Shown here piece by piece: positions 1-64,000 of a stretch of DNA of 64,000 nt (position 1 is its first letter; each line of letters opens with the position of its first letter). The position numbers and the translations under genes were made by a program. Source of the stretch: Nesterenkonia halophila (GTDB lineage: Bacteria > Actinomycetota > Actinomycetes > Actinomycetales > Micrococcaceae); NCBI RefSeq assembly GCF_009467795.1, contig NZ_WIAX01000013.1, forward strand, positions 1 to 64,000. The letters run 5' to 3'. The notes below the pieces were generated by a model, which saw nothing but the letters and a program-made list of their open reading frames with translations, was not told the origin of the DNA and did not search any database.

Positions 1-76
1 TCCAGTCGCCATGCCCGGCCCAGCACCCCAGAGCGACCCTTCCGGCGTCTGCCCTGTGCCCTGAGCACGGGATGAA

Positions 77-106
77 ACTCTAGCACCGCCTCAGAACGAA
101 TGTAAA
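77..106 (-). promoter_or_regulatory. Candidate promoter reading leftward
   Basis: On the minus strand TTTACA (106-101) and TAGAGT (82-77) are separated by 18 bp. The -10 is preceded by TG, an extended -10 arrangement. The stretch is locally AT-richer than its surroundings. Transcription would start near position 70 and leave the window. The call rests on consensus match only. Confidence 0.4.
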
Positions 107-258
107 CTTCGCATGAACAGCGCCTCGATCCCCGCCATGCCGGGGATCCGCTGCTTCCGGACCGTGCATCCGCCGCAGACGCTGCGATGTATCCGTGGTC
201 ACATTCCGCGGGGCCCGGGCTCCGCCGCTCGTCCCGCGGGACGTCCCTCCCGCTGGCA

Positions 259-283
259 CGTCCTCTCCCCTGCGGGGAGGACG
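259..283 (-). terminator. Hairpin downstream of the maltokinase-like gene
   Basis: CGTCCTC and CCC pair with GGGAGGACG across a TGCG loop, with one bulged T. It sits 14 bp past the stop of the minus-strand gene. There is no clear U-tract, which is common in high-GC actinobacteria. Confidence 0.35.
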
Positions 284-296
284 CGGCGGTCGAGGA

Positions 297-1709
297 TCAG
301 GACTCGGTCTGGATGAGCATGGACGGGCGGAAGACCCACCGTCCGCCCCACCGGGCGAACAGGTCGAAGGCCTCGGAGAGCATCCCCGCGCGGAAGAAGA
401 CCGAGTCCACTCCCGCGGCGTCCGCATCGCTGCTCCGATAGCCGGCGAGCACGGCTCGCGAGGCGTCGTCGTACCAGCGGGCGTAGTTCACCGAGGCGTC
501 GGGGGCCTCCTCGACCCGCTCCATCACGGCATCGGCGAGGGAGATCAGCACCGACACCACGTCGCGCAGCGGCAACGCATGCTCGACCATGCCGCCCTGC
601 TCGGAGACGATCCACCGAGTGCCCCCGGCCTCCTCCACCCCGCGCAGCCTGGTCATGTCCAGGTCGCCGTGGATGTGCTGCAGCATCTGGGGCTCGTCGG
701 CCTCGCGCAGCTCCATCTCCAGGGTGTCCACGACCTCGCCGATCTCGGCCTGTTCCTCCTCGTCGAAGCGCTCGGAGACGTCGCGCCACTGCTCGGCCAG
801 CGTCCGCCGGGCGTCCTGGGTCATGGTCGACAGCTGCCGAGCAGTCTGCGGATGCGCCCCGAGCGCACCGGCGAGGTCGGCATGGAACGTGCCCAGTCCG
901 CGGCCGAGGGCTCGGGCGGTCTCGACGAGGGGCGTCTCCTCGCGCAGCGCAGTCCGTGCCGCGTCGCGCGCCTGTTCTCCGAGACATCCCCGTCCGCGGA
1001 GCACGGCGAGGTCGCCGCCGGCCCACCGATCGTCCGAGGTGCGCCAGGCGCCGCCGACGAGTCCCAGCACCGGTGCGACGGACCGCGAGCGGGCCTGGGT
1101 CAGCGTCAGCGCGGTCTCGAGCGCCGTGCTCCGCGCCTCATCGGGGCGCCGCAGCACATCGACGACGACGGCGTCCTCGTCGTCGACGCCGTGCCCGGCA
1201 TCGGCGGTGACCACAGTGCGAGCGACGTCCTCGCGCTCGCCGGCCATCGGACTGCGACGCAGACGTCCGGTGAAGGGGGTGTGCTCGGCGAAGTCCGCGA
1301 AGGCCCGGCCGTGCGCCCGACCATCGCGGGTGCCGCGGCGACGTCGGGCCATCTCCAGCCAGGCGGCGAGGAAGGCCTGGTCGCGGGCGCCGTCGTAGAG
1401 CCAGCGCTCTCCGTCGTCGGTGCGCAGCGTGCCGATGAAGGCGTCCTTGCCGGCGAGCGCCGACGGCCGGGTGCGCAGCGCGACCGGCACCGAGACCAGG
1501 TCCCGGACGCCGTCGTGCTCGACCTCGAGGAGGTGGACCTCCAGCACCAGTCCCGCGTCCGGCTCGCCCTCGGGAGTCGGGAGCCGCTGCCCGCCGACGC
1601 GGCGCAGGCTCCGTCGACCAGTGCGCGCCGGGAACCACTCCCGGCCGGCCAGCCAGGTCTCGACCACGTCGAGGAAGCCGGGGAACTGCTCACCGCGCAC
1701 CGGCGCCAT
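297..1709 (-). CDS. Maltokinase-like protein, probably kinase-degenerate
   Basis: A 470-residue protein. The N-terminal part resembles the cap domain of maltokinases and the C-terminal half an aminoglycoside-phosphotransferase-like fold with HIHGDLDMTRL. Active maltokinases have HGDxHxGQ followed by a metal-binding IDFEGEP. Here the first Asp is kept, but the downstream block reads WIVSEQGG (about 588-612), so the metal-binding Asp and the Gln after the HGD motif are both missing. That argues against normal kinase activity. The start at 1709 is chosen because GAAGGAG lies 6 bp upstream; the frame extends further, to 1820, without a better site. No trehalose or glycogen genes adjoin it. The family assignment is by recognition and moderately sure; the loss of activity is inference. 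Confidence 0.6.
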   Translation of the reverse strand: MAPVRGEQFPGFLDVVETWLAGREWFPARTGRRSLRRVGGQRLPTPEGEPDAGLVLEVHLLEVEHDGVRDLVSVPVALRTRPSALAGKDAFIGTLRTDDGERWLYDGARDQAFLAAWLEMARRRRGTRDGRAHGRAFADFAEHTPFTGRLRRSPMAGEREDVARTVVTADAGHGVDDEDAVVVDVLRRPDEARSTALETALTLTQARSRSVAPVLGLVGGAWRTSDDRWAGGDLAVLRGRGCLGEQARDAARTALREETPLVETARALGRGLGTFHADLAGALGAHPQTARQLSTMTQDARRTLAEQWRDVSERFDEEEQAEIGEVVDTLEMELREADEPQMLQHIHGDLDMTRLRGVEEAGGTRWIVSEQGGMVEHALPLRDVVSVLISLADAVMERVEEAPDASVNYARWYDDASRAVLAGYRSSDADAAGVDSVFFRAGMLSEAFDLFARWGGRWVFRPSMLIQTES

Positions 1710-1923
1710 CGTCGTCTCCTTCACCGGGAACCCTCCTTCGCCGTCGGCGGGGCGTCCTGCTCCCCCCGCCGTCCCGTGCCGACCGCGGGCCGACTGCATG
1801 AGCCGGCCGCTCCGGGCCATCTGCTCCGACGCTACCCCAGGAGCGCACGGAACTGTCGGCGATCCGCGGGCAGTGTCCGCACCGGTCGGCCTGGCAGGTC
1901 CGGCCGGCTCGATCCCGCTCGGG

Positions 1924-2919
1924 TCAGCTCTGGCCGCCGGCGCGCAGCCGGGCGACCTCGTAGAGGCTGATGCCCACCGCCATCGACGCGTTCAGCGACT
2001 CGGTGGACGAGGCGATCGGGATCGAGACGATCTGATCGCAGGTCTCGTGCACCAGCCGCGACAGTCCGCGCCCTTCGGAGCCGACGACGACGATCAGCGG
2101 TTCGTCGGCGAGCGGCAGGCCGGTCAGCTCGGCGTCTCCGTCGCCGTCCAGCCCGACGACGAAGTAGCCCTCCTGCTGGGCGGCACGCAGCGCATGGGTG
2201 AGGTTCTTCGCCCGGGCGACGGGGATCCGGGCGGCAGCACCGGCCGAGGTCTTCCAGGTGGTGGCGGTGATCCCGGCCGACCGTCGCTCCGGGACGATGA
2301 CGCCGTCGGCGTCGAAGGCCGCCGCCGCGCGCAGGATCGCGCCGAGGTTTCGTGGGTCGGTGATGGAGTCGCAGGCGACCAGCAGCGGCTGGTGGGCGAG
2401 GTGGCCCTTCCGGACGCGCTCGAGCTGCTCGTCGATCAGCTCGCCCGCCTCGGCGTAGTCATAAGGCTCGAGCACCAGGGCCACACCCTGGTGGACGGCG
2501 TCCCCGGAGGCGCGGTCCAGCTGACGGCGACCGACCTCGCGGATGTGCACCGACTGTTCGGCGGCCAGCTGCAGCGCCTCGCGGACGCGGCCGTCGGACT
2601 CGATGTCGGTGGCGACATGCAGCTCCTTGGCCGGCACCGCCTCGGTCAGCGCCTCGAGGACGGCGTTGCGGCCGGCGACGACGTCGTCGGTCCCCTGACC
2701 GGATCCGCGGGTCCGCGGCTGCCGCGCCTGCTGCTTGGCCCGCGAGCGCTCGGCGAGCTGCTTCTGCCGATGCGCCTTGTGATAGACGCGGTCCTCGGCC
2801 TTCGGGGTCGGACCCTTGCCCTCGAGCTTGCGCCGGCCCTGGCCGCCGCTGCCCACGACGGGGCCCTTCTTCTCCTTCTTCCGCACGGCGGCGGACTTCG
2901 GACGGGAATCTTTAGCCAC
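1924..2919 (-). CDS. rlmB: 23S rRNA (guanosine-2'-O-)-methyltransferase, RlmB/TrmH family
   Basis: A 331-residue SpoU-class methyltransferase that by family would 2'-O-methylate G2251 in the peptidyl-transferase P loop of 23S rRNA using SAM. The three SPOUT motifs are visible: [21 protein letters not shown] and [14 protein letters not shown] near the C-terminus. The first 75 residues or so are a Lys/Arg-rich extension (with KKEKKG) typical of actinobacterial members, followed by a substrate-binding domain beginning at [10 protein letters not shown]. It overlaps the 3' end of cysS by 8 bp, so the two are probably translationally coupled. The cysS-rlmB pair is conserved widely in actinobacteria. 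Confidence 0.9.
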
Positions 2920-4384
2920 GTCGGGCCTCCTTCGGCAGCGACCAGCGGCTGCCCTCGCGAGAGTCTTCGATCATCACGCCCGCCGCGGCGAGCCGGTCTC
3001 GGATCGCGTCGGCGCGGGCGAAGTCCTTCTCGGCCTTGGCCTCGGCCCGCTCGGCGAGCAGCCCGTCGACCAGCGCGGCCAGCGCGGCGTGCTCGGCCGA
3101 GACGGCGCCGGAGCCGGCCTCCGGCACGTCGTCCAGCCCCAGCACGGAGACCATGGTGCGCACGGCCGCGGCTCGGGCGGCGGCGACGTCGGCAGCCCCC
3201 TCGTCCAGGGCGGTGTTGCCCGCCCGGACGGTCTCGTGCAGCGCCGCCAGCGCGGCCGGGACGTTGAGGTCGTCGTCCATCGCGGCCGCGAACTCCGCGG
3301 GCACCTGCTGCGCGGCCGCGGCGACGGCGTCCTCGCCGAGCGTCTCTACGGCGCGGGCGGCGAAGGTCTCGATGCGCTCGACGGCGGCCTCGGCCTCCTG
3401 CAGCGCTCCGGGCCGGTAGTCCAGCGGCGAGCGGTACTGGGCCTGGCCCAGGAAGTAGCGCACCGCCGTCGGACGCGCGGCGGCGAGCATCTCGTCCGGC
3501 GAGATCGTGTTGCCCACCGACTTCGACATCTTCTCGCCCTCGTAGGTGACCATGCCGTTGTGCAGCCAGTGCCGGGCGAAGCCGTCGCCGGCGGCCGAGG
3601 ACTGGGCCAGCTCGTTCTCATGGTGCGGGAAGCGCAGATCCAGGCCGCCGCCGTGGATGTCGAAGGTCGAGCCCAGATACTTGGTGGACATCGCCGAGCA
3701 CTCCAGGTGCCAGCCGGGCCGGCCGCGGCCCCAGGGCGAGTCCCAGGCGGCGGTCTCCGGCTCGCCCTCCTTGTGCCCCTTCCACAGCGCGAAGTCCCGC
3801 GAGTCCCGCTTGCCGCGCGGATCGGCGTCGGGGGCGTCCTGCATGTCCTCGAGCGCCTGCCGGGTCAGCTCGCCGTAGGCCGGCCAGGAGCGGACGTCGA
3901 AGTAGACGTCGCCGGAGCCGTCCTCGGCCGGGTAGGCGTGTCCGGCTTCGATGAGCCGCTCGATGAGCGCGAACATCTCGGTCATATGCCCGGTCGCGCG
4001 CGGCTCGTAGGTCGGCCGCCGCACGCCCAGGGCGTCGTAGGCGGCGTGGAAGGCCTGCTCGAAGCGGTGGGCCAGGGCGAACCACGGCTCGCCGGCCGGA
4101 TCGGCGCCGTCGTCGCCGCCGGCGAAGTCCGCGGCGAAGGAGGCCGCCGCCTTCTCCAGGATCTTGTCGTCGATGTCGGTCACGTTCCGCACCGAGGTCA
4201 CTGCGAAGCCGATGTGCTCGAGCCAGCGGACCAGGAGGTCGAAGGCCACCGCCGAGCGGACGTGCCCCACGTGCGGACGCCCCTGGACGGTCGCGCCGCA
4301 GTAGTAGAGCGAGACCCGTCCGGGCTCCAGCGGGACGAAGTCGCGGACGGTCGCCGTCTTGGTGTCGTAGAGTCGCAGTGCCAC
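2912..4384 (-). CDS. cysS: Cysteine--tRNA ligase
   Basis: A 490-residue class I synthetase that charges tRNA-Cys in the cytoplasm. Cys29 (YYCG) with the later WHLECSAM and HHENE segments provides the zinc site that selects cysteine. The HIGH signature is PHVGH (residues 37-41) and the KMSKS signature is present as KMSKSVGNT. Length is normal. The start codon is GTG with no ribosome-binding site. TAGGCT (4397-4392) ends 7 bases upstream, so the transcript probably starts at or one base before the start codon. The gene heads a cysS-rlmB unit. ispDF upstream ends 41 bp away, so it may also be read from there. Confidence 0.95.
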
Positions 4385-4425
4385 GGGGCCCAGCCTATCG
4401 GACCGGTTCCGGGCGACGGCGCGGG

Positions 4426-5847
4426 TCAGGCCGCTCCGTCCGCGCTGGCCGCGCCGTCCGCGACGAGCACGGCCGTCGCCGTGGCCAGCACGCCCTCGAC
4501 CCGGCCGGTGAAGCCGAGCCCGTCCGAGGTCGTCGCGCTGACGGACACCGGCGCGCCGGCGGCCTCGGTCAGCGCGTGCTGCGCCTCGGCCCGGCGCGGG
4601 CCGAACTTCGGACGGGCGCCGACCAGCTGCACGGAGACGCTGCCGATGCGGAAGCCGGCCTCCCCGGCCAGCCGCACCGCCTCGGCCAGCAGCGCGACGC
4701 CGGAGGCGCCCGCGAGCTCCGGCCGGGACGTGCCGATGGTGTCGGCGCCGAAGTGCACACCCATGTCGCCGATCCCGGCCGCGGAGAAGATCGCGTCGCA
4801 GGCGGCGTGGGCGACGACGTCGCCGTCGGAATGGCCCGACAGTCCCCGCTCCCCCGGCCAGTGCAGACCGGCCAGCATCAGCTCGCGGCCCTCGTCGGGG
4901 CCGGCGAAGGCGTGGACGTCGTGGCCGACGCCGACGCGGGGCACGATCACCGAGGGCGCGGGCGACGGGGCGGGCGACAGCTCGGGGGCGGCCGGCTCCG
5001 GGTCCTCCGCGCCGCCGCCGTCCTCTGCGCCGCCGAGCAGCGCCTCGGCCGTCAGCAGGTCGGTCGGAGCGGTGATCTTCAGCGAACGCGCGTCGCCGGG
5101 CACCAGCCCGACGTCGACGCCCAGGTCCTCGGCGATCATCGCCTCGTCGGTGAGCCGCTCCGCCTGCTCGTCGGGCAGCTCGCCGATGTGGGAGAACGCG
5201 CGCCGGAGCAGCGGCAGGGTGAAGCCCTGCGGAGTCTGCACCGCGCGCAGCCCGCCGCGCGGCGGGGTGTCGGAGACCCGCTCCACGGAGGGGGCGGATC
5301 CCGCGTCCGGCGCGGCGACAGTCTTGATGGTGTCGGCCACCGCCACTGCGGGCACGACGGCCTGCCAGCCGGCGGTCAGCGCGTCGAGCACGCGGATGTG
5401 GACCGCCGCCGGAGTCAGCGGACGCGCGGCGTCGTGGACCAGGATCGCGGTGTCCTCCTCGGCCCAGCCGTGGGCCGCGGCATGCTCGGCGACCGCGTCG
5501 ACTCCGCGGCGCACCGAGGCCGGCCGGCTGCCGGCGCCGGGGACCTGCACGACGTCGACGCCGAGCGCGGCGGCCAGCTCCGTGCCGCAGGCGCCGAGCC
5601 GGCGGCGAGCCTCCGGCTCCTCGGGCAGCACCAGCACGACCAGCTCATAGCCGATCTCCGGGGAGACGCCGTCCAGCGCCCGGGCCAGCATGGTCCGCCC
5701 GGCCACCGGAACCAGCGCCTTGGGCATGCCGCGGCCGAGCCGGGTGCCGCTGCCGGCGGCCACACAGACGAGCGCCCGGCGCTGTGCAGCGTCCGGGCGC
5801 GTCGTCGTGCGGGGCTCCTCGCCGGAGCCGGTCCGTTCCGTCGGCAT
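4426..5847 (-). CDS. ispDF: Bifunctional IspD/IspF (MEP isoprenoid pathway)
   Basis: A fusion of 2-C-methyl-D-erythritol 4-phosphate cytidylyltransferase (N-terminal) and 2-C-methyl-D-erythritol 2,4-cyclodiphosphate synthase (C-terminal). IspD shows the nucleotide loop [18 protein letters not shown] and the VHDAARPL segment. After a Pro/Ala/Glu-rich linker, IspF begins [10 protein letters not shown] with [12 protein letters not shown] carrying metal ligands, and ends with TTSDGLGF. The two enzymes catalyse non-consecutive steps, with IspE between them. The ATG at 5847 lies 14 bp after carD. A GTG at 5865 overlapping the carD stop as GTGA is an alternative start. Likely co-transcribed with carD, as in mycobacteria, where ispD and ispF are separate genes. 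Confidence 0.92.
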
Positions 5848-5861
5848 CGTCGAGCCGGCGG

Positions 5862-6383
5862 TCACTCGCCGGCGGTCGTGGCCGACTCGCCGCGGACCGG
5901 AGCCTCGTCGAGGATCTCGTCGAGCAGCTTCTCCGCCCGCGCCTCGTCGAGGTCCTTGGCCAGCGCCAGCTCGGAGACCAGGATCTGGCGAGCCTTGGCG
6001 AGCATCCGCTTCTCGCCCGCGGACAGGCCGCGGTCGTTCTCCCGGCGCCACAGGTCGCGCACGACCTCGGCGACCTTGTTGACGTCGCCGGAGGCCAGCT
6101 TCTCCAGGTTCGCCTTGTACCGGCGCGACCAGTTGGCCGGCTCCTCGGTGAACTCCGCCCGGAGGACGTCGTAGACGTGCTCCAGGCCCTCGGTGCCGAC
6201 CACGTCGCGGACGCCGACGAGGTCCACGTTCTCCGCCGGCACCTCGATGGTCAGATCACCCTGCGACACCCGCAGCTTGAGGTACATCTTCTCCTCGCCG
6301 CGGATGGTGCGCATCTTCACTTCTTCGATGGTCGCCGCCCCGTGGTGCGGGTACACGACTGTCTCGCCGACCTCAAAAACCAT
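5862..6383 (-). CDS. carD: CarD-family RNA polymerase-binding transcription regulator
   Basis: A 173-residue protein beginning [17 protein letters not shown], the hallmark of the CarD N-terminal RNAP-interaction (Tudor-like) domain that contacts the RNAP beta subunit. The helical C-terminal half includes [14 protein letters not shown] and [10 protein letters not shown]; this domain contacts promoter DNA and stabilises open complexes. The start at 6383 is preceded by AAAGGGGA about 9 bp upstream. An in-frame upstream ATG at 6419 would place the promoter inside the gene and is rejected. First gene of a carD-ispDF run, divergent from a lipoprotein gene. Confidence 0.95.
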
Positions 6384-6409
6384 GTATATGTTCCCCTTTC
6401 CCGCAGACG

Positions 6410-6418
6410 AGTTTATCA
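6410..6418 (-). promoter_or_regulatory. Extended -10 promoter of carD
   Basis: On the minus strand the sequence TGATAAACT gives an extended -10 (TGn then TAAACT). It would start transcription near 6403 and leave a leader of about 20 nt carrying the carD ribosome-binding site. No convincing -35 is seen, consistent with an extended -10 promoter. Confidence 0.5.
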
Positions 6419-6547
6419 CGGATCACAGCCGCACCAGCGTGTCGGAGCTCGCACCACGGGTTCCAGCGCATAGGGTTCGCCGCCGCCCCACCTTCGACGC
6501 CATGTAGAATTCGAGACGCCGCACGACGCCGACCGGCGACGATGTCG

Positions 6548-6566
6548 TATCCTGGACCTGTCCAGG
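6548..6566 (+). promoter_or_regulatory. -10 element and overlapping palindrome upstream of the lipoprotein gene
   Basis: TATCCT (6548-6553) is a plausible -10 for the plus-strand lipoprotein. It overlaps a perfect inverted repeat CCTGGA-CCTG-TCCAGG (6551-6566), and a further TCCAGG half lies a few bases downstream. The palindrome would cover the -10 and +1 region, the position expected of a repressor operator. No candidate regulator is encoded next to it. Confidence 0.35.
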
Positions 6567-6643
6567 TGCGCTCCAGGTGCGTCGGCGCCACGACCTGCGC
6601 CGCACCGTCCGTGTCGCATCCCATCCCGTGAGGAGACCCCGAC

Positions 6644-7201
6644 GTGAAGCACGCCCCCTCTCCGGCTCGCCGCACGGCCGCGGCGACTCTGGCCGCCGCC
6701 GCCCTGCTCGGCGCCACCGGCTGCAGCGCGATCAACTACCAGGCCACCACGCACCAGTACTCGGCCTCCAACGGCATCGTCGAGAACGTCGGGGCGGCCG
6801 ACTTCCGCCACATCATGCTGATCACCTCCGGCGAGGGTGAGCCGGCGCGGCTGATCGGCACCGTCTCCAACTCCGGCGGCGAGCCGCTCGACGCCGGCAT
6901 CGAGGTCGCCGGACAGACCTTCAGCGTCGAGGTGCCGGCCGGCGGCGCGGTCACGCTGGAGGAGGACGAGGAGTTCATCGTCGACGAGGCTCCGGCCGCC
7001 CCGGGCGCCGTCGTCGAGGCCACGCTCACCGCCGACGGCGAGTCCGCCGAATCCGAGGCGACGATCTTCGACGGCCTCTACGAGCAGTACCGCGACCTGG
7101 TCCCCGGCGGCTGGGACGAGTCCACCACCGAGCACCTGGAGCACGGCGAGGACACCTACGGCGCCGGCGCCGCCCACCACGGCGAGGGCGGCGGCCACTG
7201 A
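6644..7201 (+). CDS. LpqE-like secreted lipoprotein
   Basis: A 185-residue protein with a basic n-region, a hydrophobic Ala/Leu stretch and a lipobox LGATGC, so Cys27 would be lipidated on the outer face of the membrane. The mature part is a small beta-rich domain (ITSGEGEPARLIGTVSN, later VPAGGAVTL) like the copper-chaperone-type fold of LpqE proteins. It ends in a His/Gly-rich tail (HHGEGGGH) that might bind metal. The GTG start has GAGGAGA 9 bp upstream. Its position divergent from carD is the same as lpqE next to carD in Mycobacterium tuberculosis. The exact function of the family is unknown to me. Confidence 0.7.
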   Translation: MKHAPSPARRTAAATLAAAALLGATGCSAINYQATTHQYSASNGIVENVGAADFRHIMLITSGEGEPARLIGTVSNSGGEPLDAGIEVAGQTFSVEVPAGGAVTLEEDEEFIVDEAPAAPGAVVEATLTADGESAESEATIFDGLYEQYRDLVPGGWDESTTEHLEHGEDTYGAGAAHHGEGGGH

Positions 7202-7227
7202 CCCTCGTCCATCGAGATACGCCCGCC

Positions 7228-7274
7228 GAGACACGCAGGGCCCGGACCGCCATGGTCCGGGCCCTGCGTGTCTC
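7228..7274. terminator. Strong bidirectional terminator hairpin
   Basis: A perfect 21-bp stem (7228-7248 with 7254-7274) and a 5-nt loop GCCAT. It lies between two convergent genes, so it can stop transcripts from both sides. Confidence 0.85.
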
Positions 7275-7304
7275 CGCCGACGGTCGGGGCCTGGACGACC
7301 GCGC

Positions 7305-7574
7305 TCAGCCGCGTCCGGTCGCCTCGGCCAGCAGCCGGCGCATCCGCCGCGGGTCGATGCGCCAGAAGTCGCGCACCGCGCCGTCGATGCGCAGCACCGG
7401 AACCTCCTCGGCATGCCGGGCCGCGAGCTCCTCGTCGGCGCTGATGTCGACCTCACGGACGGTCAGGGCGAACTCGGCGCAGACCTCGCCGGCGACGGCG
7501 AGCGCCTCCTCGCAGAGATGGCAGCCGGGCCGAGTCAGCACCTCGACCAGCGGGCCGGCGTCGGGATCGGGCAT
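7305..7574 (-). CDS. Glutaredoxin-like (DUF836) thiol-redox protein
   Basis: An 89-residue thioredoxin-fold protein. The redox motif CHLC lies in LTRPGCHLCEEA, and the cis-Pro segment is EEVPVLRI. The mono-domain size and the motif fit the actinobacterial glutaredoxin-like DUF836 family, whose physiological partners are not defined. The start at 7574 has GGAGG about 8 bp upstream. It lies 47 bp downstream of the deacetylase gene on the same strand and is probably the last gene of that transcript, ending at the strong terminator. Confidence 0.75.
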   Translation of the reverse strand: MPDPDAGPLVEVLTRPGCHLCEEALAVAGEVCAEFALTVREVDISADEELAARHAEEVPVLRIDGAVRDFWRIDPRRMRRLLAEATGRG

Positions 7575-7621
7575 GGTGTCGTCCTCCGGGGTCGGGATGA
7601 GGGATCGGGGTGCGGCGCCGG

Positions 7622-8824
7622 TCAGTCGAACCAGGGGTCGAGCCCGTGGCGCGGGAAGATCTCCCGCCGGGTGAGCATCACCGCGCGGTCGACGGCGTCG
7701 CCCGGATCGTGGCCGTGCGTCCAGGAGCGCCAGCCGAGGTGGACTCCGTCGTCCATCCGCTCCGGAGCCTCCACGCCGCAGCGGGCGCGCACCTGCTCGC
7801 GCCAGGCCTCCGGCGTCGGCGCGCCCAGCGGGATCGGACATCCGGCGACGACGGCGGTCAGCTGCGTCCAGCTGCGCGGCACGACCGCGGCGACGGCGTA
7901 CCCGCCGCCTCCGGTGGCGATCCATCGCCCGCCGCAGTGCTGCTCGACCAGATGCGCGACGTCCATGGCCGCCTGCCGCTGGGCGTCGACGCTCAGCCGC
8001 AGGTCGGTCAGCGGGTCCGCGGCATGCGAGTCGCAGCCGTGCTGGGAGACGATCACCGCCGGTTCGAAGGCCTCGACCAGCTGCGGGACCACGCCGTGGA
8101 AGGCGCGCAGCCACCCGGCGTCGCCGGTGCCCGCCGGCAGCGCGACGTTCACCGTCGTGCCCGCGGCGTCGCCGGTCCCGCTGTCCTGCGGGAAGCCGGT
8201 GCCGGGGAAGAGGCTGAGCCCGGACTCGTGCAGCGAGATGGTCATCACCCGCGGCTCGTCGACGAAGATCGACTCGGTGCCGTCGCCGTGGTGGGCGTCG
8301 AGGTCCAGATAGAGCACCCGCGGCACGCCGCGGTCGAGGAGCCGGCGCACCGCCGCGGCGGCGTCGTTGTAGACGCAGAACCCCGCAGCCCGCGAGCGGG
8401 CGGCGTGGTGCATCCCGCCGGCGACGTTCACCGCGCGGGACACGACCCCGGAGAGCACCGCGTCGGCGCAGTCCAGACTGCCCTGGACGATCCGTGCCGA
8501 GGCGGTGTGGATGGCGTCGAAGACCGGATTGTCCTCCGTGCCCAGACCGTGCGCCGCGGAGGGCGTGCCCTGGGCGCCGGCGGCTCGGACGGCCTCGATG
8601 TAGTCGGCCGAGTGGACGGTCAGCAGGTCCTCGTCGGCGGCGACCCCCGGAGCCAGCACGCTGATCCGCGGATCGTCGAGGATGCCCATCTCCCGGCAGA
8701 GGTCCACGGTGAGCTCGAGGCGCACCGGGTCCATCGGATGCCAGGGGGCGTGCCGATACTCGAGCAGGTCCGGGTGCCAGACCACCGCCGTGGACTCGGC
8801 GGCGCGGAAGGAGCGGCAGGTCAC
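7622..8824 (-). CDS. acuC: AcuC-type class II histone-deacetylase-family protein
   Basis: A 400-residue arginase/deacetylase-fold enzyme. GGMHHA, YLDLDAHHGDGTE and SQHGCDSH supply the charge-relay histidines and the Asp-His-Asp zinc ligands, and GGGGYA closes the active site. AcuC enzymes remove acetyl groups from lysines, notably reactivating acetyl-CoA synthetase; an acetyl-CoA synthetase gene lies 31 kb away in this window. The start is GTG, and TAGGCT (8836-8831) ends exactly 7 bases before it. No ribosome-binding site is visible, so the mRNA is probably leaderless. The substrate assignment is family knowledge. Confidence 0.85.
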   Translation of the reverse strand: MTCRSFRAAESTAVVWHPDLLEYRHAPWHPMDPVRLELTVDLCREMGILDDPRISVLAPGVAADEDLLTVHSADYIEAVRAAGAQGTPSAAHGLGTEDNPVFDAIHTASARIVQGSLDCADAVLSGVVSRAVNVAGGMHHAARSRAAGFCVYNDAAAAVRRLLDRGVPRVLYLDLDAHHGDGTESIFVDEPRVMTISLHESGLSLFPGTGFPQDSGTGDAAGTTVNVALPAGTGDAGWLRAFHGVVPQLVEAFEPAVIVSQHGCDSHAADPLTDLRLSVDAQRQAAMDVAHLVEQHCGGRWIATGGGGYAVAAVVPRSWTQLTAVVAGCPIPLGAPTPEAWREQVRARCGVEAPERMDDGVHLGWRSWTHGHDPGDAVDRAVMLTRREIFPRHGLDPWFD

Positions 8825-8906
8825 ATCGCGAGCCTACGACACCGGCGACGCCGAGCACGAGCCGAGCACGCCGGACGCTGCGGTCGGTGCCGCCGACGCG
8901 CCGCGC

Positions 8907-9578
8907 TCACATGTGGTCGGCGAACTGCTCCAGCTTCCGCACGTCGCCGGAGACGATGATCGTGTCGCCGGGCGAGACCAGCGTCTCCGGCTGGGCGTAG
9001 ACGAATTCGCGGCCCGGGGACTTCACGCCGACGACGTTGACGCCGTGGCGGCTGCGCGGTTGGCACTGGTCGATCGTCTTGCCCTGCAGGTCCCGCGGCG
9101 GATGCATCTTCACGATCGCGAAGTCGTCGTCGAACTTGATGAAGTCCATCATCTGCCCGGAGACCAGATGGGCGGCGCGCACGCCGGCGTCGTGCTCGGG
9201 GTAGATGACGTGGTGGCAGCCGATCCGCTTGAGGATCTTGCCGTGGGCGGGGTTGATGGCCTTCGCCCAGACGTGGTCCACGCCGAGATCGACGAGGTTG
9301 ACCGCGATGAGCACCGAGGACTCGATGGAGGTGCCCACTCCGACCACGGCGGCGTCGAACTCCTCGGCGCCGATCTGGCGCAGCGCCTCGATGTCGGTGG
9401 CGTCGGCCTCGATCACGTGGGTGAGCGCGTCGGCGTGCTTCTGCACCAGGCCGCGGTTGCGCTCGACCGCGAGCACCTCGCGGCCCTGCGCGACGAGCTG
9501 GTAGCCCAGGGCCACGCCGAAGCGCCCCAGTCCGACGATGAGGATGGGACGGTTGCGCTGCTGGCGGCGATCACCCAA
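8907..9578 (-). CDS. trkA: TrkA/KtrA-type potassium-uptake regulatory subunit
   Basis: A 223-residue cytoplasmic RCK protein. The N-terminal Rossmann domain starts LIVGLGRFGVALG, the dinucleotide loop. An acidic residue follows strand 2 (LAVERN). A TrkA-C domain follows from about residue 140, ending with SPGDTIIVSGDVRKLEQF. By family it binds NAD(H) or ADP/ATP and gates the membrane subunit. It overlaps the downstream end of the TrkH gene by 8 bp, so both subunits are made from one message. Confidence 0.9.
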   Translation of the reverse strand: MGDRRQQRNRPILIVGLGRFGVALGYQLVAQGREVLAVERNRGLVQKHADALTHVIEADATDIEALRQIGAEEFDAAVVGVGTSIESSVLIAVNLVDLGVDHVWAKAINPAHGKILKRIGCHHVIYPEHDAGVRAAHLVSGQMMDFIKFDDDFAIVKMHPPRDLQGKTIDQCQPRSRHGVNVVGVKSPGREFVYAQPETLVSPGDTIIVSGDVRKLEQFADHM

Positions 9579-10962
9579 GGATCGGCCTCCCCTCTGGATA
9601 GCGGTATCGCGTGCTGCGCTGACGCACGGTCAGCGCCGCGGCGAAGGTAATGATGCCCACACGGCCGGCGAACATCAAGCCGGACAGGATGTACAGCCCC
9701 GCCGGCGGCAGCTCGGCGGTGAGCCCGCTGGTGAGTCCCACGGTCGCGAAGGCCGAGATCGACTCGTAGAGCGGACGCTCCATGTCCTGGCCGGTGATCG
9801 TCATCAGCGTCAACGTGGAGACCAGCACCAGCGTCGCGCCCATGGCCACGACCGAGACCGCCACACGGACCGCCGAGGCGGGGATGGTGCGCTCGTGGGC
9901 GGTGGACTCGGTGTCGCCGCGGGCCTCGGCCAGGAAGGCCAGCCAGATCACCGCGATGGTGGTGACCTTGATCCCGCCGGCGGTCGAGGCCGAGCCGCCG
10001 CCGGCGAACATCAGCGCGTCGGAGATCAGCTTGGTCTGCGGATTCTCCAGATTCGACTCCACCACGGAGAAGCCGCCCGAGCGCATGTTCACCGAGGCGA
10101 AGAGCGCGTTCTGCAGCTTCTCCAGGAAGCCCATCTCTCCGATGGTCTGGGCGTTGTTCCACTCCATGACCGCGTAGAGCCCCGCGCCGGCGACCATCAG
10201 CAGCACGGTGACCTCCAGGGTCAGCCGAGTGTGCAGGTTCCAGCGGCTGTAGCGCAGCCGGGTGCGCCACAGCGCGAAGAGCACCGGGAAGCCCAGACTG
10301 CCGAGGAAGACCCCGATCATGATCGCCCAGATGCTCAGCGGGTCATGGTCCAGGCCGGCCAGCCCCTCGGAGTGGATCACGAAGCCGGCGTTGTTGAAGG
10401 CCGAGATCGCATAGAAGAGCCCGTGCCAGATCCCGCTGAGGACGTCGCCCTCCAGGTGGATCAGCCGCGGCACCAGCACCAGGGCCAGCACCGCCTCGAT
10501 GATCAGCGAGATGGCGACGACGATCTTGATCAGGCTGGTGACCTCGCCGAGCTGGTCGGTCTTCCAGCCCTCCTGGGCGATCTTCTTGGTCTTCAGCCCC
10601 AGGCTGCGGGTCACGCTGGCGGCCAGCAGCGAGGCGACGGTCAGGATGCCCAGGCCGCCGACCTGGATGGCCACGATGATCACGATCTCGCCGGCCAGCG
10701 ACCAGTGGTCGGCGGTGTTCACCGGCGTCAGCCCGGTCACCGACACCGCCGAGGTGGCCACGAACAGCGCCTCGTGCAGCTCCGCCGGCCGGCCCGACTC
10801 GGTGGCCCACGGCATCATCAGCAGCGAGCTGAACAGGGCGGTGACGACGGCGAAGATCACCAGCGCCGCACGCGCCGGCGAGCTGCCGGCCATGCGGGCG
10901 ATCCAGCGCCTGAACTGCGACCACGACCCTCGAACAGTCGCGACCCCGGGATCTGTCGTCAT
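9571..10962 (-). CDS. trkH: TrkH/KtrB-type potassium transporter membrane subunit
   Basis: A 463-residue polytopic membrane protein of the SKT superfamily. It has the four membrane-pore-membrane repeats with Gly-containing filter segments, for example VTGLTPVN, FNNAGF, MRSGGFS and TVGLTSGLT. It imports K+ when paired with the RCK protein encoded next to it. A -10-like TAAGCT (10975-10970) ends 7 bases before the ATG and no Shine-Dalgarno is present, so it is probably leaderless and is the first gene of the trkH-trkA unit. Confidence 0.9.
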   Translation of the reverse strand: MTTDPGVATVRGSWSQFRRWIARMAGSSPARAALVIFAVVTALFSSLLMMPWATESGRPAELHEALFVATSAVSVTGLTPVNTADHWSLAGEIVIIVAIQVGGLGILTVASLLAASVTRSLGLKTKKIAQEGWKTDQLGEVTSLIKIVVAISLIIEAVLALVLVPRLIHLEGDVLSGIWHGLFYAISAFNNAGFVIHSEGLAGLDHDPLSIWAIMIGVFLGSLGFPVLFALWRTRLRYSRWNLHTRLTLEVTVLLMVAGAGLYAVMEWNNAQTIGEMGFLEKLQNALFASVNMRSGGFSVVESNLENPQTKLISDALMFAGGGSASTAGGIKVTTIAVIWLAFLAEARGDTESTAHERTIPASAVRVAVSVVAMGATLVLVSTLTLMTITGQDMERPLYESISAFATVGLTSGLTAELPPAGLYILSGLMFAGRVGIITFAAALTVRQRSTRYRYPEGRPILG

Positions 10963-10972
10963 GGCGCTCAGC

Positions 10973-11818
10973 TTAGACCTCGTCGCGCAGCTGGGTGGTC
11001 ATCTCCCGCGCACGCGACGCGCTGGCGGCCACCGCCGCGCGCACTGCGGCCGGGACCTCGTGCGCCTCGAGGGCGTCGACGGCCCGCTCCGTGGTGCCGT
11101 TCGGCGAGCACACGGCCTTCCGCAGCGCCGCGGCGTCGGCGGTGCCGGCCGCGCGGTGCTCCACCAGCATGGTCCCGGCGCCCCGAACCGTGGCGGCGGC
11201 CAGATCGGCGGCCAGCTCGGGATCCAGCCCCAGCTCCACGCCGCCGGCGGCCATGTGCTCGGCCAGCAGGAAGGCATAGGCCGGCCCCGACCCCGAGACG
11301 CCGGTCAGCGCGTCGATCTGCGCCTCGTCGACGACGTGGACCGCTCCGCAGGCCGACAGCAGGGACTGCACGGACTCCACCTGCTCGGCGGTGGCGTGGG
11401 TGCCGGCGGCCAGCCCGACGACGCCCTGCCCGACCGACAGCGGCGTGTTCGGCATCGACCGGATCACCGGCTGTCCGTCGCGCAGCGCGGACTCGAGCAT
11501 GGCGACGTCGACGGCGGCGGCCACCGAGACCACCACAGTCTGCGGCGCCAGCGACTCGGCGATCTCCTCGGCCAGCGTGACGATGCCGTGGGGCTTGACG
11601 CCCAGCAGCACGACGTCGGCGCCGTCGACGGCGCGGCGGTTCGCCTCCGCGTCCGACTCCTCGGCGAGCACCTCGACGCCCAGCTCCTCGGCGCGTGCGG
11701 CGGCCGAGGCGGACGAGCGGGTGGTGGCCACGACGTCCTCGCGGGACACCGGGCCGGCCAGCAGGCCGGACAGGATGGCCGCGTTCATCGAGCCGAGTCC
11801 GAGCATGGCGATGCGCAT
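10973..11818 (-). CDS. proC: Pyrroline-5-carboxylate reductase
   Basis: A 281-residue NAD(P)H-dependent enzyme for the last step of proline synthesis. The Rossmann motif is MLGLGSMNAAI at the N-terminus. Also visible are GVKPHG, IRSMPNTP and the C-terminal signature ALTGVSGSGPAYAF. The start at 11818 is preceded by GAGGAG. An in-frame ATG six codons upstream is less likely. It ends 10 bp before the trkH start and follows the isomerase gene after 51 bp, consistent with the proC-isomerase-Ppx/GppA group conserved in actinobacteria. Confidence 0.93.
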   Translation of the reverse strand: MRIAMLGLGSMNAAILSGLLAGPVSREDVVATTRSSASAAARAEELGVEVLAEESDAEANRRAVDGADVVLLGVKPHGIVTLAEEIAESLAPQTVVVSVAAAVDVAMLESALRDGQPVIRSMPNTPLSVGQGVVGLAAGTHATAEQVESVQSLLSACGAVHVVDEAQIDALTGVSGSGPAYAFLLAEHMAAGGVELGLDPELAADLAAATVRGAGTMLVEHRAAGTADAAALRKAVCSPNGTTERAVDALEAHEVPAAVRAAVAASASRAREMTTQLRDEV

Positions 11819-11869
11819 CAGAGGTCCTCTCCTCATCGGGCGGTGTCGGGGCGGCGCCGACGGATGGGC

Positions 11870-12727
11870 TCAGCCGGTCGTCGCCCGCCGCCCCAGGTGT
11901 CTGCGGGCGAACTCCAGCGATTCTGCCAGCATCCGCTCCCGCTCGCCCACTCCGCGGGCGGTGCGGGTGGCCACCTCCACGGCGACGACGCCGTCGAAGC
12001 CGCCGTCGCCGAAGTCCTCGGCGGCGATGAGCTCCAGCGTCTCGGCCACGGGCTGCTCGCCGCGGCCCGGCACCAGGTGATCGTCCTTGAAGCCGTTGGA
12101 CCAGCCGTCGGTGAGATGCACGTGCCGCAGCCGCGAGCCCAGCGCCCGGCAGGCGGCCGCCGAATCCGACTCGGCGGTGGCCGCATGGGAGAAGTCCCAG
12201 GTCACGTGCGGATACGGCTGGGCGACAGGGTCCCAGTGCGGCAGGTACATCGTCGCCTCGCGGGTCCCGGCGCGCCAGGGGTACATGTTCTCCACCGCGA
12301 AGCGCACTCCGGTGGAGGCCTCCAGCTCGGCGATGCCCTCGGCGAAGCGCTCGGCATAGCCGGTCTGCCAGCGGAACGGCGGATGGGCGACGACGGTGTC
12401 GCAGCCGACGTCGACGGCCAGCCGGGCGCTGCGGCGCAGCTTCTCCCAGGCCGAGCCCCAGACCTGCTGGGTGAGCAGCAGCGTGGGCGCATGGACTGCC
12501 GTCAGCGGCAGCTCGAAGCGGCGGACCAGCTCGTTCAGCACCTGCGGCGACTGCGTCTCCGCCCGGTGGGTGACCATGACCTCCATGCCGTCGTAGCCGA
12601 GGTCCGCGGCGATCGCGAAGCCTTCGGCGACGCCCAGCGGATAGACCGACGACGTCGACAGCGCCACCGGGATCGGCCGGCGGGGGCCTCCCGACGTCAT
12701 GGCGGAGGGGTGCTCAGCCGCGGGCAT
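11870..12727 (-). CDS. Sugar-phosphate isomerase/epimerase-type TIM-barrel protein
   Basis: A 285-residue AP-endonuclease-2-like TIM barrel. Motifs are LGYDGMEVMV, AVHAPTLL, VVAHPPFRW, FAVENMYPW, WDFSHA and HVHLTDG, which place the metal-binding Glu/His/Asp at strand ends. The substrate is unknown; the gene is the counterpart of mycobacterial Rv0498, between proC and the Ppx/GppA gene. The start overlaps the upstream gene by 14 bp. A second ATG (12700) is possible, and neither has a clear ribosome-binding site. Confidence 0.75.
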   Translation of the reverse strand: MPAAEHPSAMTSGGPRRPIPVALSTSSVYPLGVAEGFAIAADLGYDGMEVMVTHRAETQSPQVLNELVRRFELPLTAVHAPTLLLTQQVWGSAWEKLRRSARLAVDVGCDTVVAHPPFRWQTGYAERFAEGIAELEASTGVRFAVENMYPWRAGTREATMYLPHWDPVAQPYPHVTWDFSHAATAESDSAAACRALGSRLRHVHLTDGWSNGFKDDHLVPGRGEQPVAETLELIAAEDFGDGGFDGVVAVEVATRTARGVGERERMLAESLEFARRHLGRRATTG

Positions 12728-13766
12728 GCTCGACCGCCGCTCGTGCCGAGGCGAGGCCGGACCCCCGCGGAGTGATCAGATCGCGCCGCAGGTCCACGTG
12801 CCCGACGCCGGGCGCATGCGGGATCTCCACCGCATGGTCCAGGATCAGCGAGTCCAGACGGCGCAGGATCAGCCCCTCGCGCAGCGCCCAGGGACAGATC
12901 TGCAGCTCCTCGATCTCGAAGGCGCGCATCGCCGCCTCGGCGGCCACTGCACCGGCGAAGACCTGCCGCGAGCGCATCTCCGAGACGCCCGGCAGCTGCT
13001 CCCGCTGCGCGGCGGTCATCGGTCCGAGCTTCTTCACCAGAGCCTTGAGGTCCTTGTGGGACAGCGTGCGGCGCACGTACGGACCGGACGCCGAGGGCGC
13101 GGCGCCGGTCATCCGCGCCAGCGAGCGGAAGGTCTTCGAGGTGGCCAGCACCTCGGTGTTCGCGTCCAGCGTCGGGAACTCGCGGCGGGCGGCGCCGATC
13201 TCCTCGCGGACGTAGGCCTTCAGCTCTTTGATCTGCGCCTTGCTGGGCGGATCGTCGGGCAGCAGGTCGCGGGTCAGCCGCCCGGCGCCCAGCGGCACCG
13301 ACAGCGCCGTGGACGGCAGCTCGTCCTGGCCGTAGGCCATCTCGAAGGAGCCGCCGCCGATGTCCAGGTTCAGGATGTGTCCGGCGCTCCAGCCCCGCCA
13401 GCGGCGGGCGGCGAAGAAGGTCGTCGCCGACTCCTGGGCGCCGCTGAGCTCCATGAGCTCGACTTCGGTCTTCTCGGCCACCCGGGCGAGGACCTCCTCG
13501 CCGTTGGCGGCCTCGCGGAGTGCCGAGGTGCAGAAGGAGAGCAGGTCCTGGGCCCGGTGCCGGGCGGCGAAGCGTGCGGCCTCGTCGATGAATCCGAGCA
13601 GCTCGTCCTGCCCCTCACGGGTGATCGCGCCGTCGTCGTCGAGATGGCGGACCAGCGACAACGGCCGCTTGTGCGAGGCGAACGGCTCGGGCTTCGCCCC
13701 GATGTGGGCGTCCACGAGCAGCAGGTGCACAGTGTTCGACCCCACGTCCAGCACGCCCAGTCTCAT
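12714..13766 (-). CDS. Ppx/GppA family exopolyphosphatase/pppGpp phosphatase
   Basis: A 350-residue member of the actin-like ASKHA superfamily. The phosphate-1 loop is LDVGSNTVHLLLVD and the phosphate-2 loop LNLDIGGGSFEMA. It also has SFCTSALREA and a catalytic Glu in the ISE-like region. By family it hydrolyses polyphosphate and/or pppGpp; the short form without the HD domain fits actinobacterial Ppx1-type enzymes. AGGAG lies about 11 bp before the ATG. It sits 13 bp downstream of topA and overlaps the isomerase gene, so all may be co-transcribed. Confidence 0.82.
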   Translation of the reverse strand: MRLGVLDVGSNTVHLLLVDAHIGAKPEPFASHKRPLSLVRHLDDDGAITREGQDELLGFIDEAARFAARHRAQDLLSFCTSALREAANGEEVLARVAEKTEVELMELSGAQESATTFFAARRWRGWSAGHILNLDIGGGSFEMAYGQDELPSTALSVPLGAGRLTRDLLPDDPPSKAQIKELKAYVREEIGAARREFPTLDANTEVLATSKTFRSLARMTGAAPSASGPYVRRTLSHKDLKALVKKLGPMTAAQREQLPGVSEMRSRQVFAGAVAAEAAMRAFEIEELQICPWALREGLILRRLDSLILDHAVEIPHAPGVGHVDLRRDLITPRGSGLASARAAVEHARG

Positions 13767-13779
13767 CCGATGATGGCTC

Positions 13780-16653
13780 CTATGCTCCGCTCGAGGTCGT
13801 GGTGCGGGACCCCGAGGACTTCGTCGTCGATTTCTTCGCCGGGGACTTCTTCGCCGCGGTCGAGGACTTCGAGCCCGAGGCCGTCGACCCGGAGGACTTC
13901 CCTCCGCCCTTCGGGGCCGGAGCCTTCTTCGGCGCCGAGGTCTTCTTCGGAGCTGGGGCCTTCGCGCGCTTCTCGGCCAGCAGCTCGAAGGCGCGCTCCT
14001 TGGTCAGCGACTCCACCGAGGTGCCGCGCGGCACGGTGACGTTGATGTCGCCGTCGGTGACGTAGGGGCCGAAGCGACCGTCCTTGACCACCACCGGCTT
14101 CTCGCTGGTGGGATCGGCGCCGAACTCGGCCAGCGGCGCGGCCGCCGCCCGGCGTCCGCGCTGCTTCGGCTGGGCGTAGATCGCCCGGGCCTCCTCCTCG
14201 GTGATGGTGAAGAGCTGCTCCTCCGACTCCAGCGACCGCGAATCGGTGCCCATCTTCAGATAGGGCCCGTAGCGTCCGTTCTGCGCGGTGATCTCCTCGC
14301 CGTCGACGCCGGTGCCGACCACCCGCGGCAGCGAGAGCAGCTTCAGCGCCTCGTCGACGGTGACCGTCTCCAGGCTCATCGACTGCAGCAGCGAGCCGGT
14401 CCGCGGCTTCGGCTGCTTCGGCTTCTTCTTCGGCTTCGGGTTGCCGTTCTTGTAGTACTCGGTCGGCTGGGCGTCGAGGTGGGCCTGGACCTCCTCCTCG
14501 GTCATCTCCTCGATCACCTCGGTGACATAGGGCCCGAAGCGACCGTCCTTGGCCACGATCTCCCGGCCGGTCTCCGGGTCGGTGCCCAGCACGCGGCCGG
14601 AGAGCTGCGCCTGGGCGAAGAGCTCCTCGGCCTTCTCGGAGGTCAGCTCGTCCGGGGCGAGGTCCTCGGGCAGATTCGCGCGCAGCGGATCCGAGCCCTC
14701 CCCGCCCTCGGGGTTCGGACGCTCCAGGTAGGGGCCGTAGCGGCCCACGCGCAGCGTCACGCCCTCGACGATCTCCATCGAGTTGATCGCCCGCGCGTCG
14801 ATCTCGCCGAGGGTGTCGACGACGTCGCGCAGCCCCTGGGCGCCGTCGTCGGCGCCGAAGTAGAAGGCCTGCAGCCAGGCCTCGCGCTCGACCTCGCCGC
14901 GGGCGATCCGGTCGAGGTCCTCCTCCATCCGGGCGGTGAAGTCGTAGTCGACGTAGCGGCCGAAGTGCTCCTCCAGCAGCCGGATCACCGAGAACGCCGT
15001 CCAGGAGGGCACCAGCGCCGAGCCGCGCTTGGTCACGTACCCGCGGTCGACGATCGTCGAGATCGTGGGCGCATAGGTCGAGGGACGGCCGATCTCGCGC
15101 TTCTCCAGCTCGGCGACGATCGAGGCCTCGGTGTAGCGCGCCGGCGGCGTGGTCTCGTGGCCCTTGGCCTCGACGTCCTCGCCGGTGAGCGCGTCGCCCT
15201 GCTCGAGCTTCGGCAGCCGCTTGGAGTCCTCGCGCCCCTTCTTCGCGCTCTCGTCGCCCTCGCCGGAGGTCTCGGCGACCTCCTCGTAGGCGGAGAGGAA
15301 GCCCGGGAAGGTGATCACCGTGCCGGAGGCGCCGAAGGTCGCCCGGCGTCCGTCGCTCGCCTCGCCGGTCAGCCGCACCGAGGCGGTGAAGCCCTTCGCG
15401 TCGGCCATCTGCGAGGCGATCGTCCGCTTCCAGATCAGTTCGTAGAGGCGGAACTCCTCCTGGGAGAGCTCCCCGGCGACCTGGCCCGGGGTGCGGAAGT
15501 GGTCGCCGGCCGGGCGGATGGCCTCGTGGGCCTCCTGGGCCGACTCGTTCTTCGTCGCGTAGAAGCGCGGGCTCTCCGGGATCGACTCCGGGCCGTAGAG
15601 CTCGGTCGCCTGCCCGCGGGCGGCGGTGATCGCCTCAGTGGACAGCGTCACCGAGTCAGTGCGCATATAGGTGATGTAGCCGTTCTCGTAGAGCCGCTGG
15701 GCGACCTGCATGGTCACCCGCGAGGAGAAGCGCAGCCGGCGCGAGGCCTCCTGCTGCAGCGTCGAGGTGGTGAACGCCGGCGACGGGCGGCGGCTGTAGG
15801 GCTTCTCCTCCAGCGAGTCGACGGCGAAGCGCGCCTGCGTCAGCCCGGAGGCGAGCGACTCGGCGGACTCGCGGTCCAGGACGGTGACCTCGGAGGCCTT
15901 CCGGGTGGACTTCAGCTGTCCGCGGTCGTCGAAGTCGGAGCCGGAGGCGATCCGCGCACCGTCGACGGCGGTGAGCTTGGCGGTGAAGGACTCGGCGGCG
16001 TCGGTGGTGAAGGTCCCCGACAGGTCCCAGTAGGAGGCCGGCACGAAGGCCATGCGCTCCCGCTCGCGCTCGACGACCAGGCGGGTGGCCACCGACTGCA
16101 CGCGGCCGGCCGAGAGGCCCCGGCCGATCTTGCGCCAGAGCACCGGCGAGATCTCGTAGCCGTAGAGCCGGTCGAGGATGCGGCGGGTCTCCTGCGCGTC
16201 GACCAGGTCCTGGTCGATCTGCCGGACGTTGTCCAGCGCGCGGGTGATGCCCTCGCGGGTGATCTCGGTGAAGGTCATCCGGTAGACCGGCACCTTCGGC
16301 TCGAGCACCTCCAGCAGATGCCAGGCGATGGCCTCGCCCTCGCGGTCGGCGTCCGTGGCGAGATAGAGCTCGCGGGCCTCTTTGAGCGCCCGCTTGAGCT
16401 CGGTGACCTTCTTCTTCTTGGAGTCCGAGACCACGTAGTAGGGCTCGAAGCCCTCCTCCGGGTTGACCGCGAACTTGCCGAAGGGGCCCTTCTTCATCTC
16501 GGCGGGCAGATCGGAGGGCTGCGGGAGGTCACGGATGTGCCCGGCCGAGGCGTCGACCATGAAGTCGTCGCCCAGGTACTTCGCGATCGATCTGCTCTTC
16601 GCCGGCGACTCGACGATCACGAGTTTCTTGCCTGCGGAAGCCTTGGCGGGCAC
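13780..16653 (-). CDS. topA: DNA topoisomerase I
   Basis: A 957-residue type IA topoisomerase that relaxes negative supercoils. The TOPRIM domain begins LVIVESPAKS and includes the acidic DADREGEAIAWH. The nucleophile is Tyr329 in ITYMRTDS. Four actinobacterial C-terminal topo repeats (for example GRYGPYL and DGRFGPYVT) follow, in place of zinc fingers, then a Lys/Ala/Ser/Thr-rich tail of about 60 residues. This basic tail is typical of actinobacterial enzymes and helps strand passage. The GTG start has GAGGAGAG just upstream. A probable -10 TATATT lies about 100 bp upstream. Confidence 0.95.
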   Translation of the reverse strand: MPAKASAGKKLVIVESPAKSRSIAKYLGDDFMVDASAGHIRDLPQPSDLPAEMKKGPFGKFAVNPEEGFEPYYVVSDSKKKKVTELKRALKEARELYLATDADREGEAIAWHLLEVLEPKVPVYRMTFTEITREGITRALDNVRQIDQDLVDAQETRRILDRLYGYEISPVLWRKIGRGLSAGRVQSVATRLVVERERERMAFVPASYWDLSGTFTTDAAESFTAKLTAVDGARIASGSDFDDRGQLKSTRKASEVTVLDRESAESLASGLTQARFAVDSLEEKPYSRRPSPAFTTSTLQQEASRRLRFSSRVTMQVAQRLYENGYITYMRTDSVTLSTEAITAARGQATELYGPESIPESPRFYATKNESAQEAHEAIRPAGDHFRTPGQVAGELSQEEFRLYELIWKRTIASQMADAKGFTASVRLTGEASDGRRATFGASGTVITFPGFLSAYEEVAETSGEGDESAKKGREDSKRLPKLEQGDALTGEDVEAKGHETTPPARYTEASIVAELEKREIGRPSTYAPTISTIVDRGYVTKRGSALVPSWTAFSVIRLLEEHFGRYVDYDFTARMEEDLDRIARGEVEREAWLQAFYFGADDGAQGLRDVVDTLGEIDARAINSMEIVEGVTLRVGRYGPYLERPNPEGGEGSDPLRANLPEDLAPDELTSEKAEELFAQAQLSGRVLGTDPETGREIVAKDGRFGPYVTEVIEEMTEEEVQAHLDAQPTEYYKNGNPKPKKKPKQPKPRTGSLLQSMSLETVTVDEALKLLSLPRVVGTGVDGEEITAQNGRYGPYLKMGTDSRSLESEEQLFTITEEEARAIYAQPKQRGRRAAAAPLAEFGADPTSEKPVVVKDGRFGPYVTDGDINVTVPRGTSVESLTKERAFELLAEKRAKAPAPKKTSAPKKAPAPKGGGKSSGSTASGSKSSTAAKKSPAKKSTTKSSGSRTTTSSGA

Positions 16654-16755
16654 TGCTCTCCTCGACGTCGGGTGCGGTCGGTCCCGGGGCCGGAACAGGG
16701 CGGAGGGTCGGTGCGACGTCCCCCGCGACAGGCCCGTTGCCGGAGCCGGGTGCTC

Positions 16756-16761
16756 AATATA
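16756..16761 (-). promoter_or_regulatory. Probable topA -10 element
   Basis: TATATT on the minus strand is the only AT-rich patch in the 150 bp between topA and its upstream neighbour. It would give a leader of about 95 nt. No convincing -35 is seen. Confidence 0.45.
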
Positions 16762-16805
16762 TCAGCCGGCCGCGGCGACGACGCGCGGACCGCGGTCTCC
16801 CCGCC

Positions 16806-17519
16806 TCAGGCCGCCCGGCCGTCCGCGGAGGAGGACCCTCCGGACTCCTCGCTCAGGCCGTGGTCCTCCAGCGCGGAGACGAAGTAGTGCAGGCGGCGGT
16901 CCCCGTCGTCGCCGGCGCCGCCCCGCTCGGAGGTCGTCTCATACTCCTCCATCAGCTCGTGCAGCCGGCGCATGAACTCCTCGGCCTTCTCCGGAGCCAG
17001 GGAGAGCACTCCGGAGGAGAAGATCGGGTAGAGCGTCGCCGGGCGCTCGACGTGCTGCTCGCGGCGGTTGATCTCCTCGGAGATGCGCTTCTGCAGCGAC
17101 TGGATCTGCACGTTGGCGTAGGCGTGCTTGGCATGGGCCGAGGAGCCGAAGCCGGAGAGCCGCAGCATCATCGCCGCCGCCTGCCAGTATCGGCTGCGGC
17201 CGTCGCCGTCGTGCTCCGCCCGTCGGATGAATCCGTACTTCTCCAGCGCGCGGAGGTGATAGCTCATCGACGACGGCGAGACGCGGCAGACGGCGGCCAG
17301 CTCCGTCGCGTTGTAGATCCGATGGGTGCCGAAGAGCTCGTCGAGCGCGGCCAGCCGCGCCTCGTGGGCGAGCGCCCGGATCGCCTGGACGTCGTCGATG
17401 ACGACTTCCCGGGGCAGCTCGCCGATGGGCCGGCCCGCCGGCTCGTCGACGGCCGGGCGCGCCTCGGCGGGGCCGGCCGGGGTCTCCGGCGCCTCATCTG
17501 CAGCGGCTCGAGGTGACAT
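16806..17519 (-). CDS. ArsR-type winged-helix transcriptional regulator
   Basis: A 237-residue protein. After a disordered Ala/Pro-rich N-terminus (about 45 residues) comes an ArsR-like winged helix: AIRALAHEARLAALDELF, then the recognition helix in CRVSPSSMSYHLRALEKYGFI. No metal-binding CxC motif is visible, so it is not a classic metal sensor. The C-terminal half (KRISEEINRREQHVERP) is probably helical and of unknown function. The start is set at 17519 because TAGACT ends 7 bases upstream and suggests a leaderless message. Another in-frame ATG (17558) lies upstream of that promoter. Same strand as topA, 152 bp away. Confidence 0.7.
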   Translation of the reverse strand: MSPRAAADEAPETPAGPAEARPAVDEPAGRPIGELPREVVIDDVQAIRALAHEARLAALDELFGTHRIYNATELAAVCRVSPSSMSYHLRALEKYGFIRRAEHDGDGRSRYWQAAAMMLRLSGFGSSAHAKHAYANVQIQSLQKRISEEINRREQHVERPATLYPIFSSGVLSLAPEKAEEFMRRLHELMEEYETTSERGGAGDDGDRRLHYFVSALEDHGLSEESGGSSSADGRAA

Positions 17520-17615
17520 GCCCGGCAGTCTAGACGAGCCGGATGACGCCCACATCACACTCGCGCCCGCGTCTCAGTCTGCGGTCCGTCCGCCCCCTCC
17601 GGCCCGGACGCTGCG

Positions 17616-19361
17616 TCACTCCGCCGGCACCAGGAACCCGTCGACGACGAGCTCGAGGACCTCCTCGCGCAGCGCGGTCGTCAGCTCCTCGACGTCGACG
17701 ACGCCGTCGTCGAGCAGCGCGCCGACGGCGGTGATCAGCTGGTCGGCGGAGAACTCGCCGTCGGCCGCGCCCAGCACTCCGGCCGCGCCGGAGGAGACCG
17801 GGCGCACTCGCCGCAGCCCTGCGCCCTGGCGGGCGAGGATGACCTCCGGATCGCTCGCGCCGAAGCGCTGGTGGCGCTCGTCGGTGACATCGGTGGCGGC
17901 GACCAGGCGCTCGCCCAGCACGGCCTCGGGGTCGCGGCGGACCCTGTCGGCGCGTTCGGCCGTGGCCCCGATCGTCGGGCCCAGCGGCTGCTCGACGGGA
18001 TGGACGAGCTCCTCGACGCGGCGCCAGGGCTCGCCGTGTTCCTCGACCGGGCGGCGGCGCAGCCAGATCATCCCGAAGCCGACCTCGGCGACGCCGCGGA
18101 GCCGGAAGTCGCGGAGATAGGCGGCGTAGCGGCGCCGGTAGTCGACGACGTCGCGCTCCTCGGCGGCGTCGCGCAGCCACGTCTCGGCATAGCGGGGGCC
18201 GTCCTGGCGGTCGCGCTGGAGGAACCAGGCGTCCACCGGGGCGGGCTCCCCGCCGGCGGCGTCGAGCGCGGCGAGCCACTGCCGGGGCCGGGTCGACCAG
18301 CCGGCGGCAGGCTCGGCGTCGTCGTCCTCCGCGGAGCCGGCGGCGGGGATCTCCCAGTTGCCCAGCAGCTGGGCGGTGCCGCCCTCGGCCAGGGCCTCGG
18401 GCAGCGCGGCGACCAGCTCGGCCATCAGCTCGTCGCCCACGCGGCCGCCGTCGCGGTAGGTGTAGCGCTCGGCGCCGCCGTCGCCGGTCTCCCCGGCCTC
18501 TCCGACCTCCGCCGCGGCGGCCTCCTCCGCCGTCCGCGGGGTGATCACGAAGGGCGGGTTGGAGACGATCAGGTCGAAGCGACGCCCGGCGACCGGCTCG
18601 AGCAGGCTGCCGGCGAGCAGCTCCACCCGGTCCTCCAGCCGCCGGGCGTCCAGGCCGAGCGCCTCGGCGTTGAGGATCAGGTTGAAACGGGCGAAGGCCA
18701 GCGCCCGCTCGCTGAGGTCGGTGCCGACGACGTGCTCGGCATGGTCGAGCAGGTGGAACAGCTGGATGCCGCAGCCGGTGCCCAGATCCAGCGCCGACTC
18801 CACGCCGCGCCGATGCGTGCTCCCGGCCAGCGTCAGGCTCGCCTGCCCGATGCCCAGCACGTGCTCGGGCGGCAGGGCGCCCTCGACCTGGTGGGCGCCG
18901 AGGTCGCTGGTCACCCAGAGATCCGCCGCCGATCCGCCCTGCCGGGCGGCGGCCACCTGATAGGGGCGCAGGTCGACGGCGGGCAGGACGGGCCCGTCGT
19001 CGTCCCCGGCGGCGCCGCCGAGCAGCACCAGGCCGAGCCGCCGCAGACCGTCCGGGCCGATCCGCGGGAAGGCCGCGGCCAACTGGCCGACGGAGACGTC
19101 GAGGTCGAGCAGCCAGAGGGCGGCCATCACGGCCGATGCCGGCGGGTGCTCGTCGTGCAGCAGCTGCTGCACGCGCAGCTGGCCGGGCACGATCTGATCG
19201 CGGTCCAGCGCGGCGACGGACTCCTCGCCGAGCAGCGCCGCCAGTGCGTCGTTGGTGAACTCGGCGGCGGCCAGGTCGGCGCGGAGCGCCTCCACCAGCG
19301 CGACGTCGTCGCTCGTCGGGGCCGTCACGGCGGCGGCCTGCTCCCGGGTCAGTCGGCTCAT
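17616..19361 (-). CDS. SAM-dependent methyltransferase (HemK-like NPPF type)
   Basis: A 581-residue protein. An N-terminal helical domain of about 150 residues is followed by a class I methyltransferase core with motif [16 protein letters not shown], the acidic [10 protein letters not shown] and the catalytic-type SNPPF motif of N-methylating enzymes. A C-terminal domain of about 200 residues contains RRRYAAYL and WLRRRPVEE. The NPPF motif points to methylation of an amide or exocyclic amine; the target is unknown. ATG at 19361 overlaps the trhO stop as ATGA and has GAAGGAG upstream, so it is translationally coupled to trhO. Coupling suggests, but does not prove, a role in tRNA or translation. 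Confidence 0.7.
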
Positions 19362-20308
19362 CGGCGGCGCTCCTTCTCCAGCACTCCGGTGTTCGGGTCG
19401 TCGGGGTCCGCGGCCACGCGTTCGGCGCAGGCCGGACAGCGCGTCGTCGCCGGCACCTCGACGTGGTCGTCGCAGTAGAGCCGCAGCGTCGAGCAGCCGC
19501 GGTCCAGGCAGTTCAGGTAGCGGCTGGTCGGGGCCGCGCAGAGGCAGCACGCGCCCAGCGTGACGGCATCCTCGGAGAAGCGCATGCTCATCCGTCCGTC
19601 GAAGACGTGCAGCTCGCCCTGCCAGTAGCCGGCGTCGCCGTAGGTCTCGCCGTAGCGGACGATGCCGCCGGCGATCTGATAGACCTCGGAGAACCCGCGC
19701 CGGCGCATCAGCGCCGAGAGCACCTCGCAGCGGATCCCGCCGGTGCAGTAGGTGACCACCGGCTGATCCTTCAGGTGGTCGTACCGTCCGGAGTCCAGCT
19801 CCGCGAGGAAGTCGCGGGTGGTCTCGGTGTCGGGGACGACCGCATCCTTGAACCGACCGATCTGCGCCTCCATGGCGTTGCGGCCGTCGAAGAAGGTCAC
19901 CTCGGTCCCCTCGGCGCGCCGGGTCTCGACCAGCTCATGGACCTGCTCCGGAGTCAGGTGCTCGCCGCCGCCGACGACGCCGTGCTCGTCGACCTCGAGC
20001 TCCTCGGCCGCGCCGAAGGCCACCAGCTCGTCGCGGACCTTCACCGACAGTCGCGGGAAGTCCTCGGCCCCGCCGTCGGACCACTTGAACTCCAGGTCCG
20101 CGAAGGGCCCGTAGGCCCGGGTCCGCTTGGCGTACTGCTTCACCGCGTCGACGTCGCCGCCGACGGTGCCGTTGATCCCGTGCGGCGAGACGATGATGCG
20201 TCCGCGCAGCCCCAGCTCGCGGCAGAGGGCGTGCTGCCAGAGCTTCACCGCCTCCGGATCGGCGAGCGGGGTGAAGGTGTAGTACAGGACGATGCGCGAG
20301 ATGCTCAC
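19358..20308 (-). CDS. trhO: tRNA U34 hydroxylase TrhO (rhodanese family)
   Basis: A 316-residue enzyme of the YceA/TrhO family, which makes 5-hydroxyuridine at tRNA position 34 using oxygen and prephenate-independent chemistry. It has an N-terminal ferredoxin-like domain (GINGTVGG) and a rhodanese domain with the catalytic Cys in [13 protein letters not shown]-terminal Cys-rich segment carries [17 protein letters not shown] and RCPAC, possibly zinc-binding. The GTG start has no ribosome-binding site, and TATCCT ends 8 bases upstream, suggesting a nearly leaderless mRNA. Upstream extension of the frame is GC noise. Its stop overlaps the methyltransferase start. Confidence 0.88.
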
Positions 20309-20495
20309 GACCGACGAGGATACCGCCGACGGCGGCGGCTGCGGACTCGTCGCGGCTCGCGAGGTCTCACGGCGACTCCGACGGGCTGTGGAGGAACTTT
20401 CCCGACATCGGCTGATCCCCGGAACGACGCCGATCAGGTGCTCGCACGAGGAAACCGGACGACGTGGCCCCTCCCACAGGAGGCGGTTTTCTTCA

Positions 20496-20501
20496 TATAG
20501 T
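20496..20501 (+). promoter_or_regulatory. -10 element for a leaderless mRNA
   Basis: TATAGT ends so that the A of the downstream ATG (20508) is the expected +1. The AGGAGG at 20479-20484 is 24 bp from the ATG, too far to act as a ribosome-binding site. Confidence 0.6.
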
Positions 20502-20507
20502 CGAGTC

Positions 20508-21209
20508 ATGACTGCTGAGCTGAACGACGCCCTCGTCCGCATCTGGGTGACCGGATGGGCGCGGACCCATGACTACGACGTCGACCATGACGGCAATGTC
20601 CATTCGGCCCTGCGCTCCGGCGACTCGGACGAGTGGGAGTACGTCGTCCACGCCGCCGAGGAGGCCGATGTGCAGGCCGCCGTCGACGCCGTGGTCGACA
20701 CGCCCGGGCGCCTGCTGACCGTCATCGCCGAGCCGGGCGCCGAAGCCCTGAGCTCGCAGGCGATGGACGGCCTGGAGCAGATCTCCGACGAGGAGAAGCT
20801 GATGGTCGTCGACATGTCCACCCAGGACGTCGAGGACCCGATCACTCCGGAGGGCTACACCACCCAGCGCGAGGACAAGGACGGCTGGACGCTGTTCACC
20901 GTGCAGGACGGCGAGACCGTCGCCGCCCGCGGCCGGGTCGCGCTGGTGGAGAGCGTCGCAGTGCTCGACCGCATCTACACCAATCCCGACTACCGCCGGC
21001 GGGGCCTGGGGACCTTCGTCACCCGGGCGCTGATCGCGATCGCGCTGGAGGACGACGTCGACGACGGCCTGCTGGTCGCCAATGTGGACGGCCAGGAGCT
21101 CTACGAGTACCTCGGATGGACGCTGGTCGGCGACGTGCACGTCTACACCGCCACCGGCACCGGGCGCACCCGTCCCTCACACTCGCAGTTCGACAACCTC
21201 AGCGAGTGA
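20508..21209 (+). CDS. GNAT family N-acetyltransferase
   Basis: A 233-residue protein. The N-terminal 110 residues are a variable acidic domain. The C-terminal GNAT core shows the acetyl-CoA pyrophosphate loop in [14 protein letters not shown], preceded by IYTNPDYR, and a final strand [17 protein letters not shown]. The substrate is unknown. No ribosome-binding site, but a perfectly placed -10 implies leaderless translation from 20508. The start at 20292 that the frame allows overlaps trhO and is rejected. The downstream helicase begins 14 bp later. Confidence 0.75.
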
Positions 21210-21222
21210 TCCCGGGACTGCG

Positions 21223-23715
21223 ATGACCGGCGCCGCGGACGCCGGAGACGACCCCCTCGACCTGCTGCGGCGGGCCGGACTCTCCACCCGGGTGGACGAG
21301 TCCGGCCCGCTGCGGCATGTCCGCACCCTGCCGGCGCGCACGGCGCGCACCGCCGCGTGGCCGGAGTGGGTGCCCGAGGACCTGCGCGCCGGCTACCGGC
21401 AGGTGGGCGTCTCCGCGCTGTACACGCATCAGGTCCGCGCCGCCGAGGCGCTGCACGCCGGAGACGACGTCATCCTGGCCACCGGCACCGCCTCCGGGAA
21501 GTCGCTGGGCACCCAGCTGGCCGGGCTCTCGGCGATCTGCCGCGGCGGAGCCACGATGCTCTACCTCTCCCCCACCAAGGCGCTGGCCGGCGATCAGCTG
21601 GAGGCGCTGAGCGAGCTCGCCGAGGCCACCGGCCCCACCGGCGACGACGGCGGGATCCGCCCGGCGGCCTACGACGGCGACACCGCCGTGGAGGAGCGCG
21701 CCTGGATCCGTCAGCACGCCAATGTCGTGCTGACGAATCCGGACATGCTCAACGTCGGCATCCTGCCGAACCACCGCGGGTGGGCGCGGTTCTTCGCCCG
21801 GCTGCGCTGCGTGATCATCGACGAGGCGCACAGCTGCCGCGGGATCTTCGGCTCGCACGTCGCGCTGCTGCTGCGCCGGCTGCGGCGCGTGGCCGCCCAC
21901 TACGGGGCGCATCCGGTCTTCGCCGGCGCCTCGGCGACCAGCGGCGATCCGGCGGCCTCCTTCGCCCGGCTGATCGGCCGCCCCGCGGCGGCGGGCGACG
22001 CCGCCGGCGCGGAGGGCGCCGACGGCGCCGCCGATGGGACCGAAGCGGCCGGCGAGTCCGGCGTCGTCGCGGTGACCGAGGACGGCTCGCCGCACGGGCC
22101 GGTGGACGCCTACCTCTGGGAGTCGAGCGTGGCCGAGCAGACCGGCGGCGCCGGCGTCGCCGGCGCGCCGGCCCGGCGGAGCCTGACGGTGGAGGCCGCC
22201 GACATGCTGACCGACATGGTCGTCACCGGGCGGCGCACGCTGGCCTTCATCGCGTCCCGGCGCGGCGCGGAGACGATCGCGCGGATCACCGGCGAGAACC
22301 TCGCCGACGTCGACCGCGCGCTGACCGAGCGCGTCTCGGCCTACCGCTCGGGCTACCTCACCGAGGAGCGGCGCGCGCTCGAGGAGGCGCTGCGCACCGG
22401 ACGGCTGCTCGGCGTCGCCTCCACCCCGGCGCTGGAGCTGGGCATCGACATCTCCGGGCTCGACGTGGTGATCATCGCCGGCTGGCCCGGCACCCGGGCG
22501 TCGTTCTTCCAGCAGCTCGGCCGCGCCGGACGCGACGGCCAGCGCGGGGCGGCGTTCTTCATCGCCGGCGACGACCCGCTGGACGCCTACCTGCTCGACC
22601 ACCCGGAGGCCATCTTCGACGCCGCCGTCGAGGACTCGGTCATCGACCCGGAGAATCCGCACGTGGCCGCACCGCATCTGCTGGCCGCCGCCCAGGAGCT
22701 GCCGCTGGTCCCGGCCGACGCCGTAGAGACCGGCGAGGCGGGAGCCGAGGCCGGCGCCGCGCACGGAGCGCCCGACCGACCTGCCGACCCGGCCCCCTTC
22801 GCCGGGCTGCGCTGGCTGGTGGACGCGCTGACCGAGCAGGGGCATCTGCGCCGTCGCCCGCGCGGCTGGTTCTTCGCCCACGAGGCCTCGGCGGCCGGCT
22901 GGGTGAAGCTGCGTTCCGACGGCGGCGGGCCGTACACGATCATCGACGCCGAGGACGGCACGATCATCGGCGACATCGGCGCCGGTCAGGTCCAGCCGCA
23001 GGCTCATCCCGGCGCGGTCTACGTGCACCAGGGACGGACCTACGTGGTCGAGGATCTCGACCAGGACGCCGCGCTGGTGCTGGTGACTCCGGCGTCGCCG
23101 CCGTTCTACACCCAGGCCCGCGAGACGACCTCCATCGAGGTGCTGGGCACCGACACCTCGGTCGACTGGGGGCGGTTCGCGCTGCATTCCGGCGCCGTGG
23201 AGGTCACCTCCGCCGTCGTGGGATTCCAGCGCAAGGCGCTGGGCAGTTCGGAGGTGCTCTCCGACGAGCCGCTGGAGCTGCCGCCCTCGACGCTGCGCAC
23301 CCAGGCGGTGTGGATCACCGCCCCGGAGACCGCCCTGGCCGCGGCCGGAGTGACCCCCGAGCACATCCCCGGGGCGCTGCATGCCGCCGAGCACGCGATG
23401 ATCGGGCTGCTGCCGCTGATCGCCTCCTGCGATCGCTGGGACATCGGCGGCGTCTCCACCGCGCTGCACGCCGACACCGAGCAGCCGACGATCTTCGTCT
23501 ACGACGGCCACCCGGGCGGGGCGGGCTTCGCCGAGCGCGGCCACGCCGCCGCCGTGGAGTGGATCCGGGCGACGGCGGCGACGATCCGCGGCTGCGGCTG
23601 CGAGGCCGGCTGCCCCTCCTGCGTGCAGTCGCCGAAATGCGGCAACAAGAACTCGCCGCTGGAGAAGACAGCGGCGCTGCATCTGCTGGAGGCCCTGCTG
23701 GCCGCGAGCGGCTGA
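21223..23715 (+). CDS. DEAD/DEAH-box helicase with C-terminal DUF1998 (Hrq1/MrfA-like)
   Basis: An 830-residue superfamily 2 helicase. Motif I is ATGTASGKSLG, motif II IIDEAHS and motif VI QLGRAGRDGQ. The C-terminal DUF1998 domain carries a four-Cys cluster in GCGCEAGCPSCVQSPKCGN. Hrq1/MrfA-type enzymes unwind DNA 3' to 5' and act in interstrand crosslink or mitomycin repair; that role is inferred from the family. The insert between motifs II and IV contains an Ala/Gly/Asp-rich stretch (about residues 255-285) that is probably a flexible loop. It follows the acetyltransferase gene closely and is presumably co-transcribed. The start has no clear ribosome-binding site. Confidence 0.88.
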   Translation: MTGAADAGDDPLDLLRRAGLSTRVDESGPLRHVRTLPARTARTAAWPEWVPEDLRAGYRQVGVSALYTHQVRAAEALHAGDDVILATGTASGKSLGTQLAGLSAICRGGATMLYLSPTKALAGDQLEALSELAEATGPTGDDGGIRPAAYDGDTAVEERAWIRQHANVVLTNPDMLNVGILPNHRGWARFFARLRCVIIDEAHSCRGIFGSHVALLLRRLRRVAAHYGAHPVFAGASATSGDPAASFARLIGRPAAAGDAAGAEGADGAADGTEAAGESGVVAVTEDGSPHGPVDAYLWESSVAEQTGGAGVAGAPARRSLTVEAADMLTDMVVTGRRTLAFIASRRGAETIARITGENLADVDRALTERVSAYRSGYLTEERRALEEALRTGRLLGVASTPALELGIDISGLDVVIIAGWPGTRASFFQQLGRAGRDGQRGAAFFIAGDDPLDAYLLDHPEAIFDAAVEDSVIDPENPHVAAPHLLAAAQELPLVPADAVETGEAGAEAGAAHGAPDRPADPAPFAGLRWLVDALTEQGHLRRRPRGWFFAHEASAAGWVKLRSDGGGPYTIIDAEDGTIIGDIGAGQVQPQAHPGAVYVHQGRTYVVEDLDQDAALVLVTPASPPFYTQARETTSIEVLGTDTSVDWGRFALHSGAVEVTSAVVGFQRKALGSSEVLSDEPLELPPSTLRTQAVWITAPETALAAAGVTPEHIPGALHAAEHAMIGLLPLIASCDRWDIGGVSTALHADTEQPTIFVYDGHPGGAGFAERGHAAAVEWIRATAATIRGCGCEAGCPSCVQSPKCGNKNSPLEKTAALHLLEALLAASG

Positions 23716-23721
23716 TACGCG

Positions 23722-23790
23722 TCGAGCGGGGGATCCGCTACCGCTATCCGGCCTGAATCGCGCCATAGCTGCAGAGAATCCCCCGCTCGA
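23722..23790. repeat. 13-bp perfect inverted repeat with 43-bp spacer
   Basis: TCGAGCGGGGGAT (23722-23734) is exactly complementary to 23778-23790. It lies between the convergent helicase and metQ genes, where a bidirectional terminator is expected. The spacer is too long for a classic intrinsic terminator but could fold as a long hairpin. Confidence 0.7.
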
Positions 23791-23823
23791 TGAGGGAGAT
23801 GAGGGACGGGCGAGGCCTCGGCC

Positions 23824-24684
23824 TCAGAAGGCGGCCTGCACCTCGCCGTCCACCCAGGTCTCCTCGATGTAGCTGCGCACCTCGTCGGAGTGGAGCAGCT
23901 CGTCGAGCTTCTGGACGTTCTCGTCCTCCTCGTCGCCGGCGCGGACGGTCAGAAAGTTCGCATAGGGGCTGTCCTGGCCGTCCTCGACGATCAGCCCGTC
24001 CTCGGCCGGAGTCAGACCAGACTCCATGGCGTAGTTGCCGTTGATGACCGAGGCGTCGACGTCGTCGAGGGTGCGGGCCAGCGAGGCGGCCTCGGCCTCG
24101 ACGAATTCGAAGTTCTTCGGGTTCTCGGCGACGTCGTTGACGCCCGCGTCGGCCGGGTCCACGTCCTCGTCGAGGGTGATGGCACCGGCTTCCTGCAGCA
24201 GCGCCAGACCGCGGCCCTGGTTGGAGGGGTCGTTGTTGATGCCGATCTGCGCGCCTTCGGGCAGGTCCTCGACGCTGTCCACCGAGTTCGAGTACAGCGC
24301 GAAGGGCTCGATGTGGACACCGGAGAAGTGCTCGAAGTCGTAGTCGTTGGCCTCGATCTCGGCCTCGTAGTAGGGCTCGTGCTGGAAGTAGTTGGCGTCG
24401 ACGTCGCCGGCCTCCAGCGCCTGGTTCTGCTCGGCGTAGCCGGAGAACTCCTTGACTTCGATGTCCAGGCCGGCGTCGGCGGCGAGCTCCTCGTCGACGA
24501 ACTGCAGGATCTGGCCCTGCGGCACCGGGTTGGCGGCCACAGTCAGGGTGACGGTGCCGTCGTCGTTCTCGGTGCCGATGGACTGCTCCTCCTCCGGCAT
24601 CAGGCCGCAGCCGGTCAGCGCGAGGGCGGAGGCCGCGACGACGGCCGAGAGGCTCAGCGAGCGACGTGCAGTGCAGATGTGCAT
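23824..24684 (-). CDS. metQ: Methionine ABC transporter substrate-binding lipoprotein
   Basis: A 286-residue NlpA/MetQ-family protein. The signal peptide ends in the lipobox LALTGC, so it is anchored outside the membrane. The mature domain has the family pattern VTLTVAANPVPQGQILQFV, then EFSGYAEQNQAL, NYFQHEPYYEAE and GINNDPSNQGRGLALL, which forms the ligand pocket for D- and L-methionine. The start at 24684 has AAAGGCAG about 8 bp upstream. It is the last gene of metNIQ, 77 bp after metI. The protein is unusually acidic, as are many in this window. Confidence 0.92.
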   Translation of the reverse strand: MHICTARRSLSLSAVVAASALALTGCGLMPEEEQSIGTENDDGTVTLTVAANPVPQGQILQFVDEELAADAGLDIEVKEFSGYAEQNQALEAGDVDANYFQHEPYYEAEIEANDYDFEHFSGVHIEPFALYSNSVDSVEDLPEGAQIGINNDPSNQGRGLALLQEAGAITLDEDVDPADAGVNDVAENPKNFEFVEAEAASLARTLDDVDASVINGNYAMESGLTPAEDGLIVEDGQDSPYANFLTVRAGDEEDENVQKLDELLHSDEVRSYIEETWVDGEVQAAF

Positions 24685-24761
24685 AGTTCTGCCTTTCGTG
24701 GTCAGGGTTCTCATCGGGCGAGCGGTCCTGACGCCGCCGACGGCGGCGTCAGGCGCGGCGG

Positions 24762-25448
24762 TCAGCGGTGGTCGATGGTGCGGGAGACTCGATCGCCGGT
24801 CCACTGCAGGATCGCGACGATGATCACCAGCAGCACGACACAGGCGAGCATGGTGTCGCCCTGGTATCGCTGGTAGCCGTAGTTGTAGGCCAGCGCGCCG
24901 AGGCCTCCGCCGCCGACGGCTCCAGCCATGGCGGTGTAGCTGATCAGCGCGACGAGCGTGACGGTGAAGCCGCCGACGATGCCGGGCAGCGCCTCGCGGA
25001 CCTGCACCTGGCGCATGATGTGGCGGCTGGAGGCGCCCATCATCTTCACCGCCTCGACCTTGCCGGCGTCGACCTCGCGCAGCGCGTTCTCCACCAGTCG
25101 GGCGAAGAACGGGATGGCGCCGACCGACAGCGGGACGACGGCGGCCTGCCAGCCCAGCGCCGTGCCGACCATGAACCGGGTGAACGGGATCAGCGAGATC
25201 ATCAGCACGATGAACGGGATGGAGCGGCCGATGTCGACCAGGATGCTGACCACCCGGTACGTCGCCGATCGCGGAGCCAGCCCTCTGGGGCCGAGGTTGT
25301 GCAGCGCGATGCCCAGCGGCAGGCCGAGCAGCGCGACGATGAGGCCGGTGGCCGCGGTCATGAAGATCGTCTCCAGGATCGCGGCGGGCAGCTGGTTGGC
25401 GAAGACCTCGTTCTCGAGGAAGAGGCCGTCCTGGGCGGCGATGATCAC
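24762..25448 (-). CDS. metI: Methionine ABC transporter permease
   Basis: A 228-residue integral membrane protein with five predicted segments. The EAA coupling motif is in EVDAGKVEAVKMMGASSRHI, which contacts the ATPase. By family two copies form the translocation pore for methionine. The GTG start overlaps the metN stop (GTGA), so translation is coupled. Confidence 0.93.
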   Translation of the reverse strand: MIIAAQDGLFLENEVFANQLPAAILETIFMTAATGLIVALLGLPLGIALHNLGPRGLAPRSATYRVVSILVDIGRSIPFIVLMISLIPFTRFMVGTALGWQAAVVPLSVGAIPFFARLVENALREVDAGKVEAVKMMGASSRHIMRQVQVREALPGIVGGFTVTLVALISYTAMAGAVGGGGLGALAYNYGYQRYQGDTMLACVVLLVIIVAILQWTGDRVSRTIDHR

Positions 25449-26488
25449 TGGTTCTCCTCCTCGGCGTCGGCGGCCTGGTGCTCGTCGGCGAAGGCGCGGA
25501 CCTGCGCGGCGGTGGTGACCTCGGCATGCACGCCCTGCTCGACGAGCACCCGACGGATCCCCTCGGCGGTGGCCGCGTCGTCGGGCCGCAGGTGCAGCCG
25601 ACCGATCTGCGCACCCTGGATGGTCTCCACTGTGCCGGCCTCGACCGGAGCCTCGACGCCGTGCTCGGCCAGCAGCGAGAACAGCCGGCCGACGTCGGCC
25701 AGCCGGCTTCCGGCGGTGACCAGCACCTCGACGAGAGTCTCTCCGGGCTCCATCGCCGAGATCGGCGGCAGCGCGATGAGTTCCTTGGACAGCGGCGTGG
25801 AGGTGTCGCTGATGACGTCCAGCAGCCGGCCGGTGCGCTCGATGCTCCCCTCGGTCAGCAGCGAGACGGCGTCACAGGCCTCGCGGACCACCCCCATCTC
25901 ATGGGTGATGATCACCACGGTGATGCCGAGGCGGTCGCGCAGCTCGCGGATCAGCTCGAGGATCTGCCGGGTCGTCGCCGCGTCCAGCGCCGAGGTCGGC
26001 TCGTCGCAGAGCAGCACGCGCGGCTCGGCGGCCAGCGCACGGGCGATCCCCACCCGCTGCTTCTGTCCGCCGGAGAGCTGGGCGGGGTAGCTCTCGGCGC
26101 GATCGGCGAGGCCGACCAGCTCGAGCAGCTCGTCGACCCGACGCTTCCGCGCGGCCGCCGGCACGCCGGCGATCTCCAGCGGGTGGGCGATGTTCTTCGC
26201 CGCAGTCCGCGAGTCCAGCAGGTTCACGTGCTGGAAGACCATCCCGATGCTGCGCCGGGCGGTCATCAGCTCCGCACCGCGGACGCGGCCGAGGTCGACG
26301 CCGTCGATGGTGATGCTGCCGGACGTGGCTGAGTCCAGCCCGGTCAGGCAGCGGATGAGGGTCGACTTCCCGGCCCCGGAGCGGCCGACGATCCCATGGA
26401 TCTCGCCGTCGGGGATGGTCAGGTCGACTCCGTCGAGCGCGGTGACCCCGCCGGGGAACACCTTGCGCACCTGTGTCAGTTCGATCAT
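25445..26488 (-). CDS. metN: Methionine ABC transporter ATP-binding protein
   Basis: A 347-residue ATPase. Walker A is GRSGAGKSTL, the signature is LSGGQKQRVGIARAL, Walker B is LLCDEPTSALD and the switch His is in IITHEMG. After about residue 265 comes the NIL (ACT-like) domain (ETLVEVLVTAG, GAQIGRLHL), which binds methionine and inhibits transport. The start at 26488 is set by GGAG 8 bp upstream; the frame runs further without a better start. First gene of the operon, behind a long leader. Confidence 0.94.
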   Translation of the reverse strand: MIELTQVRKVFPGGVTALDGVDLTIPDGEIHGIVGRSGAGKSTLIRCLTGLDSATSGSITIDGVDLGRVRGAELMTARRSIGMVFQHVNLLDSRTAAKNIAHPLEIAGVPAAARKRRVDELLELVGLADRAESYPAQLSGGQKQRVGIARALAAEPRVLLCDEPTSALDAATTRQILELIRELRDRLGITVVIITHEMGVVREACDAVSLLTEGSIERTGRLLDVISDTSTPLSKELIALPPISAMEPGETLVEVLVTAGSRLADVGRLFSLLAEHGVEAPVEAGTVETIQGAQIGRLHLRPDDAATAEGIRRVLVEQGVHAEVTTAAQVRAFADEHQAADAEEENQ

Positions 26489-27125
26489 TCGGACTCCAGA
26501 GTCGTGGCGGACGCGCTCGCCCGGTGGGGCGCCGCGCCCTGGCGACGCAGCGTCGAGGGCAGGTGCAGGTCGGTGCACCGCCGACGCCGAGCCGCGGCTG
26601 GGCATTGCTGGGCATGAAGCGCTGGGCGCAGGAGCGACGTCGACGGCCGCGGACGAGGTGCCGGGACGGCGGGGCGATCGCGAGGGGTGGGCGGCCGCCC
26701 GCCGGGGCGCCGTCGTCCGAACGGGTGCGGCCGCCCGTCGGAGGGGAATGAGGAAGGGCGACGCGGGGGTCCGCGTCCGACTCATCGATCCTTTCGTCGC
26801 TGCTCTTGCCCGTCCCATCCAGCACCGAGATCGCCCGAGAGCAGGGCGAGGAGCTCGGCGAGGACGAGCCACTTCGTGATCCTGGACCACCCGTGAACAT
26901 GGGGTTGGCGAGTGACCATCGGAGGATCGGTGGAGGCGCGCGGCCTCCTGGTCACTGCTCGTGAAGCATCGTTCATCCTAGCCGAGGGGCACGTTCACCG
27001 CCACGTCACCCTCGTCACGCCGTCGCCGGGCGTCATACGCCGAGGCCATCGGCGTCAGTCGCACGCCGGGTCCGCACGCCGAGCCTCCGCCGGGCTCAGG
27101 CGAGCTCAGGCGAGCTCAGGCGAGC
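26489..27125 (-). other. Long non-coding region upstream of metN
   Basis: About 640 bp with no credible gene. On the minus strand it contains, in order, a -10-like TAGGAT (26980-26975), a compact two-stem element (26956-26911) and a GC-rich hairpin (26777-26760, arms GACGCGG/CCGCGTC). The metN ribosome-binding site follows. This is the layout of a regulated 5' leader. I could not match it to the S-box or SAM-IV core sequences. The far end holds the 10-bp tandem repeats next to the alcohol dehydrogenase gene. Confidence 0.45.
26911..26956 (-). promoter_or_regulatory. Structured element in the metN leader
   Basis: Outer stem of 8 bp (TGGTCACT 26949-26956 with AGTGACCA 26911-26918) enclosing a hairpin GGAGGC/GCCTCC (26943-26948 with 26932-26937, loop 5 nt). 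It starts about 12 nt after the inferred transcription start. It could be part of a riboswitch or attenuator for methionine import. The class is unassigned. Confidence 0.4.
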
Positions 27126-27140
27126 TCAGGCGAGCTCAGG
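27091..27140. repeat. Five tandem 10-bp repeats overlapping a stop codon
   Basis: Four perfect copies of CGAGCTCAGG (27101-27140) are preceded by one copy with a single mismatch (27091-27100). The array covers the last codons and the TGA stop of the alcohol dehydrogenase gene. Because 10 is not a multiple of 3, copy-number change alters the reading frame of any extension. Confidence 0.9.
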
Positions 27141-28262
27141 GGCGATCTCGATCAGCCCGCGTCCGCGGATCCGCCGCTCCTCCAGCGCGCGGTAGGCCTC
27201 GCCGACCTCGTCGAAGCTGAACCGGTCGGTGATCAGCCGCTCCAGGTCGATCCCGCCCTGCTCGACCATCCGCAGCACCTCCGGCATGGTCTCGTGGGCC
27301 TGGCCGCCGAAAGTGCCCAGGATCTGGATCTTGCGGCGCACCACCTTGGTGATGTCGACGTCGAGGGTCTGGCCGATCGGGGCGACGCCGGCGAGCACCG
27401 CCCGGCCGCCGTCGTCGGCCAGGTCCACGGCCAGCTTCGCGGTGGCCGCCGAGCCCAGCGCCTCGATGACGACGTCGGCGCCGTGGCCCAGCAGGCCGTG
27501 GAGGCTCTCGACCGGATCGGCACGGGTGGAGTTGATCGTCTCGGTCGCGCCGAGCTCCTCGGCGAGGGCGAGCTTGTCGTCGTCGACGTCGATCGCGACG
27601 ACCCGCTCGGCGCCGGCCGCCCGCGCCAGGTGGATCATGCTCAGTCCCACGCCGCCGGCGGCGATGACCGCCACGGACTCGCCGCGCCGGACCTTCGCGA
27701 CAGTGCTGATCGCCCCGCAGGCGGTGAAGAGGCTGCAGCCCAGCACGGCGGCGTCGGTCAGCGGCACCCCCTCGGGGACCTCGAAGACCGCGCGCTTGGG
27801 CACCACCGCCTGCCGCGCGTGGCCGCCCATCGAGTACATCGCCACCGGCTCGCCGCCGGGACGGCTGAGCCGCGACGTGCCGTCATAGAGCGTGCCGGAC
27901 AGTCGATTCATGGTGAAGAAGACCTCGCAGAGGTCGTCGCGGCCGCGCTCGCAGTGCCGGCAGCGGCCGCAGGGCATGATGAAGCTGCAGACCACCCGGT
28001 CCCCGGGTTCGACATGGTCGACGCCGGGGCCGACGGCGCGGACGACGCCGGAGACCTCGTGGCCGAGCACCGCCGGATGCGGGAACGCGATCTCCTCCTT
28101 GAGCAGGTGCAGATCGGTGTGGCACACCCCGCAGGCGACGATGTCGAGGAGCACCTCCTCGGCCTGCGGCTCCTGCAGGTGCAGCTGCTCGCGCCGCAGC
28201 TCCCGGCCCGGCCCGGCGTAGACATGAGCCTCGGTGGTGCGGGGTTCCTCGATCTCCGTCAT
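27126..28262 (-). CDS. Zinc-dependent alcohol dehydrogenase (MDR superfamily)
   Basis: A 378-residue medium-chain dehydrogenase. Catalytic zinc ligands are in VACGVCHTDLH and GHEVSG. The structural zinc site is the four cysteines of CGRCRHCERGRDDLC. The Rossmann loop AAGGVGLSMIHLA is followed by VAIDVDDDK, whose Asp favours NAD(H) over NADP(H). Substrate is unknown; class III-like size suggests a primary alcohol or aldehyde. The start at 28262 has CAGGAG upstream. The last residues (PELA) and stop are encoded by the 10-bp tandem repeat. Upstream lies a non-coding stretch shared with the divergent pilin operon. Confidence 0.85.
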   Translation of the reverse strand: MTEIEEPRTTEAHVYAGPGRELRREQLHLQEPQAEEVLLDIVACGVCHTDLHLLKEEIAFPHPAVLGHEVSGVVRAVGPGVDHVEPGDRVVCSFIMPCGRCRHCERGRDDLCEVFFTMNRLSGTLYDGTSRLSRPGGEPVAMYSMGGHARQAVVPKRAVFEVPEGVPLTDAAVLGCSLFTACGAISTVAKVRRGESVAVIAAGGVGLSMIHLARAAGAERVVAIDVDDDKLALAEELGATETINSTRADPVESLHGLLGHGADVVIEALGSAATAKLAVDLADDGGRAVLAGVAPIGQTLDVDITKVVRRKIQILGTFGGQAHETMPEVLRMVEQGGIDLERLITDRFSFDEVGEAYRALEERRIRGRGLIEIAPELA

Positions 28263-28630
28263 GGGCTGCTCCTGCCGCGCGTGGACTCCGACCATGCGGG
28301 GCATCGCCGCCCCGCGAGGTGCTGTCCATCACTGCATATCACTGCCGACCGCTCCGGGGAAGGACGGAGCTCCGAGCCTGGACCGGACCCGGCACTCCTG
28401 CACAGCCTCCGATTCCTGCACAGGCGGCAGTGCGCCGCCGAGGACACGCCGGTTCCTCCCCATCGGAGACCCTCCGGCTTCTCGCGGCGCCGGGCGAGGA
28501 GAAGGATCACACCCAGCGCCGCGGGGATCCGCCGCCGGCGCGGACCGATCACCACCACTCGCCGCCGCCCGGCCTCGGCCCCTCCGGAGCGACACGGAGC
28601 CCGGCCGCCCGGCGGGAAAGGAGCAGGACC
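28263..28630. other. Divergent regulatory region between alcohol dehydrogenase and pilin genes
   Basis: About 370 bp without a gene. It holds a hairpin in the dehydrogenase leader (GCGGGGC/GCCCCGC, 28296-28315), a short direct repeat of ATCACTGC at 28328 and 28338, and the 18-bp-spaced CCTGCACAG repeats described separately. A strong ribosome-binding site (AAAGGAG) for the pilin-like gene lies at its right end. Confidence 0.6.
28377..28424 (+). promoter_or_regulatory. Direct-repeat cluster upstream of the pilin operon
   Basis: CCTGCACAG at 28397-28405 and CCTGCACAGG at 28415-28424 are exactly 18 bp apart, with a degenerate copy CCTGGACCGG at 28377-28386. Each is itself a near-palindrome (CCTG-N2-CAGG). 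Almost the same arrangement occurs upstream of the other half of the Tad locus (38193-38238). The spacer bases are partly conserved too, so a shared binding site for one regulator is likely. Confidence 0.65.
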
Positions 28631-28990
28631 ATGACCACCGCCATCACCGCCGCCCGACCCGAGGAGGCCCGAGCATCTGTCCAGGACAGCGCCTCGGCCG
28701 CCGCAGGCGCCGCCGCCCCGGCCCCCGGCCGCGCGTCGCCGTCGGCCGCCAGCGGTGCACCCGCCCCCGGATCCGCCGGCCCCGCTGAGGCCGACCGCCG
28801 GATGCGCCGCACCGACGAGGCCCGTCGTCGGGCCGAGCTCTGGGCCGAGGAGGACGGCCTCGCCACCGCCGAGTACGGCATCGTGATGCTCGCCGCCGTG
28901 GGCTTCGCCGGTCTGCTCGTGGCCGTGCTGTCCTCCGGCGAGGTCCAGGAGATGCTGCACGGCATCGTCGAGCAGGCGCTGAGCCGCTGA
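28631..28990 (+). CDS. Flp pilin-like DUF4244 protein
   Basis: A 119-residue protein. A long Ala/Pro-rich cytoplasmic-type N-terminus (about 65 residues) precedes a prepilin-like segment EEDGLATAEYGIVMLAA, where cleavage after Gly would leave Glu at +5, as in Flp pilins. One hydrophobic helix and a short tail follow. DUF4244 proteins occupy the pilin position of actinobacterial Tad loci. AAAGGAG precedes the ATG by 7 bp. First of three plus-strand genes. No prepilin peptidase is encoded in the window. Confidence 0.8.
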   Translation: MTTAITAARPEEARASVQDSASAAAGAAAPAPGRASPSAASGAPAPGSAGPAEADRRMRRTDEARRRAELWAEEDGLATAEYGIVMLAAVGFAGLLVAVLSSGEVQEMLHGIVEQALSR

Positions 28991-28995
28991 ACACT

Positions 28996-29550
28996 GTGGA
29001 CTCAGGTCAGCGCGCCACGATGGGAGTCGCGACAGGCCCTGGGGCCGCGCCTCGGGCGGGATCGTCGGCCAGTTCGCGGGCCGGCGACCCCGCTCGGCGG
29101 GCGCTCGACGCACCCGACGCAGCCAAAGTGCCCGGCCGTCGACGGCGCCCTCGGACGGCCGGCGAGCGCGGCGCGGTCACCGGCGAGTTCGCCGCCGCGC
29201 TGCCCGCGGCCGTGCTGGTGCTGATGCTGCTGATCAGCCTCGCGATGCACGGCGCCGCGCAGGTCTCGCTCGAGGACGGCGTTCGAGCGGCGGCCCGCGA
29301 GACCGCCCGGGGCGCGGACGAGGCGACGGCGATCGAGACCGCCCGGCGGGTCGCCGACGAGGAGCTCGAGGTCTCGATCACCCGCGACGGCGACTATGCC
29401 CGCGTCAGGGCCGTCCGGCCCGTGCGGATCCTCGGACTGGTGGAGGTCGCGCTGGAGCAGACCGCCGAGGCCGAGCTGCCGGTGGAGCATCTGCCGCCTG
29501 CGGAGGTGCCGGCGGGTCCGGAGCCGGCGACGAGCGGAGACGGGTCGTGA
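28996..29550 (+). CDS. tadE: TadE-like pseudopilin
   Basis: A 184-residue protein. A Gly/Arg-rich N-terminus precedes a class III prepilin segment ERGAVTGEFAAALPA, in which processing after Gly places Glu at +5. It is followed by one transmembrane helix and an extracellular domain of about 100 residues with VRAVRPVRILGLVEV. By family it is a minor pseudopilin of the Tad assembly. The start is uncertain (GTG 28996, ATG 29020 or a later GTG), as none has a clear ribosome-binding site. It is 5 bp after the pilin gene and overlaps the next gene. Confidence 0.8.
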   Translation: MDSGQRATMGVATGPGAAPRAGSSASSRAGDPARRALDAPDAAKVPGRRRRPRTAGERGAVTGEFAAALPAAVLVLMLLISLAMHGAAQVSLEDGVRAAARETARGADEATAIETARRVADEELEVSITRDGDYARVRAVRPVRILGLVEVALEQTAEAELPVEHLPPAEVPAGPEPATSGDGS

Positions 29551-29951
29551 CGCGGACGGCCGGGCGGAGGACCGGCGCCGCGAGGACGACCGTCGCAGGC
29601 GGCGACCGGGGATCCGGAACAGTGCTGGTGCTGGCCGGCGCCCTCGTGCTGCTGATGCTGCTGGCGACGGTGGTCCTGCTCGGCGCCGCCGCGACCGGCG
29701 GAGCGCGGGCCGCCCGGGCGGCCGATCTGGCGGCGCTGGCCGGCGCCGACGTCGCCCGCGGGCTGGCGCCGGGAGACCCCTGCACCGTCGCTGAACAGGT
29801 CGCTCGGCGCAATGGTGCCGAGCTCACCGCATGCCGTGTCATCGGCGCGGACGGCACGGAAGTCCTCGTCGTCGTCCGCCGCGCCGTGGGCGGCGCCGCC
29901 GGCGAGACGCTCGAGGCGACGGGCACCTCGCGCGCCGGACCGCCGCGGTGA
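29547..29951 (+). CDS. TadE/TadG-like protein (Rv3654c type)
   Basis: A 134-residue protein with the N-terminal block GDRGSGTVLVLAGALVLLML, one transmembrane helix and a small outer domain containing two cysteines. It corresponds to the secretion-neighbourhood TadE-like proteins that close actinobacterial Tad operons. The GTG start overlaps the tadE stop (GTGA). The stop is only 3 bp from the convergent tetR gene, and no terminator is visible between them. Confidence 0.75.
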   Translation: MTRTAGRRTGAARTTVAGGDRGSGTVLVLAGALVLLMLLATVVLLGAAATGGARAARAADLAALAGADVARGLAPGDPCTVAEQVARRNGAELTACRVIGADGTEVLVVVRRAVGGAAGETLEATGTSRAGPPR

Positions 29952-29954
29952 TGC

Positions 29955-30533
29955 TCAGCCGCCGACCATCCCGGGCACACCCTCGAGGGCGCGCGCGTAG
30001 ATCCGATCGCGTGCCGTGCGCGTGCCCGGGATCAGGCCGTTGAGCTCGAGGCTCACCAGACCATGGACCAGCCCCCAGATGCTCAGCGCCTGCGTCTCGA
30101 CCTCGTCCGCATCGGACGTGACGAGACACCGCGCCACCGCCTCGCGCAGCATCGCGAAGGTCGGAGCGTCCACGGGCCGGCCGCGCCCTTCATCGGGGGC
30201 CGTCGCGCCGAACATCACCTGGTAGAAGCGCGGGCTGTCGAGGGCGAACGCGCGATAGGCGACGCCGAGGCCGCGCAGGTCCTGCCACGGCGAGCCCGAC
30301 GTCGGGACGGCCGAGAGGTGCTCGCCGAACCGCTCGAAGCCCTCGGCGACGACGGCGGAGACCAGCTCCTCGCGGCCGCCGAAGAGCGAATAGATCGCCG
30401 CAGTGGACGTCTCCGCCGCCGCGGCGACGGTGCGCAGCGACACCGCAGGCGCCCCCTGGTCGGCGATCATCCGGGAGGTCTCCTCCAGCAGCCGCCGCCG
30501 GACGGTCTCGTCATGGATGCGCGGTCGAGCCAT
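29955..30533 (-). CDS. TetR-family transcriptional regulator
   Basis: A 192-residue repressor. The N-terminal helix-turn-helix includes VSLRTVAAAAETSTAAIYSLFGGREELV. The C-terminal domain contains the conserved WGLVHGLVSLELNG of the WHG/TetR_C_33 type. TAGACT (30545-30540) ends so that A of the ATG is the expected +1, and no ribosome-binding site is seen, so it is probably leaderless. A perfect palindrome in the intergenic region is the likely operator. It controls itself and the divergent membrane protein gene, by inference. Confidence 0.85.
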   Translation of the reverse strand: MARPRIHDETVRRRLLEETSRMIADQGAPAVSLRTVAAAAETSTAAIYSLFGGREELVSAVVAEGFERFGEHLSAVPTSGSPWQDLRGLGVAYRAFALDSPRFYQVMFGATAPDEGRGRPVDAPTFAMLREAVARCLVTSDADEVETQALSIWGLVHGLVSLELNGLIPGTRTARDRIYARALEGVPGMVGG

Positions 30534-30566
30534 GGCGGCAGTCTAATCCTTGACAGCAGTTTCCAC

Positions 30567-30586
30567 ACACTGTTCTATAACAGTGT
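30567..30586. promoter_or_regulatory. TetR operator palindrome and divergent promoters
   Basis: ACACTGTT-CTAT-AACAGTGT is a perfect 8-bp-arm inverted repeat in the 54 bp just upstream of tetR. It covers the -10 region of the plus-strand gene (TTGACA at 30550-30555; TATAAC at 30576-30581) and the -35 region of tetR. This is the expected geometry for repression of both genes. Confidence 0.75.
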
Positions 30587-30659
30587 CATGATTCATAGCG
30601 CCCTCGGCTCCGGTCGGAGACCCGCGCTCCGCCGCCCGAGGAGCACCCAGGGGGACAGG

Positions 30660-31070
30660 ATGCTCGACCTCTCCGAACCCGCCCGCGTCACCGCCGGGAT
30701 CGCCGTCCTCGCGGCGATCACTGTGACCACGGGCGGACATTTCCTGACCCGCGTCGTCACCGGCCGGGTGCCGACCACCGACTTCCAGACCGCCTTCTTC
30801 CGCGCCGGCCACGCCCACGCGGGCGTGCTGATCACCCTCGGGCTGGTCTGCCTGCTGCTCACCGAAGCCACTGGGCTCACCGGCGGGTGGCAGTGGCTGG
30901 CACGCACCGGCGTGCTCGTCGCCGCGATCGTCATGCCCGCCGGCTTCTTCTTCTCGGCGATGGGCACCGGCCGCACCGCCCCGAGCCGGTGGGTCGTGCT
31001 GCTCTGGACCGGGGCGGTGTTCCTCGCCGCCGGCCTGGCCGCGCTCGGCGTCGGGCTGCTGATCAGCTGA
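30660..31070 (+). CDS. Four-helix membrane protein, probably TetR-controlled
   Basis: A 136-residue integral membrane protein with four hydrophobic helices. Conserved-looking polar residues are in FFRAGHAHAGVLITLGL and MPAGFFFSAMG. I do not recognise a characterised family. The start at 30660 has AGGGGGA closely upstream. An alternative is ATG 30588, which sits exactly at the expected +1 of the promoter and would add a basic 24-residue N-terminus. The divergent tetR and shared operator suggest induction by a small molecule, possibly a lipophilic compound. This is inference. Confidence 0.6.
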   Translation: MLDLSEPARVTAGIAVLAAITVTTGGHFLTRVVTGRVPTTDFQTAFFRAGHAHAGVLITLGLVCLLLTEATGLTGGWQWLARTGVLVAAIVMPAGFFFSAMGTGRTAPSRWVVLLWTGAVFLAAGLAALGVGLLIS

Positions 31071-31128
31071 GCAGCCCCGGCGCACGCACTGCTGACCGTC
31101 GCGGAGCCCACCGTCTAGTCTCGACTCC

Positions 31129-31872
31129 ATGAGCCTCGACACCACGATCCCGCTCTACGACGACTCGCGGCTGAGCCGCGTGCTCTGCGTCGCCGCCCAC
31201 CCCGACGACCTCGAGTACGGCACCTCGGCGGCGGTCGCCCGCTGGACGGCCCGCGGGCTCCACGTCTCCTACCTGCTGCTCACCTCCGGCGAGGCGGGCA
31301 TGCGCAGCCGGGACCCGGAGGAGGTCGGCCCGCTGCGCGCCGCCGAGCAGCGGCGCGCCTGCGCGCTGGTCGGCGTCGACGACCTGCTCATCCTGGACCT
31401 GCCCGACGGCACGCTGCAGGCCGATGTGGAGACCCGTCGACGCATCGCCCGTCGCATCCGCGAAGTCCGTCCCGAACTGGTGGTCACCCAGCCCTGGGAC
31501 CTGCACGTCCCCTGGGGCCTGAACCACGCCGACCACCGGGCCGCCGGGATCGCGACCGTCGACGCCGTCCGCGATGCGGACAACCCCTGGGTCTTCCGCG
31601 ACTTGATGGAGCAGGAGCACCTGGAGCCGTGGGCGGTGTCGGAGCTGATGGTCATCGGCGCCGATCCCGCCACGCATCTCATAGACGTCGGCGGCGCGCC
31701 GCTGGAGCAGGGCATCGCCTCCCTCGAGGCGCATGAGGAGTACCTCGCCGAACTCGGCGACGCCGGGGACGTGCGGGGCATGCTCGAGTCCGCGATGGCC
31801 GAGGCAGCCGCAGCGTCCGACGTCGCCGGCCCGACCCATGCGCTCGGCGCGACGGTCCACCGAATGGCGTGA
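31129..31872 (+). CDS. PIG-L/LmbE-family deacetylase
   Basis: A 247-residue zinc-dependent N-acetyl hydrolase of the MshB/Mca type. The metal and catalytic residues are in AAHPDDLEYG, and a distal His is in WGLNHADHRAAG. Such enzymes deacetylate N-acetylglucosaminyl groups or cleave mycothiol conjugates; the substrate here is unknown. TAGTCT ends 7 bases before the ATG, there is no ribosome-binding site, and a leaderless message is likely. The HxlR gene faces it on the other strand. Confidence 0.78.
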   Translation: MSLDTTIPLYDDSRLSRVLCVAAHPDDLEYGTSAAVARWTARGLHVSYLLLTSGEAGMRSRDPEEVGPLRAAEQRRACALVGVDDLLILDLPDGTLQADVETRRRIARRIREVRPELVVTQPWDLHVPWGLNHADHRAAGIATVDAVRDADNPWVFRDLMEQEHLEPWAVSELMVIGADPATHLIDVGGAPLEQGIASLEAHEEYLAELGDAGDVRGMLESAMAEAAAASDVAGPTHALGATVHRMA

Positions 31873-31920
31873 ATCCCGGCCGGGGCCGCGAGACCGCCGC
31901 CAGCGACCATGCGCCCCGAC

Positions 31921-32268
31921 TCAGGCAGGCCGCTGAGACGCCGTCCGCGCCTCGAAGTGCTCGCCCCAGGCGTCCATGGCCGTCACGACCGGGTGCAGAC
32001 TGCGGCCCAGCTCGGTCAGCGAGTACTCCACCTTCGGCGGCACCTGCTCGTAGACGGTCCGGGCGACGACGCCGTCCTCCTCCAGCTCGCGCAGCTGGCG
32101 TGTGAGGGTCTTGCGATTGGCCCGCGGCACCAGCCGACCGAGCTCGCCGAACCGACGCGGCCCGTCGAAGAGATGCTTGACCACGGTGAGCTTCCACGCG
32201 CCGCCGAGCACCGACACCGCCACCTCCACCGGGCACACCTGACGCGCCCGCTGCACGGGAAGTCGCAT
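31921..32268 (-). CDS. HxlR-family transcriptional regulator
   Basis: A 115-residue winged-helix protein. CPVEVAVSVLGGAWKLTVVK and PRANRKTLTRQLRELEEDGV are the HxlR signature, and the single Cys near the N-terminus could sense thiol-reactive or electrophilic compounds. The start at 32268 has AAGGAGG 5 bp upstream. It is divergent from an FMN quinone reductase gene with a short dyad between them, an arrangement known for YodB/HxlR-type regulators of quinone detoxification. Confidence 0.85.
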   Translation of the reverse strand: MRLPVQRARQVCPVEVAVSVLGGAWKLTVVKHLFDGPRRFGELGRLVPRANRKTLTRQLRELEEDGVVARTVYEQVPPKVEYSLTELGRSLHPVVTAMDAWGEHFEARTASQRPA

Positions 32269-32313
32269 CCTCGCCTCCTTCTCCGCTCGCCGGCGGGACC
32301 CCGTAACCCGCAG

Positions 32314-32327
32314 GGACATTATTGTCC
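32314..32327. promoter_or_regulatory. Candidate HxlR operator
   Basis: GGACA-TTAT-TGTCC is a perfect 5-bp-arm inverted repeat in the 98 bp between the divergent regulator and reductase. A second short palindrome, GTAC-T-GTAC, follows at 32327-32335, partly overlapping a -10-like TACACT for the reductase. Confidence 0.5.
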
Positions 32328-32366
32328 GTACTGTACACTGACTCCCTGTCTGCTGACACTGGTGGC

Positions 32367-33209
32367 ATGGACACCGACCACATCACGGCATCGCCGGCGG
32401 GGCGCGCCGAGCCGGCGGCCGATCCGGCAGAGGCTCCGCGGACTGTGCTCTGGGTGAGCGCGCATCCCGAGCCCGACTCGCTGACCGGAAGTCTGCGCCG
32501 GCACGGCATGGAGGTGCTGCGCCGCCGCGGCCACACCGTCCTGGAATCCGACCTCCACGCGATGGCCTGGGACCCGGTGGTCCGAGCCGAGACGCTGGAC
32601 ACCCGTCCGGCGCCCCGGCCAGTGCAGATCACTCGGCAGGGACGGTCTGCTCAGCTGGCCGGCACCCAGCCGCCGGACGTGGCCGCCGAGCAGCAGAAGC
32701 TGCGTGGCGCCGACGCGCTCGTCGTGCAGTTCCCGCTCTGGTGGTACGGGATGCCGGCGATCCTGAAGGGCTGGTTCGACCGGGTCTTCGTCTCCGGCTT
32801 CGCCTTCGGCACGGACCCGGACACCGGTCGCCGGCTGCGCTTCGAGCAGGGCCCCTTCCGCGGCACCCGCGCGCTGGCGGCGATCACGCTCGGCGACCGA
32901 GCCGCATCGATCGGACCTCGGGGCAAGAGCGGCGAGCTGGAGGAGCTGCTCTTCGGCCTGCTCCACGGCACGTTCGCCTACACCGGGATGGACGCGCTGA
33001 GACCGTGGGCGCTGCCCAGCGCCGACTTCACCGACGAGGACAGCTGGCCGGAGGCCGCCGGATCCCTCGCCCGGCGGCTGGAAGGGCTCTTCGCCGAGGA
33101 GCCGCTCCCCTACCGCGAACAGTTCACCGGGGACTACACCGAGGAGTGGGCGCTGCGCGAGGAGATCCGCCCCGGCCAGACCGGACTGTCAGTGCATCTG
33201 CACCGCTGA
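32367..33209 (+). CDS. NAD(P)H quinone oxidoreductase, flavodoxin-like fold
   Basis: A 280-residue FMN/FAD enzyme of the NQO1/MdaB/KefF family. The N-terminal strand and phosphate-binding turn are VLWVSAHPEPDSLTGSL. The conserved core is ADALVVQFPLWWYGMPAILKGWFDRVF, split by family as QFPLWWYGMPA plus KGWFDRVF. It performs two-electron reduction of quinones or related electrophiles. The reductase is divergent from hxlR and likely de-repressed on quinone stress. No clear ribosome-binding site precedes ATG 32367; an upstream ATG (32322) lies within the presumed promoter. Confidence 0.82.
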   Translation: MDTDHITASPAGRAEPAADPAEAPRTVLWVSAHPEPDSLTGSLRRHGMEVLRRRGHTVLESDLHAMAWDPVVRAETLDTRPAPRPVQITRQGRSAQLAGTQPPDVAAEQQKLRGADALVVQFPLWWYGMPAILKGWFDRVFVSGFAFGTDPDTGRRLRFEQGPFRGTRALAAITLGDRAASIGPRGKSGELEELLFGLLHGTFAYTGMDALRPWALPSADFTDEDSWPEAAGSLARRLEGLFAEEPLPYREQFTGDYTEEWALREEIRPGQTGLSVHLHR

Positions 33210-33240
33210 CGCGCCGCCGGCGGTCCGGCATGCTGGAGTC

Positions 33241-33948
33241 ATGCGGATGTTCGCCAGCCTCGTGCCGCCCCGTCCGGCGCTCGACGACCTGGAGACGGCC
33301 CTGGCCGCGCTGCCTCCGACCGAGGAGGAGACGCCGGCCCTGCGCTGGGTGCCCGCGCACCAGCGCCACATCACGCTGGCCTTCCACGGAGACGTCCCGG
33401 ACCAGGAGACCGAGCGGATCCGCACCGAGCTGGCGACGCTCGCCTCCCTGACGCCTCCGCCGATTCTGCGGCTCGCCGGCGCCGGGATGTTCTCCGACCG
33501 GGTGCTCTGGGCCGGTGTGCAGGCTCGAGGTCCCGGGGGCGCGTCGTCTTCCGGACCGGCCGAGACGACCCGCGACCCGCTGGTGGAGCTGATGATCGCC
33601 TGCCGCGACGCCGTCTCCGAGGACGGCCGACGGCGGCGCCCGGGGGTCGGTGCTCCGGGGGCGGCGGACGCGGCCGCCTCGCCGGCATCGACCTCGTCCG
33701 TGCCGACGGAGGACGCCTGGGACTCGGACTCGCCGGCCGAGGACCCTGTGCCGCATCTGACTCTGGCCCGCTCGTCGCGGGGCGGAGTCGGCGTCGAGCA
33801 GCTCCGACGCCGCGCAGCGGAGCTCGCCGACTATACCGGCCCCGAGTGGCGGGCCGGCGCGCTGCTGCTGATGCGCTCCCAGCTCGGCGCCGGCCCTCGC
33901 GGCACGGCGCACCACACGGTGGTCGCCGAGCTGCCGCTGGCCGGCTGA
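33241..33948 (+). CDS. thpR: RNA 2',3'-cyclic phosphodiesterase (2H family)
   Basis: A 235-residue 2H phosphoesterase. The two HxTx motifs are HITL (in HQRHITLAFHG) and HLTL (in VPHLTLARSS). The N-terminus MRMFASLVPP is typical for ThpR/LigT, which open 2',3'-cyclic phosphate ends of RNA in the cytoplasm. Between the motifs is a low-complexity Ala/Gly/Ser/Asp-rich insert of about 60 residues, making it longer than the usual 180-190. GGAG lies only 2-3 bp before the ATG. It ends 31 bp from the convergent tadC. Confidence 0.85.
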   Translation: MRMFASLVPPRPALDDLETALAALPPTEEETPALRWVPAHQRHITLAFHGDVPDQETERIRTELATLASLTPPPILRLAGAGMFSDRVLWAGVQARGPGGASSSGPAETTRDPLVELMIACRDAVSEDGRRRRPGVGAPGAADAAASPASTSSVPTEDAWDSDSPAEDPVPHLTLARSSRGGVGVEQLRRRAAELADYTGPEWRAGALLLMRSQLGAGPRGTAHHTVVAELPLAG

Positions 33949-33978
33949 CCCGCCATCCGTGCCGCCGTCGCGGCGGGA

Positions 33979-34788
33979 TCACCCGCCCAGCGCGCCGTCG
34001 ACCACCTGCGGCAGCAGGCCGAGGACGACGGGCATCACGCCGAGGAGGATGAAGGCCGGCAGGAAGCAGATCCCCAGCGGCAGCACCATGCGCACGCCCA
34101 GTCGGGCCACCTGCCGTTCTGCCGCGTGCCGGCGCGCGGACCGCAGCCGGACCGCGCCGATCTGCAGCAGTTCGGTGCTGGGAGCCCCGGTGCCGTGGGC
34201 GAAGGCCAGCTGCTCGCCGAGGTCGCACAGCGGCCGGAGGCGTGAGTCCGTCTCCTCGCGACGGCCGGGGAGACGGGACAGCAATGCGCCGAGCCCGCCG
34301 CCGACGTGCCCTCGGCGCAGTTCGGCCCAGGCCTCGTCCCAGCCGGCACCGGCGGCCAGCGCTCGGTGCACGGCGCTCAGCGGCTCCGCGCCGGGCACCG
34401 TCCGGGCGAGGCGGTCCAGCGACGCCTCGATCCCGGAACCGGCCGCGAGCAGCGCGGAGACCAGATCCACCAGCAGCGCCGCATCAGGCGCCTCCCCGGG
34501 GACGGCGCCAGGGGCGTGACCGGAGGCGACGTCGGCGGTGACGCCCGACATCGAGGAGGAGGCATCCCGCGCCGAGGCCGGGCGGAGCCGTCGCCTGCGC
34601 CCGGCGAGGCCCCGGTCTGCGCCGCGTCGTCGCGCGACCCGCTCGACGGCATGGCCTCCGGCAGGACGCGCCGGAAGGACCAGCAGCCCGGCCGCCAGCC
34701 CGACCAGCAGTCCGCCGAGCATCGCAGCCGATGCAGCAGGGCGGAGGGCGGCGAGCATCGCCGGCGACTCGAAGAGCACGTCACCCAT
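33979..34788 (-). CDS. tadC: TadC-like type II/IV secretion inner-membrane protein
   Basis: A 269-residue T2SSF-domain protein. Two N-terminal transmembrane helices and a cytoplasmic segment with ALLVDLVSALLAAGSGIEASL precede two C-terminal helices in LPLGICFLPAFILLGVMPVV. With TadB it forms the inner-membrane platform driven by the TadA ATPase. The start overlaps the tadB stop by 8 bp. It is last in the minus-strand Tad operon; in other actinobacteria the pilin and TadE genes would follow directly, but here they are on the opposite strand 4 kb away. Confidence 0.82.
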   Translation of the reverse strand: MGDVLFESPAMLAALRPAASAAMLGGLLVGLAAGLLVLPARPAGGHAVERVARRRGADRGLAGRRRRLRPASARDASSSMSGVTADVASGHAPGAVPGEAPDAALLVDLVSALLAAGSGIEASLDRLARTVPGAEPLSAVHRALAAGAGWDEAWAELRRGHVGGGLGALLSRLPGRREETDSRLRPLCDLGEQLAFAHGTGAPSTELLQIGAVRLRSARRHAAERQVARLGVRMVLPLGICFLPAFILLGVMPVVLGLLPQVVDGALGG

Positions 34789-35602
34789 GCGGCATCGCCG
34801 CCCGCATCATTCCCCGGCCCCACCACCATCCGGCGGCCAGCAGCGCCGTGCCGAGCACCAGACAGCCAGATCCGACGCCGCCATCGAACAGCAGTGAGAA
34901 GGCGTCGGCGCCCATGACCTGCCCCAGTCCGACGCCGGCGAGCGGCAGCAGCACCAGGATCAGCTGGGTGGTCTGCGGCCCGGCGACCGCTGTGCGGATC
35001 GAGGCATGCAGCTCGGCGTCCTCCTCGGCCGCGGCGGCCAGCCGACGGGCGAGCTCGGCCAGCGGAGCTCCGGTCTCTTCGGACAGGGCGACCGCCCCGC
35101 GCAGCCGGTCCAGGACCTCGCCCAACGCCCGTGCCCCGTCCGGGGACAGCCCGAGGGCCGCGGCCTGGTCCCGTGTTCTGCGACCGGCGCGGCGCAGCCC
35201 GACCGCGGCCCCGTCGCCTGCGGCCTCGGCGCGAGCGACGTCGGCACAGACCGCCGCCAGCGGATGCGACTCCCCGAGCCGTCCCCAGTGGTCGCGGAGG
35301 TCGCCCCAGGCCTGGCCGGGCGAGCGCCCGGACTGCAGCAGCGCGGCCAGCTGACGCAGCAGCTCGGCGACGTCGCGGCGCAGGGTCTCGCCGGAGGACC
35401 GCCGGCCCTGCCGCCGTCCGAGCCGCGAGCGCACGCGCCGCGCGATCCCCGACCGGGCACGGCTCGACGCACCCGAGATCCCCGCCGAGGCACGGTGACG
35501 GGCCGCCGGCGGCGTCGGAATCAGCATCACCACGGCGACGAGCGCGCAGCCTCCGCCGAGCAACAGCATCGCGCCGCGGCCGACGCCGGGGAGCTCATCC
35601 AT
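34781..35602 (-). CDS. tadB: TadB-like type II/IV secretion inner-membrane protein
   Basis: A 273-residue protein with a T2SSF domain (ELLRQLAALLQSGRSPGQAW, then LSEETGAPLAELARRLAAAA) and terminal transmembrane helices. Partner of TadC. The start at 35602 has GGAG 7 bp upstream and overlaps the tadA stop by 8 bp; the longer frame is rejected. Confidence 0.82.
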   Translation of the reverse strand: MDELPGVGRGAMLLLGGGCALVAVVMLIPTPPAARHRASAGISGASSRARSGIARRVRSRLGRRQGRRSSGETLRRDVAELLRQLAALLQSGRSPGQAWGDLRDHWGRLGESHPLAAVCADVARAEAAGDGAAVGLRRAGRRTRDQAAALGLSPDGARALGEVLDRLRGAVALSEETGAPLAELARRLAAAAEEDAELHASIRTAVAGPQTTQLILVLLPLAGVGLGQVMGADAFSLLFDGGVGSGCLVLGTALLAAGWWWGRGMMRAAMPHG

Positions 35603-36860
35603 CCGTCTCCGCCTTCCGCTCTCCGCACCACCGGACGGCGTCCTGCCCATCGCGCGTGTCAGATTCGTCGGGCTCGTCGCCGACCAGCTTCTGCCACCCC
35701 GGTCCGCGACGCAGAACCTCCCCGTCCTGACGCAGCACCGGGGTCATGCCCAGCTTCCCGTCGGCCCAGACGACCTGCGAGGCCGCCGCGGGCCGTCGGT
35801 GCGGACCGCGCCGCTCCACGTGGATGACCAGATCCAGAGCAGCCGCGGCCTGCATCGCCACCGTCTGCGGCGGCATCTCCGCCAGCGCCCCCATGGCCTC
35901 CAACCGCGCCGGCACCGCCTCCGGCGAATTCGCGTGGACCGTGCCGCCGGCGCCGCGATGGCCGGTGTTCATCGCCGCCAGGAAGTCGCGCAGCTCGGCG
36001 CCGCGGCACTCGCCGACGATCAGCCGGTCCGGGCGCATGCGCAGCGTCTGACGGACCAGCTGGCCCATCTCCACCGCTCCGGCTCCTTCGGCGTTTCCCC
36101 GCCGGGTCTGCAGATGCACGACATGCGGGTGCTCGGGGTGCAGCTCGGCGGAGTCCTCGACGATCACCAGACGCTCATCCGCCGGGCATTCGGCCAGCAT
36201 CGCCGCCAGCAGCGCGGTCTTCCCCGCCCCGGTGCCGCCGGAGATCAGGCAGTTCAACCGTCTGCGGACCACCGCGCGGATCAGTCGCAGCCAGTCCTCG
36301 CGGTGGGACCAGTCCGCCGCGAGGTCCTCCATCCGGGCGACGGCGCCGCGGGCCACGCGCACCGAGAGCATCGTGCCTTCCACGGCCACCGGTGGGATGA
36401 CGGCATGGATGCGGCAGTCGCCGAGGCGCCCGTCGGCGCAGGGGCGTCCTTCGTCCAGTCGCCCTCCCGAGAGGGCGATGAGCCGCCGGGCCAGCGAGCG
36501 CGCCTGCTCCTCGCCCTCCAGCGCGGCCGCCCGACGCCGGAGCCCATCGGCTCCGTCGGTCCAGATGCGCGCCCTGCCGTCTACCAGCACGTCGGTGACG
36601 CCGGGCTCGTCGACGTACCGCTGCAGCGGCCCCAGACCGACCAGCTCGTCGCGGAGTCGACCGACGAGCCGTCGAGTGGTGGCCGCACCCAGCGCCAGCC
36701 CTGCACGGCGCACCTGCTCGGCGATGCGCGCGGCGGTGATCGGCTCGTCCCCCGCCGCCAGCGCCTCACGCAGCTCGCGCAGAGTCTCGGCGTCGGGCAG
36801 ATCCTCCGTGAGGAGCCGCTGCGCGGCGCGGTCCTCCGGTCCGACGGCGCGTTCACTCAT
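35595..36860 (-). CDS. tadA: TadA/CpaF-type secretion ATPase
   Basis: A 421-residue ATPase that powers Flp pilus assembly. The N-terminal domain includes LGPLQRYVDEPGVTDVLVDG. The core shows Walker A GGTGAGKTALL, an Asp box in IVEDSAELHPEHP, Walker B-like RPDRLIVGECRG and a His box in TGHRGAGGTVHAN. The ending is an unusually acidic tail. The start at 36860 overlaps the upstream gene stop by 8 bp. All four genes on this strand overlap, so it is a single tight operon. Confidence 0.92.
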   Translation of the reverse strand: MSERAVGPEDRAAQRLLTEDLPDAETLRELREALAAGDEPITAARIAEQVRRAGLALGAATTRRLVGRLRDELVGLGPLQRYVDEPGVTDVLVDGRARIWTDGADGLRRRAAALEGEEQARSLARRLIALSGGRLDEGRPCADGRLGDCRIHAVIPPVAVEGTMLSVRVARGAVARMEDLAADWSHREDWLRLIRAVVRRRLNCLISGGTGAGKTALLAAMLAECPADERLVIVEDSAELHPEHPHVVHLQTRRGNAEGAGAVEMGQLVRQTLRMRPDRLIVGECRGAELRDFLAAMNTGHRGAGGTVHANSPEAVPARLEAMGALAEMPPQTVAMQAAAALDLVIHVERRGPHRRPAAASQVVWADGKLGMTPVLRQDGEVLRRGPGWQKLVGDEPDESDTRDGQDAVRWCGERKAETDG

Positions 36861-38103
36861 CGCCCACCGCCGCGGCCCGCAGTCCGGTTCCGAGGTCGCC
36901 CGGCTCTGCCGCGCCGACAGACTCCAGCAGCGCCGCGGCGAAGGCCTCGCCGCGGCGCGTCCGGAGCAGCTCATAGGCCTCCGCGAGATCGTCGGCCCGC
37001 CGCAGCCACTTCTGCTCGGGCAGGTCGGCGGCGACAGGCGGCCCGAGAGCCGCCAGATCCTCCCGGCACCAGCCCGGGCGGGCGGCCCCGGAGGACACCA
37101 CCGCCCAGGGGATCTGCGGCCGGGCGGCGAGCATCTCGGCGGCCCCGCGCATTCCGCGCGCCGAGGCCGAGCTGACCAACAGGCCGGCGTCCCAGGCGGC
37201 GTCGCCGCGCGAGGCCTCGGCGGCGCGCCCCGGATCGCCGGGAGTCCCGAGGGCGCATCCGCGGCCGGCGTCGACGACGACCAGGTCGAACCCCCGGCGC
37301 CCGGCGGCGAGCACACGGTCGATCAGACCGGACGACGGCTCCTGCGTCGGCGCGCCGGTGAGCACATGGACCCCCTCCACTTCGGGCAGCGCCGAGGCGA
37401 GATGCCCCGGGGCGAGCGCACCTTCTGTGGCCGCGATCCCCGTCCAGTCCAGCAGGGCCTCGGCGTCGGCCTCTGCGGAGAGCAGGTCGCGCAGTCCGGA
37501 GCCGGGCGTCGGATCCGCGTCGACGAGCAGAGCCCGCTCGTCGCGAGCCGCCGCCTCGGCGGAGGCCAGGAATGCGACAGTGCTGGCGCCCACGCCGCCG
37601 TGGGAACCGGCCACCAGCACCGTCCGGCCCGGAAGCCGGTCCGTCGCCCGGGCGGCCAGATGCTCGCCGAGCCAGCTCTCGGCCGCGGGCAGCGGCACCG
37701 GAACCGCCGCGGGCCTCCCGGCGGCGGCCTGCCAATGCGCCGCATCTCCGCGACCGACCAGCAGCAGCCCGTCGGCCGCGGCTCCGGCGGTGGCGGCCGA
37801 CTCCGGCGAGCACAGGGCCGCAGCCCAGCGTCCCCCGGGACCGACGGCGCGCTGCCAGCCCTCGGGCCAGGTCTCCCGCGCATCCGTGCGCGCGCCCACG
37901 ACGGCGGCGGTCAGCGTGATCTCGTCGCGCAGCGCCTCGTCAGAGGTGACCAGCAGGATCGCCGGTTCGGCGGGCTCGGCGGATTCCTCGGGGTCTGCGC
38001 GCGGCCCGCGGCGACGAAGCAGCGCGGCCCCCGCGGCGTCCTGCGCGGCGCCGGCCCTCGGGCGGCTCCTCCGCTGCGCTATGTCCTCGATGCGTGGTCC
38101 CAT
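36853..38103 (-). CDS. CpaE/TadZ-like ATPase (septum-site-determining type)
   Basis: A 416-residue MinD/ParA-superfamily protein. An N-terminal receiver-like domain (ILLVTSDEALRDEITL) is followed by a deviant Walker A region VAGSHGGVGASTVAFL and a Walker B-like FDLVVVDAGRG. The lysine of a normal P-loop end (GKST) is Ala-Ser-Thr here; the deviant-motif Lys (KGG) is His, so ATP binding may be weak. By family TadZ/CpaE localises the Tad machine to the pole. The mycobacterial counterpart (Rv3660c, Ssd) affects septum formation. The start at 38103 has GGAG 5 bp upstream; direct repeats lie about 90 bp before it. Confidence 0.78.
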   Translation of the reverse strand: MGPRIEDIAQRRSRPRAGAAQDAAGAALLRRRGPRADPEESAEPAEPAILLVTSDEALRDEITLTAAVVGARTDARETWPEGWQRAVGPGGRWAAALCSPESAATAGAAADGLLLVGRGDAAHWQAAAGRPAAVPVPLPAAESWLGEHLAARATDRLPGRTVLVAGSHGGVGASTVAFLASAEAAARDERALLVDADPTPGSGLRDLLSAEADAEALLDWTGIAATEGALAPGHLASALPEVEGVHVLTGAPTQEPSSGLIDRVLAAGRRGFDLVVVDAGRGCALGTPGDPGRAAEASRGDAAWDAGLLVSSASARGMRGAAEMLAARPQIPWAVVSSGAARPGWCREDLAALGPPVAADLPEQKWLRRADDLAEAYELLRTRRGEAFAAALLESVGAAEPGDLGTGLRAAAVGDE

Positions 38104-38192
38104 GGCTCCACCGTGGCCGCGCCGAGCCGAGCGGGGAAGCGCGTCGCCGCCCGGTGTGGAGGACTCGGCGCGTCGCCGTCGCCCTGCGGCCA

Positions 38193-38238
38193 CCTGTGCA
38201 GGAACAGAAGGCTGTGCAGGGGCTGGAGCCTGTGCAGG
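38193..38238 (-). promoter_or_regulatory. Triple direct-repeat cluster upstream of the tadA operon
   Basis: On the minus strand CCTGCACAG(G) begins at 38238, 38220 and 38202, three copies spaced exactly 18 bp. The last two copies and their spacer align with the pair at 28397-28424, with about 28 of 32 bases identical. They lie 90 bp upstream of the operon start, a normal distance for an activator or upstream repressor site. Confidence 0.7.
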
Positions 38239-38320
38239 ACTCCCACCCGGACAGCGCCCGCAGCCCGCTCTCGAGACGCTGACGGCACAGTCGAGCACCG
38301 ACGGCGATCGGCCGAAAGGC

Positions 38321-39097
38321 TCAGCCGATGATCTGGAAGTCCTGCGGGTCCACCGTCCTCCGGGTGTCCCAGGGACGTTCCCAGCCGAGCCGCGCCAGCA
38401 TCCGGTCGACCAGGATCGCGGTGAACCCCCAGATGAGCGTGCCGTCGACGACGAACGCCGGTCCGCGGAACGTCGTGCCCCGGCGGTGCAGCAGCGAAGT
38501 GCTACGGTTCGCGGGATCCACCAGGGCCGAGAGCGGCACGCGGATCACCCGATCGACTTCACCCGCCTCCGGCGTCATCGGCCCCGGGTCCGCGGTCGTC
38601 GCCAGCACCGGGATGACCATGAAGCCGCTGACCGGCACCGGTGCCGGCGGCAGAGGGCCCAGCACCTCGATCCCGGCGGGATCCAGTCCGACCTCCTCGC
38701 CGGCCTCGCGCAGCGCCGCGGCGACGGGGCCGGAGTCCTCGGGCTCCAGCGCCCCGCCGGGAAGCGCCACCTGGCCGGGGTGCGCCGAGAGCCCGGCGGC
38801 CCGCTGGGTGACCAGCAGATACGGCTCCTCGTCCGGGACCTCCGGCAGGCAGAACAGCATGAGCACCGCCGCGTCGCGTCCCTCGCCGGGACGCATCGCC
38901 GGCCGCGCCGGGACCTCGACGGCGGGCTCCTGCTGCCACCATCCGCCGACTTCGGCCGCCCGGGGGTGCCGGCACCGGTAGTCGGCGGCGTCGGCGACCA
39001 CTGCGCGCAGCGCCGCGACGGCGTCGTCGCGTCTCGGCGTCGCGCCCCGTCCCACAGGCGCGGCGTCCGATCCCGAGGTGGGCGTCGCATCAGGCAC
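38321..39097 (-). CDS. NUDIX hydrolase, CoA pyrophosphatase type
   Basis: A 258-residue protein. The Nudix box is in [20 protein letters not shown] followed by EEVGL. The preceding [20 protein letters not shown] block is the UPF0035 signature of CoA-cleaving NudL/PCD1 enzymes. It probably hydrolyses CoA or its derivatives to 3',5'-ADP and phosphopantetheine. It overlaps the 3' end of nth by 8 bp; nth and this NUDIX gene also neighbour each other in mycobacteria (Rv3674c and Rv3672c). Confidence 0.85.
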
Positions 39098-39875
39098 TGA
39101 GCGGATACCCCGCCTCGCGCAGCTGCCGACGCGTCCAGCCGGCGCGCATCTTCTCCAGCAGATCCTCCCGGCCGGGGGCGAGCTCGTACTTCAGCAGCCC
39201 CCGCGCGGCCTCCGGCTCCTCCTCGCCGGCGCCGAAGGACGGGCACCAGCGGGCGATCGGGCAGGCGCCGCAGGCCGGGCGCTTGGCGTGGCAGACCCGT
39301 CGCCCGTGGAAGATCAGCCGGTGCGAGAGCATCGTCCAGTCCTTCGGTTCGAAGAGAGCGCCGACGTCGCGCTCGACCTTCACCGGGTCCTGTTCCTCGG
39401 TGAAGCCCAGCCGCCGGGCCAGCCGCCCGAAGTGGGTGTCCACTGTCAGCCCGGGGCGGCCGAAGGCGTTGCCCAGCACCACGAAGGCAGTCTTGCGTCC
39501 GACGCCGGGCAGCTCCACCAGGGCGTCGAGGTCGCCCGGGACCTCGCCGTCGTGCGTCTCGACCAGCGCCCCGGCCAGACCCAGCAGCGAGCGGGTCTTG
39601 GACTGGTAGAAGCCGGTGGGCCGGATGAGCTCGGCCAGCTCACGCTCGTCGGCGACGGCCAGCGCGTGCGCGTCGGGGTACCGGCGGAAGAGCTCCGGAG
39701 TCACCGCGTTGACCCGGACATCGGTGGTCTGGGCGGACAGCACTGTGGCCACGAGCAGCTCGAAGGGATTCTCGAAGTCCAGCTCGGCCACCGCATAGGG
39801 ATAGACCTCGGCCAGGGTCCGGTTGATCTTCCGTGCCCGGCGCGTGGTGGCCAGGGGCGTCTCCTCGCGCATCAT
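39090..39875 (-). CDS. nth: Endonuclease III
   Basis: A 261-residue DNA glycosylase/AP lyase for oxidised pyrimidines. The helix-hairpin-helix and catalytic Lys are in [10 protein letters not shown], the catalytic Asp in [13 protein letters not shown]. The 4Fe-4S cluster cysteines are spaced C-x6-C-x2-C-x5-C ([17 protein letters not shown]). TAGACT (39888-39883) ends 7 bases before the ATG and no Shine-Dalgarno is seen, so it is probably leaderless. A second ATG follows directly. Confidence 0.94.
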
Positions 39876-40246
39876 CGCCGCCAGTCTACGACGCGCCGAG
39901 GACGCGCCCGCCGATGCCGCCGGGGATCGGCGGGCCGCCGTCGGGGCGGACGCCGACGCCGTCGGGCAGACCGCCGGCGGCCGCGGAGAGTCCGTTCACC
40001 GGAGCCGTTCGACGAAACCTCAGGTCAGCGCCCCAATGTGACACCCCTCACGCGCCGCCCACCTCGCCTCCTCGCGCCTCGGAGGAGTATTGTGAGCGGC
40101 GACACAGAAGGTGCCGCCGGGTCCCGCCGACGAGGCGGACCCGGACGATCTCGCGCACTGCGCGACCGCCGACGCGGACCCACGTCCGCGCTTCGTCGGC
40201 GGTCGAGACCCGCAGTGCCCGTGTGACGATCCGAGGAGGACAGCGC
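39876..40246. other. Divergent region between nth and acetyl-CoA synthetase
   Basis: About 370 bp without a gene. It carries the nth -10 element at the left edge, a Crp-like site at 40091-40106 and the acetyl-CoA synthetase ribosome-binding site GAGGAGGA at the right edge. Nothing else is recognised. Confidence 0.6.
40091..40106 (+). promoter_or_regulatory. Candidate Crp/GlxR binding site
   Basis: TGTGA-GCGGCG-ACACA matches the TGTGA-N6-TCACA consensus at 9 of 10 positions. It lies about 140 bp upstream of the acetyl-CoA synthetase start. Acetate activation is a classic cAMP-Crp/GlxR target, and a Crp gene lies 7.7 kb downstream. Confidence 0.6.
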
Positions 40247-42250
40247 ATGACCCCGACGCCCCCGGCCGACAATCAGCTCGACACGCTCCAGCACGAGACT
40301 CGTGTCTTCCCGCCGAGCTCCGAGTTCGCCGCGGACGCAGTGGCCACCACCGAGCGATACGAGGCCGCCTCGGCCGACCGGCTGGCCTACTGGGCCTCCC
40401 AGGCGCGCGACGTGCTGAGCTGGGACGCCGACTTCACCCAGACGCTGGACTGGTCCGAGGCGCCGTTCGCGAAGTGGTTCGTCGGCGGCGAGCTCAACGC
40501 CGCCTACAACGCCGCCGACCGGCACGTCGAGGCCGGGAACGGCGACCGGGTCGCCATCCACTTCGAGGGCGAGCCCGGCGACGAGCGCGCGATCACCTAT
40601 CGTGAGCTCGCCGAGGAGGTCGCACGGGCCGCCAACGCCTTCGAATCGCTGGGCGTGACCTCGGGCGACCGCGTGGCCGTCTACATGCCGATGATCCCCG
40701 AGACGATCGTGACGATGCTGGCCTGCGCGCGCATCGGCGCCATCCACTCGGTGGTCTTCGGCGGCTTCTCCTCCGACGCGCTGCGCTCGCGCATCGACGA
40801 CGCTGAGGCCAAGCTGGTCGTCACCGCCGACGGCTCCTACCGGCGCGGCAAGCCGTCGCCGCTGAAGCCGCAGGTCGACGAGGCTCTCGCCGCTCCCGGC
40901 CACACTGTGGAGAACGTCGTGGTCGTGCGCCGCAACGGCGAGGACGTGCCCGTCGGCGAGATCGACACGTGGTGGCACGACCTGGTGCCGCAGCAGTCGG
41001 CGACCCACGAGTACGTCGCCCACGACGCCGAGCACCCGCTCTTCATCCTCTACACCTCCGGCACCACGGGGAAGCCCAAGGGCATCCTGCACACCACCGG
41101 CGGCTACCTGACCCAGACCGCGGTCACCCACCGGGACACCTTCGACCTGAAGCCGGAGCAGGACGTCTACTGGTGCTCGGCCGACGTCGGCTGGGTCACC
41201 GGCCATTCCTACATCGTCTACGGCCCGCTGGTGAACGGCGCGACGCAGGTGGTCTACGAGGGCACCCCGGACACCCCGCACAAGGGTCGGCTCTGGGAGA
41301 TCGTCCAGAAGTACGGGGTCACGCAGCTCTACACCGCCCCGACACTGATCCGGACCTGCATGAAGTGGGGTCGGGAGATCCCGGACCAGTACGATCTCTC
41401 CAGCCTGCGCGTGCTGGGCACCGTCGGCGAGGCCATCAACCCCGAGGCCTGGATGTGGTACCGCGAGGTCATCGGCGCCAACAACGGCCCCGGCAACCCG
41501 CCGAAGGAGCACCCGGCGCCGATCGCCGACACCTGGTGGCAGACCGAGACCGGCGCGCACATGATCGCCCCGCTGCCGGGCGTGACTGCGACCAAGCCGG
41601 GCTCGGCGCAGGCCGCAGTGCCCGGCATCGACATCGGCGTCGTCGACGAGATGGGCGAGCCGCTCGGCCGCGGCGAGGCCGGACTGCTGGTCGTCCGCGA
41701 GCCTTGGCCGGCGATGCTGCGCGGCATCTGGAAGGACCCGGAGCGCTACAAGGACACCTACTGGTCCCGGTTCGGCGACGTGTACTTCGCCGGCGACGGC
41801 GCCCGCACCGACGAGGACGGCGACATCTGGCTGATGGGCCGCGTCGACGACGTCATGAACGTCTCCGGCCACCGGCTCTCCACCACGGAGATCGAGTCCG
41901 CGCTGGTCTCCCACGAGGCGGTGGCCGAGGCCGCCGTCGTCGGCGCCGAGGACGCGACCACCGGCCAGGCCGTGGTCAGCTTCGTCATCCTGAACAGCGA
42001 CCACGAGGGCGACGACGCGGCGAAGACCGAGCAGCTGCTCCGCGCCCACGTCGGCGAGCAGATCGGGCCGATCGCCAAGCCGCGCAACGTGCTGGTGGTC
42101 CCCGAGCTGCCCAAGACCCGCTCGGGCAAGATCATGCGCCGACTGCTGAAGAACGTGGCCGAGGGCAAGGACGCCGGCGACACCTCGACGCTGGCCGACC
42201 CCTCAGTGATGGAGAAGATCTCCGACGACATGCGGGCCGCGCAGAGCTGA
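40247..42250 (+). CDS. acs: Acetyl-CoA synthetase (AMP-forming)
   Basis: A 667-residue adenylate-forming enzyme converting acetate, ATP and CoA to acetyl-CoA. The P-loop is [21 protein letters not shown] is the acetyl-binding/adenine motif, and [15 protein letters not shown] leads to the hinge. [10 protein letters not shown] near the C-terminus contains the catalytic lysine that is acetylated to switch the enzyme off; the AcuC-type deacetylase of this window could reverse that. GAGGAGGA precedes the ATG by 6-8 bp. Stand-alone transcript, ended by a strong hairpin. Confidence 0.95.
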
Positions 42251-42286
42251 CGCCGGGGTCGGTCCCGACGTCCCCGACCCGCACGT

Positions 42287-42334
42287 CGACGGGCCCCGGA
42301 CCCCTCCACTCCAGGAGGGGTCCGGGGCCCGTCG
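42287..42334. terminator. Strong bidirectional terminator hairpin
   Basis: A perfect 21-bp GC-rich stem (42287-42307 with 42314-42334) and a 6-nt loop ACTCCA. It lies between the convergent acs and pectin-esterase genes. Confidence 0.87.
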
Positions 42335-42371
42335 TCGTTCGGGGCCCGGGACGCACAGTCACCGCCCGGCC

Positions 42372-44264
42372 TCACACGCCGGCCAGCTCCAGCCGACGGC
42401 GCGGGCTCAGCAGCGCCGTCGCATCGACGGAGGTGCCGAGCAGCTGCGGGGCCCATCCGTCGCCGCCGTGCAGATGCGCGGCGACAGTGTGCTCCGCGGC
42501 CTCCTCCGGACTCAGCTGCGGCCGATCCGCGGAGACGAAACCGCCGGGACCGTGGTTGTGATGCTCGGCGAAGCGCGCCTCCTCCCACGGGAAGCCGCTC
42601 ATGTCCGTCCACGGCGACGCCGTGATGTGCGCGCCGAGCTGGGAGTCGCGGACCAGCACCTGGGCGATCGCGTCCGGATCCCCTCCGGGGTGCCACGGCC
42701 GCCCCAGATGCACTGTCCGCCGTGCGGCCTCGGAGGTGAATCGACACCCGTCGAAGAGCAGCCCGTGGGCGATGGACCGATCCACGCTGCTGGCGGTCAC
42801 ATACCCGTTGTTCGCCTCTCCGCGGTTCCGCGAGACGATCTCGCAGCCGTCGAAGACGGCGGTGCCACGGCCGAAGATGAAGTCGACGTCGCCCTCCACC
42901 CGGGCCTCGGCGAAGTACTGCCGGGCGACGACGCCGACGCCCGGGGAGTTCACATACAGCGTGTCCTGGTCGCCCAGGCAGCGCACGTTCCGCAGCACCG
43001 TGAAATCCCCGGCCAGCCGCAGCGCGACCGCCTGACGCCCGGAGATCTCCGGGTGGGCCTCCTCGTCGAAGTCGTTGGCGAAGGTGAGGTTCTCCGCCTC
43101 GAACCACGGCGCGTCGACCCGGGTCGAAGTGCTTCCGGTGGTGCCGTACGTGCCCTCACCGTCGGGCAGCGGCGTGCCGTTGGCGTTGTCGTAGACCAGC
43201 ACCGTGTCCTCGGGGCGCTCCCCGAGCCCGATGAAGCTGATCCGCGCCTTCTCCGCCGGCACGCGCACCACCTGTCGATGCTCGCCGTCCCGGATGCCGA
43301 TCAGCGTGCGCATCAGCCCGCCGGCCGGCACGGCGTCGACGGCGTCCTGCACTGTCGGGTGGTCGCCGTCGGCGCCGACGGTGAGCACCCGGACCTCCTC
43401 GACCGGCCGCTCGGCCGGCCAGCTGGTCGCGGCCAGCGGGTCGATCGAGCGGTTCCGCGCGGCGAACTGCCCGCCGGGCGCGATGCCCTGTTCGACCAGC
43501 GCGTCGGCGACCAGTCGGGCGACGGCGAGCGCCCCGGCGGCCTGGAAGTGCGTGTCGTCCTCCCGGCCGTCGGGGTACTGCGGATGAACGCCCGGTGCCA
43601 CGTGCAGGAAGAGATCCCGCGTGCCCTCCGGCCCCTCCTGCTGCCACAGCGCCCGCGAGGAGGCCGTGAGGTCGACCAGCGGAACGTCGGCGTCCGCGGC
43701 GAGCTCGCGCATCGCCCGCGGATACTCGCCGTGCGAGTCGCCCGCCTGCCCGAAGGCGTCGAAGCGGCGGCGCTCGACAGGGGTGACCAGCACCGGCCTC
43801 GCCCCGACGGACCGGGCGCCGTCGATGTACCGGCGCAGATACTCCGGGAAGGTGGTGTCGGGGTCGGTGCCGCGGTCGGGGTCCTCGATCTTCTCGTCAT
43901 TGTGCCCGAAGGAGATCAGCAGCACGTCCCCCTCGCCCACCAGTTGCAGCACAGTGTCGAGCTTGCCGGCGTCGTAGAAGCTCTTCGACGAGGCGCCCGA
44001 CCAGGCGTAGTCGAAGACGCTCGCCCCGGATCCGGTCAGCAGCGGCAGCGCCTGGCCCCATCCGGTGCGGGGACGCAGCTCATGCTCGTAGACCGAGGCG
44101 GTGGAGTCGCCGACGACGGCGATCACCGGGGCGCGCCGCCCGTCGGGGCCCGCCTCCCCGACCGCGGCGGCGGCCGGAGAGGCGGCGGCGACGACGGTCG
44201 CCGAGGCCGCGGAGAGCCCGACAGTGCGCAGCAGCGTGCGGCGGCTGAGCTGATCCGCGCTCAT
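42372..44264 (-). CDS. Secreted two-domain pectin esterase (SGNH acetylesterase plus pectinesterase)
   Basis: A 630-residue exported protein with a twin-arginine signal (SRRTLLRTVG) and Ala-rich h-region. Residues about 45-270 are an SGNH/GDSL hydrolase of the rhamnogalacturonan-acetylesterase type (CE12). GDSTAS is the nucleophile block, followed by FGHND, and DDTHF holds the Asp-His pair. Residues about 290-630 are a CE8 pectin methylesterase with GDVDFIFG (catalytic Asp) and LGRPW. It would strip acetyl and methyl groups from pectin outside the cell. The ATG overlaps the pectate lyase stop (ATGA), so the two enzymes are made together. Confidence 0.85.
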   Translation of the reverse strand: MSADQLSRRTLLRTVGLSAASATVVAAASPAAAAVGEAGPDGRRAPVIAVVGDSTASVYEHELRPRTGWGQALPLLTGSGASVFDYAWSGASSKSFYDAGKLDTVLQLVGEGDVLLISFGHNDEKIEDPDRGTDPDTTFPEYLRRYIDGARSVGARPVLVTPVERRRFDAFGQAGDSHGEYPRAMRELAADADVPLVDLTASSRALWQQEGPEGTRDLFLHVAPGVHPQYPDGREDDTHFQAAGALAVARLVADALVEQGIAPGGQFAARNRSIDPLAATSWPAERPVEEVRVLTVGADGDHPTVQDAVDAVPAGGLMRTLIGIRDGEHRQVVRVPAEKARISFIGLGERPEDTVLVYDNANGTPLPDGEGTYGTTGSTSTRVDAPWFEAENLTFANDFDEEAHPEISGRQAVALRLAGDFTVLRNVRCLGDQDTLYVNSPGVGVVARQYFAEARVEGDVDFIFGRGTAVFDGCEIVSRNRGEANNGYVTASSVDRSIAHGLLFDGCRFTSEAARRTVHLGRPWHPGGDPDAIAQVLVRDSQLGAHITASPWTDMSGFPWEEARFAEHHNHGPGGFVSADRPQLSPEEAAEHTVAAHLHGGDGWAPQLLGTSVDATALLSPRRRLELAGV

Positions 44265-45649
44265 CGACCCTCCCCGTCGCCGTCGGCGGTGTAGATCGGG
44301 CCGACGCTGCCGGACAGCAGCGCCGGCACCGCCTGCGGGGCATCGACACGGCCGCGCAGCTGCGGGGTCCAGGAGGTGTCCTCGTCCAGCTGCTGGTCCT
44401 CGGCGACGGCGGTGTTGTGGGCGTCCAGCAGGTCGACCGGCTCGCCGTCGACCAGGTTGTCCGCGCCGGAGTAGACTTCGCCGCGCCAGTTCTTGATCAC
44501 CTCGTCGGCGCCGCCGTCCGCGCCGCGGAACTCGATGGCGTTGGCCTCAGCGTGCAGATGCGACTCGTTGCCGACGCCGAAGAGGTAGCTGTAGTCCACC
44601 GGGCTGTCATCGGAGGTGACGAAGTGGTTGTTGTAGACGTCCACCTGTCCCCAGCGCACTCGCGGGGCGCGCTGGCCGACGTCGGTGAAGCGGTTGTGAT
44701 GGATGGTGACCTTCAGCTTGCCCGGGTCGCCGCGGTCCGCCGAGTCGGTGGATCCGATGAGCATCAGCTTGTCGTGGTCCTCGAAGCGGTTGTAGGACAT
44801 CGTCACCAGGTTCGAACCGTTGGTGACGTCCACTGCGCCGTCGTGCACCTGGTAGGTGCGGCCGAAGTGCTCGGGCAGCTCGTCGTCGAAGGTCGGCGCG
44901 TCGGTGAAGGTGTTGTGGTCGAGCCAGACGTGCTCGGCGCCGTTGATGATCTGCAGCATGTCGTACTCGCTGTTCCAGTTCCCCGCGTCGCCGTCGGTCG
45001 GATCCCAGGAGGGGAAGCAGTCCTTCGAGTCGCTGATGGTGAGATTGCGCAGGATCACGTTCTCCTCGCCGTCGATGCGCAGCGCCGCGCCGGTGATCTC
45101 GGCCTCCGGACTCGCGCCGACGATCGTGGTGTTCGACGGGATGTCCCAGCGGATGTGCTCCGCCTGGTTCTGCTCGGCGACCTCCCGGGCCTCCTCCAGC
45201 GCGCCGGAGGGCTCCTCCTCCCAGCCCCACGTCTCCGGGTCGTAGGCCTCCAGATACTCCTCCAGCGAGTAGCCGGTGCCGGCGGCATAGTCGGAGCAGG
45301 TGAGCTGACCGCCGTCGTCGGTGGCCGCGTCGACGACCCCGTGGACCCGGATGATCGAAGGCTCGTCGTCGGAGCTCTCCAGGGCATCCACCAGCTCGGC
45401 GCGGGAGGAGACGTCATGGACGTGCTCCTGGCTCGCCGCGGATCCGCCGGTCGTCCCGTCCCCCGCCGAGGCCCAGCCGTCGCCCTCGGCGAGGACCTGG
45501 CGCTCCAGCGGCGTCCGGGCCGTCTGGGCCTGCGGCGCCGCCGGTCCGGCGTGCGTCGGCGGACCGGCGACGGCGGCCGACCCTCCGCTGATCAGGAGTG
45601 CGGCAGCGGCCGCGGTGGCCGCCGACGTGGTGAGGATGCTGCGATGCAT
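44261..45649 (-). CDS. Secreted pectate lyase, polysaccharide lyase family 1
   Basis: A 462-residue exported enzyme. The signal peptide runs through [14 protein letters not shown]. The parallel beta-helix core has the PL1 signature [18 protein letters not shown] with HDKLMLIGS, followed by [21 protein letters not shown], which carries the catalytic Arg. It cleaves de-esterified polygalacturonate by beta-elimination with Ca2+. The start at 45649 has GGAAGGA 6-8 bp upstream. First gene of the two-gene operon; the partner esterase removes the methyl and acetyl groups that would block it. Confidence 0.88.
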
Positions 45650-45962
45650 GATCGTCCTTCCTGCCTCGGTGCGGACGGCCCGGGCTCCGGCGGGCGTCGT
45701 CGCCCCTCGGAGGCCGGATCTGTGCTCCAGCTCACACCGGGCCGCTGGAAGGAAGCTCATCGCAGGTCAGGGGCCCGGGACAAGGGTGATGCCGCATCGG
45801 CACAGCGCGAGAGCCTCGGGGACTTCGTCTCCGACCGACCTCGGGCCGGCTCCTGGCCGACTCCCGACCGACTCCCGACCGACTTCCGGCCGGCGGCTAG
45901 AGTGGGAGACGGCCGGCGCCCGACCGGCCGAGGACGCCGCCCGACACCTGCGAGGAGCCCCG
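45650..45962. other. Divergent region between pectate lyase and aroQ
   Basis: About 310 bp without a gene. It holds three 11-bp tandem repeats (45857-45889), a -10-like TAGAGT at 45898-45903 for aroQ, and the aroQ ribosome-binding site GAGGAG. No operator for the pectin genes is obvious. Confidence 0.55.
45857..45889. repeat. Three 11-bp tandem repeats
   Basis: Two perfect copies of CCGACTCCCGA and a third with two changes, immediately upstream of the presumed aroQ promoter. Confidence 0.75.
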
Positions 45963-46427
45963 ATGCCCGCCGAGACCGGCCGCCTGCTGATCATCAACGG
46001 CCCGAACCTGAATCTGCTGGGCACCCGGGAGCCGGAGGTCTACGGCACCGCGACGCTCGCCGACGTCGAGGAGATCTGCCGCACCGCCGCGACCGCGCAC
46101 GGCCTCGCCGTCGAGGTGGTCCAGTCGAACCACGAGGGCGAGCTGGTCGACGCAATCCAGAGCGTCCGCGGCTCCGCCGAGCGCCCCGGCGCCGACGGGA
46201 TCGTGATCAACCCGGCCGCCTACACCCACACCTCAGTGGCGCTGCGGGACGCGCTCGGCGCCGTCGCCCGGCCCACCGTGGAGGTGCACATCTCCAACGT
46301 GCACGCCCGCGAGGAGTTCCGCCGCCACTCGTACATCTCCCCGGTGGTGGACGCGGTGATCGCCGGCGCGGGGCTCACCGGGTACCGACTCGCCGTCGAC
46401 CTGCTCGCCGAGCGACTGCAGGGCTGA
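45963..46427 (+). CDS. aroQ: Type II 3-dehydroquinate dehydratase
   Basis: A 154-residue shikimate-pathway enzyme that forms dodecamers. [21 protein letters not shown] carries the catalytic Tyr and Asn (quoted in part: NGPNLNLLG). [27 protein letters not shown] and [18 protein letters not shown] follow the family pattern, and the catalytic His is in the last block. GAGGAG precedes the ATG. No other aromatic-pathway gene is nearby. Confidence 0.94.
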
Positions 46428-46454
46428 TCGCCTGCAGGACTGACTGACCCGTCG

Positions 46455-46474
46455 CCCCGGCCCGCGAGCCGGGG
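46455..46474. terminator. Hairpin between aroQ and the protease gene
   Basis: CCCCGGC/GCCGGGG stem of 7 bp with a 6-nt loop, positioned between two convergent genes. GC-rich, without a U-tract. Confidence 0.5.
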
Positions 46475-46494
46475 ACACGAGCCGAGGCCCGCCG

Positions 46495-47673
46495 TCAGTC
46501 CTCCACGCACTGCCCGGTGGAGACCGTCTCGGTGTACTGGCCGGGCTCGGTGAGCACCTCGCCGGCCTGCCCGGCGGTCAGTGCGAAGCCGACGGCGTCG
46601 CCCTCCAGCGCGCGGGCGAAGACCACGCCGACGACGTCGCCGTCGGCGTCCAGCAGCGGCCCGCCGGAGTTGCCCTGCCGCACCTCGGCGTTGAGCTGAT
46701 AGACCTCCAGCGAGCTCGACGGGCCGCCGTAGATCCCCTCGATGGCCGAGACGTCCCGGGCCTGGACGACTGCCGAGCCGGACTGGAACGGACCGCCGGC
46801 GGGGTAGCCCATGATGTAGCCGGATTCGCCGACCTCCATCGGATCGTCGAACTCCAGCGGCTCGGCCTGCAGCTCGTCGACGGCCAGCACCGCCAGGTCC
46901 TGCCGCGGGTCGAAGTGCACCACCCGACCGGTGACCACCTGCCCGTCGGGCAGCTCGACGCTCGGCGAGCCGACGCCGGCGACGACGTGAGCGTTGGTCA
47001 CCACCCGCGTCGGAGAGACGACGAATCCGGATCCGCTCTGGCTCTGCCCGCACTGCTCGGCGACGCCGACGACCCGAGCCACCGAGCCGGCGGCCTCCTC
47101 CGCGCCGTCGCTGAGCTCGACGGCGTCGGGGGCCTCGTCGCGCTGCGGCACCAGCGGCTGGGCGATCTGCGGGATCTCGGACTCGAGCACCAGCGTGCGC
47201 ACCTGGGCGAACCACATCTCTGCGGCGTCCGGCACCGCGCCGTCGATCGCCTGCAGCACGTGCGACTGCCGCATGTGCTGGTTGACCTGCGGGAAGCCCA
47301 TCGCCCCGACGGAGAAGGACAGGGCGGCGATCACCAGTCCGGCCACGACGAGGTTCAGCACCCCGCCGATGAGCGCGCCGAGGGTGCGCACCGTCGGCGA
47401 GCGGGTCAGACGCTGCAGCTCGGCCCCGGCCGTGGTGCCCAGGGCATGGCCGGCGACGACGAGCACGAGGGCGGCGCCGAGCACGGCGACCACCCGCCAG
47501 ATGGGGTCGGAGACCCACCCGGAGACGATGGGGATGGCGAAGAACGCCGCCGTCGCGCCCACCAGGAAGCCGGCCAGCCCTCCGATGGTGATCCAGATCC
47601 CCTTGCGCAGCCCGGAGACGAATACCGAGAGCAGCACGAGGGCCAGGATCAGGTCGAGCAGCAGGGGTCCCAT
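46495..47673 (-). CDS. MarP-like membrane serine protease (CvpA domain plus trypsin fold)
   Basis: A 392-residue protein. Four N-terminal transmembrane helices (CvpA-like, about residues 1-160) are followed by an extracytoplasmic chymotrypsin-type domain. The catalytic triad is His in TNAHVVAG, Asp in RQDLAVLAVD and Ser in RQGNSGGPLLD. Two cysteines (AEQCGQ near the domain start and GQCVED at the C-terminus) match the redox disulfide of mycobacterial MarP, which is needed for acid resistance and cell-wall hydrolase processing. It is divergent from crp, a neighbourhood also kept in mycobacteria. Confidence 0.87.
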   Translation of the reverse strand: MGPLLLDLILALVLLSVFVSGLRKGIWITIGGLAGFLVGATAAFFAIPIVSGWVSDPIWRVVAVLGAALVLVVAGHALGTTAGAELQRLTRSPTVRTLGALIGGVLNLVVAGLVIAALSFSVGAMGFPQVNQHMRQSHVLQAIDGAVPDAAEMWFAQVRTLVLESEIPQIAQPLVPQRDEAPDAVELSDGAEEAAGSVARVVGVAEQCGQSQSGSGFVVSPTRVVTNAHVVAGVGSPSVELPDGQVVTGRVVHFDPRQDLAVLAVDELQAEPLEFDDPMEVGESGYIMGYPAGGPFQSGSAVVQARDVSAIEGIYGGPSSSLEVYQLNAEVRQGNSGGPLLDADGDVVGVVFARALEGDAVGFALTAGQAGEVLTEPGQYTETVSTGQCVED

Positions 47674-47959
47674 GGGGTCAAAGCTCTCCTCGGCCCGCGG
47701 GGCGGCGGGCGGACGACGGTGGGGCGGACGACGGGCTCCGCGTCGCGCGGGCGCATGACCCCAGGACGAGGCCTCGAATTCCGAGACGATTCGACGCGGA
47801 GGGCGGCAACATGCGAAGGTGTTCGGCCGGTCGGACGATCGAAGTCCAGGTTCTCACACCCGTCTGCTCCGCGCGGGTCGTTTCCCGGGGGTGGGCTGAC
47901 CTGGTAACTTCAATACCAGCGAGACCGCATGCATCTCGGAGAGGAAGAACGGAAGCCCC

Positions 47960-48637
47960 ATGGATCTTGAAGTACTGCGTCGCGCACCACTCTTCGCGAC
48001 CGTCGACGACGACGTCTTCGCCGCTCTGACCGCCGAGCTCTCCGAGGTCGATCTCTCCCGCGGCAGCTCCGTCTTCCACGAGGGGGACCAGGGAGACCAG
48101 CTCTATTTCATCGTCTCCGGCAAGATCAAGCTCGGCCGCACCACGCCGGACGGGCGGGAGAACCTGCTCGCCGTGCTCGGCCCGGGAGAGGTCTTCGGCG
48201 AGATGGCGCTGTTCAACCCGGCGCCGCGCACCGCCACCGCCACAGCGGTCTCGGAGACCCGACTGGCCGGCCTGAGGCATGAGAGCCTGCGCGAGGTCAT
48301 CACCTCCACCCCGGAGGTCTCGGTGCAGCTGCTGCAGGCACTGGCGAAGCGCCTGACCCGGACCAACGAGTCCCTGGCGGACCTGGTCTTCTCCGACGTC
48401 CCCGGCCGCGTGGCCAAGGCCCTGCTGGACCTGGCCGACCGCTTCGGCCGTCCGGCGCCGGACGGCGTGCTGGTAGCCCACGAGCTCACCCAGGAGGAGC
48501 TGGCCCAGCTGGTCGGCGCCTCCCGCGAGACCGTCAACAAGGCGCTGGCCGAGTTCGTCCAGCGCGGCTGGCTGCGCCTCGAGGCCCGCGCCGTGGTGAT
48601 CCTCGACATCCAGCGCATCCGCCAGCGCTCCCGCTGA
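47960..48637 (+). CDS. crp: Crp/Fnr-family cAMP-responsive transcription regulator
   Basis: A 225-residue regulator. The phosphate-binding cassette is GEVFGEMALFNPAPRTATAT, with the Glu and Arg that hold cyclic nucleotide. A dimer helix precedes the winged helix with recognition helix LVGASRETVNKALAEF. It closely resembles actinobacterial Crp/GlxR global regulators of carbon metabolism. GGAAG is close to the ATG. TAACTT about 50 bp upstream is a possible -10. A Crp-like site is present upstream of acs in this window. Confidence 0.9.
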   Translation: MDLEVLRRAPLFATVDDDVFAALTAELSEVDLSRGSSVFHEGDQGDQLYFIVSGKIKLGRTTPDGRENLLAVLGPGEVFGEMALFNPAPRTATATAVSETRLAGLRHESLREVITSTPEVSVQLLQALAKRLTRTNESLADLVFSDVPGRVAKALLDLADRFGRPAPDGVLVAHELTQEELAQLVGASRETVNKALAEFVQRGWLRLEARAVVILDIQRIRQRSR

Positions 48638-48660
48638 GCGCCCCGCCGACGCCTCGGCGG

Positions 48661-48711
48661 ACGACGAAGGCCCCGCCGCACCTCGATCGGTCGCGGCGGG
48701 GCCTTCGTCGT
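48661..48711. terminator. Strong bidirectional terminator hairpin
   Basis: A perfect 19-bp stem (48661-48679 with 48693-48711) with a 13-nt loop, between the convergent crp and RidA-like genes. Confidence 0.85.
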
Positions 48712-48725
48712 GCGCGCCCGGGTCG

Positions 48726-49214
48726 TCAGGCGACGTGCGCGATGACGTCGACCTCGACAGGCGTGTCCATGGGCAGCACGGCCACGCCGACGGCGCTCCG
48801 CGCGTGCCGACCGACGTCGTCGAACGCCTGCCCGAAGAGCTCGGAGGCCCCGTTGAGCACCGCGGGCTGGCCGGTGAAGCTCGGGGCGGAGGCGACGAAG
48901 CCGCCGACCTTCGCGATCCGGGTGATCCGGTCCAGATCGCCGACGGCATGCTTCAGCGCCGCCAGGCAGTTCAGCGCGCACTGCCGCGCCAGCTCGGTCG
49001 CCTGCTCGGCGGTCACCTCGGCGCCGACCTTGCCGCGGTGCGGCAGTTCGCCGTCGACCAGCGGCAGCTGGCCGGCGGTGTAGACGACGCCGTCGGCGAC
49101 GACCGCCGGCTGATAGGCCGCCACCGGCGGCACGACCTCGGGGACGGTCAGGCCGATCTCGGCGAGCCGCGCCTCCACCCGGGAGGTGCCGCCGATCGTG
49201 GTGTCTTCGCTCAT
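48726..49214 (-). CDS. RidA/YjgF-family protein
   Basis: A 162-residue member of the Rid superfamily, whose core enzymes hydrolyse reactive enamine/imine intermediates. VVPPVAAYQPAVVADGVVYT and QLPLVDGELPHRGKVGAEVT are visible, ending VEVDVIAHVA. The archetypal RidA arginine is not obvious, so it may belong to a Rid subgroup without proven deaminase activity. The start at 49214 has GAGGAG upstream. It is the counterpart of mycobacterial Rv3678c and lies downstream of the DUF4177 gene. Confidence 0.8.
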   Translation of the reverse strand: MSEDTTIGGTSRVEARLAEIGLTVPEVVPPVAAYQPAVVADGVVYTAGQLPLVDGELPHRGKVGAEVTAEQATELARQCALNCLAALKHAVGDLDRITRIAKVGGFVASAPSFTGQPAVLNGASELFGQAFDDVGRHARSAVGVAVLPMDTPVEVDVIAHVA

Positions 49215-49309
49215 CGCACTCCTCATGCTCGGCTGGTCCAGCTGGCCCAGCGGGTTCTCAGCGGGTTCTCCGCAGGTCCTGGTCGGTTCCTGCGCCGGCC
49301 CCGCCGTTG

Positions 49310-49480
49310 TCAGTCAGCCTTCGGACGCTTCAGATAGGCGACAGGGGCGTTGCCGTCAGGCCCGGGCAGCACGGTCACGAGCTCCCAACCCTCGTCGCCC
49401 CACTGGTCGAGGATCCCCTTGGTGTTGTGGATGATGAGCGGAATGGTGGAGTACTCCCACCGTGTCTGAGATGCAGTCAT
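49310..49480 (-). CDS. DUF4177 small protein
   Basis: A 56-residue protein read directly from the sequence. It starts MTASQTRWEYSTIPLIIHNT and ends PVAYLKRPKAD. The central DQWGDEGWELVTVLP is the DUF4177 signature. TAGGCT (49492-49487) ends so that the A of ATG is the expected +1, and there is no Shine-Dalgarno, so it is probably a leaderless gene. The family is short, cytoplasmic and of unknown function. The same small gene sits beside RidA in mycobacteria. It is divergent from the penicillin-binding protein gene. Confidence 0.85.
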   Translation of the reverse strand: MTASQTRWEYSTIPLIIHNTKGILDQWGDEGWELVTVLPGPDGNAPVAYLKRPKAD

Positions 49481-49553
49481 GCCCTCAGCCTAGCCGCGCA
49501 CACCCAGCAGACGTCCAGTGAAGCGCGCGCCTGCGACGGTTACCATGGTCGTC

Positions 49554-51887
49554 ATGGCTTCCTCCAAGTCCCCGTTGTTCGACACGGCCACCACGCTCGG
49601 CAAGATCATGTCCTTCCTGGGTGTGAGCGGGCTGTGCGGCGTGCTGGCCGCCGGACTCATCTTCCCCCTCGCGGCCACCGGCGGCGCTGCCGCCGCAGCG
49701 GGCAAGGACCTCCTGGACACACTGCCGGCGCAGATGGACGAGGAGCCGCTCTCCGTGCCCTCGCACATCTATGCCGCCGACGGCGAGACGAAGCTGGCGA
49801 CCTTCTACGCCGAGGACCGCGACCCCGTGGAGTTCGACGAGATCTCCCAGCACATGAAGGACGCCATCGTCGCCATCGAGGACGAGAGGTTCTACGAGCA
49901 CGACGGCGTGGACCCCCGCGGCCTGGCCCGCGCGGTGGTCAACAACCTGACCACCGAAACCCAGCAGGGCGCCTCGACGCTGACCCAGCAGTACGTGAAC
50001 AACGTGCTCATCAACGCCCAGAACCTGCGCGGCGAGCGCACCACGATCTCGGGCACCAAGACCTACGCGGACAAGCTCCGCGAGATGAAGCTGGCCGTCG
50101 CCGCCGAGGAGGAGATGACGAAGGAGGAGATCCTCCAGGGATACCTGAACATCGTGCCCTTCGGCGGACGCGTCTACGGCGTCGAGGCCGCCGCCCAGCA
50201 CTACTGGGGCGTCTCGGCCAGCGAACTCTCGCTGTCCCAGGCGGCCACGCTGGCCGGCATGGTGCAGTCCCCCAACGGCTACGACCCCGCGGACAACCCC
50301 GACGCCGCCAAGGAGCGGCGCGACGTCGTGCTGGGCGTGATGCACGACGACGGCGTGATCAGCGACAAGCTCCACCGCCAGGCGGTCCAGCAGGACCTGG
50401 ACGCCACACACAACAACCGCCCCGACGGCTGCGTCGCCGCCGATGGAGCGGGCTATTTCTGCGACTACGTCCGGCGCGTCGTCCTGGCCGACGACACCTT
50501 CGGCCCGGACCGCGATGCGCGCGAGCGGCTGCTGAATCGCGGCGGCCTGCGCATCACCACCACGCTGGACCCGGATCTGCAGAAGGAGGCGGATTCGACC
50601 TTCGATGACAGCGTCCCGACCGAGGACTACGCCGAGGACGACATCACCCAGCAGGTCGGCGCGAGCCTGGTGACCGTGGAACCCGGCACCGGCAATATCA
50701 AAGCCATGGCCCAGAACTCCGAGTACAGCGCCGAGGACGACCCGGCGAGCAACGTGATCAACTGGAACACCGACTTCGCGTACGGCGGCAGCGGCGGCTT
50801 CCAGGGCGGCTCCTCGCTGAAGCCCTACGTCGCCGCGGCCTGGGTCGAACAGGGCAACTCGATGATGGACCGGGTGGACGCGAGCAAGGACCACTATGAG
50901 CGCGGCAGCACCTGGGAGGCCAGCTGCCTGCCCGGGGGCTCCTTCAAGCTCGATGACACGAACGGCTGGTCCATCGCCAATGCCATCGACGCCTATCGCG
51001 AGATGACCTTCGACTTCGGGCTGTACTGGTCGCTGAACACCGCCACCGTCGCCGCGGCCAAGGAGATGGACATGTGCGCCATCACGGATGTGACGAATCG
51101 CCTGAACATCCACACTGCGCGCGGCAGCGAACAGATGAACCCGAAGGAGCCTGCCTTCATCCTCGGCGGTGCGGAGATCGCTCCGCTCACCCAGGCGGCG
51201 GCCTATGCGACCTTCGCCAACGGCGGCGAGTACTGCCGGCCGCGGGCGATCACCGAGGTCACCGATGCCGAGGGCAACGAATACGAGGTGCCGGAGGCGA
51301 ACTGCGAGCAGGTGATCGACGAGAAAGTCGTCAACGAGGTCAACGTGACCCTCGGACACATCGCCGAGGACAAGGAGAACGACGGCGAGCTCGACTTCCC
51401 GGCCATCGGCAAGACGGGCACGAACAACAACGAGTCCTCGACCTGGTTCATCGGGTCCACCTCGGGGCTGACCACGGCGAGCTGGGTCGGCACGCCGGAG
51501 GGCCAGTACTCGATGGGCAGCGAGCTCGCGCAGGAAGATCGCGGGGGCATCGAGATCAACGGCGAGACCCACGAGCACGTCTACGGCTCGACGATCGCAG
51601 CTCCGCAGTGGCAGCAGTACATGGGCGCCGTCGCCGACGAGTACGAGACCGAGAAGTTCCCCGAGCCGAAGGACTCGCCGTGGGAGGACCCGGGGTCGAC
51701 CGCGCGCTACCAGGGCGTGACCGCCGACGGCGACGGCACTGAGCCCGGCGGCTCCTCCGACGACGACTCCAGCGACGACTCCAGCGACGACTCGGACAGC
51801 TCGGGCGATTCGGGCGGGTCGGGCGACGACTCGGGGGACTCGGGGAACGGCGGAGACTCCGACGACTCGGACGACTCGGACGACTGA
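49554..51887 (+). CDS. Class A bifunctional penicillin-binding protein (PonA2 type)
   Basis: A 777-residue protein. A short cytoplasmic N-terminus and one transmembrane helix precede the glycosyltransferase domain, with catalytic Glu in AIEDERFYEHDG and a GASTLTQQ block. The transpeptidase has SSLK as the SxxK active-site motif, SLN and KTGT. The GT51 domain polymerises and the transpeptidase cross-links peptidoglycan. The final 50 residues are a Ser/Asp/Gly-only tail, probably flexible. The start at 49554 is set by a -10 TACCAT ending 7 bases upstream; ATG 49545 is an alternative. Equivalent to mycobacterial Rv3682. Confidence 0.92.
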   Translation: MASSKSPLFDTATTLGKIMSFLGVSGLCGVLAAGLIFPLAATGGAAAAAGKDLLDTLPAQMDEEPLSVPSHIYAADGETKLATFYAEDRDPVEFDEISQHMKDAIVAIEDERFYEHDGVDPRGLARAVVNNLTTETQQGASTLTQQYVNNVLINAQNLRGERTTISGTKTYADKLREMKLAVAAEEEMTKEEILQGYLNIVPFGGRVYGVEAAAQHYWGVSASELSLSQAATLAGMVQSPNGYDPADNPDAAKERRDVVLGVMHDDGVISDKLHRQAVQQDLDATHNNRPDGCVAADGAGYFCDYVRRVVLADDTFGPDRDARERLLNRGGLRITTTLDPDLQKEADSTFDDSVPTEDYAEDDITQQVGASLVTVEPGTGNIKAMAQNSEYSAEDDPASNVINWNTDFAYGGSGGFQGGSSLKPYVAAAWVEQGNSMMDRVDASKDHYERGSTWEASCLPGGSFKLDDTNGWSIANAIDAYREMTFDFGLYWSLNTATVAAAKEMDMCAITDVTNRLNIHTARGSEQMNPKEPAFILGGAEIAPLTQAAAYATFANGGEYCRPRAITEVTDAEGNEYEVPEANCEQVIDEKVVNEVNVTLGHIAEDKENDGELDFPAIGKTGTNNNESSTWFIGSTSGLTTASWVGTPEGQYSMGSELAQEDRGGIEINGETHEHVYGSTIAAPQWQQYMGAVADEYETEKFPEPKDSPWEDPGSTARYQGVTADGDGTEPGGSSDDDSSDDSSDDSDSSGDSGGSGDDSGDSGNGGDSDDSDDSDD

Positions 51888-51913
51888 TCCCCGCCGGTCC
51901 CGACCGGCCCCTC

Positions 51914-51944
51914 GCGCGTCGGCCGCCGTCGGCGGCCGACGCGC
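51914..51944 (+). terminator. Terminator hairpin after the penicillin-binding protein
   Basis: A perfect 14-bp stem (51914-51927 with 51931-51944) and a 3-nt GTC loop, 27 bp after the stop. The next gene starts 25 bp downstream, so it may attenuate rather than fully stop transcription. Confidence 0.7.
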
Positions 51945-51969
51945 CCGACCGAGATCACGGAGCCTCGCC

Positions 51970-52902
51970 GTGCCCGACTGCAGCACTCTCCCGCGGATCC
52001 CCCGCCCCCTGGCCCTGGCCGCCGCCGGAACGGCCGCCGCCGGGCTGGGGACGCTGGCCTACGCCGGCACGATCGGTCTGACCCGCTTCACCGTCCGGCA
52101 CGAGCAGCCCGCCGTGCTGCCGCCCCGGGCGCGGCCGCTGCGGATCCTGCACATCTCGGACATCCACTACGTCCCCGGCCAGCGAAGGAAGTTCACCTGG
52201 CTGCAGTCGCTCGCAGAGCTGCAGCCGGATCTGGTGGTCAACACCGGGGACAACCTCTCGCACCGCGAGGCCGTGCCCGAGCTGCTGGAGGCGCTGGGCC
52301 CGCTGCTCCGCGTCCCGGGCGTCTTCGTCACCGGGTCCAACGACTACCACGGACCGCGGCTGAAGAACCCGCTGGGCTATCTCGTCGGCCCCTCGGCGCC
52401 GCCTGCCGAGCCGGAGCACCTGCCCGCCGACCAGCTGATCGCCGGCTTCACCGGCTCCGGCTGGATCGATCTGCGCAATCGGGCCCAGGAGGCCGTCGTC
52501 GCCGGCCGGGCGGTGCACCTCTCGGGCGTCGACGATCCGCACATCGGCCTGGACCGCTTCGCCGGCTGGCCGCGGGGCACCGCGCGGGACGACGTGCTGC
52601 GCCTGGGCATCGCCCACGCTCCGGTGGGCTCGACGCTGACCGCCTTCGCCGACACCGGCGCGGACCTGATCCTGGCCGGCCACACCCACGGCGGACAGGT
52701 CTGTCTGCCCGGCCGCCGCGCCCTGGTGACCAACTGCGATCTCCCCCGGTCGCAGGCCGGCGGGCTGTCCGCCGTGCGCTCCTCGACCGGCCGCGAGGTC
52801 GCGCTGCACGTCTCCGCCGGCATCGGCACCTCGCGGACCGCCCCGCTGCGGTTCAACTGCCCTCCGGAGGCGACGGTCCTGGACCTGCTGCCGCGCGCCT
52901 GA
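51970..52902 (+). CDS. Membrane-associated metallophosphoesterase
   Basis: A 310-residue calcineurin-fold phosphoesterase. One N-terminal hydrophobic segment anchors it. Metal ligands are in HISDIHYVP, VNTGDNLS, TGSNDYHG, IAHAP and AGHTHGGQ. By family it resembles YkuE/LpxH-like enzymes; the substrate is unknown but could be a lipid or nucleotide diphosphate. The GTG start has GGAG upstream. It follows the penicillin-binding protein, as in mycobacteria (Rv3683). Confidence 0.85.
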   Translation: MPDCSTLPRIPRPLALAAAGTAAAGLGTLAYAGTIGLTRFTVRHEQPAVLPPRARPLRILHISDIHYVPGQRRKFTWLQSLAELQPDLVVNTGDNLSHREAVPELLEALGPLLRVPGVFVTGSNDYHGPRLKNPLGYLVGPSAPPAEPEHLPADQLIAGFTGSGWIDLRNRAQEAVVAGRAVHLSGVDDPHIGLDRFAGWPRGTARDDVLRLGIAHAPVGSTLTAFADTGADLILAGHTHGGQVCLPGRRALVTNCDLPRSQAGGLSAVRSSTGREVALHVSAGIGTSRTAPLRFNCPPEATVLDLLPRA

Positions 52903-53043
52903 CCCCGGCGCTCCGGTCGTTCAGCACGGACACCACCCCTGCCGCGACGGCGCACGATGCCTCACGGACATCTCTGAGGAGACGCTCGGACATGTGCCCA
53001 GCCCTTCCCTCCGAGTGATCGGTCAACTAGGCTGTGTGCTCTC

Positions 53044-55008
53044 ATGCCACGAGATTCGCAGCTCTCGGACGCCGAGTCCTCCACCCGCCGCCGCACCCTC
53101 GTCCAGGCTCTGCGGCGACTCGACCCGTATCTCCACGGCATCCGTCTCCGCTGGACCCTGGGCCTGCTGTCCGCCGTGGGAGCCGGCATCGTGGCGCTGA
53201 TCATCCCCCAGGTGATCCAGGAGCTGGTCAACTCGGTGCTCGCCGAGGGGGCGGACTCCGGCGCCGTCTGGGGCGCGGCGGGGCTGATCCTGGGGTTGGG
53301 CCTGCTCGAGGCCGCGCTGTTCTTCCTGCGGCGCATCTTCGTCATCCCGCCGTCCTCGGACGCCGAGACCTCGATGCGCACCACGCTCTTCGACAGGCTG
53401 CAGCATCTGCCCGCCAGCTTCCACACGGCCTGGGGCGCCGGCCAGCTGCAGTCCCGGGCCATCGCCGATCTGAACCTGCTGCGCCGCTGGTTCGCCTTCG
53501 GCTCGATCATGTTCATCTCCTCGCTGGTCAGCATGGTGATCGGACTGATCCTGATGATGTCGCTCTCGCCGCTGCTCGCCGTGATCTTCCTGGTCGCCGC
53601 CGTGCCGATCACCATCTACGGCCCGCACTTCCGGCGCCGCTTCGTCGGCTACTCCCGGCGCGCCCAGGACCAGGCCGGCGACGTCGCCACGCAGGTCGAG
53701 GAGTCGGTCCACGGCATCCGCGTGCTCAAGGCCTTCGGCCGCGGGCACCACGCGCTGAAGAGCTTCGCGACCGAGGCGGAGAAGCTGCGCGGCACCGAGG
53801 TCCGCAAGGCCCGGACCCAGGCCGAGTTCAACATGGTCATGGTCGTGCTGCCTGAGACGGTGCTGGGACTCTGCCTGTTCATCGGCCTCTGGCAGGTCGC
53901 GAACGAGGAGACCACCGGCGTCAGCGTCGGTGCGCTGGCGGCCTTCTTCGCCACCGCCGCAGTGCTCAAGGGCCCGGTGGAGGGCGTCGGGATGCTGCTG
54001 GGCATGACCTTCACCGCCAAGACTGCCATCGACCGGCACGCCGACGTGATGGACACCGAGAACACCATCGCCTCGCCCGATGCGCCGGACACCGCCGAGG
54101 AGCAGGGGCTGCTCGAGTTCGACGCCGTGCACTTCCGCCACCCCGACGCGGACCCGGCCGAGCGCGATCTGCTCGACGGGGTCTCGCTGCGGCTGGAGCC
54201 GGGCGAGACGATGGCCCTGGTCTCGCAGACCGGCGGCGGGACCTCGACGCTGATGAGCCTGGTCCCGCGGCTGCACGACGTCACCTCCGGCGCAGTGCGC
54301 GTCGACGGCGTCGACGTCCGCGACTACGAGCTGGCCGATCTGCGCTCCCGGCTCGCCGTCGCCTTCGAGGACCCCACGCTGTTCTCGGCGACGGTGCGCG
54401 CCAACGTGCTGCTGGGCACCGCGCATGCGCGCGACGCCGACGACCCCCAGCATCCCGCGCGGGCGGAGACGCCGACCGCCGACGAGCTGGAGGAGCTCAT
54501 GCGGCGGGCGCTGACCACCGCCGACGCCGACTTCGTCGACGACCTGCCCCATGGGGTCGACACCCCCATCGGCGAGGAGGGGCTCAGCCTCTCCGGCGGC
54601 CAGCGCCAGCGCCTGGCCCTGGCCCGGGCGATCGCCGCCTCGCCGTCGATCCTGCTGCTCGACGACCCGCTCTCCGCGCTGGACGTGCGCACCGAGGAGC
54701 GGGTGACCGCGCGGCTGCGCGAGGTGCTCGACGGCACGACCACGCTGATCGTCGCCCACCGCCCCTCGACCGTCGCGCTGGCCGACCGGGTCGCGCTGCT
54801 GCGCGAGGGACGCATCACCGCAGTCGGCACCCACTCCGAGCTGCTGGCGTCCAGCCCCGGCTACCGCCGCGTGATGAGCACGACGCCGGAGCCGGAGGAG
54901 CCGGAGGGGCTGAAGGACGACGGCGACGGTGGCACGACCCGCGAGGCCGAGGACGCCTGCGACTGCCCGGAGCCCGGATCGCGGCAGGAGGTGCCCCAGC
55001 ATGGCTGA
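53044..55008 (+). CDS. ABC exporter half-transporter with degenerate ATP site
   Basis: A 654-residue protein with six transmembrane helices (about residues 35-330) and an ATPase domain. The signature LSGGQRQRLALARAI is intact. However, the Walker A region reads VSQTGGGTSTL, with Thr400 in place of the invariant Lys, and Walker B ends LLLDDPLSALD, with Asp541 in place of the catalytic Glu. The site formed by these motifs should hydrolyse poorly or not at all. The signature still completes the partner's site. It overlaps the partner gene by 8 bp. TAGGCT lies about 10 bp before the ATG. Confidence 0.9.
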   Translation: MPRDSQLSDAESSTRRRTLVQALRRLDPYLHGIRLRWTLGLLSAVGAGIVALIIPQVIQELVNSVLAEGADSGAVWGAAGLILGLGLLEAALFFLRRIFVIPPSSDAETSMRTTLFDRLQHLPASFHTAWGAGQLQSRAIADLNLLRRWFAFGSIMFISSLVSMVIGLILMMSLSPLLAVIFLVAAVPITIYGPHFRRRFVGYSRRAQDQAGDVATQVEESVHGIRVLKAFGRGHHALKSFATEAEKLRGTEVRKARTQAEFNMVMVVLPETVLGLCLFIGLWQVANEETTGVSVGALAAFFATAAVLKGPVEGVGMLLGMTFTAKTAIDRHADVMDTENTIASPDAPDTAEEQGLLEFDAVHFRHPDADPAERDLLDGVSLRLEPGETMALVSQTGGGTSTLMSLVPRLHDVTSGAVRVDGVDVRDYELADLRSRLAVAFEDPTLFSATVRANVLLGTAHARDADDPQHPARAETPTADELEELMRRALTTADADFVDDLPHGVDTPIGEEGLSLSGGQRQRLALARAIAASPSILLLDDPLSALDVRTEERVTARLREVLDGTTTLIVAHRPSTVALADRVALLREGRITAVGTHSELLASSPGYRRVMSTTPEPEEPEGLKDDGDGGTTREAEDACDCPEPGSRQEVPQHG

Positions 55009-57004
55009 GCAGACCGACGCCCGGCACGCCGACCCAGGCACGGACCGGCCCGATGACCGGCCCGCGGCCCCGCGGGACGGCCGCGCCCTCGAGGTCCCGG
55101 ACTTCGACGCCGACCCGGTCGCCGCGACCATCGGCACACCGATCTCCGACGAGCTGCGCGCCGGCCGGTTCTCCCCCTCGGACCCCGCCTACGACCACCT
55201 GCGCGGCACCGCCGGCGAGGAGCAGGTGCAGATGGACGCCGACGAGCGGAGGTTCATCCGCCGCCGCTCGCTGAAGCTGCTCGCGCACCTGTCGAAGGGT
55301 GTGCGGGCGAAGCTGCTGCTGACGGTGGCCTGCGTGCTCATCGCCCAGGCCGCCCAGGCCTCGACGCCGATGATCATCGCCTGGGCCATCGACTGGGGCC
55401 TGCCGCGGATGACCGAGGGCGAGATGATCGGCATGTGGCTGCCCGGCTCGGCCTATGTCGTCGCCGCGCTCACCGCAGGGCTGCTCATCATGGCCTACAC
55501 CCGGATGACCGCGTCGGTCTCCCAGCAGATGCTGTTCACGCTGCGCGGCGAGGTCTTCCGCCAGACCCAGCAGCTGAGCCTGGACTTCCACGAGGAGTAC
55601 ACCTCCGGCAAGGTGATCTCCCGGCAGACCTCGGATCTGGAGTCGCTGCGCGAGCTGCTCGACGGCGGCATCAACTCGCTGGTGCAGGGCGTCATGTTCA
55701 TGACCTTCACCGCGATCTCCATCTGGATCATGGACTGGCGCTCGGGCCTGCTGCTGCTCGCCGTCGCCGTGCCGATCGGTTTCCTGGGCCGCTGGTACCA
55801 GCTGCGCTCGGAGGTCGCCTACCGCCAGACCCGCATCTCCTCGGCACGGATGATCGTGCACTTCGTGGAGACGATGACCGGCATCCGTGCCGTGCAGGCC
55901 TTCCGCCGCGAGACCGCCCGCTCCCGGCAGTACCGCCGGCTGGCCGGCGCCTACCGCGACGACATGGTCCACTCGCTGGGGCTCTTCGGCATCCTGCAGC
56001 CCACGCTGATGGCGCTGGGCAACCTGACGGTGACCGCCGTGCTGGTCTGGGGCGGGTTCCGCGTGCTCTCCGGAGACCTCGATGTGGGCATCCTGGTGGC
56101 GCTGCTGCTGGCCACCAAGCGCGTCTTCCAGCCGCTGGACATGATCGCGATGTTCTACAACTCGCTGCAGTCGGCGACGGCGGCGCTGGAGAAGGTCTCC
56201 GGACTGCTCGAGGAGCAGCCGACGATCGAGGAGACCGAGGAGCCGGAGCATCTGGACTCCTGCGCCGGCGAGGTGCGCTTCGCCGACGCGGCCTTCCGCT
56301 ACACCGAGGACGGCCCCACAGTGCTCGGCCCGCTGGACCTGCACATCCCGGCCGGCCAGACCGTCGCCGTCGTCGGCACCACCGGCGCGGGCAAGTCGAC
56401 GCTGGTGAAGCTGCTGGCGCGCTTCTACGACGTCTCCTCCGGATCGCTCACGCTCGACGACGTCGACCTGCGCGAGCTCGCGCTGGACGACCACCACCGG
56501 CATGTGGCGATGGTGACCCAGGAGGCCTTCCTGTTCTCGGGCAGCATCCGCGACAACATCGCCCTGGGCCGGCCCGACGCCGACGAGGAGGAGATCGTCG
56601 ACGCCGCCTGGACGGTGGGCGCCCACGAATTCATCGCCTCGCTGCCCGAGGGCTATGACACCGACGTCTCCAGCCGCGGCGGGCGGCTGTCCGCCGGCCA
56701 GCGGCAGCTGATCTCCTTCGCCCGGGCCTTCCTGGCCGATCCGGCGGTGCTGATCCTCGACGAGGCGACCTCCTCGCTGGACCTGCCCAGCGAGCAGCTG
56801 GTCCAGCAGGGGCTGCAGAAGCTCCTCGGACACCGCACCGCGCTGATCATCGCCCACCGGCTGTCGACGGTGACGATCGCCGACCGGGTGCTCGTCGTCG
56901 ACCACGGGCAGATCGTCGAGGACGGCTCCCCCGACGAGCTCATCGCCGCCGGCGGCTACTTCTCCCGGCTGCATGCCGCCTGGGAGACCTCGATGACCAG
57001 CTGA
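55001..57004 (+). CDS. ABC exporter half-transporter, catalytically intact
   Basis: A 667-residue partner of the preceding protein. A disordered Asp/Pro-rich N-terminus of about 75 residues precedes six transmembrane helices and the ATPase domain. Walker A is GTTGAGKSTLV, signature LSAGQRQLISFARA, Walker B LILDEATSSLD with the catalytic Glu, and the switch His is in IIAHRLSTV. The signature has Ala for the usual second Gly (LSAGQ instead of LSGGQ). Together the two form a heterodimeric exporter, probably for drugs or lipids. AGGAGG precedes the ATG by 10 bp. Confidence 0.92.
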   Translation: MAEQTDARHADPGTDRPDDRPAAPRDGRALEVPDFDADPVAATIGTPISDELRAGRFSPSDPAYDHLRGTAGEEQVQMDADERRFIRRRSLKLLAHLSKGVRAKLLLTVACVLIAQAAQASTPMIIAWAIDWGLPRMTEGEMIGMWLPGSAYVVAALTAGLLIMAYTRMTASVSQQMLFTLRGEVFRQTQQLSLDFHEEYTSGKVISRQTSDLESLRELLDGGINSLVQGVMFMTFTAISIWIMDWRSGLLLLAVAVPIGFLGRWYQLRSEVAYRQTRISSARMIVHFVETMTGIRAVQAFRRETARSRQYRRLAGAYRDDMVHSLGLFGILQPTLMALGNLTVTAVLVWGGFRVLSGDLDVGILVALLLATKRVFQPLDMIAMFYNSLQSATAALEKVSGLLEEQPTIEETEEPEHLDSCAGEVRFADAAFRYTEDGPTVLGPLDLHIPAGQTVAVVGTTGAGKSTLVKLLARFYDVSSGSLTLDDVDLRELALDDHHRHVAMVTQEAFLFSGSIRDNIALGRPDADEEEIVDAAWTVGAHEFIASLPEGYDTDVSSRGGRLSAGQRQLISFARAFLADPAVLILDEATSSLDLPSEQLVQQGLQKLLGHRTALIIAHRLSTVTIADRVLVVDHGQIVEDGSPDELIAAGGYFSRLHAAWETSMTS

Positions 57005-57034
57005 TCGCGTCCAGCCGCCGCCCGCCCCGGCGAC

Positions 57035-57403
57035 TCAGCGCATCAGCGGCAGCACCGCCGAGAGGTCGGCGCGCACTCCGGAGGCGGCGACGTCGCCGGC
57101 CTCGAGCGCCTCCTCCCAGGCGCGACCGCCGGCGGCCAGCTGCAGCCAGACCTGCGGGCTGAGCTCGACCACGTTCGGCGGCGTGCCCCGGGTGTGAGTC
57201 GGGCCCTCGACGCACTGGGTCACGCCCAGCGGCGGCACCCGAACCTCCACGGAGTTCCCGGGCGCGACTTCGGCGAGCTCCTCGAGCAGATAGCGCACCG
57301 CATCGGCCAGCGTGCGACGGTCCAGCGCTGCCGGGTCCTCGGCCTCGCGCCAGGCGCGCACGGCCGCGCGGCCGCGGGCGGCGGTGATGCGGCGTCGGGC
57401 CAT
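57035..57403 (-). CDS. Sterol-carrier (SCP2)-like protein
   Basis: A 122-residue protein with the pattern of actinobacterial sterol-carrier family proteins: [27 protein letters not shown], then [23 protein letters not shown], quoted here in blocks. SCP2 folds bind hydrophobic ligands; the ligand here is unknown. It follows the asparaginase gene by 31 bp on the same strand. Confidence 0.7.
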
Positions 57404-57434
57404 GCTCAGCGCCTCCCCGCCTCGATCCCGGCCG

Positions 57435-58484
57435 TCACAGCCGCTCCAGCACCGGAGACGCCAGCCGGATGCTGCCGACCTGCTCGCCGTCGACGCCGCC
57501 GACGATGGGCTTGTTGATCTTCGTCAGCACCCGGGCCAGATCGTCGAGGTCGATGACCCCGCGGGCGGCCAGCAGGCTCAGCGCCACGAGGTTGTTCGCT
57601 CGCTGGCTGCCGTCGAGGGTCTTGACCGCAACGGCGGTGCCGTCGGGCGCGCCGACGAGCAGCACGCCCTCGGCGCCCAGCTTGGCCAGCAGTCCCAGCT
57701 CCTCCATGACCACGGTGTTGGCCTCGCCGCGGCCGTGCACCGCCCAGGGGAAGTCGAGCATCGCCTGGTTGACGGTGAAGGCGTGGACCTCGGCGTCACG
57801 GCGGGAGGTGGCCGAGGCGATCGCGGAGAAGCCGCGGGCCAGCCCGGTCAGCGACACCGTCGGCGCCGGCGCGCCGCAGCCGTCGACGCCGACCACGCCG
57901 GGGGTCTCCCGGCAGTACTCGGCGATGACCTCCATGACCGCCTGCTGCATCGGGTGCTCGGGGCGGGTGTAGGTGGCCAGCCGCCAGCCCTGGGTGCGGG
58001 CGGCGGCCAGGAAGGCGGCGTGCTTGCCCGAGCAGTTGAACGCCAGCCGCGTCTTCGGCCGGCCGTTCTCGAGGTGGTCGATGAAGTCCTGCTCGCGGGC
58101 GGGCCAGGCGGTCGGGCACTTCATGTCCGACTCGTCCAGCGACTCGGCGCGCAGCATCGAGGCCACCAGCTCCTGGTGGCGCTTGGAGCCGTGATGCGAG
58201 CCGCAGGCGACGGCGACGGCCTCGCCGGAGATCAGCGCGCCGCTGCGCAGCGCGGCGATCGCCTGGAAGGGCTTGAGCGTCGAGCGCGGGAAGATCGGCC
58301 GCGACGGCGCGCCGAGGGACTCGACGACGGAGCCGTCGGGATCGACCATCACCGCCGAGCCGATGTGCCGGGACTCCACCGTGCCGGCGCGGGTCGCCCA
58401 GGCCAGCTCGGCGGACTCCTCGACGGCGGCGGTGTGCGCCGCGGTCGAGGACGAGGACTGCTTCGCGGAGTTCGTCGCGCTCAT
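57435..58484 (-). CDS. L-asparaginase, PF06089 (AnsA/Rhizobium etli) type
   Basis: A 349-residue hydrolase of the serine-lysine asparaginase family, distinct from E. coli AnsB. The catalytic Ser-x-x-Lys is in [33 protein letters not shown] and [14 protein letters not shown] are the other signatures, the cysteines probably binding zinc. It converts asparagine to aspartate and ammonia. The start at 58484 shows both AGGAGG directly upstream and a TAGACT ending 7 bases upstream, so the AGGAGG would be at most the first bases of the mRNA. The frame extension to 60845 is antisense to purD-purC and is not real. Confidence 0.9.
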
Positions 58485-58571
58485 GCCTCCTAGTCTATGC
58501 ACCTGCACGCTCGCTGTCCGGGGGTTCATGGGCGGGCCGCGCGCGGAGGGATTCGCGTACGCTGGATCACT
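58485..58571. promoter_or_regulatory. Divergent core promoters of asparaginase and purD-purC
   Basis: Minus-strand TAGACT (58497-58492) serves the asparaginase gene, and plus-strand TACGCT (58558-58563) the purD-purC fusion, with predicted +1 within 0-2 bases of the start codons. The two are 87 bp apart. I see no obvious purine repressor box. Confidence 0.5.
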
Positions 58572-60827
58572 GTGAAGATCCTCGTCGTCGGCCCCGGAGG
58601 CCGTGAACACGCCATCGTCCGCGCGCTGCTGCGCGATGAGTCCGTCGCCGCCGTCGAAGCCGCGCCCGGCAACGCCGGGATCGCGGCCGACGTCGTCTGC
58701 CACGCCCTCGACGCCTCCGACGGCGACGCCGTCGCCGGCCTGGCGGTCGACGGCGGCTTCGACCTGGTCGTCGTCGGCCCGGAGGCTCCGCTGGCCGCCG
58801 GAGTCGCCGACGTCGTCCGCGCCGCCGGGGTGCCGGTCTTCGGCCCCTCCGGCGCCGCCGCGCAGCTGGAGGCGTCCAAGGCCTTCGCCAAGGACGTCAT
58901 GCATGCCGCCGGGGTGCCCACCGCCGGCTCGGTGCACGCCTATGACGTGGAGACCGCCGCCGCGGCCTTGGACCGTTTCGGCGCCCCGCATGTGGTCAAG
59001 GACGACGGGCTGGCCTCCGGCAAGGGCGTGGTGGTCACCGAGGACCGCGCCGTCGCGCTGGCCCACGCCGAGACCTGCTTCGCCGCCGGCGGCAGCGTGG
59101 TCATCGAAGAGTTCCTCGACGGTCCCGAGGTCTCGCTCTTCGTGCTCTGCGACGGCGAGGACCTCGTCCCGCTCTCCCCCGCGCAGGACTTCAAGCGCAT
59201 CCGCGACGGCGGCGAGGGCCCGAACACCGGCGGAATGGGCGCCTACACCCCGCTGGACTGGCTGACCGACCGCACCGAGGTCGGCCCCGACGGCGTCTCC
59301 CGCGACGTCACCGAGACGGTGGTCGAGCGCGTGGCGAAGCCGACGCTGGCCGAGATGGCCGCCCGCGGCACGCCCTTCGTCGGGGTTCTCTACTGCGGGC
59401 TGGCGGTCACCTCCCGCGGCGTGCGCGTGGTCGAGTTCAACGCCCGCTTCGGCGATCCGGAGACCCAGGCGGTGCTCGAACGCCTCGAGACCCCGCTGGG
59501 TCAGCTGCTGCTGGACTGCGCCACCGGCTCGCTGGGCGCCGACCGCGAGCTGAGCTGGCGCGAGGGCTACGCCGTCGACGTCGTCCTGGCGGCCGAGAAC
59601 TACCCCGACAGCCCGCGGAAGGGCGACGTCATCACCGGGCTCGACGCCGCGGCCGCCCGCGAGGGCACGTCCGTGCTGCATGCCGGCACCGCGACCGACG
59701 ACGACGGCGCAGTCGTCACTGCCGGCGGGCGGGTGCTGGCCGTGGTCGGCACCGGCGAGACGCTGCAGCAGGCCGTCGACCGGGCCTACGCCGGCGTCGG
59801 CGAGATCTCCTGGACCGGCGCGCAGCACCGGAGCGACATCGCCGCCGAGGCGCTGGCCGGACGGGTGCAGGTGCCCGGCGCCGCCGGAGACGGCGATGAC
59901 GCCGCCGCCTCGGGCCGCGCCGACGACGGCGCGCCGTCGTCGATCCCCGGCTGGGTCCACGTCTCCTCCGGCAAGGTCCGCGAGCTGCACCGGCCGGCGG
60001 CGGGCTCGGCCTGGGACGGCGAGGACGTGCTGCTGGTGGTCGCCTCCGACCGGATCAGCGCCTACGACCACGTGCTCTCCACTCCGATCCCGGACAAGGG
60101 CCGGGTGCTCACCCAGCTGAGCCTGTGGTGGTTCGCCCAGCTCGAGGCCGCCGGCGTCCCCTCGCATGTGGTCTCCACCGAGGTGCCCACCGAGGTCGCC
60201 GGCCGGGCGATGATCTGCCGCGCACTGGACATGGTCGAGGCCGAGTGCATCGTCCGCGGACACCTGACCGGCTCCGGGCTCGCCGAGTACCGGCAGTCCG
60301 GCACGGTCACGTCCATCGCGCTGCCCGACGGGCTCGTCGACGGCTCGCAGCTGCCCGAGCCGATCTTCACCCCGTCGTCGAAGGCCGAGCAGGGCGGCCA
60401 CGACGAGAACATCAGCTTCGCCACGCTGGTCGAGCAGGTCGGCGCCGAGCAGGCCCAGCAGCTGCGCGAGGCGACGCTGCGGGTCTACACGCTGGCCGCC
60501 GAGACCTGCCGGGCGGCCGGGATCATCCTCGCCGACACCAAGCTGGAGTTCGGCCACGACCCGCGCACCGGCGAGCTGGTCCTCGGCGACGAGGTCCTCA
60601 CCCCGGACTCCTCGCGGTTCTGGCCGGCCGAGGAGTGGGAGCCGGGCCGCGCCCAACCTTCCTTCGACAAACAGTACGTCCGCGACTGGCTGACCTCGCC
60701 GGCCTCGGGCTGGGAGCGCGGCTCCGCCGTCGCCCCGCCGCCGCTGCCGGCCGACGTCGTCGTCGCGACCCGCGAGCGCTACCTCGACGCGTATCGCCGG
60801 CTGACCGGCTGCGAACTGGACGACTGA
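58572..60827 (+). CDS. purD-purC: PurD-PurC fusion: GAR synthetase plus SAICAR synthetase
   Basis: A single 751-residue frame with two purine enzymes. Residues 1-430 are phosphoribosylamine-glycine ligase (ATP-grasp): [45 protein letters not shown] and [13 protein letters not shown] Gly/Asp/Ala-rich linker (about 434-456) follows. Residues about 457-751 are phosphoribosylaminoimidazole-succinocarboxamide synthase: [46 protein letters not shown] and [12 protein letters not shown]. These catalyse non-consecutive steps of IMP synthesis. The GTG start has no ribosome-binding site but a -10 just upstream. The stop-free linker makes it a true fusion as read. Confidence 0.93.
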
Positions 60828-60867
60828 AACACTCCTGGTCAGCACGATCTCCGACCGTCAGCAGGGC

Positions 60868-60903
60868 TCATACTGCACCTCCGGCAGAGTTCATAATGCA
60901 CCT
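60868..60903. repeat. Two 13-bp direct repeats
   Basis: TCATACTGCACCT (60868-60880) and TCATAATGCACCT (60891-60903), one mismatch, period 23 bp. Repeats of this kind are found at the ends of some insertion sequences (IS21 family), but no transposase is present. Confidence 0.7.
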
Positions 60904-60968
60904 TGAGCATGATTCGAGCGGAGCATCCGGCCGAGGCCGCGTGACTCCCGGACCGCCTCTGTCGATCA

Positions 60969-61030
60969 TTTCGCAGGGTCGCGAGATGTCGCCGGTCCAT
61001 TGCCCCACGACCTCTCACAGCCCTGCGAAA
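60969..61030. repeat. 10-bp inverted repeat with 42-bp spacer
   Basis: TTTCGCAGGG (60969-60978) and CCCTGCGAAA (61021-61030) are perfectly complementary, with GAG/CTC also able to pair just inside. It could be a folded RNA element or the remnant of a mobile element. Confidence 0.65.
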
Positions 61031-61150
61031 GGTCCTCACGACGCCGCCAGGTTCCGTCGCGGCGCGGCGATGCGCCGCCGCGCCGTCCGCCTGACGGACG
61101 GCTGCCTCCCCGATTCATCGCGCCCTCCCCGAGCCCAGTAGACTGAAGCC

Positions 61151-61477
61151 ATGTCCTCCCGCGAGCAGCATCGGCAGGTGACGGTGCGCCATGCCCCGCG
61201 CCTGGTCCCCTTCCTGGTCGTCGGCGCAGCCGTCGGCGTGGTCGCCGCCGTCGTGCTGGCGATCGTCAACGGCCCGACCGAGGGCTACTCCACGCTGAGC
61301 TCGGCCGGCTTCCTCGCCGTCGTCCTCGGCCTGCCGGGGCTGGCCCTCGGCGCCGTCGCCTGGCTGATCGCCGAGCGCCGCACCCGCGGGCGCGGCCGCA
61401 CCTACGACGCGGTGCCGCGGGAGTCCGGATCCGGCGCCGCCCCCACTGAGAGGAACTCCGCCCATGGCCAGCGCTGA
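61151..61477 (+). CDS. Small two-helix membrane protein upstream of purF
   Basis: A 108-residue protein with two hydrophobic helices (LVPFLVVGAAVGVVAAVVLA and FLAVVLGLPGLALGAVAWLI), a short basic N-terminus and a hydrophilic tail. I do not recognise a characterised function. TAGACT ends so that the A of ATG is the exact expected +1, hence leaderless. It overlaps purF by 14 bp, so purF, purM and this gene form one transcript. Confidence 0.75.
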   Translation: MSSREQHRQVTVRHAPRLVPFLVVGAAVGVVAAVVLAIVNGPTEGYSTLSSAGFLAVVLGLPGLALGAVAWLIAERRTRGRGRTYDAVPRESGSGAAPTERNSAHGQR

Positions 61478-63047
61478 CGGCCGCCTGAACTTCAATCTGC
61501 TGGACGAGGACGCCGCTCCCCAGGACGAATGCGGCGTCTTCGGCGTCTGGGCCCCCGGCGAGGAGGTCGCCAAGCTCGCCTACTACGGGCTCTACGCGCT
61601 GCAGCACCGCGGCCAGGAGTCCGCCGGCATCGCCGCCTCCGACGGCGAGTCGATCCGGGTCTACAAGGACATCGGGCTGGTCTCGCAGGTCTTCGACGAG
61701 TCGACGCTGACCGCGCTGCGCGGGCACATCGCCGTCGGGCACTGCCGCTACTCCACCACCGGCTCCAATCAGTGGTCGAACGCCCAGCCGACCCTCGGCG
61801 ACACCCCGCACGGCACCGTCGCGCTGGGCCACAACGGCAATCTGACCAATTCCGGGGATCTCTACGACCGGCTGGTCGAGCGCAACGGCGGCGAGGCTCC
61901 GGCCTTCGGCGAGCTGGCCCAGGGCAACACCACTGACACCGCCCTGGTCACCGCGCTGCTGAAGGACCAGCCCGGCGAGGACCTCGAGGCCCAGGCGATG
62001 CAGCTGCTGCCGACGCTGCAGGGCGCCTTCTGCTTCGTGTTCATGACCGAGAACACCCTCTACGCCGCCCGCGACGCCCAGGGCGTGCGCCCGCTGGTGC
62101 TCGGCCGGCTGGACCGCGGCTGGGTGGTCGCCTCCGAGCAGTCGGCGCTGGCGACGGTCGGCGCCTCGGTGATCCGCGAGATCGAGCCGGGCGAGTTCAT
62201 CGCCATCGACGCCGACGGCGTGCGCAGCCAGCACTTCGCCGCCTCGGACCCGGCGCGCTGCGTCTTCGAGTACGTCTACCTGGCACGGCCCGACGCGCTG
62301 ATCAACGGCCGCTCGGTCTACGAGTCGCGCGTGGAGATGGGCCGTCAGCTGGCCCGCGAGGACAGCCACGACGCCGACATCGTCATCCCGGTGCCTGAGT
62401 CCGGCACGCCGGCGGCGGTGGGCTACTCCGAGGAGTCCGGGCTGCCCTTCGCCCAGGGCTTCATCAAGAACTCCTACGTCGGCCGGACCTTCATCCAGCC
62501 CTCGCAGACGCTGCGCCAGCTGGGCATCCGGCTGAAGCTCAACGTCCAGGACCACGTGGTCCGCGACAAACGGGTGGTCGTCGTCGACGACTCCATCGTC
62601 CGCGGCAACACCCAGCGGGCCATCGTGCGGATGCTCAGGGAGGCCGGCGCCGCCGAGGTGCACGTGAAGATCTCCTCGCCGCCGATCAAGTGGCCCTGCT
62701 TCTACGGCATCGACTTCGCCACCCGGGCGGAGCTGATCGCCACCGGCGCGACGATGGACGAGATCCGCCAGGCGGTCTCCGCCGACTCGCTGGCCTACAT
62801 CTCGGAGGAGGGGATGATCGCCGCGACCGAGCAGCCGCCCTCGACGCTGTGCACCGCCTGCTTCTCGGGCCAGTATCCGATCCCGCTGCCGCCCGAGTCC
62901 CGGCGCGGCAAGCTGCTGCTGGAGGATCCGGCCGTCGGCGGCTCCGCGACGTCCGAGGCCGCCGGATCCTCGGGATCGGGCTGCGAGCCAGGCCCGGACG
63001 CCGAGTTCGACGTCGCCGACGAGATCCCCACGGAGGCCCCCCGATGA
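61464..63047 (+). CDS. purF: Amidophosphoribosyltransferase
   Basis: A 527-residue enzyme for the committed step of purine synthesis (PRPP plus glutamine to phosphoribosylamine). It is made with a 22-residue propeptide; Cys23 in DECGVFG becomes the N-terminal nucleophile of the glutaminase domain (HCRYSTTGS, GHNGNLTN). The C-terminal PRTase has VVVVDDSIVRGNT as PRPP loop and ESGTPAAVGY. Cysteines in TLCTACFSG and an earlier Cys fit the 4Fe-4S type. GAGAGGAA lies about 11 bp before the ATG. purM overlaps the stop (ATGA). Confidence 0.95.
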   Translation: MASADGRLNFNLLDEDAAPQDECGVFGVWAPGEEVAKLAYYGLYALQHRGQESAGIAASDGESIRVYKDIGLVSQVFDESTLTALRGHIAVGHCRYSTTGSNQWSNAQPTLGDTPHGTVALGHNGNLTNSGDLYDRLVERNGGEAPAFGELAQGNTTDTALVTALLKDQPGEDLEAQAMQLLPTLQGAFCFVFMTENTLYAARDAQGVRPLVLGRLDRGWVVASEQSALATVGASVIREIEPGEFIAIDADGVRSQHFAASDPARCVFEYVYLARPDALINGRSVYESRVEMGRQLAREDSHDADIVIPVPESGTPAAVGYSEESGLPFAQGFIKNSYVGRTFIQPSQTLRQLGIRLKLNVQDHVVRDKRVVVVDDSIVRGNTQRAIVRMLREAGAAEVHVKISSPPIKWPCFYGIDFATRAELIATGATMDEIRQAVSADSLAYISEEGMIAATEQPPSTLCTACFSGQYPIPLPPESRRGKLLLEDPAVGGSATSEAAGSSGSGCEPGPDAEFDVADEIPTEAPR

Positions 63048-64000
63048 CCGGACAGCCCGAGCAGGCCGGACGGCCCGAGCCGATCACCTATGCGTCGGCC
63101 GGCGTCGACGTCGAGGCCGGAGACCGCGCCGTCGAGCTGATGAAGTCGGCGGTGCAGGCCACCCACTCCTCGGCCGTCATGGGCGGGGTGGGCGGCTTCG
63201 CCGGACTCTACGACGCCTCGGCGCTGACCCGGCTGCCGAAGCCGCTGATGGCCACCTCCACCGACGGAGTGGGCACCAAGGTCGCCATCGCCCAGGCGAT
63301 GGACCGCCACGACACCATCGGCCACGACCTCGTCGGCATGGTCGTCGACGACATCGTGGTGATGGGCGCCGAGCCGCTGTTCATGACCGACTACATCGCC
63401 TGCGGCTCGGTGGATCCCGACCGGATCGCCGCGATCGTGCGCGGCATCGCCGAAGCCTGCTCGCTGACCGGCACCTCGCTGATCGGCGGGGAGACCGCCG
63501 AGCACCCGGGGCTGCTGGCCGCCGACGAGTACGACGTCGCCGGGGCGGCCACCGGCGTCGTCGACGCCTCCGCAGTGCTGGGCCCGCAGCGGGTCCGCTC
63601 CGGCGACGTGGTGATCGGCATGGCCTCCTCCGGCGTGCATTCCAACGGCTACTCGCTGGTGCGCCGCGTGCTGGAGTCGGCCGGCTGGGGCTACGAGCGC
63701 CATGTCACGGAGTTCGGCCGCAGCATCGGCGAGGAGCTGCTAGAGCCGACGCGGCTCTACACCCGCTCCTGCCTGGACCTGGTGCGCGCGCTCAACGGCG
63801 ACCCGGCCGAGTCCCCGACCGCCGACGACGCCCCGGTGCGCGGCTTCAGCCATGTCACCGGCGGCGGGCTCGCCGCGAACCTGGCCCGCGTGCTGCCCGA
63901 GGGCCTGATGGCCACCGTCGACCGCTCCACCTGGTCCTGGCCGGCGATCTTCCGGGTGATCGCCGAGCTGGGCGCCGTCCCGCAGGCGGATCTGGAGCGC
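63044..64000 (+). CDS. purM: Phosphoribosylformylglycinamidine cyclo-ligase, cut by the window end
   Basis: The first 319 codons of the AIR synthetase gene; the end lies beyond the window. Translated directly it shows ITYASAGVDVEAGDRAVEL, VMGGVGGFAGLYD, STDGVGTKVAIA, MVVDDIVVMGAEP, LIGGETAEHPG and GVHSNGYSLVRR, all PurM signatures for FGAM and ATP binding. It overlaps the purF stop by 4 bp (ATGA), so it is translationally coupled and in the same operon. Confidence 0.95.
   Translation, partial: MTGQPEQAGRPEPITYASAGVDVEAGDRAVELMKSAVQATHSSAVMGGVGGFAGLYDASALTRLPKPLMATSTDGVGTKVAIAQAMDRHDTIGHDLVGMVVDDIVVMGAEPLFMTDYIACGSVDPDRIAAIVRGIAEACSLTGTSLIGGETAEHPGLLAADEYDVAGAATGVVDASAVLGPQRVRSGDVVIGMASSGVHSNGYSLVRRVLESAGWGYERHVTEFGRSIGEELLEPTRLYTRSCLDLVRALNGDPAESPTADDAPVRGFSHVTGGGLAANLARVLPEGLMATVDRSTWSWPAIFRVIAELGAVPQADLER

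What the first reader, a model, noticed from the sequence alone, without database searches (positions are those of the whole stretch)
28377..38238. Same 18-bp-spaced repeats upstream of both halves of a split Tad locus
Seen: CCTGCACAG(G) occurs at 28397 and 28415 upstream of the pilin/TadE genes, and three times (minus strand 38238, 38220, 38202) upstream of the cpaE-like/tadA/tadB/tadC operon, always 18 bp apart. A 32-bp stretch of the two clusters matches at about 28 positions, although the genes are 10 kb apart and on opposite strands. The unit is near-palindromic (CCTG-N2-CAGG). Inference: a dedicated regulator binds cooperatively to direct repeats and co-expresses the two transcripts. I know of no described Tad regulator site of this form.
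Basis: partly seen in the sequence, partly recalled or inferred. Interest (0 to 1): 0.75.

Follow-up and report, generated by a model that had tools for sequence, protein, structure and literature searches.

The report
Promoter switch of a DNA-uptake regulon
The short repeats in front of the two pilus gene sets are one case of a promoter element that also sits in front of many other DNA-uptake and recombination genes in Nesterenkonia and in Micrococcus-type relatives, and so is probably the missing control site for natural transformation in these bacteria.

Summary
In detail: CCTGCACAG lies twice before the DUF4244 pilin operon and three times before the cpaE/tadA operon, 18 bp apart, and exact pairs occur nowhere else in this (65.5% complete) assembly. 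The reading "dedicated Tad regulator" is too narrow. The last copy of each cluster is site A of a two-part element: A, then site B (YTCCMCAG-like) about 40 bp downstream. Across 30 genomes of the genus (Nesterenkonia) a degenerate A-B pattern gives 49 matches in 16 genomes against 0 for the reversed pattern; 31 of 49 precede tad, cpaB, comEA, comF-like, yraN-comM-dprA, ssb or recA genes, 16 of the other 18 DUF4192, WXG100-like or nuclease-like genes. The window's own box YTCCTGCACAG, with B at 28-29 bp, precedes the same kinds of gene in Micrococcus terreus and one unnamed genus of the family. It looks like a competence-regulon element. Exact 18-bp repetition is found in 2 of 30 genomes; the near-palindrome is accidental. 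The reader protein is unknown; DnaA and the HTH_17 protein orthologous to M. luteus Mlut_14660 are candidates. My searches found no published description of the site.

The parts
28395..28405 (+). extra site-A copy (CTCCTGCACAG), Tad pilin promoter
28413..28423 (+). site A (TTCCTGCACAG), Tad pilin promoter
   Evidence: A sites at this place relative to B in the genus
28443..28451 (+). GACACGCCG element between A and B
   Evidence: recurrent in genus sites
28453..28463 (+). site B (TTCCTCCCCAT), 40 bp end to end from site A
28502..28507 (+). tentative -10 (AAGGAT), 38 bp after site B, about the distance of TAGCCT in comEA promoters
   Evidence: by eye; weak match
28631..28990 (+). DUF4244 pilin-like gene
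   Evidence: Pfam PF14029 E 4.2e-21
28996..29550 (+). TadE-like ORF (start may be 29128); name by position, no Pfam hit
29547..29951 (+). small ORF of the pilin cluster (start may be 29622); no Pfam hit
33979..34788 (-). tadC-like (T2SSF)
34781..35602 (-). tadB-like (T2SSF, below Pfam cut-off)
35595..36860 (-). tadA-like ATPase (T2SSE)
36853..38103 (-). cpaE/ssd-like first gene of the operon; name by position, no Pfam hit
38110..38115 (-). tentative -10 (CACGGT), 38 bp after site B; would give a leaderless or nearly leaderless transcript
   Evidence: by eye; weak match
38154..38164 (-). site B (GTCCTCCACAC), 40 bp end to end from site A
38166..38174 (-). GACGCGCCG element between A and B
38194..38204 (-). 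site A (TTCCTGCACAG), cpaE/tad operon promoter
38212..38222 (-). extra site-A copy (CCCCTGCACAG)
38230..38240 (-). extra site-A copy (GTCCTGCACAG)

Best explanation
The repeats are the upstream part of a transcription-activation element of a natural-competence (DNA uptake and recombination) regulon. Shown: the element is A (most often TTTTCCCCAG in Nesterenkonia, YTCCTGCACAG in the window species, in its sister G021 and in Micrococcus terreus), then B (YTCCMCAG-like) on the same strand 38-41 bp (Nesterenkonia; 28 bp in two cpaE promoters) or 28-29 bp (M. terreus and an unnamed genus) downstream, then, in the comEA promoters, a -10-like hexamer about 38 bp further; it lies upstream of tad, cpaB, comEA, comF-like, yraN-comM-dprA, a second ssb, recA, DUF4192, WXG100, M23-peptidase and nuclease-like genes. 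Inferred: one protein binds A and B as direct repeats well upstream of a promoter with no -35 that I could see, and recruits RNA polymerase, so that the Tad pilus, the uptake channel and the single-strand DNA processing genes are switched on together. Also inferred: the extra 18-bp copies of A in the window species raise occupancy at the two Tad promoters. The identity of the binding protein is not shown.
For: Pattern YTYNCCMCAGN{28,32}NYTCCMCAG over 30 genus genomes: 49 matches in 16 genomes, 0 for the reversed pattern. 42 of the 49 sites were read and all 42 are intergenic by my own gene caller; the other 7 lie upstream of tad genes located. Tally of 49: tad 11, cpaB/SAF 6, ssb 4, yraN 4, recA 3, comF-like 2, comEA 1, nuclease-like 8, DUF4192 4, WXG100 or WXG100-like 4, unknown 1, DnaA-box cluster 1 (families were searched for one example per group, the rest named by sequence likeness by eye). 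Held-out test: a profile trained on 36 sites without tad or comEA ones scores above the 99th percentile of 3000 random windows in 20 of 22 comEA, 25 of 28 DUF4244 and 23 of 29 cpaE upstream regions, and in 0 of 79 of their reverse complements. In the window genome and G021 YTCCTGCACAG occurs 13 and 20 times against 1 and 2 for the reversed pattern; with B at 39-40 bp it precedes cpaB, comEA, M23 and the tad operons in both, and ssb and yraN in G021 (cpaB and one comEA spacing by eye). Other genera: YTCCTGCACAGN{19,34}YCCACAG in 80 genomes gives 16 distinct sites in 7 distinct genomes, reversed control 1; spacing is 28 in 13 of 16, 29 in 2, 27 in 1, although 26-41 was allowed; genes: nuclease-like 3, comEA 2, DUF4192 2, yraN, tadA, recA, ssb, M23 and WXG100 1 each, unknown 2, probable chance 1. 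Link to transformation: M. luteus transformation depends on the Flp pilus (title of PMC4322843), a CpaB-like gene knock-out lowers it 10^4-fold (PMC8467076, section 4.3), and comEA/EC activation is called necessary (PMC12849477, passage).
Against: No expression or binding data exist here. The strict pattern finds the element in only 16 of 30 genomes and a stricter form in 19 of 295 family genomes, 14 of them of this genus; the YTCCTGCACAG form is in 8 of 80. 6 of 29 cpaE, 3 of 28 DUF4244 and 2 of 22 comEA regions fail the held-out test, and only 2 comEA, 6 DUF4244 and 7 cpaE regions beat the single best random window. Boxes without B precede housekeeping genes (rpsF, dnaG, dnaB, rimP, hflX), so part of the set is not about uptake. 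The -10 candidates in the two window promoters are poor. Activation rather than repression is inferred from position only. M. luteus itself was not examined. Paired boxes upstream of comEA in named genomes are in 13 of 31 other actinobacterial loci, 9 of the 13 being Actinomyces, so 18 of 31 show none; the reverse strand gave 1 of 15 in Nesterenkonia.
Confidence: 0.83

Rival explanations
1. One reading: the boxes are DnaA boxes or weak variants, and competence genes are switched on when active DnaA rises, together with replication genes.
For: Upstream of dnaG a forward box sits 44-48 or 55-57 bp before the start codon in 19 of 29 Nesterenkonia (one of the 19 is TTTTCACAG), and at that place different species carry TTATCCACAG (a perfect DnaA box, recalled consensus), TTTTCCCCAG, CTCTCCACAG or TCCTGCACAG; 6 of 29 have the box reversed, 4 have none there (counted by eye). 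Boxes without B precede dnaB and rpsF-ssb. One match of the degenerate pattern is a DnaA-box cluster in a region with parS-like palindromes in the window genome.
Against: Site A of the window species (TCCTGCACA) and the common TTTTCCCCA depart from the DnaA consensus at one fixed position each and are kept that way, while the DnaA-box cluster of the window genome has TTATCCACA twice and no TGCACA inside it; one TTCTGCACAG does lie about 360 bp from that cluster (by eye). Orientation is the same in the uptake promoters read, but not at dnaG.
Confidence: 0.25
2. The reader is the small HTH_17 (excisionase/BldC-like) protein orthologous to Mlut_14660, forming head-to-tail oligomers on direct repeats.
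For: A likely ortholog is in the window genome (G000:C19:156612-156827), divergent from a CpaB-like gene as in M. luteus (the CpaB-like name is by eye). In M. luteus a missense change in it (R64W) reproduced the altered comEA/EC reporter phenotype and no knock-out could be obtained (PMC8467076, section 4.3 part 1). BldC binds 9-bp direct repeats head to tail, at -50 to -80 in one promoter (PMC5859096, passages). The recognition-helix stretch differs from MSQTRALI in 5 of the 7 genomes with CCTSCACAG-type A sites.
Against: 2 of those 7 (G005, G010) keep MSQTRALI; of 20 other genomes read 18 have it and 2 differ by one residue; relatedness can explain the pattern. In M. luteus another mutation near the gene left the reporter unaltered (PMC8467076). 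The BldC half-site is AT-rich (AATTxxxxC), unlike these boxes. The 28 and 40 bp spacings are not multiples of 9.
Confidence: 0.2
3. A regulator dedicated to the Tad pilus reads the 18-bp repeats.
For: Exact 18-bp pairs in the window genome are found only at the two Tad promoters.
Against: In the sister genome exact pairs also precede nudC-like and WXG-like genes; the same box with site B precedes many non-Tad genes.
Confidence: 0.04
4. The repeats are a neutral tandem repeat or a small mobile element.
For: Tandem copy number varies (2, 3, 2, 4).
Against: Spacers between copies differ while the cores are identical; the distance to site B recurs; the box is linked to the same kinds of gene in other genera.
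Confidence: 0.01

Closest known systems
Competence regulons with a shared cis site (ComK of Bacillus, SigX of streptococci, CRP with Sxy/TfoX in Haemophilus and Vibrio; introduction passages of PMC8467076, details recalled)
   Same: One short site upstream of pilus, comEA/EC, dprA, ssb and recA type genes.
   Different: Different phylum, different sequence, two same-strand boxes at 28-29 or 38-41 bp, Tad/Flp pilus instead of the com pseudopilus; no known regulator.
BldC direct-repeat sites of Streptomyces (PMC5859096, passages)
   Same: Direct repeats of varying number, upstream positions about -50 to -80; a reader of the HTH_17/MerR-like type is one candidate here.
   Different: BldC repeats are 9 bp and AT-rich; these boxes are spaced and of other sequence.
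DnaA boxes (consensus recalled)
   Same: Same TCCACA core in many B sites and in several dnaG boxes.
   Different: Site A departs from the consensus in a conserved, species-specific way; fixed orientation and spacing.
M. luteus competence genes (PMC4322843, PMC8467076, PMC12849477; passages, and part of section 4.3 of the second)
   Same: Same genes: Flp/Tad, comEA/EC, CpaB; a regulated comEA/EC promoter.
   Different: No promoter motif or box-defined regulon is given in the passages I read; the 2026 paper says upstream signals and regulatory nodes remain to be identified.

Membership tests
Competence-regulon cis element (functional class) | same element upstream of many transformation genes | tested here: met
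   the set is pooled over genomes, no single genome shows every member by the strict patterns
Competence-regulon cis element (functional class) | conserved spacing and position across species | tested here: met
   A-B 38-41 bp in most Nesterenkonia promoters found (28 in two), 28 bp in 13 of 16 sites elsewhere; -10 about 38 bp after B in comEA promoters (by eye)
Competence-regulon cis element (functional class) | expression of the boxed genes depends on the element and on competence conditions | not testable with these tools
   needs reporter and transcriptome experiments
DnaA box | TTWTNCACA-type nonamer (recalled) | tested here: not met
   window A sites read TCCTGCACA; the common Nesterenkonia A site is TTTTCCCCA; some B sites and dnaG boxes are closer
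BldC-family site | 9-bp direct repeats AATTxxxxC | tested here: not met
   no AATT in the boxes, spacing 18/28/40 (definition from PMC5859096 passages)
Tad-dedicated regulator site | restricted to tad promoters | tested here: not met
Reader = ortholog of Mlut_14660 (HTH_17) | recognition helix changes together with the box | tested here: inconclusive
   5 of 7 genomes with CCTSCACAG-type A sites differ from MSQTRALI, 2 of 20 others differ by one residue; confounded by relatedness

The most novel reading that the evidence does not exclude
A so far undescribed actinobacterial competence regulon, read through DnaA-box-like direct repeats, ties DNA uptake (Tad pilus, ComEA/EC, ComF), strand protection and recombination (second SSB, DprA, RecA), replication priming (dnaG, dnaB) and a putative neighbour-lysis arm (WXG100 type VII substrates, M23 peptidase) to one replication-linked signal, possibly DnaA itself.
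Probability: 0.2. Interest if true: 0.9.

Novelty: new variant of a known kind. Interest (0 to 1): 0.8.

Why it matters
[quoted passage not shown] A conserved promoter element gives a direct handle: it predicts the regulon, names unstudied members (DUF4192, a second SSB, nuclease-like proteins, WXG100 and M23 proteins), allows pull-down of the regulator with a defined DNA bait, and can be tested in the comEA/EC reporter strains that already exist.

Tried and rejected
Searching the 18-bp pair with up to 2 mismatches in the genus gave hits in 23 of 30 genomes, but the reversed pattern also hit; outside G000 and G021 no exact pair. The 6 such loci from other genomes that I opened (L043-L048) all lie inside ORFs; the other rows were not opened. 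A first look at upstream regions was in the wrong orientation for minus-strand loci and was redone. The first profile test used a control set that contained tad loci; it was redone with other control loci. The TTTTCCCCAG form is nearly confined to the genus: 19 of 295 family genomes match, 5 of them outside the genus with 6 rows, against 2 rows for the reversed pattern. A TF gene next to the boxed cpaB gene of this genus was not seen. An attempt to look at origin regions of genomes with few contigs failed because the contig ends did not hold a dnaA gene that I could call. Mobile repeat, palindromic site and Tad-only site were rejected as stated above.

Rows dropped before counts: DUF4244, G009 (no match) and G014 (broken match) left out, 28 used; cpaE, G028 (contig edge) left out, 29 used; comEA, G014, G017 and G018 gave no gene call, G021 and G028 (split or edge matches) were not entered, and G001, G006 and G007 were left out because the start was wrongly called, 22 used. 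dnaG: G014 left out, 29 of 30 used. HTH_17: G002 and G009 not read, G028 without match. In one search the M. terreus genome appears twice (G032 and G302), so 21 rows are 16 distinct sites; 3 of the 16 lie inside an ORF by my gene caller. In one search Garicola koreensis (L229), whose comEA upstream sequence is that of G009, had been put with the other genera; without it 13 of 31 (14 of 32 as run).

Names given by recall, position or likeness by eye, not by a family search: cpaE/ssd-like, TadE-like, rpsF and its ssb, PstB-like ABC ATPase, HflX (from its Pfam GTPase domains), parA/parB/parS-like, RecA in L343, WXG100 in L339, rimP for G021:C127, most members of each group in the tally, and the nuclease-like group (Pfam found only a weak REase_MTES_1575 match in L340, below its cut-off; Pfam and NCBIfam found nothing in L121, L177 and L338).
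Full report
What is there. CCTGCACAG occurs at 28397 and 28415 (+) before the DUF4244 pilin operon and at 38238, 38220 and 38202 (minus) before the cpaE/tadA/tadB/tadC operon. The spaced pair is far above chance in the window (3 against 0.07 expected) and exact pairs are unique to these promoters in the assembly. The window assembly itself is not named and is 65.5% complete.

The real unit. I extracted the regions upstream of DUF4244 (28 genomes) and cpaE (29 genomes) in the genus. The window's repeats are one form of a two-part element: site A (TTTTCCCCAG in many species; TTCCTCCACAG in some; TTCCTGCACAG in the window species and G021), and site B (CTCTCCACAG and variants) on the same strand 38-40 bp further in most promoters that have it, 28 bp in two cpaE promoters (G001, G029). 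In the window the last CCTGCACAG of each cluster is site A, and B lies 40 bp on: 28453-28463 and 38164-38154. Extra A-like copies upstream occur at 18 bp in the window species and G021, at 12 bp in G003, G006 and G024 and at 16 bp in G016. Exact 18-bp pairs are present in 2 of 30 genus genomes.

The regulon. The degenerate pattern YTYNCCMCAGN{28,32}NYTCCMCAG gave 49 matches in 16 of 30 genomes, and 0 when read backwards. I read 42 of the 49; all 42 are intergenic by my gene caller. The other 7 lie upstream of tad genes already located. By gene: tad 11, cpaB/SAF 6, ssb 4, yraN 4, recA 3, comF-like 2, comEA 1, DUF4192 4, nuclease-like 8, WXG100 or WXG100-like 4, unknown 1, DnaA-box cluster 1. 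One example per group was searched against family libraries; the nuclease-like group and one WXG100-like protein have no family match, and the remaining members are named by likeness. YraN is followed by a ComM/YifB protein and a DprA protein in G020. In the window genome YTCCTGCACAG occurs 13 times (reversed control 1): 7 rows at 6 promoters with site B (cpaB, M23 peptidase, comEA, both tad promoters, a 337-aa nuclease-like gene), 5 boxes without B (rpsF-ssb, dnaB, dnaG, rimP, hflX), 1 inside dinB. In G021 20 times (control 2): 10 rows at 7 or 8 promoters with a B-like site (ssb, yraN, comEA, M23, cpaB, the two tad promoters, and a four-copy array before a WXG-like gene whose B-like site is only 25 bp on), 8 rows without (rpsF, nudC-like twice, an unknown 478-aa gene, hflX, an ABC ATPase, dnaB, rimP), 2 inside genes.

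Held-out test. A profile trained on 36 sites without tad or comEA ones was applied to upstream regions of up to 480 bp. 20 of 22 comEA, 25 of 28 DUF4244 and 23 of 29 cpaE regions exceed the 99th percentile of 3000 random windows; 0 of 79 reverse complements do. Only 2, 6 and 7 regions exceed the best random window, so the profile separates sets, not every single promoter. The comEA promoters show the layout most clearly: A, 38-41 bp, B, about 38 bp, TAGCCT-type -10, about 9 bp, ATG (by eye), which suggests leaderless transcripts; I saw no -35 element.

Other genera. The comEA promoter of Micrococcus terreus carries CTCCTGCACAG, the window's own box, with GGTCCACAG 28 bp on. The pattern YTCCTGCACAGN{19,34}YCCACAG in 80 family genomes gave 21 rows, 16 distinct, in 8 genomes (M. 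terreus counted twice), reversed control 1 row. 13 of 16 have spacing 28, 2 have 29, 1 has 27. Besides M. terreus the sites are in 5 of 11 genomes of one unnamed genus (g14), and one, probably chance, in a third genus. The genes resemble those of Nesterenkonia: nuclease-like 3, comEA 2, DUF4192 2, yraN, tadA, recA, ssb, M23 and WXG100 1 each, unknown 2, one probable chance hit. Upstream of comEA in named genomes, same-strand pairs at 27-29 or 38-41 bp score at least 15 in 13 of 31 other actinobacterial loci (9 of the 13 are Actinomyces, so not independent), in 8 of 15 Nesterenkonia, and in 0 of 32 non-actinobacterial loci; reverse strands give 0, 1 and 0. More than half of the other actinobacterial loci show no pair, so presence is not general.

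How it probably works. In comEA promoters the boxes lie at roughly -55 and -95, on the same strand, 40 or (in M. terreus) 28 bp apart, about one helical turn different. This is where an activator would sit. I infer an activator bound to direct repeats; extra A copies at the two Tad promoters of this lineage would raise occupancy where most product is needed. For DnaA: the dnaG promoter carries a forward box at one of two places in 19 of 29 genomes (6 more reversed, 4 none there), and species exchange TTATCCACAG, TTTTCCCCAG, CTCTCCACAG and TCCTGCACAG there. Against DnaA: site A keeps its own departure from the recalled DnaA consensus, and the DnaA-box cluster of the window genome does not contain that form, though one TTCTGCACAG lies about 360 bp away. 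For the HTH_17 protein: a missense change in its M. luteus ortholog alters comEA/EC reporter activity (PMC8467076, section 4.3, part 1 read) and BldC binds direct repeats (PMC5859096, passages); its helix differs in 5 of 7 genomes with CCTSCACAG-type A sites, but 2 do not, and 2 of 20 other genomes differ by one residue.

Known or not. The listings of searches in the held open-access library (capped lists of titles and abstract beginnings) show no description of such an element; DUF4192 with competence gave 0 papers. M. luteus papers state that little is known about competence control in Actinobacteria (PMC8467076 abstract beginning; PMC12849477 abstract beginning and passages). Subscription papers and preprints are not covered, so 'not in print' is limited to these searches.

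Verdict.

Noticed in passing
L397:2846-5138 (G000:C18): A 2.3-kb intergenic region before a ParB-like gene holds a DnaA-box cluster and several parS-like palindromes (by eye).
   Followed up: partly
L353-L381, upstream of dnaG: The dnaG promoters of Nesterenkonia carry a forward box at 44-48 or 55-57 bp before the start codon in 19 of 29 genomes, reversed in 6; the box sequence switches between DnaA-type and competence-type forms.
   Followed up: partly
L126, L140, L145, L139; L040:3972-4034 (G021): WXG100 or WXG100-like genes carry the element; in G021 four CCTGCACAG copies precede a WXG-like gene and an alpha/beta-hydrolase gene, hinting at type VII secretion tied to competence.
   Followed up: partly
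L161, L180, L342: An M23 peptidase gene (next to an rpsB-like gene in G000) carries the element in two genera, a possible cell-wall lysin of the competent state.
   Followed up: partly
L133, L076 (G020): The DUF4244 pilin gene of G020 appears split, with a recombinase-like gene downstream of the promoter; only described.
   Followed up: no
L190 (G000:C19:156612-156827): HTH_17 gene divergent from a second CpaB-like gene, the arrangement of Mlut_14660/14650 in M. luteus, with TTTTCCACAG and TCATCCACAA boxes 28 bp apart in between.
   Followed up: partly
window 29955-33948: A TetR gene (Pfam) and, by eye, PIG-L-like, HxlR-like and 2'-5' RNA ligase-like genes lie between the two convergent halves of the Tad locus.
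   Followed up: no
L112, L121, L129, L177, L336, L338, L340: A recurrent boxed gene of about 220-350 aa looks by eye like an AbiEi/endonuclease-like protein, without a clear family match in those searched.
   Followed up: partly
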